Of a stretch of DNA of 64,000 bases, positions 1-64,000 are shown piece after piece. The stretch comes from Polaribacter sp. BM10. Lineage in GTDB: Bacteria; Bacteroidota; Bacteroidia; Flavobacteriales; Flavobacteriaceae. The stretch covers positions 1,446,001-1,510,000 of the forward strand of contig NZ_CP019704.1 in NCBI RefSeq assembly GCF_002005425.1, read 5' to 3'. Position 1 is the stretch's first letter. Every line of letters starts with the position of its first letter. Below the pieces are notes generated by a model. The model saw only the letters and a list, made by a program, of their open reading frames with translations, had not been told where the DNA came from and ran no database searches. The position numbers were made by a program, and so were the translations under genes.

Positions 1-129
1 ATTTTTGAAAAAAGTTTTAAAACCAAAACACTTAATAAACAAAAAATGCACAATTTTGTTATCGATAATTTCTCTGAAAATAAAATTGCGCTAGAGTTTG
101 AAAAATTATATTTTAAAGCATTAAAATAA
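1..129 (+). CDS. Glycosyltransferase, C-terminal fragment (partial)
   Basis: Open reading frame entering from the left edge and ending at TAA 127-129; 42 residues are visible. The tail (NFSENKIALEFEKLYFKAL) resembles the C-terminal helix of family 4 glycosyltransferases, in which a short 'N-F-S...I-A-x-E-F-x-x-L-Y' segment is common. The following flippase fits a surface-polysaccharide locus. Too little is present to name a substrate, and the family assignment is an inference from a short segment. Confidence 0.5.
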   Translation: MFEKSFKTKTLNKQKMHNFVIDNFSENKIALEFEKLYFKALK

Positions 130-189
130 ATTACACTGAACTTAATTAAAACGTACATATTAAATTTTTTAAAACGCTCTGGCAGTTAC

Positions 190-1401
190 GTGTTTTTGGC
201 AACAATTTTTGCTAAGATTTTATCTTTAGCTGCATCTTGGGTAGCTTTACAATTTATAGATAACCAAGATTTAGGTGTATTACTTTTTTCTTATAATGTT
301 ATTGTATTTATTTTACCTATCAGTGGTTTAGGCTTGCATCAAAGTTTACTAAGATTTAGTGCACTAAACAATAATACAGAAGATAAAAATCATATTTTTT
401 TATATGTTTTAAAATACGGATTAATTTCGTGTCTTGTTTTAATAAGTATTATTATAAGTAGTAGTTTTTTTATTTCTTTTCAATTTGAAAAAGCACAATT
501 TTTCATAATTATTTTATCGTTTTTATTAATTCCGGCTTTTCTTTTTGAAATTATTAAAACGCAGTTAAGACTAAATCACGACAATAAAAGCTATGCATAT
601 TCCGAGTTTTTATATAGTCTAATCTTCTTAATTCTAATTACCGTTTTAACCTATTATTTTCAAGAAAATGGTTATATAATTTCTTTATTACTGGCACCTG
701 TTTTTCCTTCTTTATTTTTTATCAAAAAGATAAAAATTAAAGCAACTAAAATAAAAATAGTTTCAGAATTAAATTTTCAATTCTGGCGATACGGTTTCTT
801 TGCTAGTTTATCTAACGTTGTTACACAATTACTTTTTGCTATTGATATTTTATTAATTGGTTATTTAATAAACGATGCAGAAATGGTAACAAATTATAGA
901 TATGTTTCTATTATACCTTTTAGTTTATTATTTCTACCAAGAGTTTTCATCAATACTGATTTTGTTGCTTTTACAGAAAAAATATTAGACAAAAATTATA
1001 TAAGAACGTATATAAAAAGCTATATACAACTGTTTACTATATTAAGTTTCTTATTAATTATGTTTAGTTATTTTTTTGGTAGTTTTTTACTAAGTCTTTT
1101 AGATGAAAGCTTTATTAAATACCAAACAACTTTCTTTATTTTAATGCTTGGAATTTCTGGTATATTTATTTTAAGAGGTTTATATGGCAACCTACTTTCG
1201 TCTATTGGAAAAGCACATATTAACTATTATATTGCTAGTATTGCGCTTGTAATAAATATAATTAGTAATTATTATTTGATACCAAAATACGGCATTAAAG
1301 GTGCTGCCATAACTTCTGCTATTTTAATGTGGTTAACTGGCTTGTTCTCTTTTATTTGCTTTAAAAAAATTTATAAGAGAGTTCTTTTAAAAGCAAAATA
1401 G
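190..1401 (+). CDS. Polysaccharide flippase / lipopolysaccharide biosynthesis membrane protein
   Basis: 403-aa polytopic membrane protein of the MOP/Wzx-like polysaccharide transporter family, expected to flip lipid-linked sugar units across the inner membrane. About 12 hydrophobic segments run the length of the protein, and the C-terminal half has the typical 'K(Y/A)GIKGAAITSAI' loop. The start is uncertain: GTG 190 is the first conventional start, but the same frame is open back to the preceding stop at 129. The upstream codons read ...YILNFLKRSGSYVF, which looks like the normal family N-terminus, so translation may begin at a rare start (CTG 136 or an AUU) about 18-20 codons earlier. The 3' end overlaps the convergent GNAT gene by 31 nt. 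Function is inferred from family resemblance; the substrate is unknown. Confidence 0.8.
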   Translation: MFLATIFAKILSLAASWVALQFIDNQDLGVLLFSYNVIVFILPISGLGLHQSLLRFSALNNNTEDKNHIFLYVLKYGLISCLVLISIIISSSFFISFQFEKAQFFIIILSFLLIPAFLFEIIKTQLRLNHDNKSYAYSEFLYSLIFLILITVLTYYFQENGYIISLLLAPVFPSLFFIKKIKIKATKIKIVSELNFQFWRYGFFASLSNVVTQLLFAIDILLIGYLINDAEMVTNYRYVSIIPFSLLFLPRVFINTDFVAFTEKILDKNYIRTYIKSYIQLFTILSFLLIMFSYFFGSFLLSLLDESFIKYQTTFFILMLGISGIFILRGLYGNLLSSIGKAHINYYIASIALVINIISNYYLIPKYGIKGAAITSAILMWLTGLFSFICFKKIYKRVLLKAK

Positions 1402-2225
1402 TTTTCTTCTTCCGCGCCAAAACTTCGATAGAATTTGGCTATACTTGGCATATTACCGCCTTCAAAATCTAGTATTAGATTGCTATTTTGATATTTTTTA
1501 ATAACCTCTGAAAGTAAAAAACTAGATGCTTGTAACGTTTTTCCTTTTACTGTAAAAGCGGCAAATAAATAGGTAATTCTGTTATCATGATCTGTAAAAA
1601 GTGCACCTCCTAAAAGTTGCTCGTCCTTAAAAACACCTAATAAAAATCCTTTCCGATTTCGTAAAATAGCATTAGACAATGCTGTTAATACTTTGTACGA
1701 AATTTTATATGAATAATTATCTTTGTGTATTTTAATCAACTCAGCTATAGTGGTTTCTTCTACATAAAGTAATGCCTTTTCTCCTACTTTAATTGCGTGT
1801 TTTCTTCCTTTAGAAAAATTCTTTTTAAAAGAAACATAATCAGTATTTAAGGTTAGTTTATAATTTTTTAATGTAATTGTGTTTTCTGTAGAATAATTCT
1901 GAGAATTAAAATGAATAACAACTTTAAAAAAATGAACCGGTATTTGACTTAAAAATTCTTTTTGAATTTCTTTCGAAATTAAATCCTTAGAAAAAACTCC
2001 TAATTGCTGACTAAAATAAGGTTGACTACTATATTTAAAGAACAATTTACGCTGCCAAGAAATTGGTAAAACTGCTTCATAATCGTTTAAGACTAAAACA
2101 CTCCAATTTTTAGAAACAGTATCTAAGTACCAAGAAAACGCATAAATTCTAGACTGAATTGAATTTTTAATACAATCATCATATTTATCAATGTTGATAT
2201 TTTTTCTTGAGATAAGCTTAATCAT
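1371..2225 (-). CDS. GNAT/FemAB-like acyl- or aminoacyl-transferase
   Basis: 284-aa soluble protein. The C-terminal half has the GNAT fold pattern of the acetyltransferase_6/FemAB group: a beta strand with GVFKDEQLLGGALF, then ITYLFAAF, then LILDFEGG with FYRSFGA at the acceptor end. Such proteins often modify cell-envelope sugars or peptides, but no substrate can be read from the sequence. It begins 1 nt after the stop of the deacetylase gene upstream on the same strand (TAG-G-ATG), so the two are very likely co-translated. Its 3' end overlaps the convergent flippase gene by 31 nt. Confidence 0.7.
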   Translation of the reverse strand: MIKLISRKNINIDKYDDCIKNSIQSRIYAFSWYLDTVSKNWSVLVLNDYEAVLPISWQRKLFFKYSSQPYFSQQLGVFSKDLISKEIQKEFLSQIPVHFFKVVIHFNSQNYSTENTITLKNYKLTLNTDYVSFKKNFSKGRKHAIKVGEKALLYVEETTIAELIKIHKDNYSYKISYKVLTALSNAILRNRKGFLLGVFKDEQLLGGALFTDHDNRITYLFAAFTVKGKTLQASSFLLSEVIKKYQNSNLILDFEGGNMPSIAKFYRSFGAEEENYFAFKRTLL

Positions 2226-2226
2226 C

Positions 2227-3531
2227 CTAAGAAGTTGCTATTTTAACCATAGACTCATACAATCTTTTCCAACCTTTCCATCTTAAATGATTGCTTAAAC
2301 TTTCATTATGAAATAAGGTTATAAAAGTTCCGTTTACAGCTTTTACTTCATTTCTTAAATCTCTAATTTTTCCAAGAGATTGTTTAGGTGTTATTTTTAA
2401 ATAGTCGTTTAAAGTTGTGTCCATCAGCGCAAAAGGAAATACCTTTAAAGGAGTTTGAATTTCGAAATCTAAATCGTAAAAATAGTATGGTGTGCAGGTA
2501 CTCGCTCTAAAACCAACATTACTAGCATATCCCATAGAATAATCTTCTTGAACTTCTAAATCTATCAATTGCTGATACGTTTCTGGTAAATTAAAACGTA
2601 AATAATGTTGTCTAGATCTTATAACCGGCATGTTGGTTATAGATTCTAATCTTTCTTTTTCTTTTTTTAGCAACCCAGGATTTTGCATTGTAAAATAAGA
2701 TGGATGCAAACCAACTCTTGCATAATCTACCAAATCTTTTATAAGCAATCTGTATTTGTTTTTAGATGCAGATACATTGGTATCAAACGTTGTATAATCT
2801 CCTATAGAACAAAAAAAGATGGTTCTAATATCAAATGTTTTTTTTATATCTAAAATCTTTTGAAAATTATCAAAAGGATCTTTCTTAATATTTAAAGAAA
2901 CTGCAAACCTGTACCAAACATTTATCAAACGAAGTTTAAATAAATCGTTAAAAAAACCACCAAAAGTTCTAACAAAATTTTTATGTTTATAGGCAAATGC
3001 ATTATCAATATCTATAGTAGACAAATATTTGTAAGATCTTGTTTTGTAATCGTAATCTGGAAATTTTTCTTTTAACTTTTTTAACAACTTGTATGACCAA
3101 ATATCTACAACCGGTTTTTCTAAAAATCCGTTTTTGTATGCTAAACTTTCTGCTGCTGTATAACGACCGTGCATGTCTTTTACGTGCGGTAAATATTCTT
3201 CGTAACGCGATATTAAATAAAAACTTGCCGCAAAAATATCAAAAGGAATTGCTGATTTACTTCCGGCACCAAAAAAACACGGAGTATTGTCCCATTTTTG
3301 AATATTAATATCTAAATCGTTTACACCTTGTTCAAACAACAAATCGTTACTTTTTATAAAAAATTCGTTTCCTAAAGGCGTTTTTGTGTATGTTAATTTG
3401 GGTCCACTATGTGCCACAAATTCTTCTACTTTTGTTGTAAAATCTACAGAAATTAAAAGCGTTCTAGTTAAAATATGCTTAAAAATGTATCGAACTCTTG
3501 GTGTTATTTTATGTGTGTAAACTAATATCAT
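2227..3531 (-). CDS. Polysaccharide deacetylase family protein (NodB-like, with N-terminal DUF7033-type domain)
   Basis: 434 aa. The N-terminal ~130 residues match the domain that precedes NodB-like regions in Bacteroidota (PFDIFAASFYLISRYEEY). The catalytic part begins with a metal-site strand (STIDIDNAFAYKHK), continues with FFCSIGDY, and has GLHPSYF, equivalent to the His motif of the carbohydrate esterase 4 fold. It ends with TLFHNESLSNHLRWKGW, typical of this subgroup. The predicted role is N- or O-deacetylation of a cell-surface glycan. It lies 34 nt downstream of radC on the same strand and is followed after 1 nt by the GNAT gene. No signal peptide is evident, so the cellular location is unclear. 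Confidence 0.75.
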   Translation of the reverse strand: MILVYTHKITPRVRYIFKHILTRTLLISVDFTTKVEEFVAHSGPKLTYTKTPLGNEFFIKSNDLLFEQGVNDLDINIQKWDNTPCFFGAGSKSAIPFDIFAASFYLISRYEEYLPHVKDMHGRYTAAESLAYKNGFLEKPVVDIWSYKLLKKLKEKFPDYDYKTRSYKYLSTIDIDNAFAYKHKNFVRTFGGFFNDLFKLRLINVWYRFAVSLNIKKDPFDNFQKILDIKKTFDIRTIFFCSIGDYTTFDTNVSASKNKYRLLIKDLVDYARVGLHPSYFTMQNPGLLKKEKERLESITNMPVIRSRQHYLRFNLPETYQQLIDLEVQEDYSMGYASNVGFRASTCTPYYFYDLDFEIQTPLKVFPFALMDTTLNDYLKITPKQSLGKIRDLRNEVKAVNGTFITLFHNESLSNHLRWKGWKRLYESMVKIATS

Positions 3532-3565
3532 TTATGGGTATAGAAGTTTTAATTAATTGTAAATT

Positions 3566-4252
3566 CTATAAAATTCCTTCGTCTGCAAAGCTAAAATAAT
3601 CTTTTTGGGTAATTATCAAATGATCTAAAAGTTTAATATCTAAAGTAAAACCTGCATCTTTAATCTTTTTAGTAAGTTGTTTATCTGCATTACTTGGTTG
3701 TAATTTACCTGATGGATGATTATGTGCCACAATAATTGCCACACAAGCCAATTCTAAAGCTCTTTTAAATAACAACCGAACATCTACTACTGTTGCCGTT
3801 AAACCACCTTTACTTACTTGTGTTTTTGCGATAACTTTGTTAGAATTATTTAAAAACAACACCCAAAATTCTTCATGTTCTAAATCGCCAATAATGCTTT
3901 GTAAAACTAAAGAAGCATCTTTGCTACTAGTTATTTTTGGCTTTTCTAAGGCTACTTCTAATTGTCTTCTTTTCCCCAATTCTAAAGCTGTAATTATACT
4001 AATTGCTTTTGCTTCTCCGATGCCTTTAAATTCCATTAATTTTTCTAAAGAAAGTTTCGCTAGTTGGTTTATGTTACCATCTATAGATTTTAAAATTCTT
4101 TTAGATAAAGCCACAGCACTTTCGTTTCTGTTTCCAGAACCTATTAAAATAGCAATAAGTTCTGCATCAGATAATGATGTTTTACCTTTAGCAATTAATT
4201 TTTCTCTTGGCCTATCGTCTAATGCCCAAGATTTAATAGTCAATTTTTCCAC
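3566..4252 (-). CDS. radC: RadC family JAB-domain protein
   Basis: 228 aa, full length for the family. Residues ~60-95 hold a helix-hairpin-helix segment (KLMEFKGIGEAKA). The C-terminal RadC/JAB domain carries the metalloprotease-like motif H177-x-H179-P-S-G-x7-D190 (HNHPSGKLQPSNAD). The old DNA-repair role is doubtful and the biochemical activity of the family is not established; a metal-dependent hydrolase or nucleic-acid role is possible. It is divergent from trkA and is the first gene of a leftward group with the deacetylase and GNAT genes. Confidence 0.92.
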   Translation of the reverse strand: MEKLTIKSWALDDRPREKLIAKGKTSLSDAELIAILIGSGNRNESAVALSKRILKSIDGNINQLAKLSLEKLMEFKGIGEAKAISIITALELGKRRQLEVALEKPKITSSKDASLVLQSIIGDLEHEEFWVLFLNNSNKVIAKTQVSKGGLTATVVDVRLLFKRALELACVAIIVAHNHPSGKLQPSNADKQLTKKIKDAGFTLDIKLLDHLIITQKDYFSFADEGIL

Positions 4253-4369
4253 GCTTTTTTTTATAAAAATACAAAATCAGATTTAAGTTAGGTTTAACCA
4301 ATGTTAGTAATGCTTTTTAAATGGTTGAAAAGAAAATTCAATTTTAAAAAAACAATTTACAGACTTTCG

Positions 4370-4377
4370 TATCTTTG
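4370..4377 (+). promoter_or_regulatory. Bacteroidota -7 promoter box for trkA
   Basis: TATCTTTG matches the Bacteroidota -7 consensus TAnnTTTG exactly and lies 27 nt before the trkA ATG. No TTG lies at the normal 17-23 nt spacing upstream, so the -33 element is weak or absent. The box contains the in-frame TTG at 4375, showing why that codon is not the real translation start. Confidence 0.6.
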
Positions 4378-4404
4378 CAACTTATATTCTATCTATTTTT
4401 ACAT

Positions 4405-5751
4405 ATGAAGATTATTATAGCTGGAGCTGGAGATGTTGGCTTTCATTTAGCAAAATTACTTTCTTACGAATCTCAAGATACTTATATCATAGATTTTGAT
4501 GGAGAAAAACTAAATTATATTAACAATCATTTAGACGTAATTACCAAAAAAGGTGACGCCACTTCTATAAAACTTTTAAAAGAAATTGGTATAAATTCTG
4601 CTGATTTGTTAATTGCTGTTACAGAAAGTCAGAATACCAATTTTACAATTTCTGTAATCGGTAAATCTTTAGGTGTTAAAAAAACAATTGCTAGAATAGA
4701 TAACCCAGAATTTTTAAATGAATGCGAAGTAAACTTTAAAGAGTTTGGTTTAGATTTTATGATTTCGCCACAAGAATTAGCAGCAAATGAAATAAAAATG
4801 TTGCTTAAACAATCTTCTTTTAACGATACAGTAGAATTTGAAAGTGGTTTATTTAATGTAATGGGGACTTCTTTATCTTACAAATCTCCATTGGTAGATT
4901 TAACTGTAAAAGAAGCTAAACAGAAATTTAGCAATATCGATTTTATAACTATTGCTATTAAAAGAGATAATGTTGCGCAAACTATTATCCCTAGAGGAGA
5001 TACAAAGTATCAACTTAACGATCAAGTTTATTTTTCTGTACCAAGTTATAATATGAAGGATTTATATCCGATTATAGGAAAGAAAAAATTCGATATTAAA
5101 AATGTTATCATTCTTGGAGGAAGTAGTATTGGTCAAAAAACTGCAAGAAACCTTTGTCAAGATAGTTTTAACATCAAACTAATTGAAGAAAGCAGAGAAA
5201 AAGCAGAAAATTTAGCTGAAGAATTAGAAAATGTCTTAGTAATTCATGGTGATGGTAGAGATTTAGAACTATTAGAAGAAGAAAATATTAGAGAAACCGA
5301 TGCTTTTATTGCAGTAACGGGTAATTCTGAAACCAATATTATGTCTTGTTTAGTAGCAAAGTCTAAAGGTGTTAAAAAAACTATTGCTTTGGTAGAAAAC
5401 ATGGATTATATCGAGATTTCTCAAACCATTGGTATCGAATCTTTAATCAATAAAAAACTAATTGCTGCAAGTAATATTTTTAGGCATATTAGAAAAGGAG
5501 AAATACTTGCATCTGCAAATTTACACAATATAGATGCTGAAATTTTTGAGTTTGAAGTTCAGCCGAATGCTAAAGTTACAGAAAAACCTATTAAGGATTT
5601 AAACTTTCCTAGAGATGCAGTTTTTGGTGGCTTAATTAGAAATGGTAAGCCATATATGTCTTTTGGTGAAATGCAAATTCAAAGCGGAGATAAAGTGATT
5701 GTTTTCTGTTTGCCAGAAGCAATTAACACTGTAGAAAGCCTATTTAGATAA
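4405..5751 (+). CDS. trkA: Trk system potassium uptake regulatory protein TrkA
   Basis: 448-aa cytoplasmic gating subunit of the Trk K+ uptake system. It has two RCK units, each an NAD-binding Rossmann fold plus a TrkA-C domain: IIIAGAGDVGFHLA at residues 2-15 and VIILGGSSIGQKTA near residue 235. I chose ATG 4405 because it starts directly with the Rossmann motif; the TTG at 4375 lies inside a promoter box and would add a non-homologous hydrophobic stretch. The stop codon is immediately followed by the trkH ATG with no gap, so the two subunits form a tight operon. Confidence 0.95.
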   Translation: MKIIIAGAGDVGFHLAKLLSYESQDTYIIDFDGEKLNYINNHLDVITKKGDATSIKLLKEIGINSADLLIAVTESQNTNFTISVIGKSLGVKKTIARIDNPEFLNECEVNFKEFGLDFMISPQELAANEIKMLLKQSSFNDTVEFESGLFNVMGTSLSYKSPLVDLTVKEAKQKFSNIDFITIAIKRDNVAQTIIPRGDTKYQLNDQVYFSVPSYNMKDLYPIIGKKKFDIKNVIILGGSSIGQKTARNLCQDSFNIKLIEESREKAENLAEELENVLVIHGDGRDLELLEEENIRETDAFIAVTGNSETNIMSCLVAKSKGVKKTIALVENMDYIEISQTIGIESLINKKLIAASNIFRHIRKGEILASANLHNIDAEIFEFEVQPNAKVTEKPIKDLNFPRDAVFGGLIRNGKPYMSFGEMQIQSGDKVIVFCLPEAINTVESLFR

Positions 5752-7251
5752 ATGGGAAATTTAAACACAAAAATAATTTATCGTTTTTTAGGTATTACAG
5801 CAATACTTAATGGTCTGTTTATGTTTTTAACGGTTCCGTTTAGTATTTTTAATGATGAAATAGAAAAATGGGGAATTTTAAATGCAGGTATTATAACAAC
5901 CTTTATTGGTAGTTTACTTTACTTTTTTAACAAACCCACAAACACTAATATTCAGAAAAAAGAAGGTTATTTAATTGTAACACTAGGTTGGTTAATTCTA
6001 TCTTTTACAGGAATGTTACCATATTTACTTTCCGGAGCAATACCAAGTATTTCTGATGCTTTTTTTGAAACAATTTCTGGATATTCTACAACTGGTTCTT
6101 CAATATTAACCGATATTGATAACATGCCAAAAGGAATTCTTTTTTGGCGAAGTGCAACACATTGGATTGGCGGAATGGGAATTATTGTTTTAACAATTGC
6201 TATTTTACCACTTTTAGGTATTGGTGGTATGCAATTATTTATGGCAGAAGCTCCAGGGCCATCAGCAGATAAATTGCATCCAAGAATTACAGATACAGCT
6301 AAAAGATTATATTTAATCTATGTAATATTAACATTATTAGAATTCTTTTTATTGAAATTTGCTGGCATGACATGGTTTGATGCAATTAACCATGCAATGG
6401 CAACAATGAGTACTGGTGGTTTTTCTACAAAATCTGATAGCATCGCATTTTATAACGGAAAACCTTTAATACAATACATTATCATCTTTTTTATGTTTGT
6501 TGCAGGTACAAATTTTGTATTGACTTATTTCGCTTTAAAAGGAAAAATGCAACGTGTATTTAAAAGTGAAGAATTTAAGTATTATTTATTTGGATCTATA
6601 GGTGTCTCTGCAATAATTGCAATCATTATTATATTCTTTCAAGATCCTAATTTAGAATCTGTATTAGCGCACCCAAAAGTGTTAGGAGAAACAGAAAGTG
6701 CTATTAGACATTCTTTATTTATGGTTATTTCTGTAGTAACTACAACAGGTTTTGTTTCTGCTGATTTTACAATGTGGAACTTTTTTGCAACCGGAATCTT
6801 TTTTGCACTATTTTTTACTGGTGGTTCTGCTGGTTCTACTAGTGGTGGTGTAAAAGTTGTTAGACATATTGTCATGCTTAAAAATAGCTTTTTAGAATTT
6901 AAAAAAGCATTACACCCTAATGCCATTATACCTGTAAGATACGATGGCAAAACAGTAAATCAAACCATTGTTTTTAACATACTATCTTTCTTTATAATTT
7001 ATATGTTAATTTTTATCATATCTTCTGTGATTTTAACATTATTAGGTTTAGATTTTATGTCTGCAATTGGTGCTGCAGCATCTTCTTTAGGAAATATTGG
7101 GCCTGCAATTGGTTCTGTAAGTCCTGTAGATAATTTTGCTCATTTAACCAACTCTGCAAAATGGTTTTGTTCTTTTTTAATGTTAATTGGTAGGTTAGAA
7201 TTGTTTACTGTTTTAATACTATTTACACCTTTCTTTTGGCGTAAAAATTAG
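5752..7251 (+). CDS. trkH: Trk/Ktr potassium uptake transmembrane subunit TrkH
   Basis: 499-aa membrane protein with four M1-P-M2-like repeats typical of TrkH/KtrB. Selectivity-loop segments can be seen around SGYSTTGSSI, MSTGGFSTK, TTGFVSADF and SLGNIGPA, each with the conserved glycine of the K+ filter. It pairs with the TrkA gating subunit encoded directly upstream (adjacent stop and start codons). The function is high-capacity K+ uptake driven by ion gradients. A 101-nt gap with no clear terminator separates it from the next gene. Confidence 0.95.
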   Translation: MGNLNTKIIYRFLGITAILNGLFMFLTVPFSIFNDEIEKWGILNAGIITTFIGSLLYFFNKPTNTNIQKKEGYLIVTLGWLILSFTGMLPYLLSGAIPSISDAFFETISGYSTTGSSILTDIDNMPKGILFWRSATHWIGGMGIIVLTIAILPLLGIGGMQLFMAEAPGPSADKLHPRITDTAKRLYLIYVILTLLEFFLLKFAGMTWFDAINHAMATMSTGGFSTKSDSIAFYNGKPLIQYIIIFFMFVAGTNFVLTYFALKGKMQRVFKSEEFKYYLFGSIGVSAIIAIIIIFFQDPNLESVLAHPKVLGETESAIRHSLFMVISVVTTTGFVSADFTMWNFFATGIFFALFFTGGSAGSTSGGVKVVRHIVMLKNSFLEFKKALHPNAIIPVRYDGKTVNQTIVFNILSFFIIYMLIFIISSVILTLLGLDFMSAIGAAASSLGNIGPAIGSVSPVDNFAHLTNSAKWFCSFLMLIGRLELFTVLILFTPFFWRKN

Positions 7252-7352
7252 AAAACTACAATCTTTCTAATTTTAATATATTGTTAACAAACACTAAACA
7301 CTAGTAAAAGTATTTCTTTTTTTCATATCTTAACTACTTAAAAACTAGCGAC

Positions 7353-9719
7353 ATGAAACAAAAGTACTTTTTAAAGGTTTTCTGCCTTTTTATTTTAACA
7401 GTATTTACAGTTAATTCTGTAAATTCTCAAACTACTGGTGATATTGCTTTCACAGCATTTAATGCAGACGGAGATACAGATTTTTCTTTAGTTAACTTAG
7501 TAGATCTTTCTCCAAATACAATAATATATATAAAAGATGGCTCTGGTTTTATAACTTGGAACACTGGAAGTAATGTTATAAAATCTGGAAGTATCACAGT
7601 ATTTACAGATGTTGATGCCACAGGAAACCCTTTATTGGGGGTTTCAAAAGGAACTATAGAAAAAAGTGGATCTTTTAATTGGTCTGCAAGTGGTGAAGCA
7701 GTTTTTGTTTATTTAGGGACTGATAAAGATACACCAACTACTTATTTAACAGGTTTAAAAAATGGAACTTTAAGTGCAGAATTAACTGGTACTGGTTTAA
7801 CTGCTGGAGTTAATTTTTTGGAATTTAATCCTGTTAGTAGTCCTGACGGAGGATTTTATAATGGTTCAAGATCTACAGAAGCATCGTATTCAAATTATTT
7901 TAATCTTATGATAGATAAAAATAATTGGATACGCAACACTGAAGATGGAGAAGCTACTTTACCTATTTCTAAAGAATCTTTTACAATATTAACCACAAAT
8001 TGGTTAGGTGCTATAAGTTCTTCATGGATTGATCCTTTAAATTGGGATAATGGAGTTCCTAATTCTAGTTCTTTAGTTACAATTCCCGATTTAATGACTA
8101 ATGCACCTGAAATTAGCACATCTACTAATGCTGAAGTAGGAAATATTTCTATTTCTGATACTGACGGATTATCTGTATTATCTGGAAGTTTAACTGTATA
8201 TGGAAATATTACAGTTAATGCAGGAAGCTCTTTGTATTTAGAATCTAAAGTAACTGCATCAAAAACTTTAGATGCTGCAACCCTAATTTTAAATGGAAGT
8301 TATACTTCTGTTGATGATAATTCTTTTTTCTATTTTACAGAAACTTTTATTGACGATACATCTGAATGGAGCTTAATCTCTTCTCCTACCGTTGGAGAAT
8401 TAATAGATGGTAACACCGGAGATGGAAATTTTGCTGTTTTTAATGCTTTGCAACAAAGTGCAACAAACTACGGAATCGCATTTTACGATAATTCGCAATC
8501 TGATTCTAATCTTCGTTGGGATTATTACTCTAAAACTGAAGTTGATGTTGCCAATACAAGCGCAATTTTAACAATGGAGCAAGGTAAAGGATACAGCGTT
8601 TTACCAAATTCTGCTTTTAATTCTGATACTGCGAAAGGAAACTTAGGATTTAAAGGTGATGCACCTACTTCTGATGTTTCAATTACAGTTACCGACAAAA
8701 CAGCCACTTCAGGAAATGCTTTTAACTTGGTGGGAAATCCTTATCCTGCGTATTTACCTTTTAATACTGCTGCAAATTCAACTAATTTATTATCAGAAAA
8801 TTCTGGAGTATTAGAAGAGGAAACACTTTGGATTTGGGATAAAACTACTGCTTCTTATATTACAGTTAACCAAACTACGACTGTAGGAACCGGAACAAAT
8901 CAAAGACCATCTCTATACATAGCTCCGGCACAAAGTTTCTTTGTAAAGTCTAGCAGTACTGGTGGTGATTTTAAGTTTAAACAAGCAGATCAAAGTCATC
9001 AAACAACAGGAGCATTTAATAAAATAGAAAATTTAAGACCAGAGATTAATTTAAGTATTACAAACAATGGCAAAACCTCAAATACTTCTATCTATTATTA
9101 TGCTGAAAAAACAACAGGTTTTGATAACGGTTATGATAGTTCAATTTTTACAGGTGCCGGTGATTCTTTTACAGTATACACCAAATTAGTATCAGAAGAA
9201 AGCAATCAAAAATTAGCAATTCAAACTTTACCAAAATCCAATTTTGATTCCATGGTTATTCCTGTTGGTGTTAATGCGCCTGCTGATTCTGAAATTACAT
9301 TTTCTGCAAACGGAATTAATTTACCAAAAGAACATAACATTTATTTAGAAGATAGATTAACAGGCACATTTACGCTACTAGATACTTCTTCTAATTATAT
9401 TGCTACTGTTAAAACTAATAATACTGATGATCGTTTTTATATTCATACAAAAACAAACGAAGCTCTAAATGCAGAAAATGTATTAGTTAGTAATATTTCA
9501 ATTTTTCAAACAAGCAATACTAACTTAAAATTAACAGGATTTAATAATGAAAAAGTAAACATTTCAATTTTTAATATTTTAGGTAAAAATGTTTTAAAGA
9601 AAGAGCTAAACATTGTTAATACAAAAAATGTTGCACTATCAAATTTAACAAGTGGTGTATATATTGTAAAATTAGAAACACTTTCTAATAGCATTAATAA
9701 AAAGATAATTTTAGAATAA
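7353..9719 (+). CDS. Secreted protein with T9SS type A sorting domain
   Basis: 788 aa. Signal peptide at residues 1-26 (ends NSVNSQ). Residues ~27-215 form a domain of unknown role (starts TGDIAFTAFNADGDTDFSLV), seen in secreted Bacteroidota proteins. The middle contains the W-x-G-x-x-S-S-x-W...NW-x-N-G-V-P pattern followed by beta-repeat sequence. The last ~75 residues (ISIFNILGKNVLKK...LTSGVYIVKLE...KKIILE) are a T9SS type A C-terminal sorting domain, so the product should cross the outer membrane and be anchored or released. The 25-nt gap to the next small gene, with no terminator, suggests co-transcription with it. No enzymatic motif recognised. Confidence 0.8.
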   Translation: MKQKYFLKVFCLFILTVFTVNSVNSQTTGDIAFTAFNADGDTDFSLVNLVDLSPNTIIYIKDGSGFITWNTGSNVIKSGSITVFTDVDATGNPLLGVSKGTIEKSGSFNWSASGEAVFVYLGTDKDTPTTYLTGLKNGTLSAELTGTGLTAGVNFLEFNPVSSPDGGFYNGSRSTEASYSNYFNLMIDKNNWIRNTEDGEATLPISKESFTILTTNWLGAISSSWIDPLNWDNGVPNSSSLVTIPDLMTNAPEISTSTNAEVGNISISDTDGLSVLSGSLTVYGNITVNAGSSLYLESKVTASKTLDAATLILNGSYTSVDDNSFFYFTETFIDDTSEWSLISSPTVGELIDGNTGDGNFAVFNALQQSATNYGIAFYDNSQSDSNLRWDYYSKTEVDVANTSAILTMEQGKGYSVLPNSAFNSDTAKGNLGFKGDAPTSDVSITVTDKTATSGNAFNLVGNPYPAYLPFNTAANSTNLLSENSGVLEEETLWIWDKTTASYITVNQTTTVGTGTNQRPSLYIAPAQSFFVKSSSTGGDFKFKQADQSHQTTGAFNKIENLRPEINLSITNNGKTSNTSIYYYAEKTTGFDNGYDSSIFTGAGDSFTVYTKLVSEESNQKLAIQTLPKSNFDSMVIPVGVNAPADSEITFSANGINLPKEHNIYLEDRLTGTFTLLDTSSNYIATVKTNNTDDRFYIHTKTNEALNAENVLVSNISIFQTSNTNLKLTGFNNEKVNISIFNILGKNVLKKELNIVNTKNVALSNLTSGVYIVKLETLSNSINKKIILE

Positions 9720-9744
9720 TTCTTTAGAGATAAAACATTTAACC

Positions 9745-9903
9745 ATGAAAAAAAACGAAACAAAAATTACTCGTAAAGAAGCTATTAAAAAAATAGGTAA
9801 TTATGGTAAATATACTGCTTTAACTACCTTGGGAACTTACCTTATTTTAAACCCTCAAAAAGCGCAAGCTCAAAGCCCAGAAAAACCTGGAGTAGGATTT
9901 TAA
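9745..9903 (+). CDS. Small 52-aa peptide with Tat-like leader; candidate precursor peptide
   Basis: Short gene, ATG 9745 to TAA 9903. The N-terminus has a Tat-like motif (T-R-K-E-A-I-K-K-I), then a weakly hydrophobic segment (TALTTLGTYLIL), then a signal-peptidase-like A-Q-A site. If cut there, only ten residues remain: QSPEKPGVGF. The reading frame ends only 22 nt before a terminator hairpin, and PqqD-kinase and nucleotidyltransferase genes follow, so I read it as a possible substrate peptide of those enzymes. An alternative is a small Tat-exported peptide without modification. The RK instead of RR makes Tat export uncertain. No family recognised with certainty. Confidence 0.6.
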   Translation: MKKNETKITRKEAIKKIGNYGKYTALTTLGTYLILNPQKAQAQSPEKPGVGF

Positions 9904-9925
9904 ACTGAAATTTTAAAACAATTAA

Positions 9926-9954
9926 AACGCTTCAATTTTATTGAGGCGTTTTTT
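9926..9954 (+). terminator. Intrinsic terminator after the 52-aa peptide gene
   Basis: Stem AACGCTTCAAT (9926-9936), loop TTT, partner ATTGAGGCGTT (9940-9950) with one G-U pair, followed by TTTT. It lies between the peptide gene and the kinase gene, all on the same strand. It may give much peptide mRNA and less read-through into the enzyme genes. Confidence 0.7.
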
Positions 9955-9992
9955 ATTGAATATCATTTAGAAATTACCTACATTTATTTTTC

Positions 9993-11132
9993 ATGAAAAA
10001 TCAATCTGAATTATTACTTAAAACCATAGAAGACAAAACAATTGTTTGGTTTAAAAGCAGTAACGAATATCTAGTATTAGAGAATACAACAGCAGATATT
10101 TTAAAACGATTAAGTAAAGGAATTTCTGTGAAAGAAATAGCAACTGCATTAGCTAAAAAACTGCATGTGCCTTTGGATAAAACAATAGATTTTGTTTTAG
10201 ACCTTGAAAAGAAAATTTATGCCAATAAATCTATAATTAATAATACAATTGTTAACGATTATAAAGATGTTACGAAACCAACTTCTTTCGAATTCACAAA
10301 GTATTATAAAATAAATAATGAAGTTTTTAAAGTTGAATTTAACTCAGAATATGAACTGTATTTAGTTCATCCTAAATTTGCGCATTTAGAAACTACCATC
10401 ACAGATAAAATACACACTACATTTACAGTCTTTCTAAATAATAGTTTTATCTTTTTTTATGTTGACAACAACTTTATTGGTGCTTGGAATAAAAAAGAGG
10501 TTCATTATTTTCAAGGGAAATTTTCAATGGAATTAATTCAAAAAATCCATCAGAAAGAAGAAAATGAATGGATGGGTGTATTTCACGCCTCTGCTGTTTC
10601 TAACGGTAAAAAAACTATATTGTTTTTAGGAGACTCAGGTAACGGTAAAAGTACTTCGTTAGCTTTATTACAAGCAAACGGTTACACTTGTTTAGCAGAT
10701 GATTTTGTTCCGATCGATATAGAGAAAAATGAAGTTTTTAGTTTTCCTGCATCTATTTCAATCAAAAAAAACAGCTTAAAAACACTACTCCCTTTTTATC
10801 CGGAATTAGAAAACTCTGCAGAATATCATTTTAAAAGACTAAATAAAATAGTTCGCTACTTAGAGCCAAAGAACAGTAACTTTTTGGCACATTTACCATG
10901 TAAAGATTTAGTATTTATTAAATATAAAAAAGATAGTGATATCTCTTTTAGTAAAATTTCTAAGATTGAAGCTTTTCAGCAATTGGTACCAGATTCTTGG
11001 CTTTCGCCAATAAAAGAAAACTCTGAATTATTTTTAGATTGGTTTTCGAACTTAAATTGTTATCAAATTACATATTCTGATAATAAAAAAATGATAAATA
11101 CAGTTTCTAAAATTTTTGAGGATGAATTATAA
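9993..11132 (+). CDS. PqqD-like domain fused to HPr-kinase-like (HprK) P-loop domain
   Basis: 379 aa. Residues ~5-80 resemble PqqD, a small winged-helix fold that binds leader peptides in many peptide-modifying systems (SNEYLVLENTTADILKRLSKG...IATALAKKL). Residues ~195-379 resemble the C-terminal domain of HPr kinase/phosphorylase: VFHASAV, Walker A G-D-S-G-N-G-K-S-T (213-221), and LADDFVPID (234-242). Related stand-alone kinases phosphorylate peptides in lasso-peptide clusters. The context (52-aa peptide upstream, nucleotidyltransferase overlapping by 11 nt downstream) suggests a peptide-tailoring enzyme. Kinase activity and substrate are inferred only. Confidence 0.75.
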   Translation: MKNQSELLLKTIEDKTIVWFKSSNEYLVLENTTADILKRLSKGISVKEIATALAKKLHVPLDKTIDFVLDLEKKIYANKSIINNTIVNDYKDVTKPTSFEFTKYYKINNEVFKVEFNSEYELYLVHPKFAHLETTITDKIHTTFTVFLNNSFIFFYVDNNFIGAWNKKEVHYFQGKFSMELIQKIHQKEENEWMGVFHASAVSNGKKTILFLGDSGNGKSTSLALLQANGYTCLADDFVPIDIEKNEVFSFPASISIKKNSLKTLLPFYPELENSAEYHFKRLNKIVRYLEPKNSNFLAHLPCKDLVFIKYKKDSDISFSKISKIEAFQQLVPDSWLSPIKENSELFLDWFSNLNCYQITYSDNKKMINTVSKIFEDEL

Positions 11133-12150
11133 AGAAACACTCTTTTTTGTAGCCAAATGTTTAACAATAACATTAGAAGAAAAGAACCGAATCGAAATTG
11201 AGGATTCATTAAAAAACACTGAAATAGATTGGGATTCTGTTGTTAAAGTAAGTACGCAACATTTTGTTTTCCCAGCATTGTATTGCAATCTAAAAAGAGT
11301 AAATCTATTACAATATTTACCTGAAGAATTGGTAAATTATATGATTCATATAACCGATTTAAACAGGGAAAGAAACAAACAAATTATAGAACAAGCAAAA
11401 GAAATTAATAGTCTTTTACTTGCAAATGAGATTACGCCAATTTTCTTAAAAGGAACAGGAAATTTACTTGAAGGTTTGTATGCCGATATTGCAGAAAGAA
11501 TGGTTGGTGATATTGATTTTATTGTTTCAAAAAACGATTATATTAATACAATTAAACTTATTAAGGGTTTTGGTTATAATCGAGTTAGTAAAGAAAATTA
11601 TCAATTCCCTAAATCAAAACATTATCATAGATTAGCCAAAGAAAAAAGAATAGCTGCAATCGAAATACATAAAGAACTTTTAATTGAAAAATATGCGAGT
11701 GAATTTAATTATGATAGCGTTAAAAAAAACCTCTTAAAAATAAATGAAATAACAGTTTTAAGTTATGATGATCAAATTTCTCTTTCTATAATTGCGAAGC
11801 AAATAAATGATGATGGAATATATTTTAAAGACATTGCTCTAAGAAATGCATACGATGTATTTCTATTGTCAAAAAAAACAACAGCAAAAGAAGCGTTTAA
11901 AAACTTGAAAATTTTAAAGAATCCTTTAAATTCTTTTTTAGCTTCAACTTATGTTATCTTTAATAAAGTTTCTTCCTTAGAGTATCAAAACACAATGAAA
12001 ACTGAAAAGTATTTACAAGTTTTTAATGACCAAATATCAAATAGGGTGAATACAAAACGTATTCATAAAAACATTGGATTTTATTTATTTGTTAAAAAAA
12101 GATTAAATATTATTTTAAAATCAATTGTAAATAAGGAATTTAGAAAATAG
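11122..12150 (+). CDS. Nucleotidyltransferase family protein (NTP_transf_5 type)
   Basis: 342 aa starting at ATG 11122, which overlaps the kinase gene's end by 11 nt; the TTG six nt earlier is less likely. The motif FLKGTGNLLEGLY...AERMVGDIDFIV (residues ~113-140) is the K-G...R...G-D-x-D signature of the uncharacterised nucleotidyltransferase family, with the D-x-D expected to bind metal and nucleotide. Homologues accompany HprK-like kinases in lasso-peptide and related clusters, where they are proposed to modify the peptide or its phosphate. Coupling to the kinase by overlap supports a shared pathway. Substrate unknown. Confidence 0.75.
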   Translation: MNYKETLFFVAKCLTITLEEKNRIEIEDSLKNTEIDWDSVVKVSTQHFVFPALYCNLKRVNLLQYLPEELVNYMIHITDLNRERNKQIIEQAKEINSLLLANEITPIFLKGTGNLLEGLYADIAERMVGDIDFIVSKNDYINTIKLIKGFGYNRVSKENYQFPKSKHYHRLAKEKRIAAIEIHKELLIEKYASEFNYDSVKKNLLKINEITVLSYDDQISLSIIAKQINDDGIYFKDIALRNAYDVFLLSKKTTAKEAFKNLKILKNPLNSFLASTYVIFNKVSSLEYQNTMKTEKYLQVFNDQISNRVNTKRIHKNIGFYLFVKKRLNIILKSIVNKEFRK

Positions 12151-12217
12151 GTATTTAATAGAATACGAGATAAAAACTGGCAAAAAGAAAAGCTTAGGCA
12201 ACTAAACCTTACAAAAT

Positions 12218-13570
12218 CTAAATCAAATTCTTAACTTTATCAAAATCTAAGCCACCATAATTGCCAGAACTCATTAACACCATTGCTGTTTTTTCTAAAT
12301 TCTGATTAAACAAAAACTCTTTAAAAGCTGAAGGATTTGTATAAATAACTAAATCTTCTCTTTCGAAGGCATTTGCTATTTGTGCAGAAGTTACTTCTTC
12401 TAACTGTTTAATTTTTAATGCATTTGGTGAGTAAAATACAACTGCTTTATCTGCAGCATCTAAAGCCCCTTTATATTCAGACAAAAACTTAACATTTAAA
12501 CTCGAATACGTATGCAATTCTAAACATGCTAAAACTGTTCTTTTAGAATATTGCTCTTTAACAGCTTTTGTAGTTGCAGCAACTTTACTAGGACTATGAG
12601 CAAAATCTTTAAAGATTGCAGAAGAATTATTTTCTGCAATTTTTTCTAAACGCTTACTTGCTCCTTTAAAACTAGCAATTGCTTCATAAAAATCATCCTC
12701 ATCAACACCCATGTGTTGGCAAATCCATTTTGCCCCAGCTAAGTTTTGTAAATTATGATTTCCGAAAATTTCTAAAGGTAAATCTCCTTCTTCTGTCTCT
12801 AGAAAAGTAATACCATTTTCTATAAAATGTTTCGGAGTTTCATATGGATATTTTTTAATATGGTTTTCAGAAGATTCTACAACATCTTTTACATTATCAT
12901 CTTCAATATTATATACCATACTTCCTCCATTAACCATAGAATCAGTAAAAATTTGAAACTGGTCTTTATAATTTTCAAAAGTTGGAAATACATTAATATG
13001 ATCCCAAGCAATACCACTTAACAACGCAATATTAGGCTTGTATAAATGAAATTTAGGACGCATATCTATAGGAGAACTCAAATATTCGTCTCCTTCTAAA
13101 ACAATAAAATCATTTTCTTCTGTTAAATGCACCATCGTTTCAAAACCTTCTAATTGTGCACCAACCATATAATCTACTTGCCTTTCATGATAATTTAAAA
13201 CATGCAAAATCATAGAAGTTATCGTTGTTTTACCATGAGATCCACCAATAACAACCCTTGTTTTATTTTTAGATTGCTCATATAAAAATTCAGGATAAGA
13301 ATAAATTTTTAAACCTAATTCTTGAGCTTTTAATAATTCTAAATTATCTTTTTTAGCATGCATCCCTAAAATAATAACATCTAATTCTTTTGTTATTTTC
13401 TCTGGAAACCAACCAAATTCTTTTGGTAATAGACCATATTTTTCTAACCTAGATTTAGACGGATCGTGAATTGTATCATCACTTCCAGAAACTTGGTATC
13501 CTTTTTGGTATAATGCTATTGCAAGATTGTGCATTGCGCTACCACCGATGGCAATAAAATGAATATTCAT
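12218..13570 (-). CDS. mpl: UDP-N-acetylmuramate:L-Ala-gamma-D-Glu-meso-DAP ligase (Mpl)
   Basis: 450-aa Mur ligase. It recycles cell-wall tripeptide by joining it to UDP-MurNAc with ATP. The N-terminal Rossmann region is IHFIAIGGSAMHNLA; the ATP-binding P-loop is VVIGGSHGKTTITSMI (about residues 107-122); the central domain has LEGDEY and NHNLQNLAGA; and the C-terminal domain has KDFAHSPSKVAATTKAVK. These, and the opening 'GGSAMHNLA', separate Mpl from MurC. It is a single gene, convergent with the nucleotidyltransferase gene and divergent from the macroglobulin gene. Confidence 0.92.
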   Translation of the reverse strand: MNIHFIAIGGSAMHNLAIALYQKGYQVSGSDDTIHDPSKSRLEKYGLLPKEFGWFPEKITKELDVIILGMHAKKDNLELLKAQELGLKIYSYPEFLYEQSKNKTRVVIGGSHGKTTITSMILHVLNYHERQVDYMVGAQLEGFETMVHLTEENDFIVLEGDEYLSSPIDMRPKFHLYKPNIALLSGIAWDHINVFPTFENYKDQFQIFTDSMVNGGSMVYNIEDDNVKDVVESSENHIKKYPYETPKHFIENGITFLETEEGDLPLEIFGNHNLQNLAGAKWICQHMGVDEDDFYEAIASFKGASKRLEKIAENNSSAIFKDFAHSPSKVAATTKAVKEQYSKRTVLACLELHTYSSLNVKFLSEYKGALDAADKAVVFYSPNALKIKQLEEVTSAQIANAFEREDLVIYTNPSAFKEFLFNQNLEKTAMVLMSSGNYGGLDFDKVKNLI

Positions 13571-13738
13571 TTAACAAAATTTTAAAAAGTAAAAGTACAA
13601 AAGCTCTTTACATTATTAATTATATTTATTGCGAAACTAATCGAAAAGTTACTTTTACTTGCAAAAAGTACCACTTTAGTAAAATACGTTTTAGTTTCAG
13701 TAAAATTTACACTTATTTTAGGTGCAAACAATTTAACT

Positions 13739-16700
13739 ATGAAAAAAATTATAACAACTTTATTTTCAATATTTTTGATTTCTACGACTGTTAATTCTCA
13801 AGATAATTTTGACGAACTATGGTTAAATGTCGAAAAATTTGAGTTAGATGATTTACCTAAATCAGCTTTAAAAATTGTCGATAAAATATATAATAAAGCT
13901 GCAAAAGAAAATAATTCACCGCAATTAATTAAATCGCTGTTTTACAAAAGTAAATTTTCTCTTACTTTAGAAGAAAATGCACAGTTAAAGGTTATAGATC
14001 AATTTAAAACACAAATTGCACATCAAACATTTCCAACAAAAAACATTCTAGAAAATATTTTAGGAAATTTATATTGGCAATATTTTAAACAAAATAGATA
14101 TAAATTTTACAATAGAACTGCTACTAAAGAAAAAGCCAACTTAAAAGATTTTAGAACTTGGGATTTAGCTTCAATTTTTAAAGAAATACAATTTCATTTT
14201 GATAATTCTTTACAAAATGATAAGCAACTTTTAGAAATAAAAATTACAGATTATAATGATATCTTAAATATAGATGATGAAACTACTCAATTTAAACCAT
14301 CACTATTCGATTTTTTAGCGAATTCTGCACTAAAATTTTATAATACAAGCGAAAATTCAATTCATAAACCTTCCTATAAATTCGAAATAAGCAATCCAGA
14401 TTTTATAAAAAATTCACAAATTTTCTCTTCTTTAGAAATCAAATCAAAAGATAGTATTTCAAATCAATTTCATGCTTTAAAATTGTATCAAAAATTGATA
14501 CAATTACATTCTGAAAAAAATCAAAAAAATGCACTAGCGCATATTGATATCGAAAGATTAAAATTTGTAGAGAGTAACGGAACTTTTAAAAACAGTAAAG
14601 CTGAACTTTTAAAAACACTTCAAACTAGTAAACAAAATAATAATTTACATGAATCTAGTGGTTTGTACGCTTTTGAAATAGCACAAATTTTTAATGAAAA
14701 AGCATTACTTTATAAGGATACTCAAAAAAAAGAAAATCAATTTAAAAACAAGGAAGCTTTAGAGTTGTGTAACCAAACAATTTTAAAGTTTCCAGAAAGT
14801 TTAGCTGCAAAAAAATGTAAAGTATTAAAAGCAAATATTTTAAACTCATCTTTAAACATAACTTCCGAAGAATTTATTCCAATTCAGTCTAATTCTAGAT
14901 TTTTGGTATTATACAAAAACCTAAATAAACTTTACTTTTCGGCTTACAAGGTCTCTGAAAGTGAGTTAAGCTCATTTAATGATATTTATGACATCCAAAA
15001 GAAAAAAAACTTTCTTTCAAAACTATCAAAAGTAAAAACGTGGATAAGTAATTTAAAAAATGAATCTGACTTTTTACAACACAGCACAGAAACTATTGTT
15101 CCTAAATTTGATGGTGGTAAATATTTAATTATTGCATCAGAAAAAAGAGACATAGAAACCAATTTTATTCATGCTTCTACTGTAATACAAGTTACTGATT
15201 TAACTTTGGTAAGTAATACTTTTAATAACTCTTACAATTACCAAGTTGTAGATCGAAATACAGGAAAACCTATTGAAAATGCTAAAATAAATTTACAAAA
15301 CACTAGACGTAATTACGGTTCATATATCAACAAAACCTTAATTACAGATAAGCAAGGATTTGCAACTTTTAAAAGCAACAGCAGATATAACAACGTTCAA
15401 ATTAAAGTTGAAACCAAAGATGATGCTGCAACTTTTGGTTCTTCATATTTATACAATAGAGCAAATAATAATGCAAATAATAAGAATGATTATGTTGATA
15501 TTAAAGCTTTTATTTTTACAGATAGAAGTATCTACAGACCCGGACAAATTGTTTATTTTAAAACTATTTTCACTCAGAATGAAAATGAAATTTCAAAGGT
15601 TGTAAATAATAAAACTGTAGAAATAAGTTTAAAAGATGTAAACAACCAAATTGTAAAAACTCAAACTTTAGAATTAAATGATTTTGGCAGTGTTGCTGGT
15701 GAATTTCTATTGCCAAACAACGGTTTAACAGGTAATTATAAAATTCATGTTAAGGCAAATTCAATCAGCACTAAAAACGTACGTTTTAATGGTGCATACA
15801 CAAATATTGCAGTAGAAGAATACAAAAGACCAAAATTTAAAACTGAGTTTAAGCCAATAACAGAAAGTTTTAAAATTAATGATTCGATTGTAGTTAATGG
15901 TTTTGCAAAAGCTTTTTCTGGCGCAAATATTACCGATGCAAATGTTGTTTATAGAGTACTAAGAAAAACACAATTTCCGTCTTGGTATTCTTGGAGAAGA
16001 CCTTACAACAGCTCAGAATCACAAGAAATCTCTAACGGAAAAGTTGTTACAGATAGTTCTGGAAATTTCTCTATCAAATTTAAAGCAATACCAGATAAAA
16101 GTACTTCTGAAGAAAATTTACCAATTTTTACCTATGAAATTACTGCAAATGTAACTGATATTAATGGAGAAACTAGAAGTACGACAACTACTGTAAAAGT
16201 TGGTTATCATAGTTTATTAGCTTCTATTTCTATGGATAGTAATATTGATAAGAATCAGCAGAAAACAATAATTAATATTGAAACCAATAACTTAAACAAT
16301 CAGTTTACTGCTGCTCAAGGAACCTTAAAAATATACAAATTACAAGCACCAAATGCTCCTTTAAGAAATAGACCTTGGCAAGAACCAGATTATCAGCAAA
16401 TTTCTAAAGAAGAATTTAAAAGATTGTTCCCGAATGATCCTTACTCAAATAACGAAGATGATGTTGCCAATTGGCAAAAAGGAGCATTAACATTTTCTAA
16501 AAAATTCAATACTAAAAATTCTAAAGAATTAAAAATATCAAATCTTAAAAAATGGGAATCTGGTAAATACATTGCTATTTTAGAAACCAAAGATAAGTTT
16601 GGTAAAAAAGTAAAAGATGAAGTTAACTTTTCGGTATTTTCGACATCAGAAAAACAAGTTGCAGACAATAAGTTGTTTGTAATTAATACCGATAAAAACT

Positions 16701-19700
16701 CGTATAAAGAAGGTGAAACAGTAAACTTAAAAATTGGTTCTGCTTCTAAAGACATCACAATTATTGTGCAAATAGAAAAAAATTACAAAATTGTAGACAC
16801 AAGATTAATCCATCTAAAAAACACTACTAAAACGGTTAAAATTCCTGTAAATAAAGAAGACATTGGTGGTTTTGCTATTAAATATCATTTTGTAAACTTT
16901 AATTACTTTAAAAGCGGAAGTATTCTTGTAAATGTTTTAGATAAACCTAAAAGTAATATTGAAATTGAAACAAATGTTTTTAGAGATAAACTAAGACCCG
17001 GACAAGAAGAAACATGGAGTTTTACCATTAAAAATGATAAAAACGATAAAGTTGCTGCAGAATTATTAGCTTCTATGTACGATGCTTCTTTAGACGAATT
17101 TAAAACACACAATTGGTATTTTAATCCGATAAAAGCTACTAAAAAATATTACTCATATAAATCTAGTAATGCAAACTTAAGCTTTGGTCTAAATAATTTT
17201 AACGTAACAAATAATAGAAACAGGTATTTAAATTTTCCGACTATAAAGAACATTACCTATAACTGGTTTGGGTTCAGTTTAAATAATAATTCTTGGCTAA
17301 ACAACAGTTACCTAAGACAAATTAGACAAAAGCTAAATTCAAAAAAGATTAAAATAACAAAGTCTGGCTTGTTTAATGGCACAGTTTCTGGTTTTATTAC
17401 TGATGAAAATAACGAACCTTTACCAGGAGTTTCAATTCTTATTAAAAATAAAATAAAAGGCGTAAGCACAGGTTTTGAAGGTAACTTTACAATTGATGTT
17501 AAAAAAAATGATATTATATCTATCAGATATATTGGTTATCAAAGTTTAGAGGTTACAGTAGAAGATTTTTCTAGATTAAATGTTCAGCTAGTTCCAGATT
17601 TAGTAGCATTAGATGAAATAGTAGTTACAGGTTATGGTACTCAAAAAAGAAAAGCATCCGATAGAACAGGTTTGATAAGCGTACAACAAGAAGATGCGGA
17701 AATAGCAACTGTTTTAAGCGGAAAAGCCGCAGGAATAAATATTGCTGATGATAATAAAACAATAAGAATTAGAGGAAATTCTTCTATAAACTCGAATGAA
17801 AAACCATTAATTATAATTGATGGTAAGATTAGTACTTTAGAAGTTTTAGAATCATTAAAAACTAAAAACATCAGTAGTTATCAAGTTCTAAAAGATTCTG
17901 AAGCAGTTGCTTTATATGGCTCGAAAGGAAATAATGGTGTTATAATTATAACTACAAATGCTGTTGCAGATTTATCTCAAATTAAAGCACGTAAGAATTT
18001 TAAAGAAACTGCTTTTTTTTATCCGCAGTTAAAAACTGATAAAGACGGAAAAGTAAGTTTTACCTTTACAATGCCAGAAGCATTAACTCGATGGAAACTG
18101 CAATTATTAGCACATACCAAAGACTTAAAATATGCTGTAAAAAGTATGCAAACTGTTACTCAAAAAGAAGTAATGGTAATACCAAATGCACCAAGATTTT
18201 TAAGACAAAAAGACACAATTACTTTAAGCGCTAAAATTACCAACCTAACAAACAATACCTTAAACGGAATTGCACAACTTGAGTTAACAGATGCTATTAC
18301 CAATAAAAAAATAGATGTTTTAATGCAAAACATTGGTGCAAATAAAAACTTTACAGTTGCTAAAGATGGTAACACAAATGTTTCTTGGAAAATTTTTATT
18401 CCGGAAACTGTACAGGCTGTTCAGTATAAAATTGTAGCGAAAGCCGGTTCATTTTCAGACGGAGAACAGCAAGTATTGCCAGTTTTATCTAACAGAAAAC
18501 TGGTTACAGAAACATTACCAATTTGGGTGAATTCTAATGAAAACAAAACGTTTACCTTAAAGAAATTAAGAGAAAATAATTCTACAACTTTAAAAAATCA
18601 TAAATTAACACTAGAAGTAACCTCTAACCCAGTTTGGTATGCTATTCAATCTCTGCCATATTTAATGGAATATCCATATGAGTGTTCAGAGCAAACTTTC
18701 TCTAGATTTTATGCAAATACTTTGGCTAGTTTTATTGCCAATTCAAATCCTAGAATTCTAGAAGTGTTTAATCTATGGAAATCTTCTGATGCTTTACTTA
18801 GCAACTTAGAAAAGAATGAAGACTTAAAATCATTAATTATTCAAGAAACACCTTGGTTAAGAGATGCACAATCTGAATCTGAACAGAAAAAAAGGATTGC
18901 ATTGTTATTCGATTTGAATAAAATGAAAAACGAGCAAGAAAGAGCCATTGCAAAACTTAAAGATATGCAAAAGAGTTCTGGTGGTTTTCCTTGGTTTAAA
19001 GGCGGAGAATATGAGAATAATTACATTACACTTCATATTGCAACTGGTTTTGGGCATTTAGAAAAACTAGGTGCAGCTCATTTTAAAACAGACACAAAAA
19101 AAATGATGAACGCTGCTGTTAATTATTTAGATAGACAAGTTGTAAAGAAACATAAAACACTTTTAGAAAATGCCGATAAATTAAAGAGAAAATCTAAAAA
19201 TAAATCTGCAGGTGAAAAAGCATATAAAAATTATTTAGAAAAAAATCATTTAGATTATACTACAATTCAGTATTTGTACATGCGAAGTTTTTATCAAAAT
19301 TTAGCTAAAAATACATCTTTAAAAGCAGCTGTTAATTACTATCAAGAACAATCAAAAAAATATTGGACAGAGTTTAATTTATATGCTAAAGGACAAATTG
19401 CATTACATCTATTTAGAACAAATGGAAAAACATCAGCAATTAAAATTTTAAATTCATTAAAAGAAAATGCTATTATTTCAGATGAATTAGGTATGTATTG
19501 GAAATCTAATAATAGCGGTTATTATTTTTATCAAGCACCTGTAGAAACACAAGCTTTAATGGTAGAAGTTTTTTCCGAATTAGAAAATAACACCAAAACA
19601 ATAGACAAATTAAAAGTTTGGCTGTTAAAAAATAAGCAAACCAATAGCTGGAAAACAACCAAGGCAACATCCGAAGCAATTTACGCTTTACTTTTAAACG

Positions 19701-20371
19701 GAAGCGATTGGGTTTATAATAACGAAGAGTTAGTTACTGTTAAAATTGGTGAACATAAGATTGAACCAACAAAGTTAGAGAACGCAAAAATGGAAGCTGG
19801 CACAGGTTATTTTAAAACTTCTTGGTCTGGTAAAGAAATTACAAAAGAAATGGGTACTGTAACTATTAGTAAAAAGAATAAAGGTATTGCTTGGGCTGGT
19901 TTGTATTGGCAATATTTTGAAGACTTAGATAAAATTAGTGCAGCAAACACTCCTCTTAAGTTATCTAAGAAATTATTTTTGAAAGTGAATTCTGACACCG
20001 GAAAAGAGTTAATTGAAATTACAGGTAATAGTCAATTAAAAGTTGATGATTTAATTACTGTAAGAATAGAATTATCTTCTGATAGAAATATGGAATTTAT
20101 TCACTTGAAAGATATGAGAGCTGCTGGTTTAGAGCCAATAAATGTAATTTCTAGTTACAAATATCAAGATAATTTAAGTTATTATGAAAGCACTAAAGAT
20201 GCGGCCACAAACTTCTTTTTTGATTATTTACCTAAAGGGATTTTTGTTTTTGAATATGACTTAAGAGTTAACAATGCTGGTAGTTTTAGTAACGGAATTA
20301 CAACCATACAAAGTATGTATGCACCAGAGTTTACTAGCCATTCTAAAGGTGTAAGATTAACTGTAAAATAA
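13739..20371 (+). CDS. Alpha-2-macroglobulin family protein with inserted CarboxypepD_reg and TonB-receptor-plug domains
   Basis: 2210 aa. Signal peptide 1-20 (ends NSQ). The N-terminal ~480 residues are mainly helical. Macroglobulin MG domains follow, with DRSIYRPGQ at 595-603. Residues ~1214-1410 are a SusC-type module: a carboxypeptidase-regulatory-like beta domain (VSGFITDENNEPLPGVSI) and a TonB-dependent-receptor plug (LDEIVVTGYGTQKRK, then GSKGNNGVIIITT). The macroglobulin fold resumes at about 1420 (KETAFFYPQL...MPEALTRWK). A thioester motif C1649-S-E-Q1652 lies in an alpha-helical toroid region. Bacterial macroglobulins trap attacking proteases by a covalent thioester. No barrel is present, so it is not a transporter. 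One continuous frame with no sign of frameshift. Confidence 0.88.
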   Translation: MKKIITTLFSIFLISTTVNSQDNFDELWLNVEKFELDDLPKSALKIVDKIYNKAAKENNSPQLIKSLFYKSKFSLTLEENAQLKVIDQFKTQIAHQTFPTKNILENILGNLYWQYFKQNRYKFYNRTATKEKANLKDFRTWDLASIFKEIQFHFDNSLQNDKQLLEIKITDYNDILNIDDETTQFKPSLFDFLANSALKFYNTSENSIHKPSYKFEISNPDFIKNSQIFSSLEIKSKDSISNQFHALKLYQKLIQLHSEKNQKNALAHIDIERLKFVESNGTFKNSKAELLKTLQTSKQNNNLHESSGLYAFEIAQIFNEKALLYKDTQKKENQFKNKEALELCNQTILKFPESLAAKKCKVLKANILNSSLNITSEEFIPIQSNSRFLVLYKNLNKLYFSAYKVSESELSSFNDIYDIQKKKNFLSKLSKVKTWISNLKNESDFLQHSTETIVPKFDGGKYLIIASEKRDIETNFIHASTVIQVTDLTLVSNTFNNSYNYQVVDRNTGKPIENAKINLQNTRRNYGSYINKTLITDKQGFATFKSNSRYNNVQIKVETKDDAATFGSSYLYNRANNNANNKNDYVDIKAFIFTDRSIYRPGQIVYFKTIFTQNENEISKVVNNKTVEISLKDVNNQIVKTQTLELNDFGSVAGEFLLPNNGLTGNYKIHVKANSISTKNVRFNGAYTNIAVEEYKRPKFKTEFKPITESFKINDSIVVNGFAKAFSGANITDANVVYRVLRKTQFPSWYSWRRPYNSSESQEISNGKVVTDSSGNFSIKFKAIPDKSTSEENLPIFTYEITANVTDINGETRSTTTTVKVGYHSLLASISMDSNIDKNQQKTIINIETNNLNNQFTAAQGTLKIYKLQAPNAPLRNRPWQEPDYQQISKEEFKRLFPNDPYSNNEDDVANWQKGALTFSKKFNTKNSKELKISNLKKWESGKYIAILETKDKFGKKVKDEVNFSVFSTSEKQVADNKLFVINTDKNSYKEGETVNLKIGSASKDITIIVQIEKNYKIVDTRLIHLKNTTKTVKIPVNKEDIGGFAIKYHFVNFNYFKSGSILVNVLDKPKSNIEIETNVFRDKLRPGQEETWSFTIKNDKNDKVAAELLASMYDASLDEFKTHNWYFNPIKATKKYYSYKSSNANLSFGLNNFNVTNNRNRYLNFPTIKNITYNWFGFSLNNNSWLNNSYLRQIRQKLNSKKIKITKSGLFNGTVSGFITDENNEPLPGVSILIKNKIKGVSTGFEGNFTIDVKKNDIISIRYIGYQSLEVTVEDFSRLNVQLVPDLVALDEIVVTGYGTQKRKASDRTGLISVQQEDAEIATVLSGKAAGINIADDNKTIRIRGNSSINSNEKPLIIIDGKISTLEVLESLKTKNISSYQVLKDSEAVALYGSKGNNGVIIITTNAVADLSQIKARKNFKETAFFYPQLKTDKDGKVSFTFTMPEALTRWKLQLLAHTKDLKYAVKSMQTVTQKEVMVIPNAPRFLRQKDTITLSAKITNLTNNTLNGIAQLELTDAITNKKIDVLMQNIGANKNFTVAKDGNTNVSWKIFIPETVQAVQYKIVAKAGSFSDGEQQVLPVLSNRKLVTETLPIWVNSNENKTFTLKKLRENNSTTLKNHKLTLEVTSNPVWYAIQSLPYLMEYPYECSEQTFSRFYANTLASFIANSNPRILEVFNLWKSSDALLSNLEKNEDLKSLIIQETPWLRDAQSESEQKKRIALLFDLNKMKNEQERAIAKLKDMQKSSGGFPWFKGGEYENNYITLHIATGFGHLEKLGAAHFKTDTKKMMNAAVNYLDRQVVKKHKTLLENADKLKRKSKNKSAGEKAYKNYLEKNHLDYTTIQYLYMRSFYQNLAKNTSLKAAVNYYQEQSKKYWTEFNLYAKGQIALHLFRTNGKTSAIKILNSLKENAIISDELGMYWKSNNSGYYFYQAPVETQALMVEVFSELENNTKTIDKLKVWLLKNKQTNSWKTTKATSEAIYALLLNGSDWVYNNEELVTVKIGEHKIEPTKLENAKMEAGTGYFKTSWSGKEITKEMGTVTISKKNKGIAWAGLYWQYFEDLDKISAANTPLKLSKKLFLKVNSDTGKELIEITGNSQLKVDDLITVRIELSSDRNMEFIHLKDMRAAGLEPINVISSYKYQDNLSYYESTKDAATNFFFDYLPKGIFVFEYDLRVNNAGSFSNGITTIQSMYAPEFTSHSKGVRLTVK

Positions 20372-20459
20372 AGTTTATTTGGTGTAATTTTAAATGCATA
20401 TGAGTTAATTTTAAAAGTATTTTACAACTAATTTTGCTATTAAATAAACATAAACAATC

Positions 20460-20939
20460 ATGAAAAAAACATTTTTAATTATAGGTCTTTTAGTAGCAGG
20501 AGCTTTTTCTGCAAATGCACAAAGTATTTCTAAAAACGCAATTGGTTTGCGTTTAGGTGATAATGATGGTTTTGGAGGAGAAATTTCTTACCAAAGAGCA
20601 TTAAACAATAACAATAGATTAGAAATAGATTTAGGATTAAGAGATAATTCTAATTACGATGGTTTTAAAGCTACGGGTATTTATCAGTGGGTATGGAACA
20701 TCGAAAACAATTTTAACTGGTACGCTGGTGTTGGTGGTGGATTAGCAAATTACAATGGTAACGGAAATGATAATTTTTCTGAAACTTTTATTTTTGCTGC
20801 TGGTGATATTGGTATTGAATACAACTTCGATTCTGCACCAATTTTACTTTCTTTAGATTTAAGACCAGAGTTTGGTTTTGGTGATAATTTTAATGATTAC
20901 GATAATGACATCGCATTTAGTATTAGATATCAATTTTAG
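20460..20939 (+). CDS. Small outer-membrane beta-barrel protein
   Basis: 159 aa with a signal peptide (1-20, cut after ANA). The rest is alternating aromatic/polar strand sequence with turns rich in Asn, Asp and Gly (GLRLGDNDGFGGEISYQ...NWYAGVGGG), and it ends in Phe (FSIRYQF), as outer-membrane barrels do. The size suggests an eight-stranded barrel. The function is unknown. It has its own terminator downstream and is separated from the macroglobulin gene by 88 nt. Confidence 0.75.
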   Translation: MKKTFLIIGLLVAGAFSANAQSISKNAIGLRLGDNDGFGGEISYQRALNNNNRLEIDLGLRDNSNYDGFKATGIYQWVWNIENNFNWYAGVGGGLANYNGNGNDNFSETFIFAAGDIGIEYNFDSAPILLSLDLRPEFGFGDNFNDYDNDIAFSIRYQF

Positions 20940-20957
20940 AAACTAGAAACACATAAA

Positions 20958-20990
20958 AAAATCCTCTAAATTAATTTTTAGAGGATTTTT
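20958..20990 (+). terminator. Intrinsic terminator after the outer-membrane barrel gene
   Basis: AAAATCCTCTAAA (20958-20970) pairs with TTTAGAGGATTTT (20978-20990), followed by more T residues. The A-run on the other side lets it also serve the convergent DUF4136 gene. Confidence 0.85.
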
Positions 20991-21025
20991 TATTTTTTGA
21001 CTTTGAAAACACGGTACTCGATTCA

Positions 21026-21532
21026 TTAATTTTTTGGTGGATATTTTTGTAAAATTTTAGAAATAACCTCCTTTAAATGAGTCTCTCTTTGTTTTGGAGT
21101 TCTTTTTTTTGAAATCTTACTTTCTAAAGAACCTTCCCAAACTAAATCATTGGTATCTGCATCGATAAATTTTATAATTAATTTCTCATTTATTTTATGA
21201 TTTCCAATTGGTATTCCTCCAGAAACACCCACATTTCTATTTCCTAATCCAATAGAAATCGAATTATTATTTCTTAAAGAAGTTGTTTGTGTATCAAAAT
21301 AAATAAAAAAGTCTGGTAATTTATCTTGTTCTAAAAAATTGTCTTTTAATACTAACGTAATATAATTTGTAATTCTGGTTATGTCAAAATCATTTAAATT
21401 ATCTCCGTTATCTTCATAAAAATTAAATGTTTTATATTTAGAGTACCTTGTATTCGAATCATAATCTGAAACTACTTTCGAACTAGAACAGCCAAAAATT
21501 AAGAACAATAAAATAAACTTAACAGCTTTCAT
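21026..21532 (-). CDS. DUF4136 lipoprotein
   Basis: 168 aa. A lipoprotein signal with the lipid-modified Cys in LIFGCSSS marks it as membrane anchored, probably facing the periplasm. The remainder matches DUF4136: V-x-x-D-Y-D...Y-x-T-F-x-F near the N-terminus and DLVWEGSLESKI near the end, closing with a helical stretch that includes KEVISKILQKYP. No function is known for the family. It starts 8 nt after the M28 peptidase gene and is most likely co-transcribed with it. Confidence 0.75.
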   Translation of the reverse strand: MKAVKFILLFLIFGCSSSKVVSDYDSNTRYSKYKTFNFYEDNGDNLNDFDITRITNYITLVLKDNFLEQDKLPDFFIYFDTQTTSLRNNNSISIGLGNRNVGVSGGIPIGNHKINEKLIIKFIDADTNDLVWEGSLESKISKKRTPKQRETHLKEVISKILQKYPPKN

Positions 21533-21540
21533 TTTGCAAT

Positions 21541-22587
21541 TTATTTAATAATTACTCTTGTTGGTGTATCTGTACCGTTTATAATACTTTCTGTACCTTT
21601 TGCAACTGCTTGAATTGTTTGTGTTATAACAGTCATGTTTAAAGTTTTAGCCTCATCAGTTAATTTATGATAATCTGGATCTACATCTATTGGTGTTGTA
21701 GAAAACGTATGCGATGGCACACCTAATCTTGCCAATGAAGCGTTGTCTGATCTAAAAAATAAATTAAATTTTTTATAAGGATCTGGAAATAACTGATAAC
21801 CTGTACCTTCTAAATTCTTCTGAATAATCTTTCCAAAATCAGAACGATCAAAACCAGTTAACCAAGCTGTATTTGGGCCAAAACTTGGTGTTTTACCAAT
21901 CATTTCTAAATTAATTCCTGCAACAAATTTATCTGCATCTATACCTTTACCAAAATGTGTAGAGCCAATTAAGCCCATTTCTTCTGCAGTAAATGAAGCA
22001 AAAACAATTGTTCTTTCATTCCCCATTTCTTTAAAATATTTTGCCAAAACTAATAATCCTGTAACACCAGAAGCATCATCATTTGCGCCATTGTAAATTA
22101 AGTCTCCTTCTCCACTCTCATTCATTCCTAAATGATCGTAATGCGCAGAAATAATTACATATTCGTCTTTTTTGCTTTTCCCTTCTAAAACACCAATAAT
22201 ATTGCTAGAAGTAATGTCTTCTTTCGTTCTTCTATTTTTAAAAGTAAACGTTTGTCTATAATCTTTTAAACCGTTAAACGTGGTAAGTCCTATTTTTTTG
22301 TATTCATTTTCTATATAAACCGCAGCTTTTTCGATACCTGGTGTTCCAGATTTTCTACCTTCCATATCATCTGCAGCTAAAGTGTATAAATGTTTTCTAA
22401 CCAAATTAGAATCTATAAAAAAAGTTTTTTCTGGTTTTACAAGTTTTCCAGAAATACCATCGGCTCCTTTTTTTCCATTTAGACCTGGTTCTCCAGCTGT
22501 TCCTGCTTTTCCATCTTTTCCTTTTGTAACAATAGCACAACTAAGCATTAAGCTTATGGCTAAAAAAGCGCAAATAATTTTTTTCAT
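21541..22587 (-). CDS. M28 zinc aminopeptidase lipoprotein with collagen-like repeat
   Basis: 348 aa. Lipoprotein signal with Cys17 (MLSC). Residues 23-48 are eight uninterrupted G-x-y triplets (GKD GKA GTA GEP GLN GKK GAD GIS), a collagen-like spacer. The catalytic M28 domain follows, with zinc-site motifs SAHYDHLG, GANDDASG, TAEEMGL, EMIG and a late His in DYHKL. It probably removes N-terminal amino acids from peptides at the cell surface or in the periplasm. First gene of a pair with the DUF4136 lipoprotein. The Gly-rich run is coded in frame with no interruption. Confidence 0.85.
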   Translation of the reverse strand: MKKIICAFLAISLMLSCAIVTKGKDGKAGTAGEPGLNGKKGADGISGKLVKPEKTFFIDSNLVRKHLYTLAADDMEGRKSGTPGIEKAAVYIENEYKKIGLTTFNGLKDYRQTFTFKNRRTKEDITSSNIIGVLEGKSKKDEYVIISAHYDHLGMNESGEGDLIYNGANDDASGVTGLLVLAKYFKEMGNERTIVFASFTAEEMGLIGSTHFGKGIDADKFVAGINLEMIGKTPSFGPNTAWLTGFDRSDFGKIIQKNLEGTGYQLFPDPYKKFNLFFRSDNASLARLGVPSHTFSTTPIDVDPDYHKLTDEAKTLNMTVITQTIQAVAKGTESIINGTDTPTRVIIK

Positions 22588-22685
22588 ATAATATCTATTT
22601 TAGAGGCTAAATATAACTATTTTAAATTGAAGGTTCTCTTATAAAATTCGATTATAACTCTATAAATAAGCGTTAAAATTTTATG

Positions 22686-22693
22686 TATTTTTG
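22686..22693 (+). promoter_or_regulatory. Bacteroidota -7 promoter box for kdsA
   Basis: TATTTTTG matches TAnnTTTG exactly, 15 nt before the kdsA ATG at 22709. No TTG lies at normal spacing upstream. The implied 5' leader is only about 10 nt. The TTG at 22691 lies in this box and is therefore not a translation start. Confidence 0.55.
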
Positions 22694-22708
22694 TTGAAAA
22701 TTTTACAA

Positions 22709-23527
22709 ATGATTTTATCTGAAATTCCGAATATAAAAAACACAGATGCAAATAACTTTTTCTTATTAGCAGGACCATGTGCTATAGAAAGTGAAGAAAT
22801 GGCATTAAGAATTGCTGAAAAAGTAGTTACTATTACAGACAAATTAGAGATTCCCTACATATTTAAAGGAAGTTTTAAAAAAGCAAATAGAAGTAGAATT
22901 GATAGTTTTACAGGAATTGGAGATGAAAAAGCATTAAAAATTTTACGTAAAGTTTCAGAGACATTTAATGTACCAACAGTTACAGATATTCATGAAGTTT
23001 CTGATGCAGAAAAAGCAGCAGCATATGTAGACGTTTTACAAATTCCTGCTTTTTTAGTACGTCAAACAGATTTAGTAGTTGCAGCTGCAAAAACTGGTAA
23101 AGTTGTAAACTTAAAAAAAGGACAGTTTATGAGTCCTGGCGCCATGAAACATGCTGTTCAAAAAGTAAAAGATGCGGGTTCTAATAAAGCTTGGGTAACA
23201 GATAGAGGAACAATGTTTGGTTACCAAGACATGATTGTAGATTTTAGAGGAATTCCAGAAATGAGAGAATTTGCTCCAACAATTTTAGATGTTACACACT
23301 CTTTACAGCAACCCAATCAGACTGCTGGTGTTACAGGCGGAAGACCAGAAATGATTGAAACTATTGCTAGAGCAGGAATTGTAAATAACGTTGACGGTTT
23401 ATTTATTGAAACTCATTTTGATCCTAAAAACGCAAAATCTGACGGTGCAAATATGCTACATTTAGATAATTTAGAAAGTTTATTAAGTAATTTAGTAGCC
23501 ATCAGAAAAACAATAAATAACTTGTAA
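22709..23527 (+). CDS. kdsA: 3-deoxy-8-phosphooctulonate synthase (KDO-8-phosphate synthase)
   Basis: 272 aa, normal length. It condenses arabinose-5-phosphate and phosphoenolpyruvate to KDO-8-phosphate for the lipopolysaccharide core. Family motifs: LLAGPCAIES (near residue 20), FKGSFKKANRSR for PEP binding, TDIHE, QIPAFLVRQTDL, KKGQFMSPG, TDRGTMFGY and DVTHSLQQPN. The start at ATG 22709 fits the family N-terminus and lies just after a promoter box. Monocistronic, with its own terminator. Confidence 0.95.
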   Translation: MILSEIPNIKNTDANNFFLLAGPCAIESEEMALRIAEKVVTITDKLEIPYIFKGSFKKANRSRIDSFTGIGDEKALKILRKVSETFNVPTVTDIHEVSDAEKAAAYVDVLQIPAFLVRQTDLVVAAAKTGKVVNLKKGQFMSPGAMKHAVQKVKDAGSNKAWVTDRGTMFGYQDMIVDFRGIPEMREFAPTILDVTHSLQQPNQTAGVTGGRPEMIETIARAGIVNNVDGLFIETHFDPKNAKSDGANMLHLDNLESLLSNLVAIRKTINNL

Positions 23528-23552
23528 AATATAAGTTATTAATACTTATTTC

Positions 23553-23585
23553 AACCATTCAGATTTTAATTTGAATGGTTTTTTT
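23553..23585 (+). terminator. Intrinsic terminator after kdsA
   Basis: AACCATTC...GAATGGTT hairpin (arms 23553-23560 and 23573-23580) followed by TTTTT. Confidence 0.8.
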
Positions 23586-23641
23586 ATGAATAAAATATAA
23601 AGGCACAATAATTGTTTAGCTTAAGTGTTAACACCTATTAT

Positions 23642-24595
23642 ATGAAACAATTTATTTTTTTCTTTTTAATAATTTCTTACTCAACTTTTTCTCAGAGTTT
23701 TGATAGAGTTGATAGAATCGTTTTAGAATATCCTAAATTCTCTAAAATTGAAAATTTAGCTTCTAAAATAGATGCTGATTTCTCTACGGATGAGGAAAAG
23801 GTTAGAGCTGCATTTTTTTGGTTAGCAAAAAACATAAGATACGATTTAAAGCAGTATTACAATCCTACGGGAAGAAGTTTTAAATTTAGTTATAGAAATG
23901 AACTTGAAAAAGAACAAAAAATAGAAGCTGCTAAAAATAAAATTATTAGTAATACTTTTAAAACTAAAAAAGGTTTGTGTGAAGAATATGCACAATCTTT
24001 TAAGAAAATATGTACTTTATTAAATATAGAAGCTGTGGTAATAAAAGGATATACAAGAAATTCTGCAGATGATATTGGTAAAGTAGTTTCTGAAACAAAC
24101 CATGCTTGGAACACAGTAAAACTTAATAATAAATGGATGATTTTAGACGCTACTTGGGCTGCAGGATATTTAATGAATGGAAAATGGACACGTAAGTTTA
24201 ACTCTTATTTTTACGACATACCGAAAGACAAAATTTTTAAAACACATTTACCAGAAGATAGCATATGGATTTTAAGGTTTGGCAGAATTACAAAAAGTAA
24301 GTTTTATAATCAACCAATTTACGGTCAAGAATTTTTAGATTCTGCTATTGAGTTATTACCTCCAAAGAGCGGTTTTATCAATATAAAAAAAGGTAAAAAT
24401 ATTGTTTTAAAATTTAAGAATTTATCAGAAAAAGCTTCTTTGTTGTATCACTTTAAAAATTACAAATATGCAAAGAAACCAATTTTAAAATTAGAAAATA
24501 ATATCACAACTTTAACAATTTTAAATCCGATAAAAAACTCTGAGTTATATTTATTTTTAAATAATAAAACTGCACTTCAATTTAAAGTTTTATAG
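23642..24595 (+). CDS. Secreted transglutaminase-like protein
   Basis: 317 aa from ATG 23642, which begins a clear signal peptide (MKQFIFFFLIISYSTFSQS); the TTG ten codons earlier would spoil it. A transglutaminase-like (papain-fold) domain has the triad Cys113 (KKGLCEEYAQ), His154 (TNHAWN) and Asp169 (WMILDATWAAG). The C-terminal ~100 residues are beta-rich and unassigned. Such proteins are often proteases or amidases of the periplasm rather than cross-linkers. It is convergent with the DUF1801 gene, 1 nt apart. Confidence 0.8.
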   Translation: MKQFIFFFLIISYSTFSQSFDRVDRIVLEYPKFSKIENLASKIDADFSTDEEKVRAAFFWLAKNIRYDLKQYYNPTGRSFKFSYRNELEKEQKIEAAKNKIISNTFKTKKGLCEEYAQSFKKICTLLNIEAVVIKGYTRNSADDIGKVVSETNHAWNTVKLNNKWMILDATWAAGYLMNGKWTRKFNSYFYDIPKDKIFKTHLPEDSIWILRFGRITKSKFYNQPIYGQEFLDSAIELLPPKSGFINIKKGKNIVLKFKNLSEKASLLYHFKNYKYAKKPILKLENNITTLTILNPIKNSELYLFLNNKTALQFKVL

Positions 24596-24596
24596 T

Positions 24597-24944
24597 TCAG
24601 TTTCTCTTATAAAAACCTTTGTCTTTTAGTGAATGTGCTTCTTTTAAAACAGATAGCAGAATTTCTTCATTTATATCTTCAATTTTAAAATATCTAAGAG
24701 ATTTAACCACTTTTCTATTTTCTGAAATTAAATATTCATTGTATTTTGTTAAATGTGCAGATACCCAAAAAACGACATCAACATATCCTTTCTTTTTAGA
24801 TGTATTTAAATAATAAAAAGGAATTTTCCATTTAAATTGTAAATCAACTTCAGAAAAAGTAGCTTCTATTAATATTTGCAAATGCAGTAAAATAGTCTTA
24901 AAAGGTTCTGGTTGATTTAATATATATTCTTCTGCAGGTTTCAT
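24597..24944 (-). CDS. DUF1801 domain-containing protein
   Basis: 115 aa from ATG 24944. The family pattern is visible: PAEEYILNQPEPFKTILLHLQILI, then a hydrophobic core with LQFKWKIPFYYL, then a YISENRKVVKSLRYFKIEDI-like tail. This is a small soluble fold (YdhG-like) of unknown function, sometimes linked to iron or stress. I moved the start 32 codons downstream of the longest frame because the upstream residues overlap the divergent promoter region and do not fit the family. Confidence 0.7.
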   Translation of the reverse strand: MKPAEEYILNQPEPFKTILLHLQILIEATFSEVDLQFKWKIPFYYLNTSKKKGYVDVVFWVSAHLTKYNEYLISENRKVVKSLRYFKIEDINEEILLSVLKEAHSLKDKGFYKRN

Positions 24945-25011
24945 AAATAAAGATAAACAATACGCCTCTTTTTGTATCTTTACGAAAGTTATAAAATTTA
25001 CAAGAAAAACC

Positions 25012-25575
25012 ATGCAATTGCAAGATAATTTTAAAAACAACTTTTCATTAAAAGGATTCGCAAGTATATTAATAGGATTTTATTTTTTTTTACTAGCTTA
25101 TGCTTACAAATATCTGTTAGATGGTTTTTTAATTGATAATCATCCTTTAGGTGTTATAAGTCCTCAAATACTAGAAATTCTTTGTATTGTTTTGGCTGTT
25201 ATATTTATAGTATTTTCTTCTTTAGCTATTTTTTTTAGAGCAAAAAGAAAGGCTAAAAAAGAAGATTATTTATTATGGAATAAGCAAAGTAAAAGTGCTC
25301 TTAAAAAATATTTTTTAACAATAATTATAGGGTTTGGTATTTTATTGATTCTAAAAAACTACGGATATATTAATCTTTTAACTCCAATATTTCTATGTTG
25401 TTATGCTACTTTATTATTTCTATTAAAGAATAAGGATAACAATAAATTGTATGTTTTAATTGGTTTGGCTATTCTATTAGCTTTGTATTGCTTTATGATA
25501 CCAAGTTATTGGTATTCATCATTTACAATTATGGCTATTGCGCATGTAGCTTTTGGATTGGTAGAAAAAAATTAA
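25012..25575 (+). CDS. Conserved hypothetical multi-spanning membrane protein
   Basis: 187 aa with about five or six hydrophobic segments (around residues 16-35, 53-75, 100-117, 119-135, 143-160 and 165-182) separated by short, often basic, loops (RAKRKAKKEDY). I recognise no family or catalytic residues. A near-consensus -7 box, TATCTTTA (24975-24982), lies 30 nt upstream. It shares a 67-nt divergent intergenic region with the DUF1801 gene and overlaps the convergent MscS gene by 4 nt. Confidence 0.6.
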   Translation: MQLQDNFKNNFSLKGFASILIGFYFFLLAYAYKYLLDGFLIDNHPLGVISPQILEILCIVLAVIFIVFSSLAIFFRAKRKAKKEDYLLWNKQSKSALKKYFLTIIIGFGILLILKNYGYINLLTPIFLCCYATLLFLLKNKDNNKLYVLIGLAILLALYCFMIPSYWYSSFTIMAIAHVAFGLVEKN

Positions 25576-26783
25576 TTTTCTACTTTAAAACCAGGTTTTA
25601 CATATCCTTTAGGTACATTTTCTGGCGGAACGGTTAAAACACTTCCATCTCTAACAGCATTGTAATGAGGTGATAAAATTTCTATGCCCGCATTATGCAA
25701 TTCATTTTTAATACTTTCGTGCAATAAAGAATAAATTAAAGCTCCTTTTTCTGGATTTTTTGTGTGGCAGTTGATTTCGTAATTTATATAAAAATCATCT
25801 AAACTTTTTACCAAAACAAAAGGTTCTGGAGACTCTAAAATCATTTTGGTATTTTTTGCTCCTTTTACCAAAGCTTTAATAACTTCGCCACTCGGCACAT
25901 CATAACCAATAGTTACAGAAGTATGTAAAATAACACCAACTTCTTCTGCTGCATTTTTACTAAAATTGATTATATGATTTCCTAAAATAGTAGAATTTGG
26001 AACTGTAACATCTAAGTTTTTAATAGTTCTAACTCGAGTTACTAATAAACTTCTTTCGGTAACATCACCAACAGTATTACCTATTTCTACGCGATCACCA
26101 ACTTTAAAAGGTCTCATGTAAGTAATTACAACACCCGCAACAATATTAGATATTGCTGCTGTAGAACCTAAAGAAAATAATACACCAAAAAATATTGAAA
26201 CTCCTTTAAAAGCATCTGATTGTGATCCTGGTATGTACGGAAAACAAATAACTGCTGCAAAAGCTATAATTACAACTCTAATTAAATTAAATGTTGGTTT
26301 TGCCCAATCTGCATGAAACCCATCTAACCTTACCGCTTCTCTTTCTAATTCGCCAGTTACATACTTTAAAAATTTAAGTAGATATTTAGTGATAAAAACA
26401 ATTACTAAAATAAAAAATAAGCCTGGTATAAATTGTAAAAAACCACTTATTACAAACTGTACTGGTTTCATTACATAATCGAAAACTTTAGATGCCACCT
26501 CTTTTGTTTCTGGTATAAAACTAAAAACAAAAGGCAAATAAACCACTAAGAAAAAAATACTAATAGCTATTCTTAATGCTCTAACCGAAAACTTTAAAAT
26601 ATGTTTTTCTCTTCTTGGTGTTATAAATTTAAAGATGTTTAAAAGCTCTTTTTTCTTAAATAACACATTTCTGTCTAAAGAATCTAATTTGGTTTGTAAC
26701 CATCTAAAAAACTTCTTTAAAAGAAAGAAGAAAAGGAAAATTCCTAGAATTGCAAATCCAAAATAAATATACTTTAAAGTCAT
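25572..26783 (-). CDS. MscS-family small-conductance mechanosensitive channel
   Basis: 403 aa from ATG 26783 (a TTG three codons upstream is less likely). Four or so transmembrane helices occupy the first ~200 residues. The pore helix and MscS core follow (GVLFSLGSTAAISNIVAGVVITYMRPFKVGDRVEI), with the beta domain motif TVPNSTILGNHIINFS and a C-terminal cytoplasmic vestibule. It opens under membrane tension to release solutes in hypo-osmotic shock. The N-terminal part has more helices than minimal MscS. It ends by overlapping the convergent membrane-protein gene by 4 nt. Confidence 0.9.
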   Translation of the reverse strand: MTLKYIYFGFAILGIFLFFFLLKKFFRWLQTKLDSLDRNVLFKKKELLNIFKFITPRREKHILKFSVRALRIAISIFFLVVYLPFVFSFIPETKEVASKVFDYVMKPVQFVISGFLQFIPGLFFILVIVFITKYLLKFLKYVTGELEREAVRLDGFHADWAKPTFNLIRVVIIAFAAVICFPYIPGSQSDAFKGVSIFFGVLFSLGSTAAISNIVAGVVITYMRPFKVGDRVEIGNTVGDVTERSLLVTRVRTIKNLDVTVPNSTILGNHIINFSKNAAEEVGVILHTSVTIGYDVPSGEVIKALVKGAKNTKMILESPEPFVLVKSLDDFYINYEINCHTKNPEKGALIYSLLHESIKNELHNAGIEILSPHYNAVRDGSVLTVPPENVPKGYVKPGFKVEN

Positions 26784-26817
26784 AATAAACAATTAAGTTA
26801 ATAATATTAATTTATTA

Positions 26818-27042
26818 CTAAGAATATTCTTTCTGAATTTTCCTAATAATATCTTCTAAACCATTTAATTGAAGTTCATATACCAGTGCCATTTGTTTAC
26901 CCAATTTACCTTGCGGAAACCCTTTGGTTTTATACCAAACTATATAATGTTCTGGTAAATCTATTAAAAATCTACCTTTAAATTTTCCAAATGGCATTCG
27001 CATTTTAGCTAAATCAATTAGAAATTGTCTATCGTTTATCAT
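26818..27042 (-). CDS. DUF3820 family small protein
   Basis: 74 aa. Matches DUF3820: M-P-F-G-K-F-K-G-x-x-L-x-D-L-P-x-x-Y-x-x-W followed by KGFPQGKLGKQMALVYEL. The family is small and soluble; its function is not established. Its ATG overlaps the stop of the upstream dehydrogenase-like gene by 4 nt (ATGA type), so translation is probably coupled. A 34-nt gap separates it from the MscS gene. Confidence 0.85.
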   Translation of the reverse strand: MINDRQFLIDLAKMRMPFGKFKGRFLIDLPEHYIVWYKTKGFPQGKLGKQMALVYELQLNGLEDIIRKIQKEYS

Positions 27043-28244
27043 TCTTTACCGTCTATGTAATCTTGTAAATATGAAAATCTATCAGTCAGTTTTCCGTTTT
27101 CTGTCATTTTAGCACGTGCTAACACTCCATTTTCATCATTATTAAAAAATGCAGGAATTACGTTTTCTAAAAACATTTCTCCAAATCCTTCACTTGCATC
27201 TTTTGGTAATTCGCACGGTAAATTATCTACAGCCATCACAACAATAGCATTTTCGTCTTGATAATCTACTTCTTTTTCTGTTGTTGGATCGTATCCGTAA
27301 ATAGGATCTGCAATAGTAGATGCTTTTATTGTAGAAGCCACCGGACCATCAACATCACAAGAAATATCTGCAACAAACTTTATATTAAAATCTTTAGATT
27401 TTGCATCTTCTCTTGTAAACAAATATGGCGCATCGTTTCCGTAAAAGTGACCCGCAATAAAAAAATCTGAAACTTTTGCAAAACGCATAAAATTAGATTC
27501 ATAATTTTTTGGATGATTGTAAAAATCAAAATTATCTAAAACTTTACCATCTTTTCTCTTATTATAATCTAAAACATCTGCTAAACAATAAACAGTTTCA
27601 TCAAAAGTTTCATTTAAATATTGGTTTACAGAAACTTCTCTAATTTGCATTGCATCTAGCATTTCTTTTGCACCATAAGCAACTTTACCATTACCAGTTA
27701 ATAAAATTTTTATTTTTGGTAATGCTATTATTTTTAATTCTGATATTAATTCTTGTTGGCTATCTAAAGTTTCTGCTTTAGGCAAATTAAATGTTTTGTT
27801 TTTTAAACCAATTGCTCTAAAACCATTATATGCGCCTACAATACCGGCATATCTACCAAAACCAATTAAACGAGCACCATTTTCTTTAATAATTGTTTCG
27901 TGGTCGTATAACTCTATATTTTTATCTAAAATAGCTAATAATAAGTCTCTATTATAAGGTTGTTTCTTAATTGTATGACTAAAAAAGAAATACTTTTTAT
28001 TAGGAATTAAAGCATTAATTGGCACTTCTTTTACACCCAATAATACATCGCAAGTAGACATATCTTCTAGTACATCAAAACCAGAATCTTTATAATTCTG
28101 ATTGCTAAAAACACGAATATCAGAACTTTCTACTACAATTTCAGCATCGGGATATTTATTTTTAAACTGCTTTAATTTAGAAGGTGAAAAAACAACTCTT
28201 CTATCTGGTGGATTTTTTCGTTCTTTTATGATACCGAATTTCAT
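27039..28244 (-). CDS. NAD(P)-dependent oxidoreductase of the alanine dehydrogenase / saccharopine dehydrogenase-like group
   Basis: 401 aa. The N-terminal region resembles the AlaDh/PNT substrate domain of LYS1-type enzymes: MKFGIIKERKNPPDRRVVFSP, then GVKEVP and FFFSHTIKKQPYN. A Rossmann segment follows (KILLTGNGKVAYGAKEML). The C-terminal half has FVADISCDVDGPVASTIKASTI, conserved in saccharopine dehydrogenase (NAD+, L-lysine-forming)-like proteins. The reaction cannot be fixed from sequence; a lysine-related or general amino-acid dehydrogenase is possible. It is translationally coupled to the DUF3820 gene. Confidence 0.7.
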   Translation of the reverse strand: MKFGIIKERKNPPDRRVVFSPSKLKQFKNKYPDAEIVVESSDIRVFSNQNYKDSGFDVLEDMSTCDVLLGVKEVPINALIPNKKYFFFSHTIKKQPYNRDLLLAILDKNIELYDHETIIKENGARLIGFGRYAGIVGAYNGFRAIGLKNKTFNLPKAETLDSQQELISELKIIALPKIKILLTGNGKVAYGAKEMLDAMQIREVSVNQYLNETFDETVYCLADVLDYNKRKDGKVLDNFDFYNHPKNYESNFMRFAKVSDFFIAGHFYGNDAPYLFTREDAKSKDFNIKFVADISCDVDGPVASTIKASTIADPIYGYDPTTEKEVDYQDENAIVVMAVDNLPCELPKDASEGFGEMFLENVIPAFFNNDENGVLARAKMTENGKLTDRFSYLQDYIDGKE

Positions 28245-28294
28245 ATGTTTTAGTTTTGTTCGAAGATATTTTATTTAAATGAACCTACAAAAAG

Positions 28295-28507
28295 TTAGTT
28301 TACTCTTTCGACTTCACTCTCTAACTTTAAGACAGCACTACCGTCTTTTTGCTTAATATACAATGCTTTATTGCCAGCTTCTCCTTTTCTAACAATTTCT
28401 GTGTTATCTATTGTTTTTGATACTTTTTTAGAATACGTTTCTACAACTTTACCTTCTGCTGTTCCTTTTCCCCATTTCCAAGTAACGTTTGTTCCTTTTC
28501 TTATCAT
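28295..28507 (-). CDS. DUF2945 (HVA1/Tudor-like) small protein
   Basis: 70 aa. Matches DUF2945: G-T-x-V-T-W-x-W-G-x-G-x-A-E-G-K-V near the N-terminus and LKLESEVER at the end. It is a small beta-barrel (Tudor-like) fold found in many bacteria and fungi and has no settled function. Single gene, divergent from the tmRNA promoter region. Confidence 0.85.
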   Translation of the reverse strand: MIRKGTNVTWKWGKGTAEGKVVETYSKKVSKTIDNTEIVRKGEAGNKALYIKQKDGSAVLKLESEVERVN

Positions 28508-28545
28508 TAGATTTATTAATTTATTTACTATTAAGTAGAACTAAT

Positions 28546-28577
28546 TTGTGCTACAATTATAAGTTTTTGTATTTTTG
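28546..28577 (+). promoter_or_regulatory. Promoter upstream of tmRNA
   Basis: TTG (28546-28548), 21-nt spacer, TATTTTTG (28570-28577): a good match to the Bacteroidota TTG-N17-23-TAnnTTTG form. It starts about 110 nt upstream of the mature tmRNA 5' end, so a processed 5' leader is implied. A second, weaker site closer to the gene cannot be ruled out. Confidence 0.6.
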
Positions 28578-28695
28578 CAAACTTGTAATATTAATTACTA
28601 AGACAAGTTACAAAGTTTCATCAGTATTAAAAAATGAAATTTTAAAATTAAATTGGCTTAATATTTGTAATCTTATTACAGTTCTTTGAAATTTT

Positions 28696-29086
28696 GGGGA
28701 CGACTGGTTTTGACAGCAAGGTCAGTGAATTTGTAAGCATATCGAGTTATGAAATAACACTCGTAAAACCTAATTTCAACTTTTTAAACGGCGAAGATAA
28801 CTACGCTTTAGCTGCATAATTCGAATCATAGTAGAATTAGCCTCGGCACACAAGGTGTGCAAGCTTTATGTCCACGAAAAGCCTTGGTTTATGGCGTTTC
28901 ACTTTTGGGCATCGTAAAAATAAACATAGAAAACCTGTAACTTTGCCAGGTTTTTGAAACTAAAAAAGTTAAGTTTAAAGTGGATTGTTCTTAATCAGCT
29001 TTAAATCGAAAATTAAGAAAGAACTAAATATGTAGAAAGCTTTTTGGCTGCTTGTTTGGACCCGAGTTCGATTCTCGGCGTCTCCA
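28696..29086 (+). ncRNA. ssrA: Transfer-messenger RNA (tmRNA)
   Basis: One-piece tmRNA of about 391 nt. The 5' end GGGGACGACTGG pairs with GTCTCC near the 3' end (29080-29085), with one G-U pair, forming the tRNA-like acceptor stem. The T-arm reads GGACCCGAGTTCGATTCTCGGCGTC. The tag reading frame at 28790-28819 encodes GEDNYALAA and a stop. The CCA end is not encoded (the genome reads CACAAA), so it must be added. With SmpB it frees stalled ribosomes and marks the nascent chain for degradation. Confidence 0.97.
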
Positions 29087-29095
29087 CAAAATTAA

Positions 29096-29130
29096 AAAAA
29101 CCTCTAATTAATTTAAATTAGAGGTTTTTT
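29096..29130 (+). terminator. Intrinsic terminator after tmRNA
   Basis: AAAAACCTCTAATT (29096-29109) pairs with AATTAGAGGTTTTTT (29116-29130). It begins 10 nt past the tmRNA 3' end and can also serve the convergent zinc-ribbon genes. Confidence 0.9.
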
Positions 29131-29153
29131 ATTTTAACGTGTTTGGTAAATAA

Positions 29154-29330
29154 TTATTTGTTCTTATTTCCTTTTTTAATAATTATCGATGTTGTAATAA
29201 ACGGAATTCTTATATATTTAACTTTACATTCATGACACTTATAAATTTTTGCTTTAAAAAATAAACGCAAATAAGAATTTCTTGTTATTCTTTTTCTAAA
29301 ACCAGAATTGCATGAAGGACATTTACTCAT
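29154..29330 (-). CDS. Small zinc-ribbon-like protein (58 aa), paralogue of the neighbour
   Basis: ATG 29330 to TAA 29154. It opens with MSKCPSCNS and has a second pair, YKCHECKVKYIRIPF, so two C-x2-C knuckles are spaced to bind one zinc. The tail (SIIIKKGNKNK) is basic. The layout and sequence match the 65-aa gene just upstream on the same strand, so the two arose by duplication. Function unknown; possible nucleic-acid or protein binding. Confidence 0.65.
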   Translation of the reverse strand: MSKCPSCNSGFRKRITRNSYLRLFFKAKIYKCHECKVKYIRIPFITTSIIIKKGNKNK

Positions 29331-29369
29331 AATTGTCTTTTAAAAATTAACTATAAAAAACATGCTTAT

Positions 29370-29567
29370 TTAATTAGTAACTTGAAAACCTCTTTCTAAT
29401 TGCTTTCCTTTTTTAATAATAAATTCAGAAAACAAATAAGGTATTCTTAGAACTTTTGTTTTGCAATGAAAACATTTAAAAACTTTTGACTTTGGTATAA
29501 TCCTTTGAAAAAAATTTCTAGAAGATCTTTTACTGTAATTAGAATTACATGAGGGACATTTTGACAT
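29370..29567 (-). CDS. Small zinc-ribbon-like protein (65 aa)
   Basis: Two C-x2-C knuckles: MSKCPSCNSNYSKRSSRN at the N-terminus and KCFHCKTKVLRIPYLF in the middle, followed by FIIKKGKQLERG. This matches the 58-aa protein encoded 39 nt downstream. The mid part is basic (FFQRIIPKSKVF). No family with known function recognised. It is preceded by a 234-nt AT-rich region shared with a divergent glycosyltransferase gene, in which I see only weak promoter-like sequence. Confidence 0.65.
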   Translation of the reverse strand: MSKCPSCNSNYSKRSSRNFFQRIIPKSKVFKCFHCKTKVLRIPYLFSEFIIKKGKQLERGFQVTN

Positions 29568-29822
29568 TAAATTGGGTGTTTTAGGGGTTAAATTTTATTT
29601 TACTAAAAACACTTTTTCTTATAATATCATGAGCAATTATCTCAAATATAATTATTATTTTAACAATTCAAACATATTTATCTTAAAAATTTACGAATTT
29701 TTAGATGTAAACTTTATTCTTTTCACAACAAATCACAGTTAATCAATATTATAATTAAAAATGTAAATTGATTATTTAAATTGATTTGTTTTTAATTTAT
29801 CTTGCAAGAAATTCTAATAATT

Positions 29823-30908
29823 TTGAAAAGAGTATTAATCTCTGTTACTAATGATTTATCTACAGACCAAAGAGTTGCTAAGGTTTGTAAAACGTTAACG
29901 AACAATAATTACGAAGTAATATTAATTGGTCGAAAACTAAAAAACAGTAAAAATATTTCTAGAAATTATTCAACCAAAAGATTTAAACTGTTTTTTAATA
30001 ATGGTTTCCTTTTTTTTGCAGAATTTAATCTTCGATTATTTATTTGCTTATTATTTCATAAAAAAGATATTTTACTAGCAAATGATTTAGATACCTTATT
30101 ACCAAACTTTCTTGTAAGTAAACTTCAGAAGAAAAAATTGGTTTTTGATAGTCACGAACTTTTTTCTGAAATACCAGAATTAGTTAACAGACCAAAAGTT
30201 AAAAGTTTTTGGATGATTTTGGAAGATTTAATTATTCCGAAATTAAAAAATAATTATACCGTTTGTGATAGCATCGCTAAACATTATAAAAATAAATATC
30301 AAACTAATTTTAAAACCATCAAAAACTTACCTTTTCAAAAAGAATTAAAAAAAGGGAATTTAAATTTTGATACAAAAAATCAAAAAATCATCATATATCA
30401 AGGCGCAACAAACCTTGGTAGAGGATTAAATTTAATGATTGAGACAGTAAAACTTTTAGATAATTGTTGCTTTGTTATTATTGGCGACGGTGATGAATTT
30501 CTGAATTTAAAATTAAAAATAGCATCAGAAAAATTAGAAAATAAAGTATTTTTATTAGGTAGAAAAACTCCCGAAGAATTAGCTAAATTAACTCCGTTAG
30601 CAGATTTAGGTATTAGTATTGAAGAAGATTTAGGACTAAATTATAGATACGCATTACCTAATAAAATATTCGATTATATTCAAGCAAACGTGCCTATTTT
30701 GACTGCCGATTTACCAGAAATGAAAGCTGTTATTGCGAAGTATAATGTTGGTGAAGTTCTAAAAAGTAGAAAGCCAGCAATTATTGCAGCACAAATTAAT
30801 CAAATGTTAGCAAAAAGTTATTCTGAATCTTTAAAAGTTGCAAAAAGAAAATTAATTTGGGAAAAACAAGAAACTGATTTATTAAAAATCTTTGAAAACT
30901 TACAATAA
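29823..30908 (+). CDS. Glycosyltransferase (GT-B, family 4-like)
   Basis: About 361 aa if started at TTG 29823, which gives the family-like opening (M)KRVLISVTNDLSTDQRVAK. There is no ATG; another in-frame TTG at 29802 lies in a sequence resembling a degraded -7 box (TATCTTGCA). GT-B features: FDSHELFSEIPEL in the first domain, and in the second IIIYQGATNLGRGLNLMIE, VIIGDGDE, LLGRKTPEELAKLTPLADLGISIEE and LPNKIFDYIQANVPIL. The sugar donor and acceptor are unknown. It stands alone, with a 161-nt gap to the next, convergent gene. Confidence 0.85.
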   Translation: MKRVLISVTNDLSTDQRVAKVCKTLTNNNYEVILIGRKLKNSKNISRNYSTKRFKLFFNNGFLFFAEFNLRLFICLLFHKKDILLANDLDTLLPNFLVSKLQKKKLVFDSHELFSEIPELVNRPKVKSFWMILEDLIIPKLKNNYTVCDSIAKHYKNKYQTNFKTIKNLPFQKELKKGNLNFDTKNQKIIIYQGATNLGRGLNLMIETVKLLDNCCFVIIGDGDEFLNLKLKIASEKLENKVFLLGRKTPEELAKLTPLADLGISIEEDLGLNYRYALPNKIFDYIQANVPILTADLPEMKAVIAKYNVGEVLKSRKPAIIAAQINQMLAKSYSESLKVAKRKLIWEKQETDLLKIFENLQ

Positions 30909-31069
30909 CTACTTCTTTTATTGATGTGGATTCTCTCGAACTCCTTTCTTAAAAATTTTTCTTAATCTTCCACAAAAATCATTATATAATCGCAATAATT
31001 TATCGAGATAAAAATTACTTTTTAAACACCTATATTTTTACCTAAGTTTCTTAAAATTCAATTTCAATT

Positions 31070-31948
31070 CTATTCATATTTTAATTTAAGCTGACACAAA
31101 TAACTTACTTTCATGCAATTTAAAAAAAATACTGATGATTTGTTCGTTGCCAAATTCTCGAAAACAGGTTGTAAAAAAGCAATTGGTCTTAATAACTTAA
31201 ATCTAGAAATCTTATGAATTAATTTTAATAATTGCATACTATCAACATCTATCAAATTACTTCTTTCTAAGAAAATTAGATTTTTCATAGCCTTTTTTGT
31301 CTTCTGTATAAAAAGTGCATTGTCATCAATACCTAAATGATAAACCTCATTTTCAATTTGTTCTATTTTGTAACCTTGTGTTATTAAATCCATGGAAAAA
31401 AGTAAATCCTCTTTACCGTAATCAACCAATTTTTCTTCAAATTTAATTTTTAAAAAAACTGCTTTCTGAATTAAAAAATTAGAGGTAAAAAAATATTTTG
31501 AAGGGTTTTGTCTTCTTTTATTTAAAGAAATTTCTTCATTTTTTTTTCCGTATTTGTATCTTAAATACTTTTGATTTTCGGTTGAATCTTGATATTTAAT
31601 TCCGCCGCAAAAAACAATTTTATCAGAATTAAAATACTTACTATAATTTTTAATAAAGTTATCGCTTATCGGTAAAACATCTGCATCTAAAAAAAGTAAC
31701 CAATTAAATGTGGCTTTTTCTGCCAACAGATTACGTATTGCACTTCTACCAACATTCTTGTTAAAAGCGATAAAAGTTGCGTTAGAAAGTGTGTTTATTT
31801 CTTCATTATTTATATTAATAGAAGAGTTAGATCCATCATCAAAACAAATAATTTCGAAAACTATGTTTTCTAAAACTAATTGTTCATGTATTTTTTTAAC
31901 TAATAAAAATGCATTGTAATTATATGTTGGTATTAATACAGAAAGCAT
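31070..31948 (-). CDS. Glycosyltransferase family 2 (GT-A)
   Basis: 292 aa. Opens MLSVLIPTYNYN, with IICFDDGSNS, NVGRSAIRNLLAEKA and the metal-binding region LLFLDADVLP: the GT2 nucleotide-sugar fold. GKEDLLFSMDLITQGYKI matches the ED motif of the acceptor side. The substrate is unknown. Its ATG overlaps the ftsE stop by one base (TAATG), implying coupled translation, although a functional link to FtsE is not obvious. Confidence 0.85.
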   Translation of the reverse strand: MLSVLIPTYNYNAFLLVKKIHEQLVLENIVFEIICFDDGSNSSININNEEINTLSNATFIAFNKNVGRSAIRNLLAEKATFNWLLFLDADVLPISDNFIKNYSKYFNSDKIVFCGGIKYQDSTENQKYLRYKYGKKNEEISLNKRRQNPSKYFFTSNFLIQKAVFLKIKFEEKLVDYGKEDLLFSMDLITQGYKIEQIENEVYHLGIDDNALFIQKTKKAMKNLIFLERSNLIDVDSMQLLKLIHKISRFKLLRPIAFLQPVFENLATNKSSVFFLNCMKVSYLCQLKLKYE

Positions 31949-32634
31949 TAAGCACTTGCTTGTTGGGCAACTTCAAACAACTCGCCACCTTCACATTTTA
32001 AAGTTTTTTGTTTAAACTTTACAATTAATTGGTAATCGTGTGTAGCCATTAAAATTGTTTTACCACTTTTATGTATTTCGTTTAAAAGCTCCATCACTTC
32101 CATAGAGGTTTTAGGATCTAAATTTCCTGTTGGCTCGTCTGCTAAAATTAATTCAGGATCATTTAAAAGAGCTCTTGCAATAGCAACTCTTTGTTGTTCA
32201 CCGCCAGAAAGTTCGTAAGGTTTTTTAAAATATTTAGATTTTAAACCAACTTTATCTAAAACTTCATGAATCTTTTCTTTCATCTGTTCTTTATCTTTCC
32301 AACCTGTTGCCTTTAGCACAAACTGCAAGTTGTCAAAAACATTTCTATCATTTAAAAGTTTAAAATCCTGAAAAACAATTCCTATTTTTCTTCTTAAAAA
32401 CGGAATTTGTTTCTCTTTTAATGTTTTTAAATCAAAATCTACAATGTTTCCTGTACCCTTTTGCAATTGCAAATCGCCGTACAAAGTTTTCATTAAGCTA
32501 CTTTTACCACTACCGGTTTTTCCTATTAAATAATAGAAATCGCCTTTATTAATGGTTAAATTAACTTTAGAAAGCACTAAATTATCTCTTTGGTAAATTT
32601 CTGCATTTTCTAATTGTAAAACATGATTTTTCAT
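31948..32634 (-). CDS. ftsE: Cell-division ABC ATPase FtsE
   Basis: 228-aa ABC ATPase. Walker A GKTGSGKSS, Q-loop VFQDFKLL, signature LSGGEQQRVAIARAL, Walker B ILADEPTGNLD and switch His in MATHD. The closeness to FtsE is shown by the spacing and the 'VFQDFKLLNDRNVFDNL' segment. FtsE and FtsX couple divisome signals to peptidoglycan hydrolases in the envelope. ftsX is not adjacent, as is common in this group. The gene is followed directly by a GT2 gene. Confidence 0.88.
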   Translation of the reverse strand: MKNHVLQLENAEIYQRDNLVLSKVNLTINKGDFYYLIGKTGSGKSSLMKTLYGDLQLQKGTGNIVDFDLKTLKEKQIPFLRRKIGIVFQDFKLLNDRNVFDNLQFVLKATGWKDKEQMKEKIHEVLDKVGLKSKYFKKPYELSGGEQQRVAIARALLNDPELILADEPTGNLDPKTSMEVMELLNEIHKSGKTILMATHDYQLIVKFKQKTLKCEGGELFEVAQQASA

Positions 32635-32794
32635 AGGAATAAGTAGTTTCTACAAACTTAAAAGTTTCTATTGATTTTTTAACTATGAATTGACAACAAT
32701 TCTTATTTTTGATTTTGAATAAAATAATATTTCTTCCCCCATCCAACAAAGTAAAAAATTATTCGTTATACATTTTGAGAATAAATATAACTCT

Positions 32795-35700
32795 ATGAAA
32801 TATCGTTTTTTAACAAAACTGATTCTTTCTTTTTGCTTCTTTTTATGCAGTATTCTTTGTTTTTCGCAACAAACAATTGCAGATGCAACAAATTTAACAA
32901 CGTATAATAATGCATTAAAATTATACAATTCTAAAGCTTACGCTGCTGCTTTTAAAACTTTTAGTAAAGTTGCAGAAGACGCAAGTGTTGGTTCTAACTT
33001 AAAATCTGATGCAAGTTACTACGAAGCAATGTCTGCAATAAAATTAAATAGAGCAGACGCAGATAAAAAAGTATTAACTTTTGTAGAAGAAAACCCAAAC
33101 AGTAATAAAAAAAATATTGCTTTTTACAATGTAGCAAACTACTATTTTGCGAATAAAAAAGCAGCTTATGCTTTAAAATGGTTTCAGAAAGTAGACTTAG
33201 ATAATCTTTCTAAAGAAAACAGAAAAGAACTTAATTTTAAAATGGGTTATTGTTTTTTAGCTACAAATAATTTACAATTAGCCAAAGCACGATTTTTACC
33301 TTTAATTAATGATGCAAAATATGGTAATGATTCGAGATATTACTTCGGATTTATTTCTTACAAATTAGAAGATTACGGTATTGCAGAATCCACCTTAAAA
33401 GAAATTGCAGACGACGAATCTTACAGAGCAGAAATTACTTATTATTTATTAGACATTAGTTTTAAAGCAGGTAAATTTAAACGATGTATTAAAGTTGGTT
33501 TAGAGTTATACCCAACAATAGAAAGAAAATTAAAATCTGATGTTGCTAAAATTATTGGAGAAAGTTATTTTAATTTAAATAAATATGCAGAATCTATTCC
33601 TTATTTAAAAGCCTACAAAGGCACAAAAGGAAAATGGAATAACACCGATTTTTACCAATTAGGATATGCGTATTACAAACAAAACGACTTTGAAAATGCT
33701 GTAAATAGCTTTAATAAAATTATCGATCAAAAAAATTCGGTTTCTCAAAATGCATATTATCATTTAGGTGAATGTTATATGAAATTAGAGAACAAAAGTG
33801 CTGCTTTAAACGCATTTAAATCGGCTTCTTTAATGAATTTTGACAAAAACATAAAACAAGATGCGGCATTAAATTATGCAAAACTTAGCTACGAAGAAGG
33901 AAACCCTTTTGAGCCCGTAGCAGAAGTTTTACAAAATTATTTAAAAGAATATCCGAAATCTAAAGCATATCAAGAAATTAACGAATTAGTAGTTTCTTCT
34001 TTCTTAAACCAACAAGATTACAAAGGTGCTTTGGCGTTTTTATCAGAAAAAAAATCCGAAGAAAATATTGCGCTAACATATGAGGTCTCTTTATATAGAG
34101 GAATTCAATTATTCAACGAAAATAAGTTATCCGAATCGGTTCCGTTTTTCATAGAAGCAAAGAAATCTAAAATCAACCAAATTAATCAGAGAGCTAAATA
34201 TTGGGAAGCAGAAAGCTTGTATCTTTTAGGAAACTACAAAGATGCATTGTCTAAATTTATAGCTATTAATAACGCTTCAAAATCAGTAAACATCAATGAA
34301 TTTTCTAGATTAAATTATAATATTGGTTATAGTTATTTTAAACTAAAACAATATGAAAATGCTGGTAATTATTTTAAAAATTTCCTTAAAAAGGATAGCA
34401 TTTCAGACAATTTAAAATACGATGCTTTAATTAGGTTAGCAGACAGTTACTTTGCCACTACAAATTACACAAAAGCAATTTCTACATATAAAAATGTTAC
34501 TGATAATTTTGGTCTTGGTGCAGATTATGCGCAGTACCAAATAGGTATGAGTTATGGTTTTATAGATAAAAATGAAGAAAAAATTACAGCTTTAAAAAAC
34601 GTAATAAATAACTATCAAATTTCTAATTTAAAGGACGATGCTTTATACCAATTAGGAAACACATACTCTAAAATAAAGGATCATAAAAATGCTCATATTG
34701 CGTATGAGCGTTTGATTGAAAAACACCCGAAAAGCACCTTTGTTTCTAGAGCTTTACTGCGACAAGGTTTATTGTATTTTAACGACAACTCTAACATGCA
34801 ATCATTAATGAAATATAAAGATGTTGCTGCAAAATTTCCAAATTCACCAGATGCCTTAGAAGCCGTTGCAAATGCAAGAAATGTGTATATTGAAGAAGGA
34901 AATTTAGAAGATTATGTAAATTGGGTTGCTACATTAAAATTTATAAATATTACAAATTCAGAATTAGACAATACTACTTTTGCCGTTGCCGAAAAAAAAT
35001 ATTTAGAATCTAAAAAAGGAGAAGATATTATAAATAGTCTTCAGAATTACATTAGAAAATTTCCTAAAGGAGCTCATAAAATAAAAGCAAATTATTATTT
35101 AGCAGTTGTATTATTTCAAGTAAAAGAATACAAAAAATCGATTCCTTATTTCGAGTATGTTATTAACGAAGACACATCAGATTTTACAGAAGATTCACTA
35201 AATAAATTATCTCAAATTTATTTAAATCAAGATGACTTTAACACTGCATTACCACTTCTAGACCGACTAGAAGAAGAAGCTTATGTTACAGAAAACATTC
35301 TTTACGCACAGAGTAATTTAATGAAAGGATATTATGAAACAGAAGCCTATGATTTTGCAACAGAGTATGCTAAAAAAATCTTACAAAAAGATAAACTTGA
35401 TGCAACTATTAGCAATGATGCAAAAAAAATAATTGCAAGATCTTCTTTTAAAAGTAACGATTTTATTACTGCAGAAAAATATTATAGAGAGATCGAAGCT
35501 ACAGCTATTGGCGAAATAAAAGCAGAAGCTCTTTTTTACAATGCTTACTTTAAAAATCAGCAAAAACTATTTAAAGAATCTAATAAAGTAGTACAAAAGT
35601 TAATTGCCAAATATGCAAATTACAAATACTGGGCTGTAAAAAGTTATGTAATAATGGGTAAAAATTATTACGGATTAAATGATGTTTATCAAGCAACATT

Positions 35701-35833
35701 TGTTTTAGAAAATGTAATTAAAAACTTTAAACAGTTTGATGATATTGTTAAAGATGCAGAATTAGAATTAAATACAATACGAGAAAACGAAGCCAAAACA
35801 AATAATTCAGTAACACCAGAAAAGAAGAACTAA
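32795..35833 (+). CDS. Secreted tetratricopeptide-repeat protein
   Basis: 1012 aa with a signal peptide (1-24, ends CFSQ). The remainder is a long solenoid of TPR-like helix pairs: YYLGECYMKLENKSAALNAF, YQLGNTYSKIKDHKNAHIAY, NIGYSYFKLKQYENAGNYF and similar. It is probably periplasmic and acts as a protein-binding scaffold. Its stop overlaps the start of the next gene (TAATG), so it is co-translated with an outer-membrane barrel, suggesting a periplasm-outer membrane partnership. Confidence 0.85.
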   Translation: MKYRFLTKLILSFCFFLCSILCFSQQTIADATNLTTYNNALKLYNSKAYAAAFKTFSKVAEDASVGSNLKSDASYYEAMSAIKLNRADADKKVLTFVEENPNSNKKNIAFYNVANYYFANKKAAYALKWFQKVDLDNLSKENRKELNFKMGYCFLATNNLQLAKARFLPLINDAKYGNDSRYYFGFISYKLEDYGIAESTLKEIADDESYRAEITYYLLDISFKAGKFKRCIKVGLELYPTIERKLKSDVAKIIGESYFNLNKYAESIPYLKAYKGTKGKWNNTDFYQLGYAYYKQNDFENAVNSFNKIIDQKNSVSQNAYYHLGECYMKLENKSAALNAFKSASLMNFDKNIKQDAALNYAKLSYEEGNPFEPVAEVLQNYLKEYPKSKAYQEINELVVSSFLNQQDYKGALAFLSEKKSEENIALTYEVSLYRGIQLFNENKLSESVPFFIEAKKSKINQINQRAKYWEAESLYLLGNYKDALSKFIAINNASKSVNINEFSRLNYNIGYSYFKLKQYENAGNYFKNFLKKDSISDNLKYDALIRLADSYFATTNYTKAISTYKNVTDNFGLGADYAQYQIGMSYGFIDKNEEKITALKNVINNYQISNLKDDALYQLGNTYSKIKDHKNAHIAYERLIEKHPKSTFVSRALLRQGLLYFNDNSNMQSLMKYKDVAAKFPNSPDALEAVANARNVYIEEGNLEDYVNWVATLKFINITNSELDNTTFAVAEKKYLESKKGEDIINSLQNYIRKFPKGAHKIKANYYLAVVLFQVKEYKKSIPYFEYVINEDTSDFTEDSLNKLSQIYLNQDDFNTALPLLDRLEEEAYVTENILYAQSNLMKGYYETEAYDFATEYAKKILQKDKLDATISNDAKKIIARSSFKSNDFITAEKYYREIEATAIGEIKAEALFYNAYFKNQQKLFKESNKVVQKLIAKYANYKYWAVKSYVIMGKNYYGLNDVYQATFVLENVIKNFKQFDDIVKDAELELNTIRENEAKTNNSVTPEKKN

Positions 35834-37596
35834 TGAGAAAAGGCTTTTTATTAATTATAGTTATATTGGTTGTTTTCTCTGCTAATTCGCAAGAGAAAAA
35901 GAAAGATACTGTAGTAGAAACAGAAGTTGTAAATGTTGTTACAAAATACAACCCTAAAATTGCTGATGTAAAAAAAATTAAAAACAACCCTACAATTCAA
36001 TTACTTAAAAAAAGTGATAAGAAAAAATTGAAATATTCTATATTTTCTGCACCTGTTGCCTCTACTTTTATTCCTAAAACGGGTGTTGTAAAAGGTATTA
36101 ATGTTGGTGTTAAAGAAAGAGTCTATAACAATTATTTTGCAGCCGGAATCGGGAATTACATAAGTCCGTATGCAGAGTTATTTATTTATCACAACACAAG
36201 ATTTAATGATGAATATGGTGTACATGCTACATTTAATTCATCAGAAGAAAACATTAAAGACACTAAATTAAATAGTACATTTTTAAATTTTAAATCTTCG
36301 ACATATTTTAAAAAAGAAGAAAGGTATTTCGATTGGAAAGTTGGTTTAGACGTCGAAAGAAACCATTATAATTGGTATGGTTTACCTACAGATATTCTTT
36401 ATAGTGAAGCAGTTATTAATGGTATAGAAGAAGATCAAAATTACACATACTTTAAAACTACTGGCCATTTTAAATTTCATGATTCTTACATCGATTATGG
36501 TAATATTACAGCTTCATATTTTACTGATAAATACAACAGCTCAGAAATTTATGCAAGTTTTAATACAAAATTAGATTTTCCTTTAGACTTTATAAATTAC
36601 AATTTAAATACGATTTCTTTTGATGCGGGTGTAGAAGTTTTAAACGGTAATTTTACTGAAAACTATAACAATTCTGACGGAATAAATTACAATATAATTA
36701 CGGCAAAATTAATTCCTGAGTATAAACATGAGTTTGGGAATTTACTTTTAAAAGCTAGTTTAAGAACATTTGTTTCTGTTGATACAGAAAATGATATTAC
36801 AAACTTTTTTATGTTTCCAGATTTGTTTTTACAAACCCCAATATATAAACAATATGTAAATATTTATACAGGCTTAACAGGTAATTTAGAAACCAATACT
36901 TATAAAAAATTTACAGAAGTAAACCCTTATGTTTCTCCAAGTTTATTTATTACTCAAACAGCAGAATCTTCGAATATTTTTTTAGGTTTAAAAGGAAATT
37001 TAACTAAAAGTATTAGCTACAATATTAAAGCTAGTGTTGTTAAAGAAGAAGATAAACCTCTTTTTTTAAGAAATAATACAAAATCTAACGGAAATAGTAC
37101 CTCGTTTAACGGCAAAGAATTGAAAGGTTATGAATACGGTAATTCTTTCACTATTTTTTATGATGATGTTAAATCGAATACTATTTTTGCCGAATTTGAA
37201 TATCTTTTTAACAAAAACCTTACTTTCTCTACTCAAGTAGAAGCAAAAAACTACACAACATTAAATGCTTTAGAAAGTTGGAATTTACCAAGCTTACAAG
37301 GTGCTTTTTTAGCAAAATATAAAAAAACGAAATGGTATGCGACCGCAAATATATTTTATGTTGATGAAAGAATGGATGCTTTATACAACGCAGAATTTCC
37401 TTCTAGTCTAAGTGGTATTCAAACTTTAGACCCTTTTGTTGATGTAAATTTAGATGGTGGTTATCATTTTAACGATAAATTCTCTGCTTTTCTTAAATTA
37501 AATAATGTACTAAATACTAATTATCAAAGATTTGCAAATTTTAATACACAAGGGTTTCAAGCCTTAGCCGGTTTTACCTATAAGTTTGATTTTTAA
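35833..37596 (+). CDS. Outer-membrane beta-barrel protein (TonB-receptor-like barrel without plug)
   Basis: 587 aa. Signal peptide 1-20 (ends SANSQ). A short N-terminal region (KKKDTVVETEVVNVVTKYNPKI) may form a periplasmic contact. The rest is a large barrel with many aromatic strands (YFDWKVGLDVERNHYNWYGL), ending in Phe (FTYKFDF). The C-terminal part with DPFVDVNLDGGYHFNDKFSAFLKLNNVLN resembles TonB-dependent receptor barrels, but I see no plug domain. It is coupled to the TPR gene by a 1-nt overlap. Substrate unknown. Confidence 0.75.
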   Translation: MRKGFLLIIVILVVFSANSQEKKKDTVVETEVVNVVTKYNPKIADVKKIKNNPTIQLLKKSDKKKLKYSIFSAPVASTFIPKTGVVKGINVGVKERVYNNYFAAGIGNYISPYAELFIYHNTRFNDEYGVHATFNSSEENIKDTKLNSTFLNFKSSTYFKKEERYFDWKVGLDVERNHYNWYGLPTDILYSEAVINGIEEDQNYTYFKTTGHFKFHDSYIDYGNITASYFTDKYNSSEIYASFNTKLDFPLDFINYNLNTISFDAGVEVLNGNFTENYNNSDGINYNIITAKLIPEYKHEFGNLLLKASLRTFVSVDTENDITNFFMFPDLFLQTPIYKQYVNIYTGLTGNLETNTYKKFTEVNPYVSPSLFITQTAESSNIFLGLKGNLTKSISYNIKASVVKEEDKPLFLRNNTKSNGNSTSFNGKELKGYEYGNSFTIFYDDVKSNTIFAEFEYLFNKNLTFSTQVEAKNYTTLNALESWNLPSLQGAFLAKYKKTKWYATANIFYVDERMDALYNAEFPSSLSGIQTLDPFVDVNLDGGYHFNDKFSAFLKLNNVLNTNYQRFANFNTQGFQALAGFTYKFDF

Positions 37597-37699
37597 AATA
37601 TTACATTCAATAGTATAAATAAACAGCATCAAATTATAAAAAAATAATTTTGTCAATTCATTTTTGTAGCTTTAACAATTCTAAAATTATTCTACAAAC

Positions 37700-39130
37700 A
37701 TGAAAAAAACATTATTTCTACTTACATTATCTTTATTAATTATTTCTTGTAATAATAAGCAAGAAAAACAAATTAATAACGGACTCTCATCAGAAGAAAA
37801 AATAGATTCTACTAAAATAAAAACACTTTTTAATAGCGTATTAACCCAAGGTAAATCTTATGAATGGTTAAGAGATTTAACGCAAAATATTGGTGGTAGA
37901 TTATCTGGTTCTAAAGAAGCTGCACAAGCAGTAATTTGGGGAGAAAAACTAATGAAAGAAGTAGGTTTAGATTCAGTTTGGTTGCAACCAGTAATGGTAC
38001 CACATTGGGTTAGAGGAGAAAAAGAAATTGCCACTTATACAACTAACGGAGTTCAAAAAAATGTTGCTATTTGTGCATTAGGTTTTTCTGTTGCGACTCC
38101 TAAAACTGGCGTTTTAGCAGAAGTTTTAGAAGTAAAATCTTTAGAAGAAGCAGAAAAATTAGGAGATAAAATGAAAGGTAAAATTGTATTTTTTAATAGA
38201 CCTTTTGATAATACTTTAATAAACACATTTGGTGCTTATGGCGGTTGCGTAGATCAAAGAGTGCAGGGTGCTGCAGTATGTGGTAAATTTGGTGCAAAAG
38301 GTGTTATTGTTCGTTCTATGACAAATTCTGTAGACGATTATCCGCATACAGGAACAATGACGTATAATGATTTACCAAAAGAAAAACATATTCCGGCTGC
38401 TGCAATTAGTAGCAAAGCTGCTAATATTCTAAGTAAAGATTTACAAACAAATCCAAATTTAAAATTCTACTTTAAGCAAAGTTGTAAAACCTTACCAGAC
38501 GCTCCTTCTTTTAATGTAGTCGGAGAAATTAAAGGAACAGAAACACCAGAAAATATTTTTGTTGTTGGTGGTCATTTAGATTCTTGGGATTTAGGTGAAG
38601 GTGCTCATGATGATGGAACCGGAATTGTACAATCTCTAGAGGTTGCTTATTTATTTAAGAAAAACAATATCAAACCAAAAAATACAATACGAATTGTGTT
38701 TTATATGAATGAAGAAAACGGAACACGTGGTGCAAAAAAATATGCAGAACTAGCTAAATTGAACAAAGAAAAACATATTGGTGGTTTAGAGTCTGATGCG
38801 GGCGGTCATACACCTAGAGGTTTTTCTATTCAAGCTAACAACTCGAATACAGTATTGCTACAAAGTTGGAAAAAATTACTATCTCCTTACGGATTACATG
38901 ATTTAGATAAAGGTGGTTCTGGTGCAGATATTGCACCGCTTCAAGCAGAAAACGTTACTTTAGTTGGCTACAGACCAGATAGCCAGCGTTACTTTGATTA
39001 TCATCATACAAGTAGAGACACGTTTGATAAAGTAAATAAAAGAGAACTAGAATTAGGTAGCGCATCTATGGCTAGTATTGTTTACCTTATGGATAAGTAC
39101 TTGTACAACAACCAAATTGTGAAACCATAA
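37700..39130 (+). CDS. M28 family zinc peptidase lipoprotein (carboxypeptidase Q-like)
   Basis: 476 aa. Lipoprotein signal with Cys in LLIISCNN. A PA domain sits before the catalytic part (GKIVFFNRPFD...GAKGVIVRS). Zinc-site motifs in M28 order: GGHLDSWDLG, GAHDDGTG, MNEENGTRG, ESDAGGHTPRG, and a late His in DYHHTSRDTFDK. The role is hydrolysis of peptides outside the cytoplasm. The DoxX-like and amidohydrolase genes follow after 2 and 3 nt, so they form an operon. Confidence 0.88.
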   Translation: MKKTLFLLTLSLLIISCNNKQEKQINNGLSSEEKIDSTKIKTLFNSVLTQGKSYEWLRDLTQNIGGRLSGSKEAAQAVIWGEKLMKEVGLDSVWLQPVMVPHWVRGEKEIATYTTNGVQKNVAICALGFSVATPKTGVLAEVLEVKSLEEAEKLGDKMKGKIVFFNRPFDNTLINTFGAYGGCVDQRVQGAAVCGKFGAKGVIVRSMTNSVDDYPHTGTMTYNDLPKEKHIPAAAISSKAANILSKDLQTNPNLKFYFKQSCKTLPDAPSFNVVGEIKGTETPENIFVVGGHLDSWDLGEGAHDDGTGIVQSLEVAYLFKKNNIKPKNTIRIVFYMNEENGTRGAKKYAELAKLNKEKHIGGLESDAGGHTPRGFSIQANNSNTVLLQSWKKLLSPYGLHDLDKGGSGADIAPLQAENVTLVGYRPDSQRYFDYHHTSRDTFDKVNKRELELGSASMASIVYLMDKYLYNNQIVKP

Positions 39131-39132
39131 TA

Positions 39133-39495
39133 ATGGAAACGACTGTACTTATTTTAAGAATTTTCTTCGGAATTTTATTTTGCTTTGCAGGAATAATGCA
39201 TATTATAAAACCCAAAATTTTCAAACATTTTATACCTGAATTTCTACCAAAATTATTAATAAATTATGTTTTTGGTGCCTTAGAGTTTTTTCTTGGTTTA
39301 GGTTTATTTATTACTACTAGTGTAAAAAATGCATCTGTAGGAATTTTTATACTATTGGTTCTCTTTTTACCAATTCATATTTGGGATGCTACCAAAATTA
39401 GACCTGCCATAGGATCAAAAAAAATTGCATATGTTAGAATTCCGCTACAATTTCTATTAATGTATTGCATATATTTAATCTATATAAATTATTAA
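39133..39495 (+). CDS. DoxX-like small membrane protein
   Basis: 120 aa, four hydrophobic helices. The opening LRIFFGILFCFAGIMHIIKPKIF is typical of the DoxX/MauE-type membrane family, in which I-L-R-x-x-x-G-x-x-F-x-x-A-G-x-x-H is common. The function of these proteins is not settled. It is sandwiched in an operon between the M28 peptidase and the amidohydrolase (gaps of 2 and 3 nt). Confidence 0.75.
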   Translation: METTVLILRIFFGILFCFAGIMHIIKPKIFKHFIPEFLPKLLINYVFGALEFFLGLGLFITTSVKNASVGIFILLVLFLPIHIWDATKIRPAIGSKKIAYVRIPLQFLLMYCIYLIYINY

Positions 39496-39498
39496 AAA

Positions 39499-41118
39499 AT
39501 GAATAAAAATTTAATCTTAATTTTAACCCTAATTTCAATTTTCTCTTGTAAAAAAGAGCAAGTAGATTTAATTGTTTTAAATTCTAACACTTATACTGTA
39601 AATAACGATTTTAATAAAGCAGAAGCGTTTGCTATTAAAGACGGTTTGTTTGTTGCCGTTGGTAATAACGAGGAAATTAAAGGTAAATACGAATCTAAAA
39701 GCATAGTTGATGCACAGAACAAAACAATTGTTCCTGGTTTAATTGATGCACATTGTCATTTTTTTAGAATGGGTTTACAACAACAAAAAGTTTCTTTAGA
39801 AGGCACAAAAAGTTATGACGAAGTTTTAGAGAAAATTGTTGCTTTTCAGAAAGAAAAAAACACAAGTTTTATTACTGGTCGTGGTTGGGATCAAAACGAT
39901 TGGGATATAAAAGAGTTTCCTACAAAAGAAAAATTAGACGCTTTATTTCCAGAAACACCTGTTACAGTTGGTAGAGTTGATGGTCATGCATTGTTAGTAA
40001 ACCAAGCAGCCATCGATTTAGCAGGTATTACAAAAGACACAAAAGTTTCTGGTGGAGAAATTATAATAAAAGATGGTAAAATGACAGGCGTTTTAATTGA
40101 CGCAGCTATGGATTTTATTAAATTCCCATCAACATCATTAGAAGAAGCAACACAAGGTTTATTAGATGCTCAAAAAATATCTTTTTCATATGGTTTAACT
40201 ACTGTTGACGATGCTGGTTTAGATAGAAGCACTATCGAGTTAATAGACAGCCTCCAAAAAGAAAATACGCTTAAAATGCGTGTTTATGCTATGGTATCTG
40301 GCGACAAGCAAGAGCAAATAGATTATTATATTAACAAAGGAATCATTAAAACAGAAAAATTAAACGTACGTTCGTTTAAAGTGTATGGTGACGGTGCTTT
40401 AGGGTCTAGAGGAGCCGCTATGAGAACACCTTATTCTGATAGAGAAAACCATTTTGGAGCTTTAATTTATTCACCTGAAAGATATCAAGAAATAGCAAAA
40501 CAAATTGCTGCTTCAGATTATCAAATGAACACACATGCAATTGGTGATTCTGCCAATACTTGGATGCTTAAAACCTATAAAGAAGTATTAAAAGATGCAA
40601 AAAATAGACGTTGGAGAATTGAACATGCCCAAATAATTTCTGAAGATGATTTCTCTTATTTTGAAAATATAATTCCGTCTGTGCAACCAACACATGCAAC
40701 TTCTGATATGTATTGGGCAGAAGACAGGATAGGAGAAAAAAGAATGAAAGGAGCTTACGCTTTTAAAGATCTACTAAATAAATACGGTAAAATTACTTTA
40801 GGTACAGATTTTCCGGTAGAACAAGTAAATCCGTTTTTAACTTTTTATGCTGCTACTATAAGAAAAGATTTAGAAAATTATCCTGAAGAAGGTTTTCAAA
40901 TGGAAAATGCATTAACAAGAGAAGAAACTCTAAAAGGCATGACTATTTGGGCTGCATACTCTAATTTCGAAGAAGAAGAAAAAGGTTCTATTGAAGTAGG
41001 TAAATTTGCTGATTTTGTAATTTTAAATCAAGATATTATGCAAATTGAAGGAGAAAAAATTCCTAAAACAAAAGTTTTAGCAACCTATTTAAATGGAGAA
41101 AAAGTATATTCTGAATAA
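39499..41118 (+). CDS. Amidohydrolase 3 family lipoprotein (YtcJ-like)
   Basis: 539 aa. The N-terminus looks like a lipoprotein signal (ISIFSCKK). The metal-dependent hydrolase fold shows TIVPGLIDAHCHFFRMG, GRGWDQNDW, AHAL-type RVDGHALLVN, NTHAIGDSA, RRWRIEHAQI and LGTDFPVEQVNP. These are the hallmarks of the YtcJ-like amidohydrolases; the substrate is unknown, with N-acyl or imide substrates proposed for relatives. Last gene of a three-gene operon, followed by a strong bidirectional terminator. Confidence 0.85.
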   Translation: MNKNLILILTLISIFSCKKEQVDLIVLNSNTYTVNNDFNKAEAFAIKDGLFVAVGNNEEIKGKYESKSIVDAQNKTIVPGLIDAHCHFFRMGLQQQKVSLEGTKSYDEVLEKIVAFQKEKNTSFITGRGWDQNDWDIKEFPTKEKLDALFPETPVTVGRVDGHALLVNQAAIDLAGITKDTKVSGGEIIIKDGKMTGVLIDAAMDFIKFPSTSLEEATQGLLDAQKISFSYGLTTVDDAGLDRSTIELIDSLQKENTLKMRVYAMVSGDKQEQIDYYINKGIIKTEKLNVRSFKVYGDGALGSRGAAMRTPYSDRENHFGALIYSPERYQEIAKQIAASDYQMNTHAIGDSANTWMLKTYKEVLKDAKNRRWRIEHAQIISEDDFSYFENIIPSVQPTHATSDMYWAEDRIGEKRMKGAYAFKDLLNKYGKITLGTDFPVEQVNPFLTFYAATIRKDLENYPEEGFQMENALTREETLKGMTIWAAYSNFEEEEKGSIEVGKFADFVILNQDIMQIEGEKIPKTKVLATYLNGEKVYSE

Positions 41119-41138
41119 ATAAAACTAGAGAAATAAAA

Positions 41139-41177
41139 AAAAGGGTTGATGAAATGTATAACTTCATCAACCCTTTT
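41139..41177. terminator. Bidirectional intrinsic terminator
   Basis: AAGGGTTGATGAA (from 41141) pairs with TTCATCAACCCTT (ending 41174), flanked by an A-run and a T-run. It separates the convergent amidohydrolase and Tricorn-like genes and suits both directions. Confidence 0.9.
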
Positions 41178-41184
41178 TTATATA

Positions 41185-44100
41185 CTATTTAAGATCTTGT
41201 AATAAAACCTCTACAGCTTTTTTTAATTGATCATCTTCATTTCTTGCTTTCCAACCAGGTTTGTTTTCTACTAAAACATCTGGTACTGCAGGACCATGTT
41301 CCATATTTAAACCAGATTCTTTTACATACCAAGCTCTATACGGCATTCGTATAGCACCATCTTGCAAACGATGACTACCGGTAGATATTACAGCTCCAAA
41401 AGTTGGTTGCCCTACTAATTTACCTAATTTTAAACTCTTAAATGCGTGTGCAAAAATCTCTGCATTAGAATAGCTACTTTGATTAGACAAAGCAACTAAA
41501 GGTTTCGTATTTACAGATAAAACTGCTCTCTCATTAAAAGGATAATTTTCTTTGTATTTTAAATTGTTCTTCTGTAGATTATCTGTAGCATCTCGTGGCA
41601 CTGTATATGCATGTTGCTGATACGTTAACACTGCTAACAAACGGTCTGTGGTCCAACCACCACCATTATTTCTCACATCAATAACAATCCCTTTTTTACC
41701 ATAACCACTAGCTTTTAATTCTCGTTCAAAACGTTCAAAACTTGGTAAATTCATTCCTTGTATATGAATATATCCTAATTGTCCATTAGAATATTTTTCT
41801 ACTAACTTTTTACGAGAATTTATCCATTCTTCATAACGCAAACCACTTATAGTTCTTGTAGATTCTGTTCTTACAACAACTTCTTTTTTATCAGCTAAAG
41901 TTAAAAGAATTTCATTACCAGAAGTATTTCTTAAAACACTATAAAAGTTAGTGTTTTTATTAATTTCCTTTCCATTTATAGCAGTAATTACATCGCCTAT
42001 ATTCAAAGAAACATTCGTTTTTGTAGCGGCTGAATTTGGTAAAATATAATCGATTTTAACACCATTATTAACATTAGAAACTGCCAAACCTAAAAGGCCA
42101 ACCCTATCGCTAGAAACTTCTTCTGGCGAACTACCTCTGTAACCCATATGGCTTGCATTTAACTGCCCTAACATATTATTATACATAAAAGTATAATCTT
42201 GTTTTGTTGTTGCAGATAAAACCCAAGGTGTGTATCTTTTAACTATTTTATCCCAATTATAACCATGATATTGAGGATCATAAAATCCAGCGGTTATTGC
42301 TCTTACACCTTCATAAAAAACTTGTTCATTTAATTTATAATTATCAACAGTATAAGTTGCAACATGTGAAAAAGAAGAAACTTTATCTGTCTTTAAGTTT
42401 AAAGATTTTAATTTTCCTCTAGATAAATAGTATAATGTTTCTTTGTTTAAGCTATTACCGCCAACATAAGTAACTCCTTTAATTTCTTTAGGTGTTCCTC
42501 CTAATAAATCAACCTTATAATAACCATTTTTTCTAGTTGCTGGGTTTGTAGCAGAAATATAAATACTTTTACTGTCTGCACTAAACAGTGCTCCGTATTC
42601 ATTACCTGCCCAACTAGTTAACTGAACCAATCTGTCGTAAATTTTATCTTCGTCTATTTTTACAACAACTTCTTTTTTGTCTTTCTTTTTTTCTGATTTT
42701 GGTTGATAATAGTCTCCTTCTTTATAATCAGATTTTGTTTTTTCCCAATCTGATTTTTGCAACCAAACCATCCAAGTATCATAATTGATACCGCCTTTAT
42801 CTCCTGCTCTATTAGAAACAAATGAAAGTTTTTTACCGTCAGGACTCCAAACAGGATTAGAATCTGACCTTGGATGCATAGAAACATTCATTTTTTTCGA
42901 AGGATTTTCGACAGATTGAATATAAATTTCGCTATCAAAATTTAAATCTGATTGAGAATAAGCGATGTATTTACTATCCGGACTCCACGCAACACTATTT
43001 GCTGCTGCCCAAGTATCAGAATAACTTTTTGGCTTACTTAATTTGCCGTTATTTACATCTGCAATAACCAATTGACCTCTACCAATTCTATATGCCAATT
43101 TCTTTCTATTAGGAGATAAAATTGGTTCAAAAACATCTATTTTACTATTTGTAAGTTGTGTTACTTTGGTTTTTAAACTTCTGTGTAAATTCACATTTTC
43201 ATCCGTAGAAACAACTTTATATAATTCATTTTGACCACTTCTATCAGATAAAAAACCTAAAGTATTATTATCTATCCAAAAAGGATTGTCATCTTTATAA
43301 GGATGATTGCTTACATTATTAGTCTTTGTTTTTTCTTTATTATTTTCTTTCACAAAGATTTCTCCGTTAATACTCAAAGCGATTAACTTTCCGTTTGGAG
43401 AAACACTTAAATCTCTAATTCCGTCTGTAACTGTTTTAGTTTCTTCTAAATTAAATCGATTATCTGTAACTAAATTTAAATTGATTTTTGTTGTTTTTCC
43501 ATTCAACATTTTAAAAACTTCAATTCCGCTATTGTAAATAATTGTACCATTGTTGCTAACAGAAAAAGATAAAACTCCATCAACTTTTAAATTTGTTAGT
43601 TGATTTTCAACCCCTAATTTACTTCCATTTTCATTTAAAGTAGTTTTGTAAATATTATATCTACCACTTTGCGCACTTATGTAATATAAGTTGTTATTTG
43701 CGTCCCAAAGTGGTGTATGATCGTTCTTTTTACTAGTTGTTATTTGATGATATTCTTTCGTTTTAATATTATAAATCCAAACATCTCTTTGTGCAGGGCC
43801 ATTATAATCTTCTCTAGAAATCCTACATGTTCCTTTTACAAAAGCTACCAATTTTCCGTTTGGTGAAACAGAAGCCTGACTTCCTAAAGCAGTCATAAAA
43901 CGAGTTGGTGTTTCTCCTTTTTCGTTAATTTTATAGATAGATGATTCTCTTTCTGTGCCTTTAAAAATCCTATTACTAGAAAAAATAATCTCACCATTTT
44001 CTTGCCATTGACTTGGTGTGTCTGTAGTTGGATAAAAAGTTAATTGATTTGGTACACCTCCATTTAAATCCGTTTTAAAAATATTTCGACTTCCTTTTCT

Positions 44101-44346
44101 ATTCGACATAAAAACAATTTCATTGCTTTTAGAATTCCAAATAGGGTTACTTTCGTAAGCCTGATTTATGGTTAATCTGTTTTTTTGATTTGTATTTAAG
44201 TCTAACACCCAAATATCACCATGATAACCAAATGCCATTTTAGATGCATCAGGACTAATTGTTGGGGTTCTTATTAACGTGTTTTGTGCGCTTAAAAGAG
44301 TTAAATTACATAGAAATGCAATAATTAGAATCGTTTTTTTAGTCAT
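41185..44346 (-). CDS. Tricorn-like S41 protease with beta-propeller and PDZ domain
   Basis: 1053 aa. Signal peptide 1-20 (ends LLSAQ). WD40/PD40-like propeller blades fill residues ~25-650 (TISPDASKMAFGYHGDIW, SVSPNGKLIALSINGEIF, NPVWSPDGKKLSFVSNRAGD). A PDZ domain spans ~750-820 (GDVITAINGKEI). The S41 peptidase core follows, with GYIHIQGM, GIVIDVRNNGGGW and the likely nucleophile Ser960 in SYSNAEIFAHA. It is presumably a periplasmic or outer-membrane peptidase for oligopeptides. It is monocistronic and reads leftwards. Confidence 0.9.
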   Translation of the reverse strand: MTKKTILIIAFLCNLTLLSAQNTLIRTPTISPDASKMAFGYHGDIWVLDLNTNQKNRLTINQAYESNPIWNSKSNEIVFMSNRKGSRNIFKTDLNGGVPNQLTFYPTTDTPSQWQENGEIIFSSNRIFKGTERESSIYKINEKGETPTRFMTALGSQASVSPNGKLVAFVKGTCRISREDYNGPAQRDVWIYNIKTKEYHQITTSKKNDHTPLWDANNNLYYISAQSGRYNIYKTTLNENGSKLGVENQLTNLKVDGVLSFSVSNNGTIIYNSGIEVFKMLNGKTTKINLNLVTDNRFNLEETKTVTDGIRDLSVSPNGKLIALSINGEIFVKENNKEKTKTNNVSNHPYKDDNPFWIDNNTLGFLSDRSGQNELYKVVSTDENVNLHRSLKTKVTQLTNSKIDVFEPILSPNRKKLAYRIGRGQLVIADVNNGKLSKPKSYSDTWAAANSVAWSPDSKYIAYSQSDLNFDSEIYIQSVENPSKKMNVSMHPRSDSNPVWSPDGKKLSFVSNRAGDKGGINYDTWMVWLQKSDWEKTKSDYKEGDYYQPKSEKKKDKKEVVVKIDEDKIYDRLVQLTSWAGNEYGALFSADSKSIYISATNPATRKNGYYKVDLLGGTPKEIKGVTYVGGNSLNKETLYYLSRGKLKSLNLKTDKVSSFSHVATYTVDNYKLNEQVFYEGVRAITAGFYDPQYHGYNWDKIVKRYTPWVLSATTKQDYTFMYNNMLGQLNASHMGYRGSSPEEVSSDRVGLLGLAVSNVNNGVKIDYILPNSAATKTNVSLNIGDVITAINGKEINKNTNFYSVLRNTSGNEILLTLADKKEVVVRTESTRTISGLRYEEWINSRKKLVEKYSNGQLGYIHIQGMNLPSFERFERELKASGYGKKGIVIDVRNNGGGWTTDRLLAVLTYQQHAYTVPRDATDNLQKNNLKYKENYPFNERAVLSVNTKPLVALSNQSSYSNAEIFAHAFKSLKLGKLVGQPTFGAVISTGSHRLQDGAIRMPYRAWYVKESGLNMEHGPAVPDVLVENKPGWKARNEDDQLKKAVEVLLQDLK

Positions 44347-44530
44347 ATTATTTGAATTTAAAACACCTAAGTTAGCCTTTATTAGTAACGATTCTGATAA
44401 TTTGAAAATTGTTTAAGACTTTTTTAAGTTTTATTTAACGAATAACACACAATTTAAAATATTAATACAGAAACATATACACTTTTGTAAGTTCTAAATG
44501 ATATGATAAGTAGTACCGAATTATACTTGC

Positions 44531-44570
44531 TTTAGATTTTAAAGTATCTAAATAATTCAACTTATATTTG
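44531..44570 (+). promoter_or_regulatory. -7 box with inverted repeat upstream of the FKBP gene
   Basis: TATATTTG (44563-44570) matches TAnnTTTG, 19 nt before the ATG. No TTG lies at the -33 position; instead a perfect inverted repeat, TTTAGAT (44531-44537) and ATCTAAA (44546-44552), occupies that region and could be an operator. The rest of the 243-nt gap (44347-44589) shows nothing further. Confidence 0.4.
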
Positions 44571-44589
44571 TTTAAAATTATATCCTAAA

Positions 44590-45039
44590 ATGAAAAAATA
44601 CTTAGTTCTTTTTGTAACAATATGTTCACTTTTTTCTTGTGTAAGTAACGAAGTTAATTTTAAACCGCAAACAGAAGAAGACATTATTAGATATATTGAA
44701 GCTAATGATTTAAATGCAAATAGAAGCAATACTGGTTTGTATTACGTTATATCTAAAGAAGGCTCTGGTGCTAGACCAACTAATAGTTCTAATGTTACCG
44801 TGGCTTACAAAGGATATTTTTTAGATGGTGAAACTTTTGATGAAAGTAGTTCTGAAGGTATCTCTTTTGGTTTGAATCAAGTAATTCTAGGATGGACAGA
44901 AGGAATTACGTATTTTAAAGAAGGTGGAGAAGGAAAATTACTTGTACCCTATAATTTAGGTTACGGTTTAAATGGTAGACCAGGAATACCTGGTGGTGTT
45001 GTTTTAGTTTTTGATATTAAATTGATAAGTGTAAATTAA
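44590..45039 (+). CDS. FKBP-type peptidyl-prolyl isomerase lipoprotein
   Basis: 149 aa. Lipoprotein signal with Cys in LFSCVSN. The FKBP domain has VTVAYKGYFLDGETFDES, GLNQVILGWTEGITYFKEGGEGKLLVPYNLGYG and GGVVLVFDIKLISV, with the aromatic pocket residues conserved. It likely catalyses proline isomerisation during folding in the periplasm or at the surface. The N-terminal ~45 residues resemble the leader region of gliding-associated FKBPs, but a GldI assignment is not certain. Confidence 0.85.
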   Translation: MKKYLVLFVTICSLFSCVSNEVNFKPQTEEDIIRYIEANDLNANRSNTGLYYVISKEGSGARPTNSSNVTVAYKGYFLDGETFDESSSEGISFGLNQVILGWTEGITYFKEGGEGKLLVPYNLGYGLNGRPGIPGGVVLVFDIKLISVN

Positions 45040-45041
45040 AA

Positions 45042-45074
45042 AAAAAGCGAAACTTTTAAGTTTCGCTTTTTTTT
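45042..45074. terminator. Bidirectional intrinsic terminator between FKBP gene and trpA
   Basis: AAGCGAAACTT (45045-45055) pairs with AAGTTTCGCTT (45058-45068), flanked by a long A-run before and T-run after. The hairpin serves both the FKBP gene and the trp operon end. Confidence 0.9.
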
Positions 45075-45837
45075 ATGATATAATTGGTGATATAAAATCT
45101 TTAATTCCAGAGACACCATTAGCACCTAAGTTCTTAATAAATGCAGAACCTATAATAGCACCGTTTGCATAATTACAAGCCGTGTTAAATGTTTGTTTAT
45201 CAGAAATACCAAAACCTACAATAAGCTTACTTTTCAAATTCATATTTTTTATTCTTTCGAAATAAGCTATTTGATTATTTGAAATTTCTCCTTTTGCACC
45301 CGTAATAGAAGCAGAAGCAACTACATAAATAAAAGACTTTGTGTAATTATCTATTTTATGAATTCTTTCTTCTGATGTGTGAGGAGTTATTAAAAATACG
45401 TTTGTAATTCCGTATTTATCAAATAAATCTTTGTAATGATTTTCGAATTCTACCATAGGTAAATCTGGTAAAATAACCGTATTAATGCCACAATCTATAA
45501 CTTTCTGACAAAATTTATCTTCACCATATTTTAGCATCTGATTCAAATATCCCATTAAAACCAATGGAGTTTTGTTTGAATCTTTAATAGACATTAATTG
45601 ATCAAAAACAACGTCTAAATTTACACCATTTGCCAAAGCTTTTTGGCTACTATCTTGAATCGTTGGCCCGTCTGCAAGCGGATCTGAATAAGGCAAACCA
45701 ACTTCAATAAAATCTACACCACTTTTTTCTAATTCTGAAATTACCTGCGTTGTATCATCTAATTTAGGATAACCACATGTAAAATAAATAGATAATAAGT
45801 TATCTTTTTCTTCTAAAATACTTTCTAAATTTTTCAT
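45073..45837 (-). CDS. trpA: Tryptophan synthase alpha chain
   Basis: 254 aa. Cleaves indole-3-glycerol phosphate to indole for the beta subunit. Family motifs: YFTCGYPKLDDT, FIEVGLPYSDPLADGPTIQ with the catalytic Glu (in FIEVG), VLMGYLNQ, VILPDLPMVE with the catalytic Asp, SASITGAKGE and VGFGISDKQT. Last gene of the trp operon. Its start overlaps the DUF3050 gene's stop by 4 nt rather than joining trpB directly. Confidence 0.95.
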   Translation of the reverse strand: MKNLESILEEKDNLLSIYFTCGYPKLDDTTQVISELEKSGVDFIEVGLPYSDPLADGPTIQDSSQKALANGVNLDVVFDQLMSIKDSNKTPLVLMGYLNQMLKYGEDKFCQKVIDCGINTVILPDLPMVEFENHYKDLFDKYGITNVFLITPHTSEERIHKIDNYTKSFIYVVASASITGAKGEISNNQIAYFERIKNMNLKSKLIVGFGISDKQTFNTACNYANGAIIGSAFIKNLGANGVSGIKDFISPIIS

Positions 45838-46625
45838 GCTAAAATTGGTTCTTTTTTACTTTCTAATTTTTGCTTCACTGCCGTCCATAAATTAATTCTT
45901 ACCTGTAAGGCTCTTTTTGCAACATCTAAAACATCTTGCCATTTTGTGTTATCGTCTCCACATAATTCTTCTATCATTTGCAAAGACAACGGTCCGTGTT
46001 CATCACCATCTAACTCTATATGTCTTTCTAAGTAATAGGTAAAATTATCAAAAGTAACATTTTCCTTTGAAGAAGTTTCTTCTACTATTTTTAAGAACAT
46101 ATCTGGTATAATATCTTCTCTACCATAAGTAAAAGAAGCAGCAATTTTATGTGTTTCTTTAGAGTTTATAATATTAAAAGTAAAATTTACAAACTCTTTT
46201 ACAGCATCTGATATAGAAACTAGTTCTAAGGATTTTTTTACAGTTGATCCTTCTTGAATACTTTGTAAGAATGTTTTTATAGGAGAAGTGTCTGCTCTAA
46301 ATTCTTTCATAGCATCAACATACATTTCAAAATGACTTTTGAAAACGCCATCTTTATTTATATCGCTCTCTTCTGCTAATGTAATTTCATTTATAAAACG
46401 AACAAGATTTGTGTTCTTTTTTGGTAACCACGGTAAAGAAACAGAAGTTAAATTAATTTGTAAAGCTTTTAAAAGCGACATAAAATCCCAAACAGCAAAA
46501 ACATGGCTTTCCATAAAAAACTTAATATCTTCTATAGAACTAAGTGTTTTATATAAATCGTGCTCTCTTAATTTAATTCTTAAGGGCATTAATTCTGTTT
46601 CTATAAACTTTAAATTAGAATTCAT
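45834..46625 (-). CDS. DUF3050 protein (heme-oxygenase-like fold) inside the trp operon
   Basis: 263 aa, mostly helical. It matches DUF3050: SIEDIKFFMESHVFAVWDFMSLLKALQ at the N-terminus, ITLAEESD in the middle, and TYYLERHIELDGDEHGPLS with paired acidic/His residues near the end. This layout resembles heme-oxygenase-like proteins, some of which bind two irons, but a metal site is not proven. It overlaps trpB by 1 nt (TAATG) and trpA by 4 nt, so it is translated with them. The biochemical role is unknown; the context suggests indole or tryptophan metabolism. Confidence 0.75.
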   Translation of the reverse strand: MNSNLKFIETELMPLRIKLREHDLYKTLSSIEDIKFFMESHVFAVWDFMSLLKALQINLTSVSLPWLPKKNTNLVRFINEITLAEESDINKDGVFKSHFEMYVDAMKEFRADTSPIKTFLQSIQEGSTVKKSLELVSISDAVKEFVNFTFNIINSKETHKIAASFTYGREDIIPDMFLKIVEETSSKENVTFDNFTYYLERHIELDGDEHGPLSLQMIEELCGDDNTKWQDVLDVAKRALQVRINLWTAVKQKLESKKEPILA

Positions 46626-47809
46626 TATTCTTTTAAATGTTTTATATAAGTTTCTAAATCTTTATCTCCTCTTCCAGATAAATTAATTACTACAACTTGA
46701 TTTTCTTTAAACTCAATTTTTGGTAAAACTGCCAAAGCATGTGCCGTTTCTAAAGCAGGAATAATTCCTTCAATTTTTGTCAATTCATATGCAGCTTCTA
46801 ACGCTTCTGCATCTGTAGCATTCATAAATTTAGCTCTTTTACTTTCATATAAAAAAGCATGTAATGGCCCAACTCCTGGATAATCTAAACCTGCAGAAAT
46901 CGAATACGGCTCTACAATTTGCCCATAATCATCTTGCATTAAAATAGTTTTACTTCCGTGAATAATACCTACTTCACCAAGTTGAGAAGTGGCGGCACTT
47001 TCACCAGAATTAACGCCTAAACCAGCAGCTTCTACAGCAATTAATTCTACTTCGTTTTCATCCATATAATGGTAAAATGCTCCGGCAGCATTAGAACCTC
47101 CACCAACACAAGCAATAATTGTATCAGGATTTTCTTTACCTGTTTTTTCTTTTAATTGCCATTTCATTTCTTCAGAAATTACAGCTTGTAAACGCGCAAC
47201 CATATCTGGATGTGGATGCGGACCAACCACAGATCCAATTAAATAAAATGTTTCTGGATTCTGAATCCAATATCTTATTGCTTCATTGGTTGCATCTTTT
47301 AGTGTTTTACTTCCGCTAGTTGCTGCCACAACTTTGGCACCTAACATTTTCATTCTAGCAACGTTTGGCGCTTGCCTTTCGATATCTTTTTCGCCCATAA
47401 AAACTGTACAATCTAAGCCCATTAAAGCACAGACAGTTGCTGTTGCAACACCATGTTGTCCGGCACCAGTTTCTGCAATAATTTTAGTTTTACCTAATTT
47501 TTGTGCAATTAAAATTTGACCAATTGTATTATTTACTTTATGAGCACCCGTATGGTTTAAATCTTCTCTTTTTAAATAAATATGAGCTGCATATTTTTCT
47601 GATAAACGTTTAGCATAATACAAAGGCGTAGGTCTACCAACATAATCTTTAAGTAAAGATTTATATTCGTCTTGAAACTCTTTAGATTCGATAATTTGAA
47701 TATAATTATCTTCTAACTCCTTTACATTAGGATACAACAATTCTGGTATAAATGCACCTCCAAACTGTCCGAAATATCCATTTTTATCTGGTTGAAACTT
47801 TGATTTCAT
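46625..47809 (-). CDS. trpB: Tryptophan synthase beta chain
   Basis: 394 aa from ATG 47809, which directly follows the trpF stop with a 1-nt gap (TAA-T-ATG). The longer frame to 47842 would extend into trpF and does not match the family. PLP-dependent; condenses indole with serine. Motifs: [37 protein letters not shown] with the PLP lysine, [20 protein letters not shown] for phosphate binding, and NLSGRGDKD. The DUF3050 gene follows with a 1-nt overlap. Confidence 0.96.
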
Positions 47810-47810
47810 A

Positions 47811-48500
47811 TTATATTTTGTTCTTGAAGCTTTTAACTTCATTAATATTTTTTAATCCTGGTTCTATTTCAAATTTACTATTTACATCTAAGCCATAAAT
47901 AGGTAAATTAGATTTTGCTATTATTTGTACTTGTTCTAAATCACTTAAACCAATACCACCGCTTAAAAAGAAAGGCTTATCAAAAGGGTATTTTTCTAAA
48001 ACAGACCAATCAAATTTTGTACCATTACCACCTCTTTCTTTCCCTTTTGTATCAAATAAAAAGAAATCTACAACGTCTAAATATGGTTTTAAAACATTAA
48101 AATCAAAAATGTCTTTAATTCCGAAAACTTTTATAATTTCAACTTCATTTTTTGAAATATAATGCTGATTTTTTTTCTTTTTAATCTGCTTATTTTCATC
48201 AATAAACAAGAGCCTTCTTTCTGCTAATTGTTTTTTTAATTCGATAATATAGTCTACGGATTCATCACCATGTAATTGAACTGCATCTAATCGATATTCT
48301 TCTACCAAAGAAATTACAATCTCGATATATTCATTTACAAAAACACCAGTTTTTTTTATAGAATTAGAAAATTCGGGAATAATACCTTCAAAATTTCTTT
48401 TTGATTTTTCGTAGAAAATAAAACCCATGTAATCTGGATTTACATCAGCCAATTGCTGAATATTTTCTGTAAACTTCATTCCGCAAACTTTCAGTTTCAT
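47811..48500 (-). CDS. trpF: Phosphoribosylanthranilate isomerase
   Basis: 229 aa. TIM barrel for the third step after anthranilate. The catalytic Cys is in KVCGMK (residues 4-9) and the catalytic Asp in LLFDTKG-like [26 protein letters not shown] and LSGGIG complete the family pattern. Encoded 2 nt after trpC in the operon. Confidence 0.94.
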
Positions 48501-48502
48501 AA

Positions 48503-49291
48503 CTATCTAATTTGACTGATAAATTCTTGACAAGCTTCTCCTGGATTTTCTGTTTTCATGAAATTTTCTCCAATCAAAAAACCTTGAAAACCAAATTCTT
48601 TTAATCCTGTAATAATTTTTGGATCAGAAATACCACTTTCAGAAACTTTTAAACAGGTATCTGGTATTTGGCTAGAAAGTTTAATAGAGTGATCTAAATC
48701 TACTTCAAACGTCTTTAAATTTCTATTATTAATACCTATAATTTTATTGTCTAAATCGTTAATTTTATCTAAATCTTCTTGCGTATGTACTTCATATAAA
48801 ACTTCCAATCCTAAATCTGTTGCTAAATTTCCGTAGTTTTTAAGTTCTGTTGCAGTTAAACAAGAAGCTATTAAAAGAATTACATCTGCACCAATTGCTT
48901 TTGCCTCTACAATTTGAAAACCATCAACAATAAAATCTTTTCTAAGAATGGGTTTTTGCTGATTGATTACTCTTGCCTCCATTAAATCTGCCATCGTACC
49001 ACCAAAAAAAGAAGTATCTGTTAAGATAGATTGCGCTGCAACATTTGCATCTAAATACCCATTGGTAACCTCTGCAATTGTAGCTTTATCGTTTATAATT
49101 CCTTTTGACGGAGATTGACGTTTGTACTCTGCAATAATACCTGTAGAACCAACTTCTAATAACGATTTTTTTAATGAAAAAACAGTTCTACCAAAATTAG
49201 GACTTTCTACTAATTTCTTTACTGGAATTTCTGCTTTAATCTTAGCAATTTCCTTCTTTTTAAATGCGATTATTTTATCTAAAATTGTCAT
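48503..49291 (-). CDS. trpC: Indole-3-glycerol phosphate synthase
   Basis: 262 aa. TIM barrel converting CdRP to indole-3-glycerol phosphate. Motifs: IIAEYKRQSPSKG (catalytic Lys region), SILTDTSFFGG, PILRKDFIVD, DVILLIA, VLYEVHTQED, IIGINNRNLKTFEVD and VSESGIS. The small membrane protein gene sits 60 nt upstream of it in the operon. Confidence 0.96.
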   Translation of the reverse strand: MTILDKIIAFKKKEIAKIKAEIPVKKLVESPNFGRTVFSLKKSLLEVGSTGIIAEYKRQSPSKGIINDKATIAEVTNGYLDANVAAQSILTDTSFFGGTMADLMEARVINQQKPILRKDFIVDGFQIVEAKAIGADVILLIASCLTATELKNYGNLATDLGLEVLYEVHTQEDLDKINDLDNKIIGINNRNLKTFEVDLDHSIKLSSQIPDTCLKVSESGISDPKIITGLKEFGFQGFLIGENFMKTENPGEACQEFISQIR

Positions 49292-49351
49292 TATTCTTAT
49301 TAATTTATGCTAAATATAATTACTACTTAAATTATATTTAAAAAACTTTTA

Positions 49352-49519
49352 TTACCTATTCAAATTATTTCTATATCTAAGAAAAAAATAAACAATTAAC
49401 CCAACAATTAACCCAACAGCTGCTTGCTTAAATAATTCTTTTGTCTGAATACCTATTGCCAAACCAATAAATAAAAAACCAGGTACAATTAGAAATAAGT
49501 TCTTTTTCTTTTTTGCCAT
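49352..49519 (-). CDS. Small membrane protein (55 aa) in the trp operon
   Basis: ATG 49519 to TAA 49352. A Lys-rich start (MAKKKKN) is followed by two hydrophobic helices, LFLIVPGFLFIGLAIGI and AAVGLIVGLIVYFFL, and a basic tail. A perfect 12-nt tandem duplication (49391-49414) codes the repeated GLIV. It lies between trpD (23 nt) and trpC (60 nt) on the same strand, so it should be co-transcribed. No family recognised; the sequence suggests only a two-helix inner-membrane protein with the basic ends in the cytoplasm. Confidence 0.65.
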   Translation of the reverse strand: MAKKKKNLFLIVPGFLFIGLAIGIQTKELFKQAAVGLIVGLIVYFFLRYRNNLNR

Positions 49520-49542
49520 TATTTTTATTAAAAATATAAATG

Positions 49543-50532
49543 CTAAATACTAATTAATTTTTCTAATGTTTGTTTTGCTTTTAAACCAAATAATGATTGT
49601 TTGGCTTCTTCAAAAGCAGTTTCAAATGATTTTGTTTCATCAACAATTGTTAAAGCAAATGCTGCGTTTGTTAAAACTACTTTGTTTTGAGATTCAGTTC
49701 CGTTTCCGTCTAAAATAGTTTTAAAGATTTTTGCTGCATCTGCAACAGAGTTCCCTCCAAATATTTCTGATTGTTGTATTCTTTTCTGACCTAAATCTTC
49801 TGGATTAATTAATTGCTCTCCGTTTTTAGTAAACAATTTAAATCCGCTAGTTAATGATATTTCATCATAACCATCAAGCGCATGAATAATACCGTAATTG
49901 ATGTTTTCTTCTTGTAAAATATAATTATACAAACGTGCAACTTCTAAATTAAATGTACCCAACATGTGGTTTTTTGGTGAACTCGGATTTACCAAAGGCC
50001 CTAACATATTAAAAAACGTTTTTAATTTTAACGCCTTTCTTGTTGGTCCAACAGCTTTCATTGCTGGATGAAATTTAGGTGCATGTAAAAAACATATATT
50101 TGCTTTTTCTAAATGTTCTTTTAAAACATTTTCATCATTTGTAAAATTATAACCAAAACTTTCTAACATATCTGAAGAACCAGATTGAGAAGAAACCGAG
50201 TAATTACCGTGTTTTGCTACTTTTTGTCCTGCACCTGCAACTATAAACGATGTTAAGGTAGATATATTAAATGTATCTTTTCCGTCTCCGCCTGTACCTA
50301 CAATATCAATCGTATTAAAGTCAGAAAAATCTACTTTAATAGACAATTCTTTTAATGCATCTCTAAAACCCGATAATTCGTTTACGGTGATTGGTCGCAT
50401 CATAAAAACCGTCATAAATGAAGCCAAATGGGCATCATTATATTTTTCTGATGCAATATCTATCAGAATTTGTTTGGCTTCAGATTTAGACAATCTCTCG
50501 TGATTGTATAATTTGTTTAAAATTGCTTTCAT
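49543..50532 (-). CDS. trpD: Anthranilate phosphoribosyltransferase
   Basis: 329 aa. Transfers phosphoribose to anthranilate. Motifs: VGTGGDGKDTFNIST (PRPP binding), KHGNYSVSSQSGSSDMLE, FLHAPKFHPAMKAVGPTRK and FNMLGPLVNPS. Its start overlaps the trpG stop by one base (TAATG). Confidence 0.96.
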   Translation of the reverse strand: MKAILNKLYNHERLSKSEAKQILIDIASEKYNDAHLASFMTVFMMRPITVNELSGFRDALKELSIKVDFSDFNTIDIVGTGGDGKDTFNISTLTSFIVAGAGQKVAKHGNYSVSSQSGSSDMLESFGYNFTNDENVLKEHLEKANICFLHAPKFHPAMKAVGPTRKALKLKTFFNMLGPLVNPSSPKNHMLGTFNLEVARLYNYILQEENINYGIIHALDGYDEISLTSGFKLFTKNGEQLINPEDLGQKRIQQSEIFGGNSVADAAKIFKTILDGNGTESQNKVVLTNAAFALTIVDETKSFETAFEEAKQSLFGLKAKQTLEKLISI

Positions 50533-51107
50533 TACGAATTTGCATTGATAAAATTAGTAACCAACTGCTCGCCAACATCTGTTAAAATAGATTCTGGATG
50601 AAATTGAACAGCAGAAATAGGATATACAGCATGTTCAATTGCTTGTATTAAGCCATCTTCATCTCTAGCAGTTACTTTTAATTCTTCTGGAAAACCTTCA
50701 TCCGTTGCTGCCCAAGAATGATAACGTGCTGCTAAAAATGTTTCTGAGACGTCTTTAAAAATAGTCGCATTTTTATCTGTTACTTTCATTTCTGTTGCTA
50801 CTCCATGAAAAACATCATTAAGGTTGATAATTTTACCACCAAAAACCTCGGTTATTGCTTGTAAACCTAAACAAACTCCAAAAATTGGTTTTACACCAGC
50901 ATATGTTTTAATTACTTCTTTTAAGACACCAGCTTCATCAGGAATTCCTGGTCCTGGAGATAGCATAATCATATCATAATTTGCAACATCTGCAATACTT
51001 ATTTCATCGTTTCTAAAAACTGCAGGAAATTTTCCTGTAATTTTTTCTACCATATGAACTAAGTTATAGGTAAACGAATCGTAATTGTCTAATATTAATA
51101 TTTTCAT
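50532..51107 (-). CDS. trpG: Anthranilate synthase component II (glutamine amidotransferase)
   Basis: 191 aa class I amidotransferase. Nucleophile Cys79 in FGVCLGLQA, and the His-Glu pair in AVQFHPESILT. Supplies ammonia from glutamine to TrpE. The 167-nt gap upstream to trpE is unusual for this tight operon and holds a hairpin and a palindromic element. PabA function is a possible additional role, but the operon position favours TrpG. Confidence 0.94.
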   Translation of the reverse strand: MKILILDNYDSFTYNLVHMVEKITGKFPAVFRNDEISIADVANYDMIMLSPGPGIPDEAGVLKEVIKTYAGVKPIFGVCLGLQAITEVFGGKIINLNDVFHGVATEMKVTDKNATIFKDVSETFLAARYHSWAATDEGFPEELKVTARDEDGLIQAIEHAVYPISAVQFHPESILTDVGEQLVTNFINANS

Positions 51108-51137
51108 ATTCTTTTGTTGTGTAATCGTTTAATTGTG

Positions 51138-51161
51138 GATTTGTTTAATTGTAAACAAATC
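51138..51161. repeat. Perfect inverted repeat in the trpE-trpG gap
   Basis: GATTTGTTT (51138-51146), 6-nt loop, AAACAAATC (51153-51161). A weak, AT-rich hairpin in the operon gap, with no T-run long enough to act as a terminator. It may set transcript stability. Confidence 0.5.
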
Positions 51162-51181
51162 TTTATTAAAATTATCAATCT

Positions 51182-51261
51182 GCGTTAGGGATTGAATGGT
51201 CTGTTTGAGCTCTTTTTTGTTTTTCTCAAAAAAAGCGAGTAATGAAAGCCCGTTAAAACGC
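51182..51261. repeat. REP-like palindromic element between trpE and trpG
   Basis: An 80-nt imperfect palindrome with outer arms GCGTT (51182-51186) and AACGC (51257-51261), inner GGG/CCC and a T-rich/A-rich centre. It includes a GC-rich end like those of palindromic repeats dispersed in Flavobacteriaceae genomes (from memory, not checked). I see no other copy in this window. Confidence 0.5.
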
Positions 51262-51274
51262 TCAAATAAATACC

Positions 51275-52666
51275 TTATATATTTTCTGCTAAAAACAAAG
51301 CTTTTTTTAACGCTGCTAATTTATTATTTACTTCTTGTAACTCTTTTTCTTCATCAGAATGAATTACGATTCCTGCACCTGCTTGGTAATACAACACATT
51401 GTTTTTACTTACAAAACTACGAATTGCAATTGCCAAATTTACAGAACCGTCTAAACCTATAATACCAACTGCACCACCATAAAATCCACGAGATTGGTTC
51501 TCATAAGTGTCTATTAACTGCATTGCTTTGTATTTTGGTGCACCACTTAAAGTTCCTGCCGGAAAAGTATCGCCAACAATTTCTATAGGGTTTCCTTTTA
51601 ATTGCCCAGAAACTGTAGAAACTAAATGAATAACGTGACTAAAATACTGTACTTCTTTAAAAACCTCTACTTCTACTTTATCTGCATGTTTACTTAAATC
51701 GTTACGTGCCAAATCTACCAACATAACGTGTTCTGCAGTTTCTTTTTTATCTGCAGATAATTTTTTACCTAATTGAATATCTTTTGCCATATCGCCAGTT
51801 CTTCTAAAAGTACCGGCTATTGGATTAATGGTTGCTTTACCCGCAGAAATTTTAATTTGCGCTTCTGGTGAAGAACCCATTAATTTAAAAGAACCATAAT
51901 CAAAATAAAATAAATATGGCGACGGATTGATAGAACGTAAAGCTCTATACACATTAAACTCGTCTCCTTTAAATTTTTGTTGAAATTGACGTGATAAAAC
52001 TAATTGAAAAACGTCTCCTCTTTTACAATGAAATTTTGCTTTTTTAACATACTCTATGAACTCTTCGCCTTTTACATTCGAAGTTTCATCTCCAACAATT
52101 TCGAAACTTTGTGTATTAAAAGTTTGTGCATCTATAATTGTTTGGATTTCTTTTATTCTAGACTCAGAACCTTCTTCAATATTTTCAATCAATGTCATTT
52201 CATCATTAAAATGATTGATTGCAATAATAAATCTGTAAAAACTATATTGCATTAATGGTATTGCAGATGGCGCTTCTTTAACACTTAAATCTATGTTTTC
52301 GAAATATTGTACAGAGTCGTAAGTTGTATAACCATACAAACCATTAAATGATTTTAATTCTGCCGGACAGTCTAAATCGATTGCTTTGCTATAATTCTCA
52401 AAAATCGCATTAAAACCTCTACCAATTTCTTTACTAGCTAATTCTTCTCCTTTATGAGAAAATTTCAAATGATGGTTCTCTGCTTTTATAGTTACAACAG
52501 GCTCTATAGCTATAAAAGAAAAACTTTCTTCTTTACTATGATAGTCTGAACTTTCTAATAAAAGTGTATTTGCGTATGTATCTCTAAAACGTAAATACAA
52601 ACCTACAGGTGTTATTGTATCTGCAATTTTTGTCTTAAAAGTAGTCTTAAATTGTATTTTCTTCAT
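51275..52666 (-). CDS. trpE: Anthranilate synthase component I
   Basis: 463 aa chorismate-binding enzyme, first step of tryptophan synthesis. The N-terminal LLESS motif (residues 36-40) is the tryptophan feedback site. The chorismate domain has FQLVLSRQF, INPSPYLFYFDYG, GSSPE, NPIAGTFRRTGD, EHVMLVDLARNDL, THVIHLVSTVSG-like SHVIHLVSTVSG, and GAPKYKAMQLI. First structural gene of the operon, about 225 nt downstream of the promoter, behind a Trp leader peptide and attenuator. Confidence 0.95.
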   Translation of the reverse strand: MKKIQFKTTFKTKIADTITPVGLYLRFRDTYANTLLLESSDYHSKEESFSFIAIEPVVTIKAENHHLKFSHKGEELASKEIGRGFNAIFENYSKAIDLDCPAELKSFNGLYGYTTYDSVQYFENIDLSVKEAPSAIPLMQYSFYRFIIAINHFNDEMTLIENIEEGSESRIKEIQTIIDAQTFNTQSFEIVGDETSNVKGEEFIEYVKKAKFHCKRGDVFQLVLSRQFQQKFKGDEFNVYRALRSINPSPYLFYFDYGSFKLMGSSPEAQIKISAGKATINPIAGTFRRTGDMAKDIQLGKKLSADKKETAEHVMLVDLARNDLSKHADKVEVEVFKEVQYFSHVIHLVSTVSGQLKGNPIEIVGDTFPAGTLSGAPKYKAMQLIDTYENQSRGFYGGAVGIIGLDGSVNLAIAIRSFVSKNNVLYYQAGAGIVIHSDEEKELQEVNNKLAALKKALFLAENI

Positions 52667-52771
52667 ATTGATAATATGTAATTGCCTCGTAAAATTTACG
52701 GTAACAATTTGTTTATTTAAAGAGAAATAAATGTTTTATTAACTTCTCGAAATGATGCTTAATAAAAAGCG

Positions 52772-52800
52772 AAAAGGCTTATCGTGAGATAAGCCTTTTT
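52772..52800 (-). terminator. trp attenuator terminator
   Basis: On the - strand, GGCTTATC and GATAAGCC form an 8-bp stem with a TCAC loop (plus coordinates 52776-52795), extended by A and T flanks, then TTTTCGCTTTTT. It lies after the Trp leader peptide and before trpE. The loop and 5' arm sequence TCTCAC (plus 52784-52789) can instead pair with GTGAGA of the leader (plus 52828-52833), giving an antiterminator. Confidence 0.85.
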
Positions 52801-52836
52801 TATTATGTTATATACATATAGGTTTCTTCTCACTTA

Positions 52837-52884
52837 TTAGATAAGAGAGTTCCACCACCATGTATTGTTTGTGTTATTTTTCAT
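52837..52884 (-). CDS. trpL: Tryptophan leader peptide TrpL
   Basis: Fifteen-codon ORF: MKNNTNNTWWWNSLI, then TAA. Three consecutive Trp codons (plus 52852-52860) form the sensor. The ATG is only about 8 nt beyond the promoter's -7 box, so it is nearly leaderless. A ribosome stalled at the Trp codons would cover the CTTATC segment and free the downstream GTGAGA segment to form the antiterminator. When tryptophan is plentiful the ribosome completes the peptide and the terminator forms. Confidence 0.92.
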   Translation of the reverse strand: MKNNTNNTWWWNSLI

Positions 52885-52892
52885 ACTTGCAA

Positions 52893-52923
52893 CAAAAATA
52901 AGATAGAATTTTAAAATAAGCAA
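52893..52923 (-). promoter_or_regulatory. trp operon promoter
   Basis: On the - strand, TTG (plus 52921-52923), 20-nt spacer, TATTTTTG (plus 52893-52900): a full match to the Bacteroidota primary sigma promoter, positioned just before the leader peptide. Confidence 0.85.
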
Positions 52924-52965
52924 CCTTTATTATGTTTTTGTTTTTCTTATTAAACCTAAAACTTA

Positions 52966-53757
52966 TTACTCTTTATTTTTTTTTAAGAATGTTTTACTTT
53001 TTTGGTTTAAGATTTCTAGTAATTCTATTTCATTTCCATAATTTAATAGCTTAAAATCAAATGTATCATCTTCTACAAACCTTACAAACTCTTCTACCCT
53101 ATGTTCTGGTATGTTAAAGTTATTTATTAAAAAATTAGAGGCTAAATAATATTTTATAGCTTTTACAGGAACCTCTGGTATACCAGCTTCTTTTTTGTTT
53201 TTTACTTCTGATCTAAATAAAGGGATTAATAATTGATCTACAACGTTTACAATATTTAATCCATCTACAAGCGTTTGTTTAGGATAATGCATTTTATCAA
53301 CCTCAACATTCTTTATTGTAGTTAATTCTGCATTTCTTTTCGCTCCAAAATAAATAACATCTTTTTTCTCTGTAAACCTATTCGTAATCTCTACATCCGT
53401 TTGAAAGTTACCGGTTAATTTTCTAGTAGAAACTATAATCTCATCTAATTTATTAATTTCTTCTAACAAAAAAATAGTAACTTTTCTTGATGTTAATATA
53501 TCTGAATTAATAGTAAAATCGAAATCTTGATATTCTAGAGCTCTAACTTTTATACTATCGTTTTCTCCAACTAATAAATCAAACTCACCTATTTCATTTG
53601 AAACTGCACCTTTCTTTGTTGAAGAATTAAAAATTGTTATTCCTTCTAAATCATTTCCTTCAACAATAATCTTCCCTTTAATATTCCTACGAATGGTTTC
53701 TTGAGAAAATGAATGTACGCTTAAAAACAAAAAAATTAATGCTCCTATTTTTTTCAT
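52966..53757 (-). CDS. Carboxypeptidase-like regulatory domain protein
   Basis: 263 aa from ATG 53757, beginning a signal peptide (ends HSFSQ). Residues ~28-110 form a CarboxypepD_reg-like beta-sandwich (IKGKIIVEGNDLEGITIFNSSTKKGAVSNEIGEFDLLV). The remaining helical and polar region is unassigned and contains VDGLNIVNVVDQLLIPLF. Probably periplasmic or envelope-associated; many Flavobacteriia carry stand-alone relatives with no known role. Not part of the trp operon, which starts at 52923 with its own promoter. Confidence 0.7.
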   Translation of the reverse strand: MKKIGALIFLFLSVHSFSQETIRRNIKGKIIVEGNDLEGITIFNSSTKKGAVSNEIGEFDLLVGENDSIKVRALEYQDFDFTINSDILTSRKVTIFLLEEINKLDEIIVSTRKLTGNFQTDVEITNRFTEKKDVIYFGAKRNAELTTIKNVEVDKMHYPKQTLVDGLNIVNVVDQLLIPLFRSEVKNKKEAGIPEVPVKAIKYYLASNFLINNFNIPEHRVEEFVRFVEDDTFDFKLLNYGNEIELLEILNQKSKTFLKKNKE

Positions 53758-53916
53758 AGACAACTGTTTTTACGGGCTTTATTTAAAACTGTTAATTATG
53801 TTTAAATATACGTAAAAAAAGCTAAACAAAATAAAATTATTTTACTATTTTTTTTCTTGTTTTGGCAACTATTAATAAATGAATACAAGAACGATTCTAG
53901 AAAAACCAAAATCTTA

Positions 53917-56900
53917 TTATCTCATAATTTTCACATTCATTTCTTCTACCTTTTTATCTGATAAAATTGATGGTGCATTAAATAATAAATCTTCTGACGT
54001 ACCAGTTTTAGGAAAAGCCATCACTTCTCTAATAGAAGCTTTTTTCTCTAAAATCATCATTAATCGATCAACACCCCAAGCAATTCCTCCGTGTGGTGGT
54101 GCACCATATTGAAAAGCTTTATACATTGTTCCTACGCTTTTCATCATTTCCTCTTTATTGTAACCCATATTTTTATAAGTTGCTTCTAAAATTTCAGATT
54201 TGTGTGCACGTACAGAACCTCCGCCAATTTCATAACCATTTAAAATTAAATCGTATTGTTGGGCAATAATTGTTCCTATTTCTTCACCTTCTCCGTTCAT
54301 ATGCTTTTCTAAATCGTAAATTGCTGGCATCGAAAAAGGATTGTGTGTAAATGTCCATCTTCCTTCATCTGTTTTTTCGAACATCGGAAAATCTACCACC
54401 CAAGCTGGTCTTAACTCCTTCGGATTAATCAATCTTAATATTTTTGCCATTTCTTGACGAACAGCGTCTAAAGCTTTATTTGCGGTGGCATAATCTGCCG
54501 CTGAGAAAAATACGATATCTCCAACTTCAGCTTTTGCTTTTTCAATAATTTTCGCAGCAATTTCTTCACCTAAAAACTTAATTATTGGAGATTGTAAATC
54601 GTTTTCATTAACAATAATATACGCTAAACCACCTAAACCATTTTGTTGTGCAATGGCAGTTAAGTTTTCAATTTGCCCTTTAGACATACGCTTATTACCT
54701 TGCTCTTTTGCAGAAACTTTAATGCATTTTACAATTCCGCCTTCTTCTATTGGCTTACTAAAAACCTGAAAAGTTGTGTCTTTTACAATTTCGGTAATAT
54801 CTTGCATTTTCAAACCGTAACGCAAATCTGGTCTATCACAACCATATTTATCCATCGCATCTTTGTAAGTTATTACTTCAAAAGGATGTAAAATCCATTT
54901 TTTACCATAAATTTTTCTCACAACTTCATTAAACATCTTAGTATTTAAATCGATAATTTGCTGCATACTTGCGTATGCCATTTCTATATCTAATTGCGTA
55001 AATTCTGGTTGTCTATCTCCACGAGAATCTTCATCTCTAAAACAACGTGCTATTTGAAAATATTTCTCAAAACCACCAACCATTAACATTTGTTTAAATT
55101 GTTGTGGTGCTTGTGGCAATGTATAAAATGAACCTGCTTGTTTTCTTGTTGGAACAATAAATTCTCTAGCGCCTTCATCTGTACCCGCAGTTAAAATTGG
55201 TGTTTCAATTTCTAAGAATTCTTCTTCATCTAAAATATCTCTAAGTAACTTAATTACTTTATGTCTATTTACTATTGCTTTGCGAACTTCATCATTTCTA
55301 TGATCTAAAAACTTGTATTCAAAACGAACTTTTTCATTACTCTTTGCTGCTCTTTTAATTTCAAAAGGCAACGTTTTTGATAAGTTTAAAATCTCTAAAG
55401 TTGAAGTTTCTAACTCTAACCTACCGGTTCTTAAACCAGCATTATAGTCATCTTCATTTCTTTTTACAACTACACCTCCAACAGAAATTACCGTTTCTGG
55501 TTTTAATTTTACCAATTCATCTAAATTAGGAAAAGTCTCTCTACTTAAACGAACTTGAAAAATTTGATAACTAGAATCACGTAAATCAATAAACATTAAC
55601 TCACCATGATCTCTAACACTTGCTACCCAACCAGATAAAACTACATTTTCTGAAATAGATGCTTCTGATAAATCTGATATTTTATGTGTTCTGTATTCTT
55701 CTTTAATTATGATAGGCGTTTTTTGCAACTCTTGATCATCAGTAATTTTAAGCTGTTTTTCTGTGCTAGTTTTTTGCTTATGGTCTTTTGCTTTATGCTC
55801 TGTACTAACAGCTAAAGACGAATCGCTAAAAACGTTAAGAATTTCTTCACGAATTACTTTCCCTGAAGCTCCCTTACCAATAATTGCAATTACTTTACCT
55901 ACTAAAATTCCAGCTTTTCCTTTGTTTCCGTTTTTAATATCATTTGCAATTGCTTCGTTTTCTGATATTACTTTTAAAACAGCAGCTTTAATTTTATCTT
56001 CTGAAATTGTATTGTTTTCAAAATACGTTTTATAATCAAAACTTGCATCTTTTAAATATGATGAAATTCCGTTCTGCACTAAAACAGAAGTGATTTTATC
56101 TTCTTTAAAAAGCTTAAAAATTTCTATTAAATCATTTACATCATGAATATTTTCGTATTCATCTGCAGCAATATTATTTACTAAGGTTTTAGCAACAAAA
56201 GAAGGATCTTTAATAGCATTATTAAGAGATACAAATGTTTTAGAACGTAAAGAATCTGCCGTAAAAAACTTAGCATCTTGCGGTAAAACTCCGCCTTTAA
56301 TCAAAATAGATTCTACAGCAAAAGGTAAAGAACTAATATCTACATTTATACTTTCTACTACTTGTTTAATACTTACAAAAGGTAAATCTGGTTCTGATAT
56401 AAAACGATAATCTGCTTCAAATTCCTTTTTACGCATTGTTTTGGTTTGCTTTAAATCTGCATCCCATAAAACCGTGGTTTGATCTGGTCTAAACGTTTTA
56501 TTCTCTGTAAAGTAATTAAGTTGTTTTTCAATTTCTTCTTTTAAAGCCTCTACCATAAACTTAAAAGAATTTAAGTTTTTAATTTCGGTTCTAGGATTTA
56601 AAATAGTAGTTCCTTTTTTTCTTAACGAAACAGAAACATCAGATTTAAACTCTCCTTTTTCTAAGTTAGCTTCAGAAACACCTAGATTCTGCACAATTCT
56701 TTGAATATATTGTGCATAAGTAGAGGCATCTTCTATATTTCTAATACAAGGTTCTGTAACAATTTCTATTAACGGCACACCAGCTTTGTTAAAATCTACC
56801 AAAGAAACTTTCTTTTCGTGCATTAATTTTGCAGCATCTTCTTCGATATGCACTTGTGTTAAATCTACCGTAAATTCTGTACCATCGTTTCTAAAACAAG

Positions 56901-57255
56901 AAACTTGTCCATTGGGTATAACAGGATTATGAAATTGAGTTATTTGTATATTTTTAGGATTGTCTGGATATTCATAATGTTTTCTATCCCAAGAAATAAT
57001 TTCATTAGAAAATGTAGAGTTTACAGCTTTACCAAAATAAATCGCTTTTGTAATAGCCTCTTTATTAATTGCCGGCAAAACACCCATTTGACCTGTACAA
57101 ACAGAGCAAATATTGGTATTTGGTATTTCTGTTTCTTCATTAGGACAAGAACAAAATAATTTTGTCTTTGTGTTTAAACGAACGTGTGTTTCTAAACCAA
57201 TTATCAATTCTAAATCGTGTGCTTTTAAAGCATCATTTAATTGCGCTAGTTCCAT
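53917..57255 (-). CDS. Fusion of GatB (amidotransferase subunit) and aspartyl-tRNA synthetase
   Basis: 1112 aa in one open frame. Residues ~14-480 are GatB: IGLETHVRLNTKTKLFCSC (metal-site Cys), VCTGQMGVLP, RKHYEYPDNPKNIQITQ, HIEEDAAKL, NKAGVPLIEIVTEP, and the C-terminal YqeY-like tail KGKAGILVGKVIA. Residues ~481-520 are a polar linker. Residues 521-1112 are a complete bacterial AspRS: OB-fold SGWVASVRDHGELMFIDLRD, class II motif 2 FRDEDSRGDRQPEFTQLD (740-757), a GAD domain, and motif 3 GGIAWGVDRLMMIL (1056-1069). His550 follows R-D, as in non-discriminating AspRS, whereas discriminating forms often carry Leu. The protein would charge Asp onto tRNA and, with GatA/GatC, convert Asp-tRNA(Asn) to Asn-tRNA(Asn). 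Confidence 0.95.
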   Translation of the reverse strand: MELAQLNDALKAHDLELIIGLETHVRLNTKTKLFCSCPNEETEIPNTNICSVCTGQMGVLPAINKEAITKAIYFGKAVNSTFSNEIISWDRKHYEYPDNPKNIQITQFHNPVIPNGQVSCFRNDGTEFTVDLTQVHIEEDAAKLMHEKKVSLVDFNKAGVPLIEIVTEPCIRNIEDASTYAQYIQRIVQNLGVSEANLEKGEFKSDVSVSLRKKGTTILNPRTEIKNLNSFKFMVEALKEEIEKQLNYFTENKTFRPDQTTVLWDADLKQTKTMRKKEFEADYRFISEPDLPFVSIKQVVESINVDISSLPFAVESILIKGGVLPQDAKFFTADSLRSKTFVSLNNAIKDPSFVAKTLVNNIAADEYENIHDVNDLIEIFKLFKEDKITSVLVQNGISSYLKDASFDYKTYFENNTISEDKIKAAVLKVISENEAIANDIKNGNKGKAGILVGKVIAIIGKGASGKVIREEILNVFSDSSLAVSTEHKAKDHKQKTSTEKQLKITDDQELQKTPIIIKEEYRTHKISDLSEASISENVVLSGWVASVRDHGELMFIDLRDSSYQIFQVRLSRETFPNLDELVKLKPETVISVGGVVVKRNEDDYNAGLRTGRLELETSTLEILNLSKTLPFEIKRAAKSNEKVRFEYKFLDHRNDEVRKAIVNRHKVIKLLRDILDEEEFLEIETPILTAGTDEGAREFIVPTRKQAGSFYTLPQAPQQFKQMLMVGGFEKYFQIARCFRDEDSRGDRQPEFTQLDIEMAYASMQQIIDLNTKMFNEVVRKIYGKKWILHPFEVITYKDAMDKYGCDRPDLRYGLKMQDITEIVKDTTFQVFSKPIEEGGIVKCIKVSAKEQGNKRMSKGQIENLTAIAQQNGLGGLAYIIVNENDLQSPIIKFLGEEIAAKIIEKAKAEVGDIVFFSAADYATANKALDAVRQEMAKILRLINPKELRPAWVVDFPMFEKTDEGRWTFTHNPFSMPAIYDLEKHMNGEGEEIGTIIAQQYDLILNGYEIGGGSVRAHKSEILEATYKNMGYNKEEMMKSVGTMYKAFQYGAPPHGGIAWGVDRLMMILEKKASIREVMAFPKTGTSEDLLFNAPSILSDKKVEEMNVKIMR

Positions 57256-58646
57256 TATAAAATATCGTTTAAGAAGTTCGCAAAATGTAATACTTCTGCA
57301 TCATTTTTTTTATCTGCTGTAATTTGTAGACCTGTATTTGTGCCTTTTGGTATTGTTAGTGTTGGCAATTCTCCTAAACTAAAACCAACCGTATAAGCAT
57401 CAGACAAATACATTGCTAAAGGATTGTTTAAACTATCGCCAATTTTAGGCGGATCTTGAGGTGTTACTGGCGATAAAATAATATCTACAGCTTCGAAATC
57501 TTTGCTAAATCTTGCTGAAATTTGATCTCTTAAATTTTGTGCTTTTAAGTAAATTTCATCAGAAAAACCTTGTGATAAAACTTGATTACCACCAACAATT
57601 CTTCTTTTTGTTTCTTCAGAAAATTTTTCTGAACGGGTAATCGAATACGTATCTTTTAAATTTTCTCCTTCTACTCTATCACCATAATTTGTACCATCTA
57701 ATCTAGATAAATTAGAAGCGGTTTCCGCCATTGCAAGCGTATAATATGTAGATACTAAAATATCTGCATCAAAAAAATCTAACTCTTTAACTTCAATTCC
57801 TTTCGATTTTATTTTATCTAAAGTAGCTAAGAAATCATCTTTTATTTCTTTAGAGATTGCATCTGTTTCAATAAAACTCTTAAAATATCCAACAGATTTT
57901 ACATCATTTTTGGTTTCATCAGAAATTAATTCTGATGTATAAGTAGTTTGATCTTTTACATCTTTACCGCTAATTTCATTAAGAATAATTTTGATATCTT
58001 CTATTGATTTTGCAATCGGACCAACACAATCTGTAGAAGATGCATAAGCCATTAAACCGTATCGAGAAATTCTGCCATACGTAGGTTTTAAACCATATAC
58101 TTTATTGTAACCGGCAGGTTGTCTAATAGAACCACCTGTATCGCCTCCAATAGAAAAAACTGTATAATCTTTTGCAACATTTACTGCAGAACCTCCGCTA
58201 GAACCTCCACCAACTAAAGCAGGATTTACAGCGTTTTTTACTGCACCAAAAATGGTGTTTTCTGATGATGAACCATGTCCAAAAGAATCACAATTTTCTT
58301 TAACTAAAGGTATTGCACCTGCGTCTAATAATTTCTGAATTGCAGTTGCTGTGTATGACGATTTGTATTTTTTAAGCAAATTAGAACTCGCCGTTGTATA
58401 GGTTCCTTGCAACATATAAACATCTTTTATACCAAACGGAATTCCTTCTAAAAGACCTATCTTTTCTCCTTTTGCAATCTTATCATCTACATTTTTTGCT
58501 AAATCTAAAGCAATATCATCTAATAACGCATTTACAGTATTATGAGAATTCTGCTTTAACAAATCTAACTTTTCTTGTACCAAAGCTGTACAAGTAATTT
58601 CTTTAGACACCAATTGCTGATGTATTTTTTTTATTTGCGAACTCAT
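57255..58646 (-). CDS. gatA: Glutamyl/aspartyl-tRNA amidotransferase subunit A
   Basis: 463 aa amidase-signature enzyme. It releases ammonia from glutamine for the transamidation. The Ser-cisSer-Lys triad is Lys74 (PFGIKDVY), Ser149 (VGGGSSGGSAVN) and Ser173 (GDTGGSIRQPAG). The C-terminal substrate region has SRYGLMAYASSTDCVGPIAKS. It starts 1 nt after the gatC stop and its stop overlaps the gatB::aspS start by one base (TAATG). Cytoplasmic, forming the GatCAB trimer. Confidence 0.95.
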   Translation of the reverse strand: MSSQIKKIHQQLVSKEITCTALVQEKLDLLKQNSHNTVNALLDDIALDLAKNVDDKIAKGEKIGLLEGIPFGIKDVYMLQGTYTTASSNLLKKYKSSYTATAIQKLLDAGAIPLVKENCDSFGHGSSSENTIFGAVKNAVNPALVGGGSSGGSAVNVAKDYTVFSIGGDTGGSIRQPAGYNKVYGLKPTYGRISRYGLMAYASSTDCVGPIAKSIEDIKIILNEISGKDVKDQTTYTSELISDETKNDVKSVGYFKSFIETDAISKEIKDDFLATLDKIKSKGIEVKELDFFDADILVSTYYTLAMAETASNLSRLDGTNYGDRVEGENLKDTYSITRSEKFSEETKRRIVGGNQVLSQGFSDEIYLKAQNLRDQISARFSKDFEAVDIILSPVTPQDPPKIGDSLNNPLAMYLSDAYTVGFSLGELPTLTIPKGTNTGLQITADKKNDAEVLHFANFLNDIL

Positions 58647-58647
58647 A

Positions 58648-58908
58648 TTAATCTTCTATCACTTTAGCAACTACTAAAAAACCATCTTTTTCTTTCGGAA
58701 AGTTTTCTTTAATTATTTCTTTTTCTGTTAATGAACTTTCTATAACAACATCTTCTCTTAAATCATCTAAAGACACAACATTATTATAATTGACATTGGT
58801 AGCATTATTATTGGCATTTTTAATTACGTCGAATAATTTATTAACCGATTCTGATGGTTTTGCTCCTTTAATACTAGACAAAATGTCTACCGTCATTATT
58901 TTACTCAT
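58648..58908 (-). CDS. gatC: Divergent amidotransferase subunit GatC
   Basis: 86 aa. Only the C-terminal half clearly matches GatC: VVSLDDLREDVVIESSLTEKEIIKENFPKEKDGFLVVAKVIED, similar to the usual 'L-R-x-D-x-x...P-x-x-x-x-G-F-x-x-V-x-x-V' end. The N-terminal ~40 residues (MSKIMTVDILSSIKGAKPSESVNKLF...) do not look like the normal GatC helix. As the first gene of the operon it is coupled to gatA by a 1-nt gap. It should clamp GatA and GatB together; the changed N-terminus could reflect the GatB-AspRS fusion. Confidence 0.8.
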   Translation of the reverse strand: MSKIMTVDILSSIKGAKPSESVNKLFDVIKNANNNATNVNYNNVVSLDDLREDVVIESSLTEKEIIKENFPKEKDGFLVVAKVIED

Positions 58909-58926
58909 CTCTTTAAATTTAGATTC

Positions 58927-58959
58927 AAAAAAAAACCTTCCAAAAATTTGGAAGGTTTT
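58927..58959 (-). terminator. Intrinsic terminator (attenuator) just upstream of gatC
   Basis: On the - strand, AAAACCTTCCAAA (plus 58947-58959), 2-nt loop, TTTGGAAGGTTTT (plus 58932-58944) and then TTTTT: a 13-bp stem with a strong U-tract. It faces gatC and ends about 20 nt before its ATG, so transcripts from any upstream promoter must read through it. The 5' arm AACCTTCC can instead pair with GGAAGGTT (plus 58978-58985). Confidence 0.85.
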
Positions 58960-58989
58960 ATATATTTTTTTGACAACAACCTTCCTTTC

Positions 58990-59037
58990 CTATAAATTAG
59001 GATTATTGAAATTACGATTGCTGTTATTAATTATCAT
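58990..59037 (-). CDS. Asn-rich leader peptide upstream of gatCAB-aspS
   Basis: Fifteen-codon ORF: MIINNSNRNFNNPNL, then TAG. Seven of fifteen codons are Asn. The antiterminator segment GGAAGGTT begins only 4 nt past the stop, where a terminating ribosome would cover it. I infer a sensor of Asn-tRNA(Asn). The trp leader here also has five Asn, so Asn richness alone is weak evidence; the position, the terminator and the operon's product make the case. Confidence 0.65.
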   Translation of the reverse strand: MIINNSNRNFNNPNL

Positions 59038-59055
59038 ATTAACTATTGATATTGA

Positions 59056-59082
59056 CAAATATATGTAGAAATTATGTTACAA
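59056..59082 (-). promoter_or_regulatory. Candidate promoter of the gatCAB-aspS leader
   Basis: On the - strand, TTG (plus 59080-59082), 16-nt spacer, TATATTTG (plus 59056-59063). The -7 box is a full match and the spacing is slightly short. It would start transcription about 13 nt before the leader-peptide ATG. Confidence 0.55.
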
Positions 59083-59440
59083 AACCTTCTTTTTTATCAT
59101 TTTATCTAGCCTTTATGGTATCCGTAAAATATTTAAGATTAATTACATAATTTATAAAATACATCTTGTATTTTATAGATTCATTTAATTATTAGGTATT
59201 AATTAATATCAAAATTCACCATAAAACCACATAAAATAATTAAGTTTATTACAATTATGACGAAATCTTAAAAAACCTAAATCTTAAAATATAAGTTTTA
59301 AGCGACTTTTATCTAAAAGGTTTTATAAAACTGATTTATAGAAACCAACAATCCCTTATAAAGTCATTTTTAAGCGATTTAAGACACTTTTAAGAAATCA
59401 ACAAATGTTGATAATTTTCATACCAAATCGCTAAAAACTA
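59083..59440. other. AT-rich intergenic region with repeats, between gat leader and gyrB
   Basis: Apart from the leader elements, this stretch holds no gene that I can support. It contains two copies of a TTTTTAAGCGA-like sequence (near 59296-59304 and 59368-59378), a reversed half-copy AAATCGCTAAAA (near 59426), and a perfect dyad ATCAACA-AA-TGTTGAT (59397-59412) about 30 nt upstream of the gyrB promoter. No DnaA boxes were seen. Confidence 0.4.
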
Positions 59441-59470
59441 TTGAAAATTAGACTGAAAATTGTAAATTTG
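59441..59470 (+). promoter_or_regulatory. gyrB promoter
   Basis: TTG (59441-59443), 19-nt spacer, TAAATTTG (59463-59470): a full match to the Bacteroidota primary promoter. The expected 5' leader to ATG 59543 is about 65 nt. Confidence 0.8.
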
Positions 59471-59524
59471 AGTTTACTGAAATTCGTATTTGTAATTGCG
59501 ATTTTCATCAAAAATTAAAATTAA

Positions 59525-61480
<1,956 letters not shown>

Positions 61481-61499
61481 AAAGCATTCTATTTAAAAG

Positions 61500-61533
61500 T
61501 AAAAGTCTCAACTATTTGTTGAGGCTTTTTTTG
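61500..61533 (+). terminator. Intrinsic terminator after gyrB
   Basis: AAAAGTCTCAAC (61501-61512) and GTTGAGGCTTTT (61518-61529), one G-U pair, followed by T residues. Confidence 0.85.
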
Positions 61534-61665
61534 TACCTATCTTTAGGTATTTTCCCCTTTTTTGTAGCAAAACGGTTAATATTTTAGCCGTCTATTAACA
61601 TAATTTTATATATTCGCTTAAGTTTCCCCGTAAATTATAGAAACATAACTAAAACATAACTAAAC

Positions 61666-62673
61666 ATGAAAAAATCTATTTTAATTTTCTTAGGAGCCAT
61701 TGCATTGGCCTCTAACACCAATGCTCAAGACGGTTTTGAAGGCTACTTATTAGCAAGTGATCAAGATCGTGGTAAATTAATAAATGCTTATATAAATCCT
61801 GCAATGAAAGGATTAATACATAGTATGAATAATGGTTGGTATCACACAGCAAAGGTTCATAGCCCTTTCGGATTCGACCTTTCTATTGGTTTGAATGCCT
61901 CTTTAGCTCCAGAGGAAGATGAAATGTTTACCTTATCTGGTTTAAACTCTATAAATACTGGTTCTATATCTGCTGCAACTGTTGCTGGTTCAGAATACTT
62001 TACTCCATTAACAGCTGTTAGTTTTCAAGACCCAAATAATCCTGCAATAACTTATACAACAAGTTTTGAAGCACCAGGCGGTGTAAAAGAAAGCTTACCT
62101 CTTAATGCTGTTCCTGCACCTGCAGTGCAATTAAACTTAGGTTTACCTGCTAAATTTGAAGTTAGTTTAAGATTGGTTCCTAAAGTTGGTTCTGACAATG
62201 TAAAAGGAGATTTATTTGGTATTGGATTAAAAAAAGAAATCACAAACTGGTTTGGTCCTTTAGACAAAACACCTTTACATGTTTCTATTTTAGCCGCATA
62301 TACAACTATGAATGTTGATTATAACATTGAAGACAGTAACGTAGTAGATGTAACTGATGGAATTGCTCAATTTAAATTAAACTCATACAATGTAGAAGCC
62401 ATAGCTTCATTAAACTTCCCTTTTATTAATTTATATGGTGGTTTTGGTTACGGTTCTGGTAGCTCTACGTTAAAAATGTTAGGAGACTATGAATTATCTT
62501 ACGGAGGACAAACAAGAACTATTACAGATCCTATAGATTCTGAATTTAACGCTAGCGGATTTAGAACAACACTTGGTACAAGATTAAGCTTAGGGTTCTT
62601 TAAAATATTTGGTAGTTATACACTACAAGAATATAACACTGCTAATTTAGGAATTGCAATTAGCATTAGATAA
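61666..62673 (+). CDS. DUF6588-like outer-membrane or surface protein
   Basis: 335 aa. Signal peptide 1-20 (ends NTNAQ). The mature N-terminus (DGFEGYLLASDQDRGKLINAYINPAMKGLIHSMNNGWYHTAKVHSPFGFDLSI) is the hallmark of the DUF6588 group. The C-terminal half alternates strands and turns like a small barrel (INLYGGFGYGSGSSTLKML...FGSYTLQEYNTANLGIAISIR). No function is known. It sits behind a 185-nt gap with repeated ACATAACTAAA sequence just before the ATG. Confidence 0.7.
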   Translation: MKKSILIFLGAIALASNTNAQDGFEGYLLASDQDRGKLINAYINPAMKGLIHSMNNGWYHTAKVHSPFGFDLSIGLNASLAPEEDEMFTLSGLNSINTGSISAATVAGSEYFTPLTAVSFQDPNNPAITYTTSFEAPGGVKESLPLNAVPAPAVQLNLGLPAKFEVSLRLVPKVGSDNVKGDLFGIGLKKEITNWFGPLDKTPLHVSILAAYTTMNVDYNIEDSNVVDVTDGIAQFKLNSYNVEAIASLNFPFINLYGGFGYGSGSSTLKMLGDYELSYGGQTRTITDPIDSEFNASGFRTTLGTRLSLGFFKIFGSYTLQEYNTANLGIAISIR

Positions 62674-62694
62674 TTTTTATTTAAATATTCAACA

Positions 62695-62725
62695 AAAAAA
62701 GACATCTCGTTAAGATGTCTTTTTT
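62695..62725 (+). terminator. Intrinsic terminator after the DUF6588-like gene
   Basis: AAAAAAGACATCT (62695-62707), loop CGTTA, AGATGTCTTTTTT (62713-62725). Confidence 0.9.
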
Positions 62726-62804
62726 GGTTTAAAATAGTTAAAAATTCGCCTAAAAAATTGTATTTTAGCGGGATATATTTTAAACAAATAAAAAACATAT
62801 AAAT

Positions 62805-63731
62805 ATGAAAGTTACAGTTGTTGGTGCAGGTGCAGTAGGTGCTAGTTGTGCAGAATACATTGCTATTAAAAATTTTGCTTCTGAAGTTGTTATTTTAGAC
62901 ATTAAAGAAGGTTTTGCAGAAGGTAAAGCAATGGATTTAATGCAAACAGCTTCTTTAAATGGTTTTGATACTAAAATTACTGGAAGCACAAATGATTATA
63001 CTAAAACTGCAAATTCTGATGTTTGTGTAATTACTTCTGGTATTCCTAGAAAACCAGGGATGACTCGTGAAGAATTAATTGGTATTAATGCCGGAATTGT
63101 AAAAATGGTTTCTGCTAGTTTAATAGAGCATTCTCCAAACACAATTATCATTGTAGTTTCGAATCCTATGGATACTATGACGTATTTAGTTCATAAAACA
63201 ACAGGATTACCTAAAAATAGAATTATTGGAATGGGTGGTGCATTAGACTCTGCTCGTTTTAAATATAGATTAGCAGAAGCTTTAGGTGCTCCTATTTCTG
63301 ATGTTGACGGAATGGTAATTGGTGGGCACTCAGATAAAGGAATGGTTCCTTTAACTAGATTAGCTACTAGAAACTCTGTTCCTGTTTCAGAATTTATTTC
63401 AGAAGAAAGATTAGAACAAGTAAAACAAGATACTAAAGTTGGTGGTGCAACATTAACTGGTTTATTAGGAACTTCTGCTTGGTATGCTCCTGGTGCTGCA
63501 GTTTCTGGTATGGTACAAGCAATTGCTTGTGATACTAAAAAAATCTTTCCATGTTCTACTTTATTAGAAGGAGAATTTGGTTTAAACGATTTATGTATCG
63601 GAGTTCCTGTTGTTTTAGGTAAAAACGGAATTGAAAGCATTGTAGAAATCAACTTAAGCGAAGCAGAAAAATCTCATTTAGAAGAATCTGCTGCGGGTGT
63701 TTCTAAAACAAACGGTTTATTAGAATTATAA
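62805..63731 (+). CDS. mdh: Malate dehydrogenase
   Basis: 308 aa, of the LDH-like malate dehydrogenase type. NAD-binding VTVVGAGAVGASCAEYIA, substrate-binding RKPGMTREELI, NPMDTMTYL, MGGALDSARFKY and the catalytic His in VIGGHSDKGMVPL. It interconverts malate and oxaloacetate in the citric acid cycle. Monocistronic, with an 84-nt upstream gap following the previous terminator. Confidence 0.95.
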   Translation: MKVTVVGAGAVGASCAEYIAIKNFASEVVILDIKEGFAEGKAMDLMQTASLNGFDTKITGSTNDYTKTANSDVCVITSGIPRKPGMTREELIGINAGIVKMVSASLIEHSPNTIIIVVSNPMDTMTYLVHKTTGLPKNRIIGMGGALDSARFKYRLAEALGAPISDVDGMVIGGHSDKGMVPLTRLATRNSVPVSEFISEERLEQVKQDTKVGGATLTGLLGTSAWYAPGAAVSGMVQAIACDTKKIFPCSTLLEGEFGLNDLCIGVPVVLGKNGIESIVEINLSEAEKSHLEESAAGVSKTNGLLEL

Positions 63732-63755
63732 GAAACTCTTATTTAAATTATAATT

Positions 63756-63790
63756 AAAAAGTCTAGCTTTAAAAAGCTAGACTTTTTTTA
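63756..63790. terminator. Intrinsic terminator between mdh and fhs
   Basis: AAGTCTAGCTTT (63759-63770) pairs with AAAGCTAGACTT (63773-63784), flanked by an A-run and a T-run; usable in both directions. Confidence 0.9.
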
Positions 63791-63814
63791 TTACTATAAT
63801 TTAAAACTTTTAAA

Positions 63815-64000
63815 TTATGACAATCCAGAAATAACTCCGTTTTTATCGATAAACATATTTTCTGATGCAGGTTTAGAAGGCAACCCAGGCATTCTCATCA
63901 TTTTACCAAGAATAGGAATAACAAATTGTGCACCGGCTGCTATCTCAATTTCACGAACTGTAATTACAAAGTTTTTAGGCCTACCTATTAATTTATCATT
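63815..64000 (-). CDS. fhs: Formate--tetrahydrofolate ligase, C-terminal fragment (partial)
   Basis: The last 61 residues of a leftward gene that continues beyond the window. GRPKNFVITVREIEIAAGAQFVIPILGKMMRMPGLP is the conserved end of formate--tetrahydrofolate ligase, and the final ENMFIDKNGVISGLS agrees. It links formate, ATP and tetrahydrofolate in one-carbon metabolism. Convergent with mdh across a shared terminator. Confidence 0.92.
   Translation of the reverse strand, partial: NDKLIGRPKNFVITVREIEIAAGAQFVIPILGKMMRMPGLPSKPASENMFIDKNGVISGLS

Follow-up and report, generated by a model that had tools for sequence, protein, structure and literature searches.

The question raised by this locus is how an operon predicted to supply Asn-tRNA could be controlled by the level of its own product. 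We looked at the gatC-gatA-gatB::aspS operon of Polaribacter sp. BM10 and at the DNA ahead of it in the window, as we call the whole stretch of 64,000 nucleotides that was analysed. The three genes were assigned as follows:

58648..58908, minus strand: gatC (TIGR00135, 25.2 bits, below the cut-off of 47.1; assigned from its position and from relatives in 78 of the 80 best loci)
57255..58646, minus strand: gatA (TIGR00132, 430.6 bits, its best family, below the cut-off of 481.1)
53917..57255, minus strand: gatB::aspS fusion of 1112 aa (NF004012 and NF001750, both above cut-off)

In the fusion, NF004012 scored 402.4 bits over residues 14-472 and NF001750 711.7 bits over residues 520-1110.

Leader parts upstream of gatC

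An initial annotation of this DNA had described, ahead of gatC, a -7 box, a 15-codon ORF with seven Asn codons and an 8-nt segment starting 4 nt past its stop. All of them were present where it had placed them, and the following parts were delimited:

59080..59083, minus strand: possible -33 element TTTG (weak evidence)
59056..59063, minus strand: -7 box TATATTTG, of the Bacteroidetes type
58990..59037, minus strand: leader ORF MIINNSNRNFNNPNL with its stop, from the ATG at 59037 to the TAG at 58990
59016..59024, minus strand: segment 1 ACAGCAATC, within the early Asn codons, pairing with segment 2 (protector hairpin 1:2)
58988..59002, minus strand: stop-codon hairpin, CCTA 59001-58998 with TAGG 58992-58989, plus T59002:A58988
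58972..58985, minus strand: segment 2 GGAAGGTTGTTGTC, made of the antiterminator strand GGAAGGTT and the segment-1 partner GGTTGTTGT
58985-58978, minus strand: GGAAGGTT, the antiterminator strand, starting 4 nt after the leader ORF stop
58981-58973, minus strand: GGTTGTTGT, the segment-1 partner, pairing with ACAGCAATC
58950..58957, minus strand: segment 3 AACCTTCC, common to antiterminator and terminator, the complement of GGAAGGTT
58927..58959, minus strand: intrinsic terminator, segments 3:4 and T tract, with a CCTTCC/GGAAGG stem (GGAAGG at 58941-58936)

The ORF reads ATG ATA ATT AAT AAC AGC AAT CGT AAT TTC AAT AAT CCT AAT TTA TAG, that is, 15 sense codons of which seven are for Asn. The full complementarity claimed between GGAAGGTT and the 5' arm of the terminator, AACCTTCC, was confirmed. 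The terminator had been given as 13 bp ending about 20 nt before gatC: the stem is there with a tract of nine T (58935-58927), and the gatC ATG (58908) follows 18 nt further on, whereas 13 bp would need a loop of 2 nt and the stem predicted by folding has 10-11 bp closed by a loop of 4 nt. Folding of the 128-nt leader gave z = -4.61. The neighbouring gene on the other side (59543-61480), taken to be gyrB, is divergent from the gat operon, which rules out that the terminator closes an upstream gene read leftwards; this orientation is known for the window only.

Since AAT codons are frequent wherever a genome is rich in A and T, we considered whether chance or base composition alone could produce such an arrangement. 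Dinucleotide-preserving shuffling of the 634-nt intergenic region gave no comparably Asn-rich short ORF in 4000 trials (criteria: ATG start, 10-30 codons, 7 or more Asn, Asn fraction of at least 7/15), and 38 of 78 relatives among the best 80 loci share the leader, as described below, which leaves this explanation with hardly any credit.

Two known RNA families were looked for and set aside. A cmscan search of positions 57000-60500 of the window with the Rfam 15 families, allowing E values up to 1, matched no T-box riboswitch; its only two matches, to Phe_leader (RF01859) and one per strand, were rejected at 27.9 bits for a gathering threshold of 55. Elsewhere in the window, a tmRNA gene with the tag GEDNYALAA lies at 28696-29087.

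Conservation of the leader in relatives

Species genomes were scanned for the fusion, and the best 80 gatB::aspS loci, which are the closest relatives only, were retained; gatC was located in 78 of them (not in L065 and L073). By a motif search with mismatches allowed, the leader was present in 38 of these 78 loci and was not found in the other 40. As detection was based on motifs, divergent leaders could have been missed, but on these counts from the best 80 loci the operon does not always carry the leader. The 38 leader-bearing relatives and the window were aligned in 39 rows. The motif TATnTTTG was used to cut the rows and CCTTCC anchored the pair counts, so that the presence and identity of the -7 box and the occurrence of CCTTCC in 39/39 rows are partly by construction.

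The leader ORF was intact in all 39 rows, with 14-17 sense codons including 6-10 Asn codons, and its ATG lay 10-20 nt after the -7 box in every row. The consensus peptide is M-x-x-NNNN-[R/N/L]-NFNNPN-x, the stop is TAG in 38 of the 39 rows, the gap from the stop to GGAAGG ranges from -1 to 5 nt (39/39) and the CCTTCC of segment 3 is invariant. Loss of the Asn codons in close relatives, which would have refuted the attenuator, was thus not observed in any leader-bearing row. The start of transcription remains inferred, and a TTG was seen 14-23 nt ahead of the -7 box in only 12 of the 39 rows, so that the -33 element is weak.

Identity and codon comparisons were made on 38 rows, as L052 was left out because of an indel. 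Mean pairwise identity reached 0.96 in both the -7 box and segment 3, 0.92 in segment 2 and 0.88 across the ORF; it was 0.47 upstream of the box, 0.37 just past it and 0.57 before gatC, and in gatC itself 0.85 over the first 60 nt and 0.61 over the following 120 nt. Over codons -2 to -12 (38 rows), pairwise differences amounted to 784 synonymous and 533 non-synonymous when the variable codon -8 was excluded, and to 787 and 949, respectively, when it was included. The distance from segment 2 to gatC is 246 nt in L041 and 238 nt in L112, where extra sequence intervenes between terminator and gatC, versus 70-118 nt elsewhere.

Alternative pairings of the leader RNA

When folded separately, the protector 1:2 (at least 6 segment-2 bases paired upstream) could form in 39/39 rows and the antiterminator 2:3 (at least 5 of 6 core pairs) in 38/39, the exception being L047, where the 2:3 core is absent from the predicted fold. 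The terminator 3:4 (6 of 6 core pairs) could form in all 39 rows and was part of the full-length minimum-energy fold in each of them. A loss of the GGAAGGTT/AACCTTCC pairing in relatives, the other observation that would have counted against the attenuator, was therefore not seen in the leader-bearing rows, L047 apart. The protector hairpin on the early Asn codons and the stop-codon hairpin are, like the fact that the leader is not tied to the operon, additions to the initial annotation.

We also looked for the compensatory changes that had been suggested as a check. They were found in the terminator and in the stop-codon hairpin; the antiterminator core is near-invariant and showed no covariation, with its first base pair lost in 6 of 39 rows. 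Changes in the terminator stem are compensatory at both ends, the pairs below the core being GC in 31 rows, AT in 5 and GT in 3, and those above it AT in 23, GC in 10 and others in 5. The CCTA:TAGG pairs of the stop hairpin are kept in 38 or 39 of the 39 rows at each of the four positions (anchored on these letters), and one C-G pair has become U-A on both sides in two rows, L041 and L108, which belong to different clades of the tree. RNAalifold run on a MAFFT alignment chose the antiterminator and the stop hairpin, with a small covariation term of -0.41, a choice due to misalignment of the terminator loop. Pairs were for this reason counted from motif anchors, which favours the anchored bases.

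For the protector, segment 1 paired with its own segment 2 gave -9.93 kcal/mol versus -9.53 kcal/mol for swapped duplexes, and 55 of 10000 permutations were as good (kinship ignored). The central base of segment 2 varies to some extent with codon -8: it is G in 15/15 rows with Arg, A in 15 and G in 5 of the rows with Asn, and mixed in the four rows with Leu. A joint change of segments 1 and 2 appears, from these comparisons, only moderately supported.

These pairings bear on another possibility, namely that the product of the ORF is a small peptide with a function of its own, followed by a plain terminator setting a fixed low read-through, without any switch. The peptide is indeed conserved, with its NFNNPN core, and a small gene may well have a conserved terminator behind it. 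However, segments 2 and 3 are 92-96% identical and can pair with each other in 38/39 rows, a feature for which a plain terminator has no use, and in both L041 and L108 the pair change turned a Pro codon into Ser along with the partner base, as if RNA pairing outranked the residue. We regard a small peptide with a plain terminator as very improbable.

Proposed mechanism

We propose that the leader works as a ribosome-mediated (leader-peptide) attenuator of transcription. It would sense how far tRNA(Asn) is charged and thereby control an operon for tRNA-dependent Asn synthesis; we hold this reading with high, if not complete, confidence. The attenuator already suspected in the initial annotation is supported by the ORF, the three alternative pairings and their conservation, all of them observed by sequence and folding, as is the lack of a canonical AsnB in the 46 fusion genomes described below; the stalling of the ribosome and the response to Asn are inferred, without transcript or starvation data. 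Wherever they can be tested by sequence or folding, the anatomical features of a ribosome-mediated attenuator are met.

When Asn-tRNA is plentiful, the ribosome would reach the stop codon and cover segment 2, 3:4 would form and transcription would end before gatC. That a terminating ribosome would cover segment 2 rests on the generally known size of its footprint. Were the ribosome to leave after the stop, or the message to stay untranslated, 1:2 would form and termination would follow as well. When Asn-tRNA is short, the ribosome would stall at the early Asn codons (4, 5 and 7) and cover segment 1; segment 2, thereby freed, would pair with the emerging segment 3 before segment 4 is made, no terminator would form, and gatC-gatA-gatB::aspS would be transcribed. 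The fused AspRS, taken as non-discriminating, would then make Asp-tRNA(Asn), which GatCAB would amidate to Asn-tRNA(Asn). As the product would be the very molecule sensed, the loop would be closed. We infer that only the early Asn codons are useful for stalling, because segment 2 would be covered by a ribosome stalled further along, at the last of them. Codons 11, 12 and 14, also for Asn, are nevertheless largely conserved; they do not fit the stalling model and may perhaps be kept for the RNA.

Operon enzymes and asparagine supply

The gatB::aspS fusion was found in 46 of 299 Flavobacteriaceae (hand count; G170 partial). Canonical AsnB (NF006949) was present in none of these 46 genomes versus 223 of the 253 others (lists compared by hand, kinship not controlled), and AsnA, found in 22 of the 299, was likewise absent from the 46. 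The exclusion of canonical AsnB from fusion genomes indicates that tRNA-dependent amidation probably replaces it. Gene families and AsnB exclusion both point to an operon that would supply Asn-tRNA, in the absence of any data on enzyme activity. With 0/46 against 223/253, the role of the fusion becomes directly testable.

A subset of 39 genomes, 19 of them with the fusion, was looked at for other sources. AsnRS was above cut-off in 38 of the 39, including 18 of the 19 fusion genomes. The fusion genome without AsnRS over the family cut-off is that of Flavicella marina (L090), whose gat operon has no leader and may be its main source of Asn-tRNA. No AsnB-type match at E <= 1e-60 was obtained in 11 of the 39 genomes, all of which carry the fusion; such a match was obtained in the other 8 of the 19 fusion genomes, and of these only the one in G002 was shown to be non-canonical. 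With these 8 and with AsnRS in 18/19, Asn need not come from the gat operon only. If the proposed control is true, it would explain how cells that also bear AsnRS avoid making, before there is a need for it, an enzyme that should mischarge tRNA(Asn).

The tRNA specificity of the enzyme is inferred. A second, stand-alone AspRS of about 40% identity occurs in at least 8 of the 46 fusion genomes, that of the window included. His at the P. aeruginosa H31 position and Gly at the G83 position mark a non-discriminating AspRS, and Lys at G83 a discriminating one. By motif, the fused AspRS has His at the H31 position in 84/84 fusions, where the stand-alone enzyme from the genome of the window has Lys; at the G83 position, the window's fusion has Asp (by eye), neither Gly nor Lys. 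A U1-A72 pair is needed in tRNA(Asn) for GatCAB according to PMC4206432. It was seen by eye in 7/7 tRNA(Asn) sequences, from 3 fusion and 4 non-fusion genomes; the search pattern was too strict, matching 9 of 39 genomes and yielding tRNA(Asn) from 7. Being present in 4/4 non-fusion genomes too, the pair does not tell the two kinds of genome apart and was rejected for that purpose.

Spread of the leader

We searched the 299 Flavobacteriaceae with a sequence-only model of the leader, a strong match being defined as E < 1e-20. Strong matches were obtained in 29 genomes, of which 28 carry the fusion; in the 29th, G124, gatC stands right behind the leader and the contig ends soon after. No strong match was found in 18 of the 46 fusion genomes. 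Placed on the fusion tree, the leader shows 7 changes among 79 labelled rows, and we infer from this distribution that it is a part lost or gained several times. Leaderless loci have a different sequence upstream of gatC.

The fusion also occurs in 9 of 395 genomes of another family of the class. No leader of the gat type was found before gatC in the 8 readable of these 9 loci, and four of the loci (L195-L198) have weak Asn-containing ORFs only, on which no terminator test was made.

Comparison with known systems

The trp, his, phe, leu, ilv and thr operons of Proteobacteria have leader-peptide (ribosome-mediated) attenuators. The gat leader is like them in its short ORF rich in codons for the product amino acid, in the 1:2, 2:3 and 3:4 pairings and in a stop placed so that a terminating ribosome would cover segment 2. 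It differs in its Asn specificity, in its Bacteroidota host and in an ORF that begins only 10-20 nt past the -7 box; moreover, enzymes of those operons make the free amino acid, whereas those of the gat operon should charge the sensed tRNA by amidation.

A T-box binds tRNA directly and has no leader peptide. In Clostridium acetobutylicum, the charging state of tRNA(Asn) is said to control amidation by antitermination. Both this T-box and the gat leader would thus act on amidation through antitermination governed by tRNA(Asn) charging, the gat leader with a leader peptide and without a T-box match. The initial annotation knew of no described attenuator sensing Asn-tRNA for a transamidation operon. 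This stands for a leader peptide, as no Asn leader-peptide attenuator was seen among the papers listed in searches of the open-licence literature (PMC4833913 included); it does not stand for control in general, since T-box control of tRNA-dependent amidation has already been reported in C. acetobutylicum (Saad 2012, 2013; cited in PMC4206432). PMC2494555 found no T-box ahead of the amidotransferase genes of its set, and PMC6685928 concerns mistranslation and not an Asn leader.

Closer in kinship, leader-peptide attenuation has been inferred before amino-acid biosynthesis operons of Flavobacterium psychrophilum, that is, in the same bacterial family and mechanism class as the gat leader; the conserved 5' elements given in its section 19 stand before pheA, hisG, ftsY, acsA, alaS and rimP, with neither a gat operon nor Asn among them (PMC9723704). 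In 2010 the authors of PMC2965389 knew of demonstrated leader-peptide systems in no bacteria other than Proteobacteria and Actinobacteria. Bdellovibrio bacteriovorus, which lacks asparagine synthetase, combines AsnRS, GatCAB and a non-discriminating AspRS for tRNA-dependent Asn synthesis, and the survey of the paper on it flags some Bacteroidetes also; in contrast with the operon studied here, its passages on this pathway describe neither a GatB-AspRS fusion nor control by a leader (PMC4206432).

Judged by comparison, where its support is strong, and with no experiment behind it, the putative gat attenuator is a new specificity and a new target of a known mechanism. If true, leader peptides would be known to sense asparagine as well as other amino acids, and a tRNA-dependent amino-acid synthesis would be controlled through its own end product, read on the ribosome.

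Related leaders before ilvD and asnA

Twelve of the weaker matches of the leader model were read: six are Ile/Val-type leaders before ilv genes, one is an Asn-rich leader before asnA and five are not recognisable as leaders. The Ile/Val-rich leaders before ilv genes carry a similar CCTTCC/GGAAGG module. We then looked at ilvD, which was found in 22/22 leader-bearing genomes searched. By a simple pattern, a terminator of the gat type was present in 13 of them and absent from 9, and each of the 13 terminators is preceded by an Ile/Val-rich peptide:

L221-L223, L226, L227, L229, L230, L232-L234, L236, L240 and L242: Ile/Val-coded leaders before ilvD

The ilvD leader of the window's own genome (L242), MKSFLNIISITSVIVIITV, has the same order of parts as the gat leader, with Ile/Val codons in place of Asn, and the terminator regions of the two share 83% identity over 41 nt.

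A uniform test, demanding an Asn-rich leader and a terminator in the upstream region, was passed by 35 of the 78 gat loci (best 80 loci), where the motif search had given 38, and by 6 of 20 asnA loci (22 genomes have asnA), or 7 Asn-rich leaders if L209 is added. It was passed by 0/20 asnB loci (of 223 genomes with the gene), 0/19 asnS loci (of 38) and 0/22 ilvD loci, which again speaks against chance. A looser scan gave one weak TTG-start ORF before asnB, in L159. As judged by these upstream regions, Asn leaders are found before two unrelated Asn-supplying systems, the gat operon and asnA. With ilvD leaders coded for Ile/Val, and gat and asnA leaders for Asn, codon content follows the pathway.

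This coding matters for a variant of the attenuator in which the signal would be a general slowing of translation, or competition by mischarged Asp-tRNA(Asn), and not a shortage of Asn-tRNA(Asn). For the mechanism, any stall before the middle of the ORF would be enough, and Asp-tRNA(Asn), the intermediate of the established amidation pathway, should be made by the gat operon itself. Against such a signal, the stall region is Asn-coded in 39/39 rows, as it is before asnA, while before ilvD it codes for Ile/Val; we consider the variant unlikely and retain the sensing of Asn-tRNA(Asn) shortage.

Taking gat and asnA jointly, a broader reading can be offered only tentatively, as we give it somewhat less than an even chance: Asn would be an attenuation amino acid of Flavobacteriaceae in its own right, with Asn-coded leader attenuators that arose at least twice (gat and asnA, before which two sometimes stand in tandem), the gat leader would perhaps be a recoded ilvD module, and the loop would be closed in genomes that have lost canonical AsnB. 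Recoding may have gone from the Ile codons (ATY) of the ilvD module to Asn codons (AAY). The ilvD and asnA leaders offer comparisons for how the specificity of an attenuator may change by recoding.

Among the asnA leaders, the computed antiterminator of L202 is weak in the stretch tested (-2.9 kcal/mol). Two Asn-rich ORFs in series were seen by eye before asnA in L209 and L211, and apparently also in L202 and L205. Finally, L137 (G193) has an Ile-rich leader ahead of a gene that looks ilvE-like.
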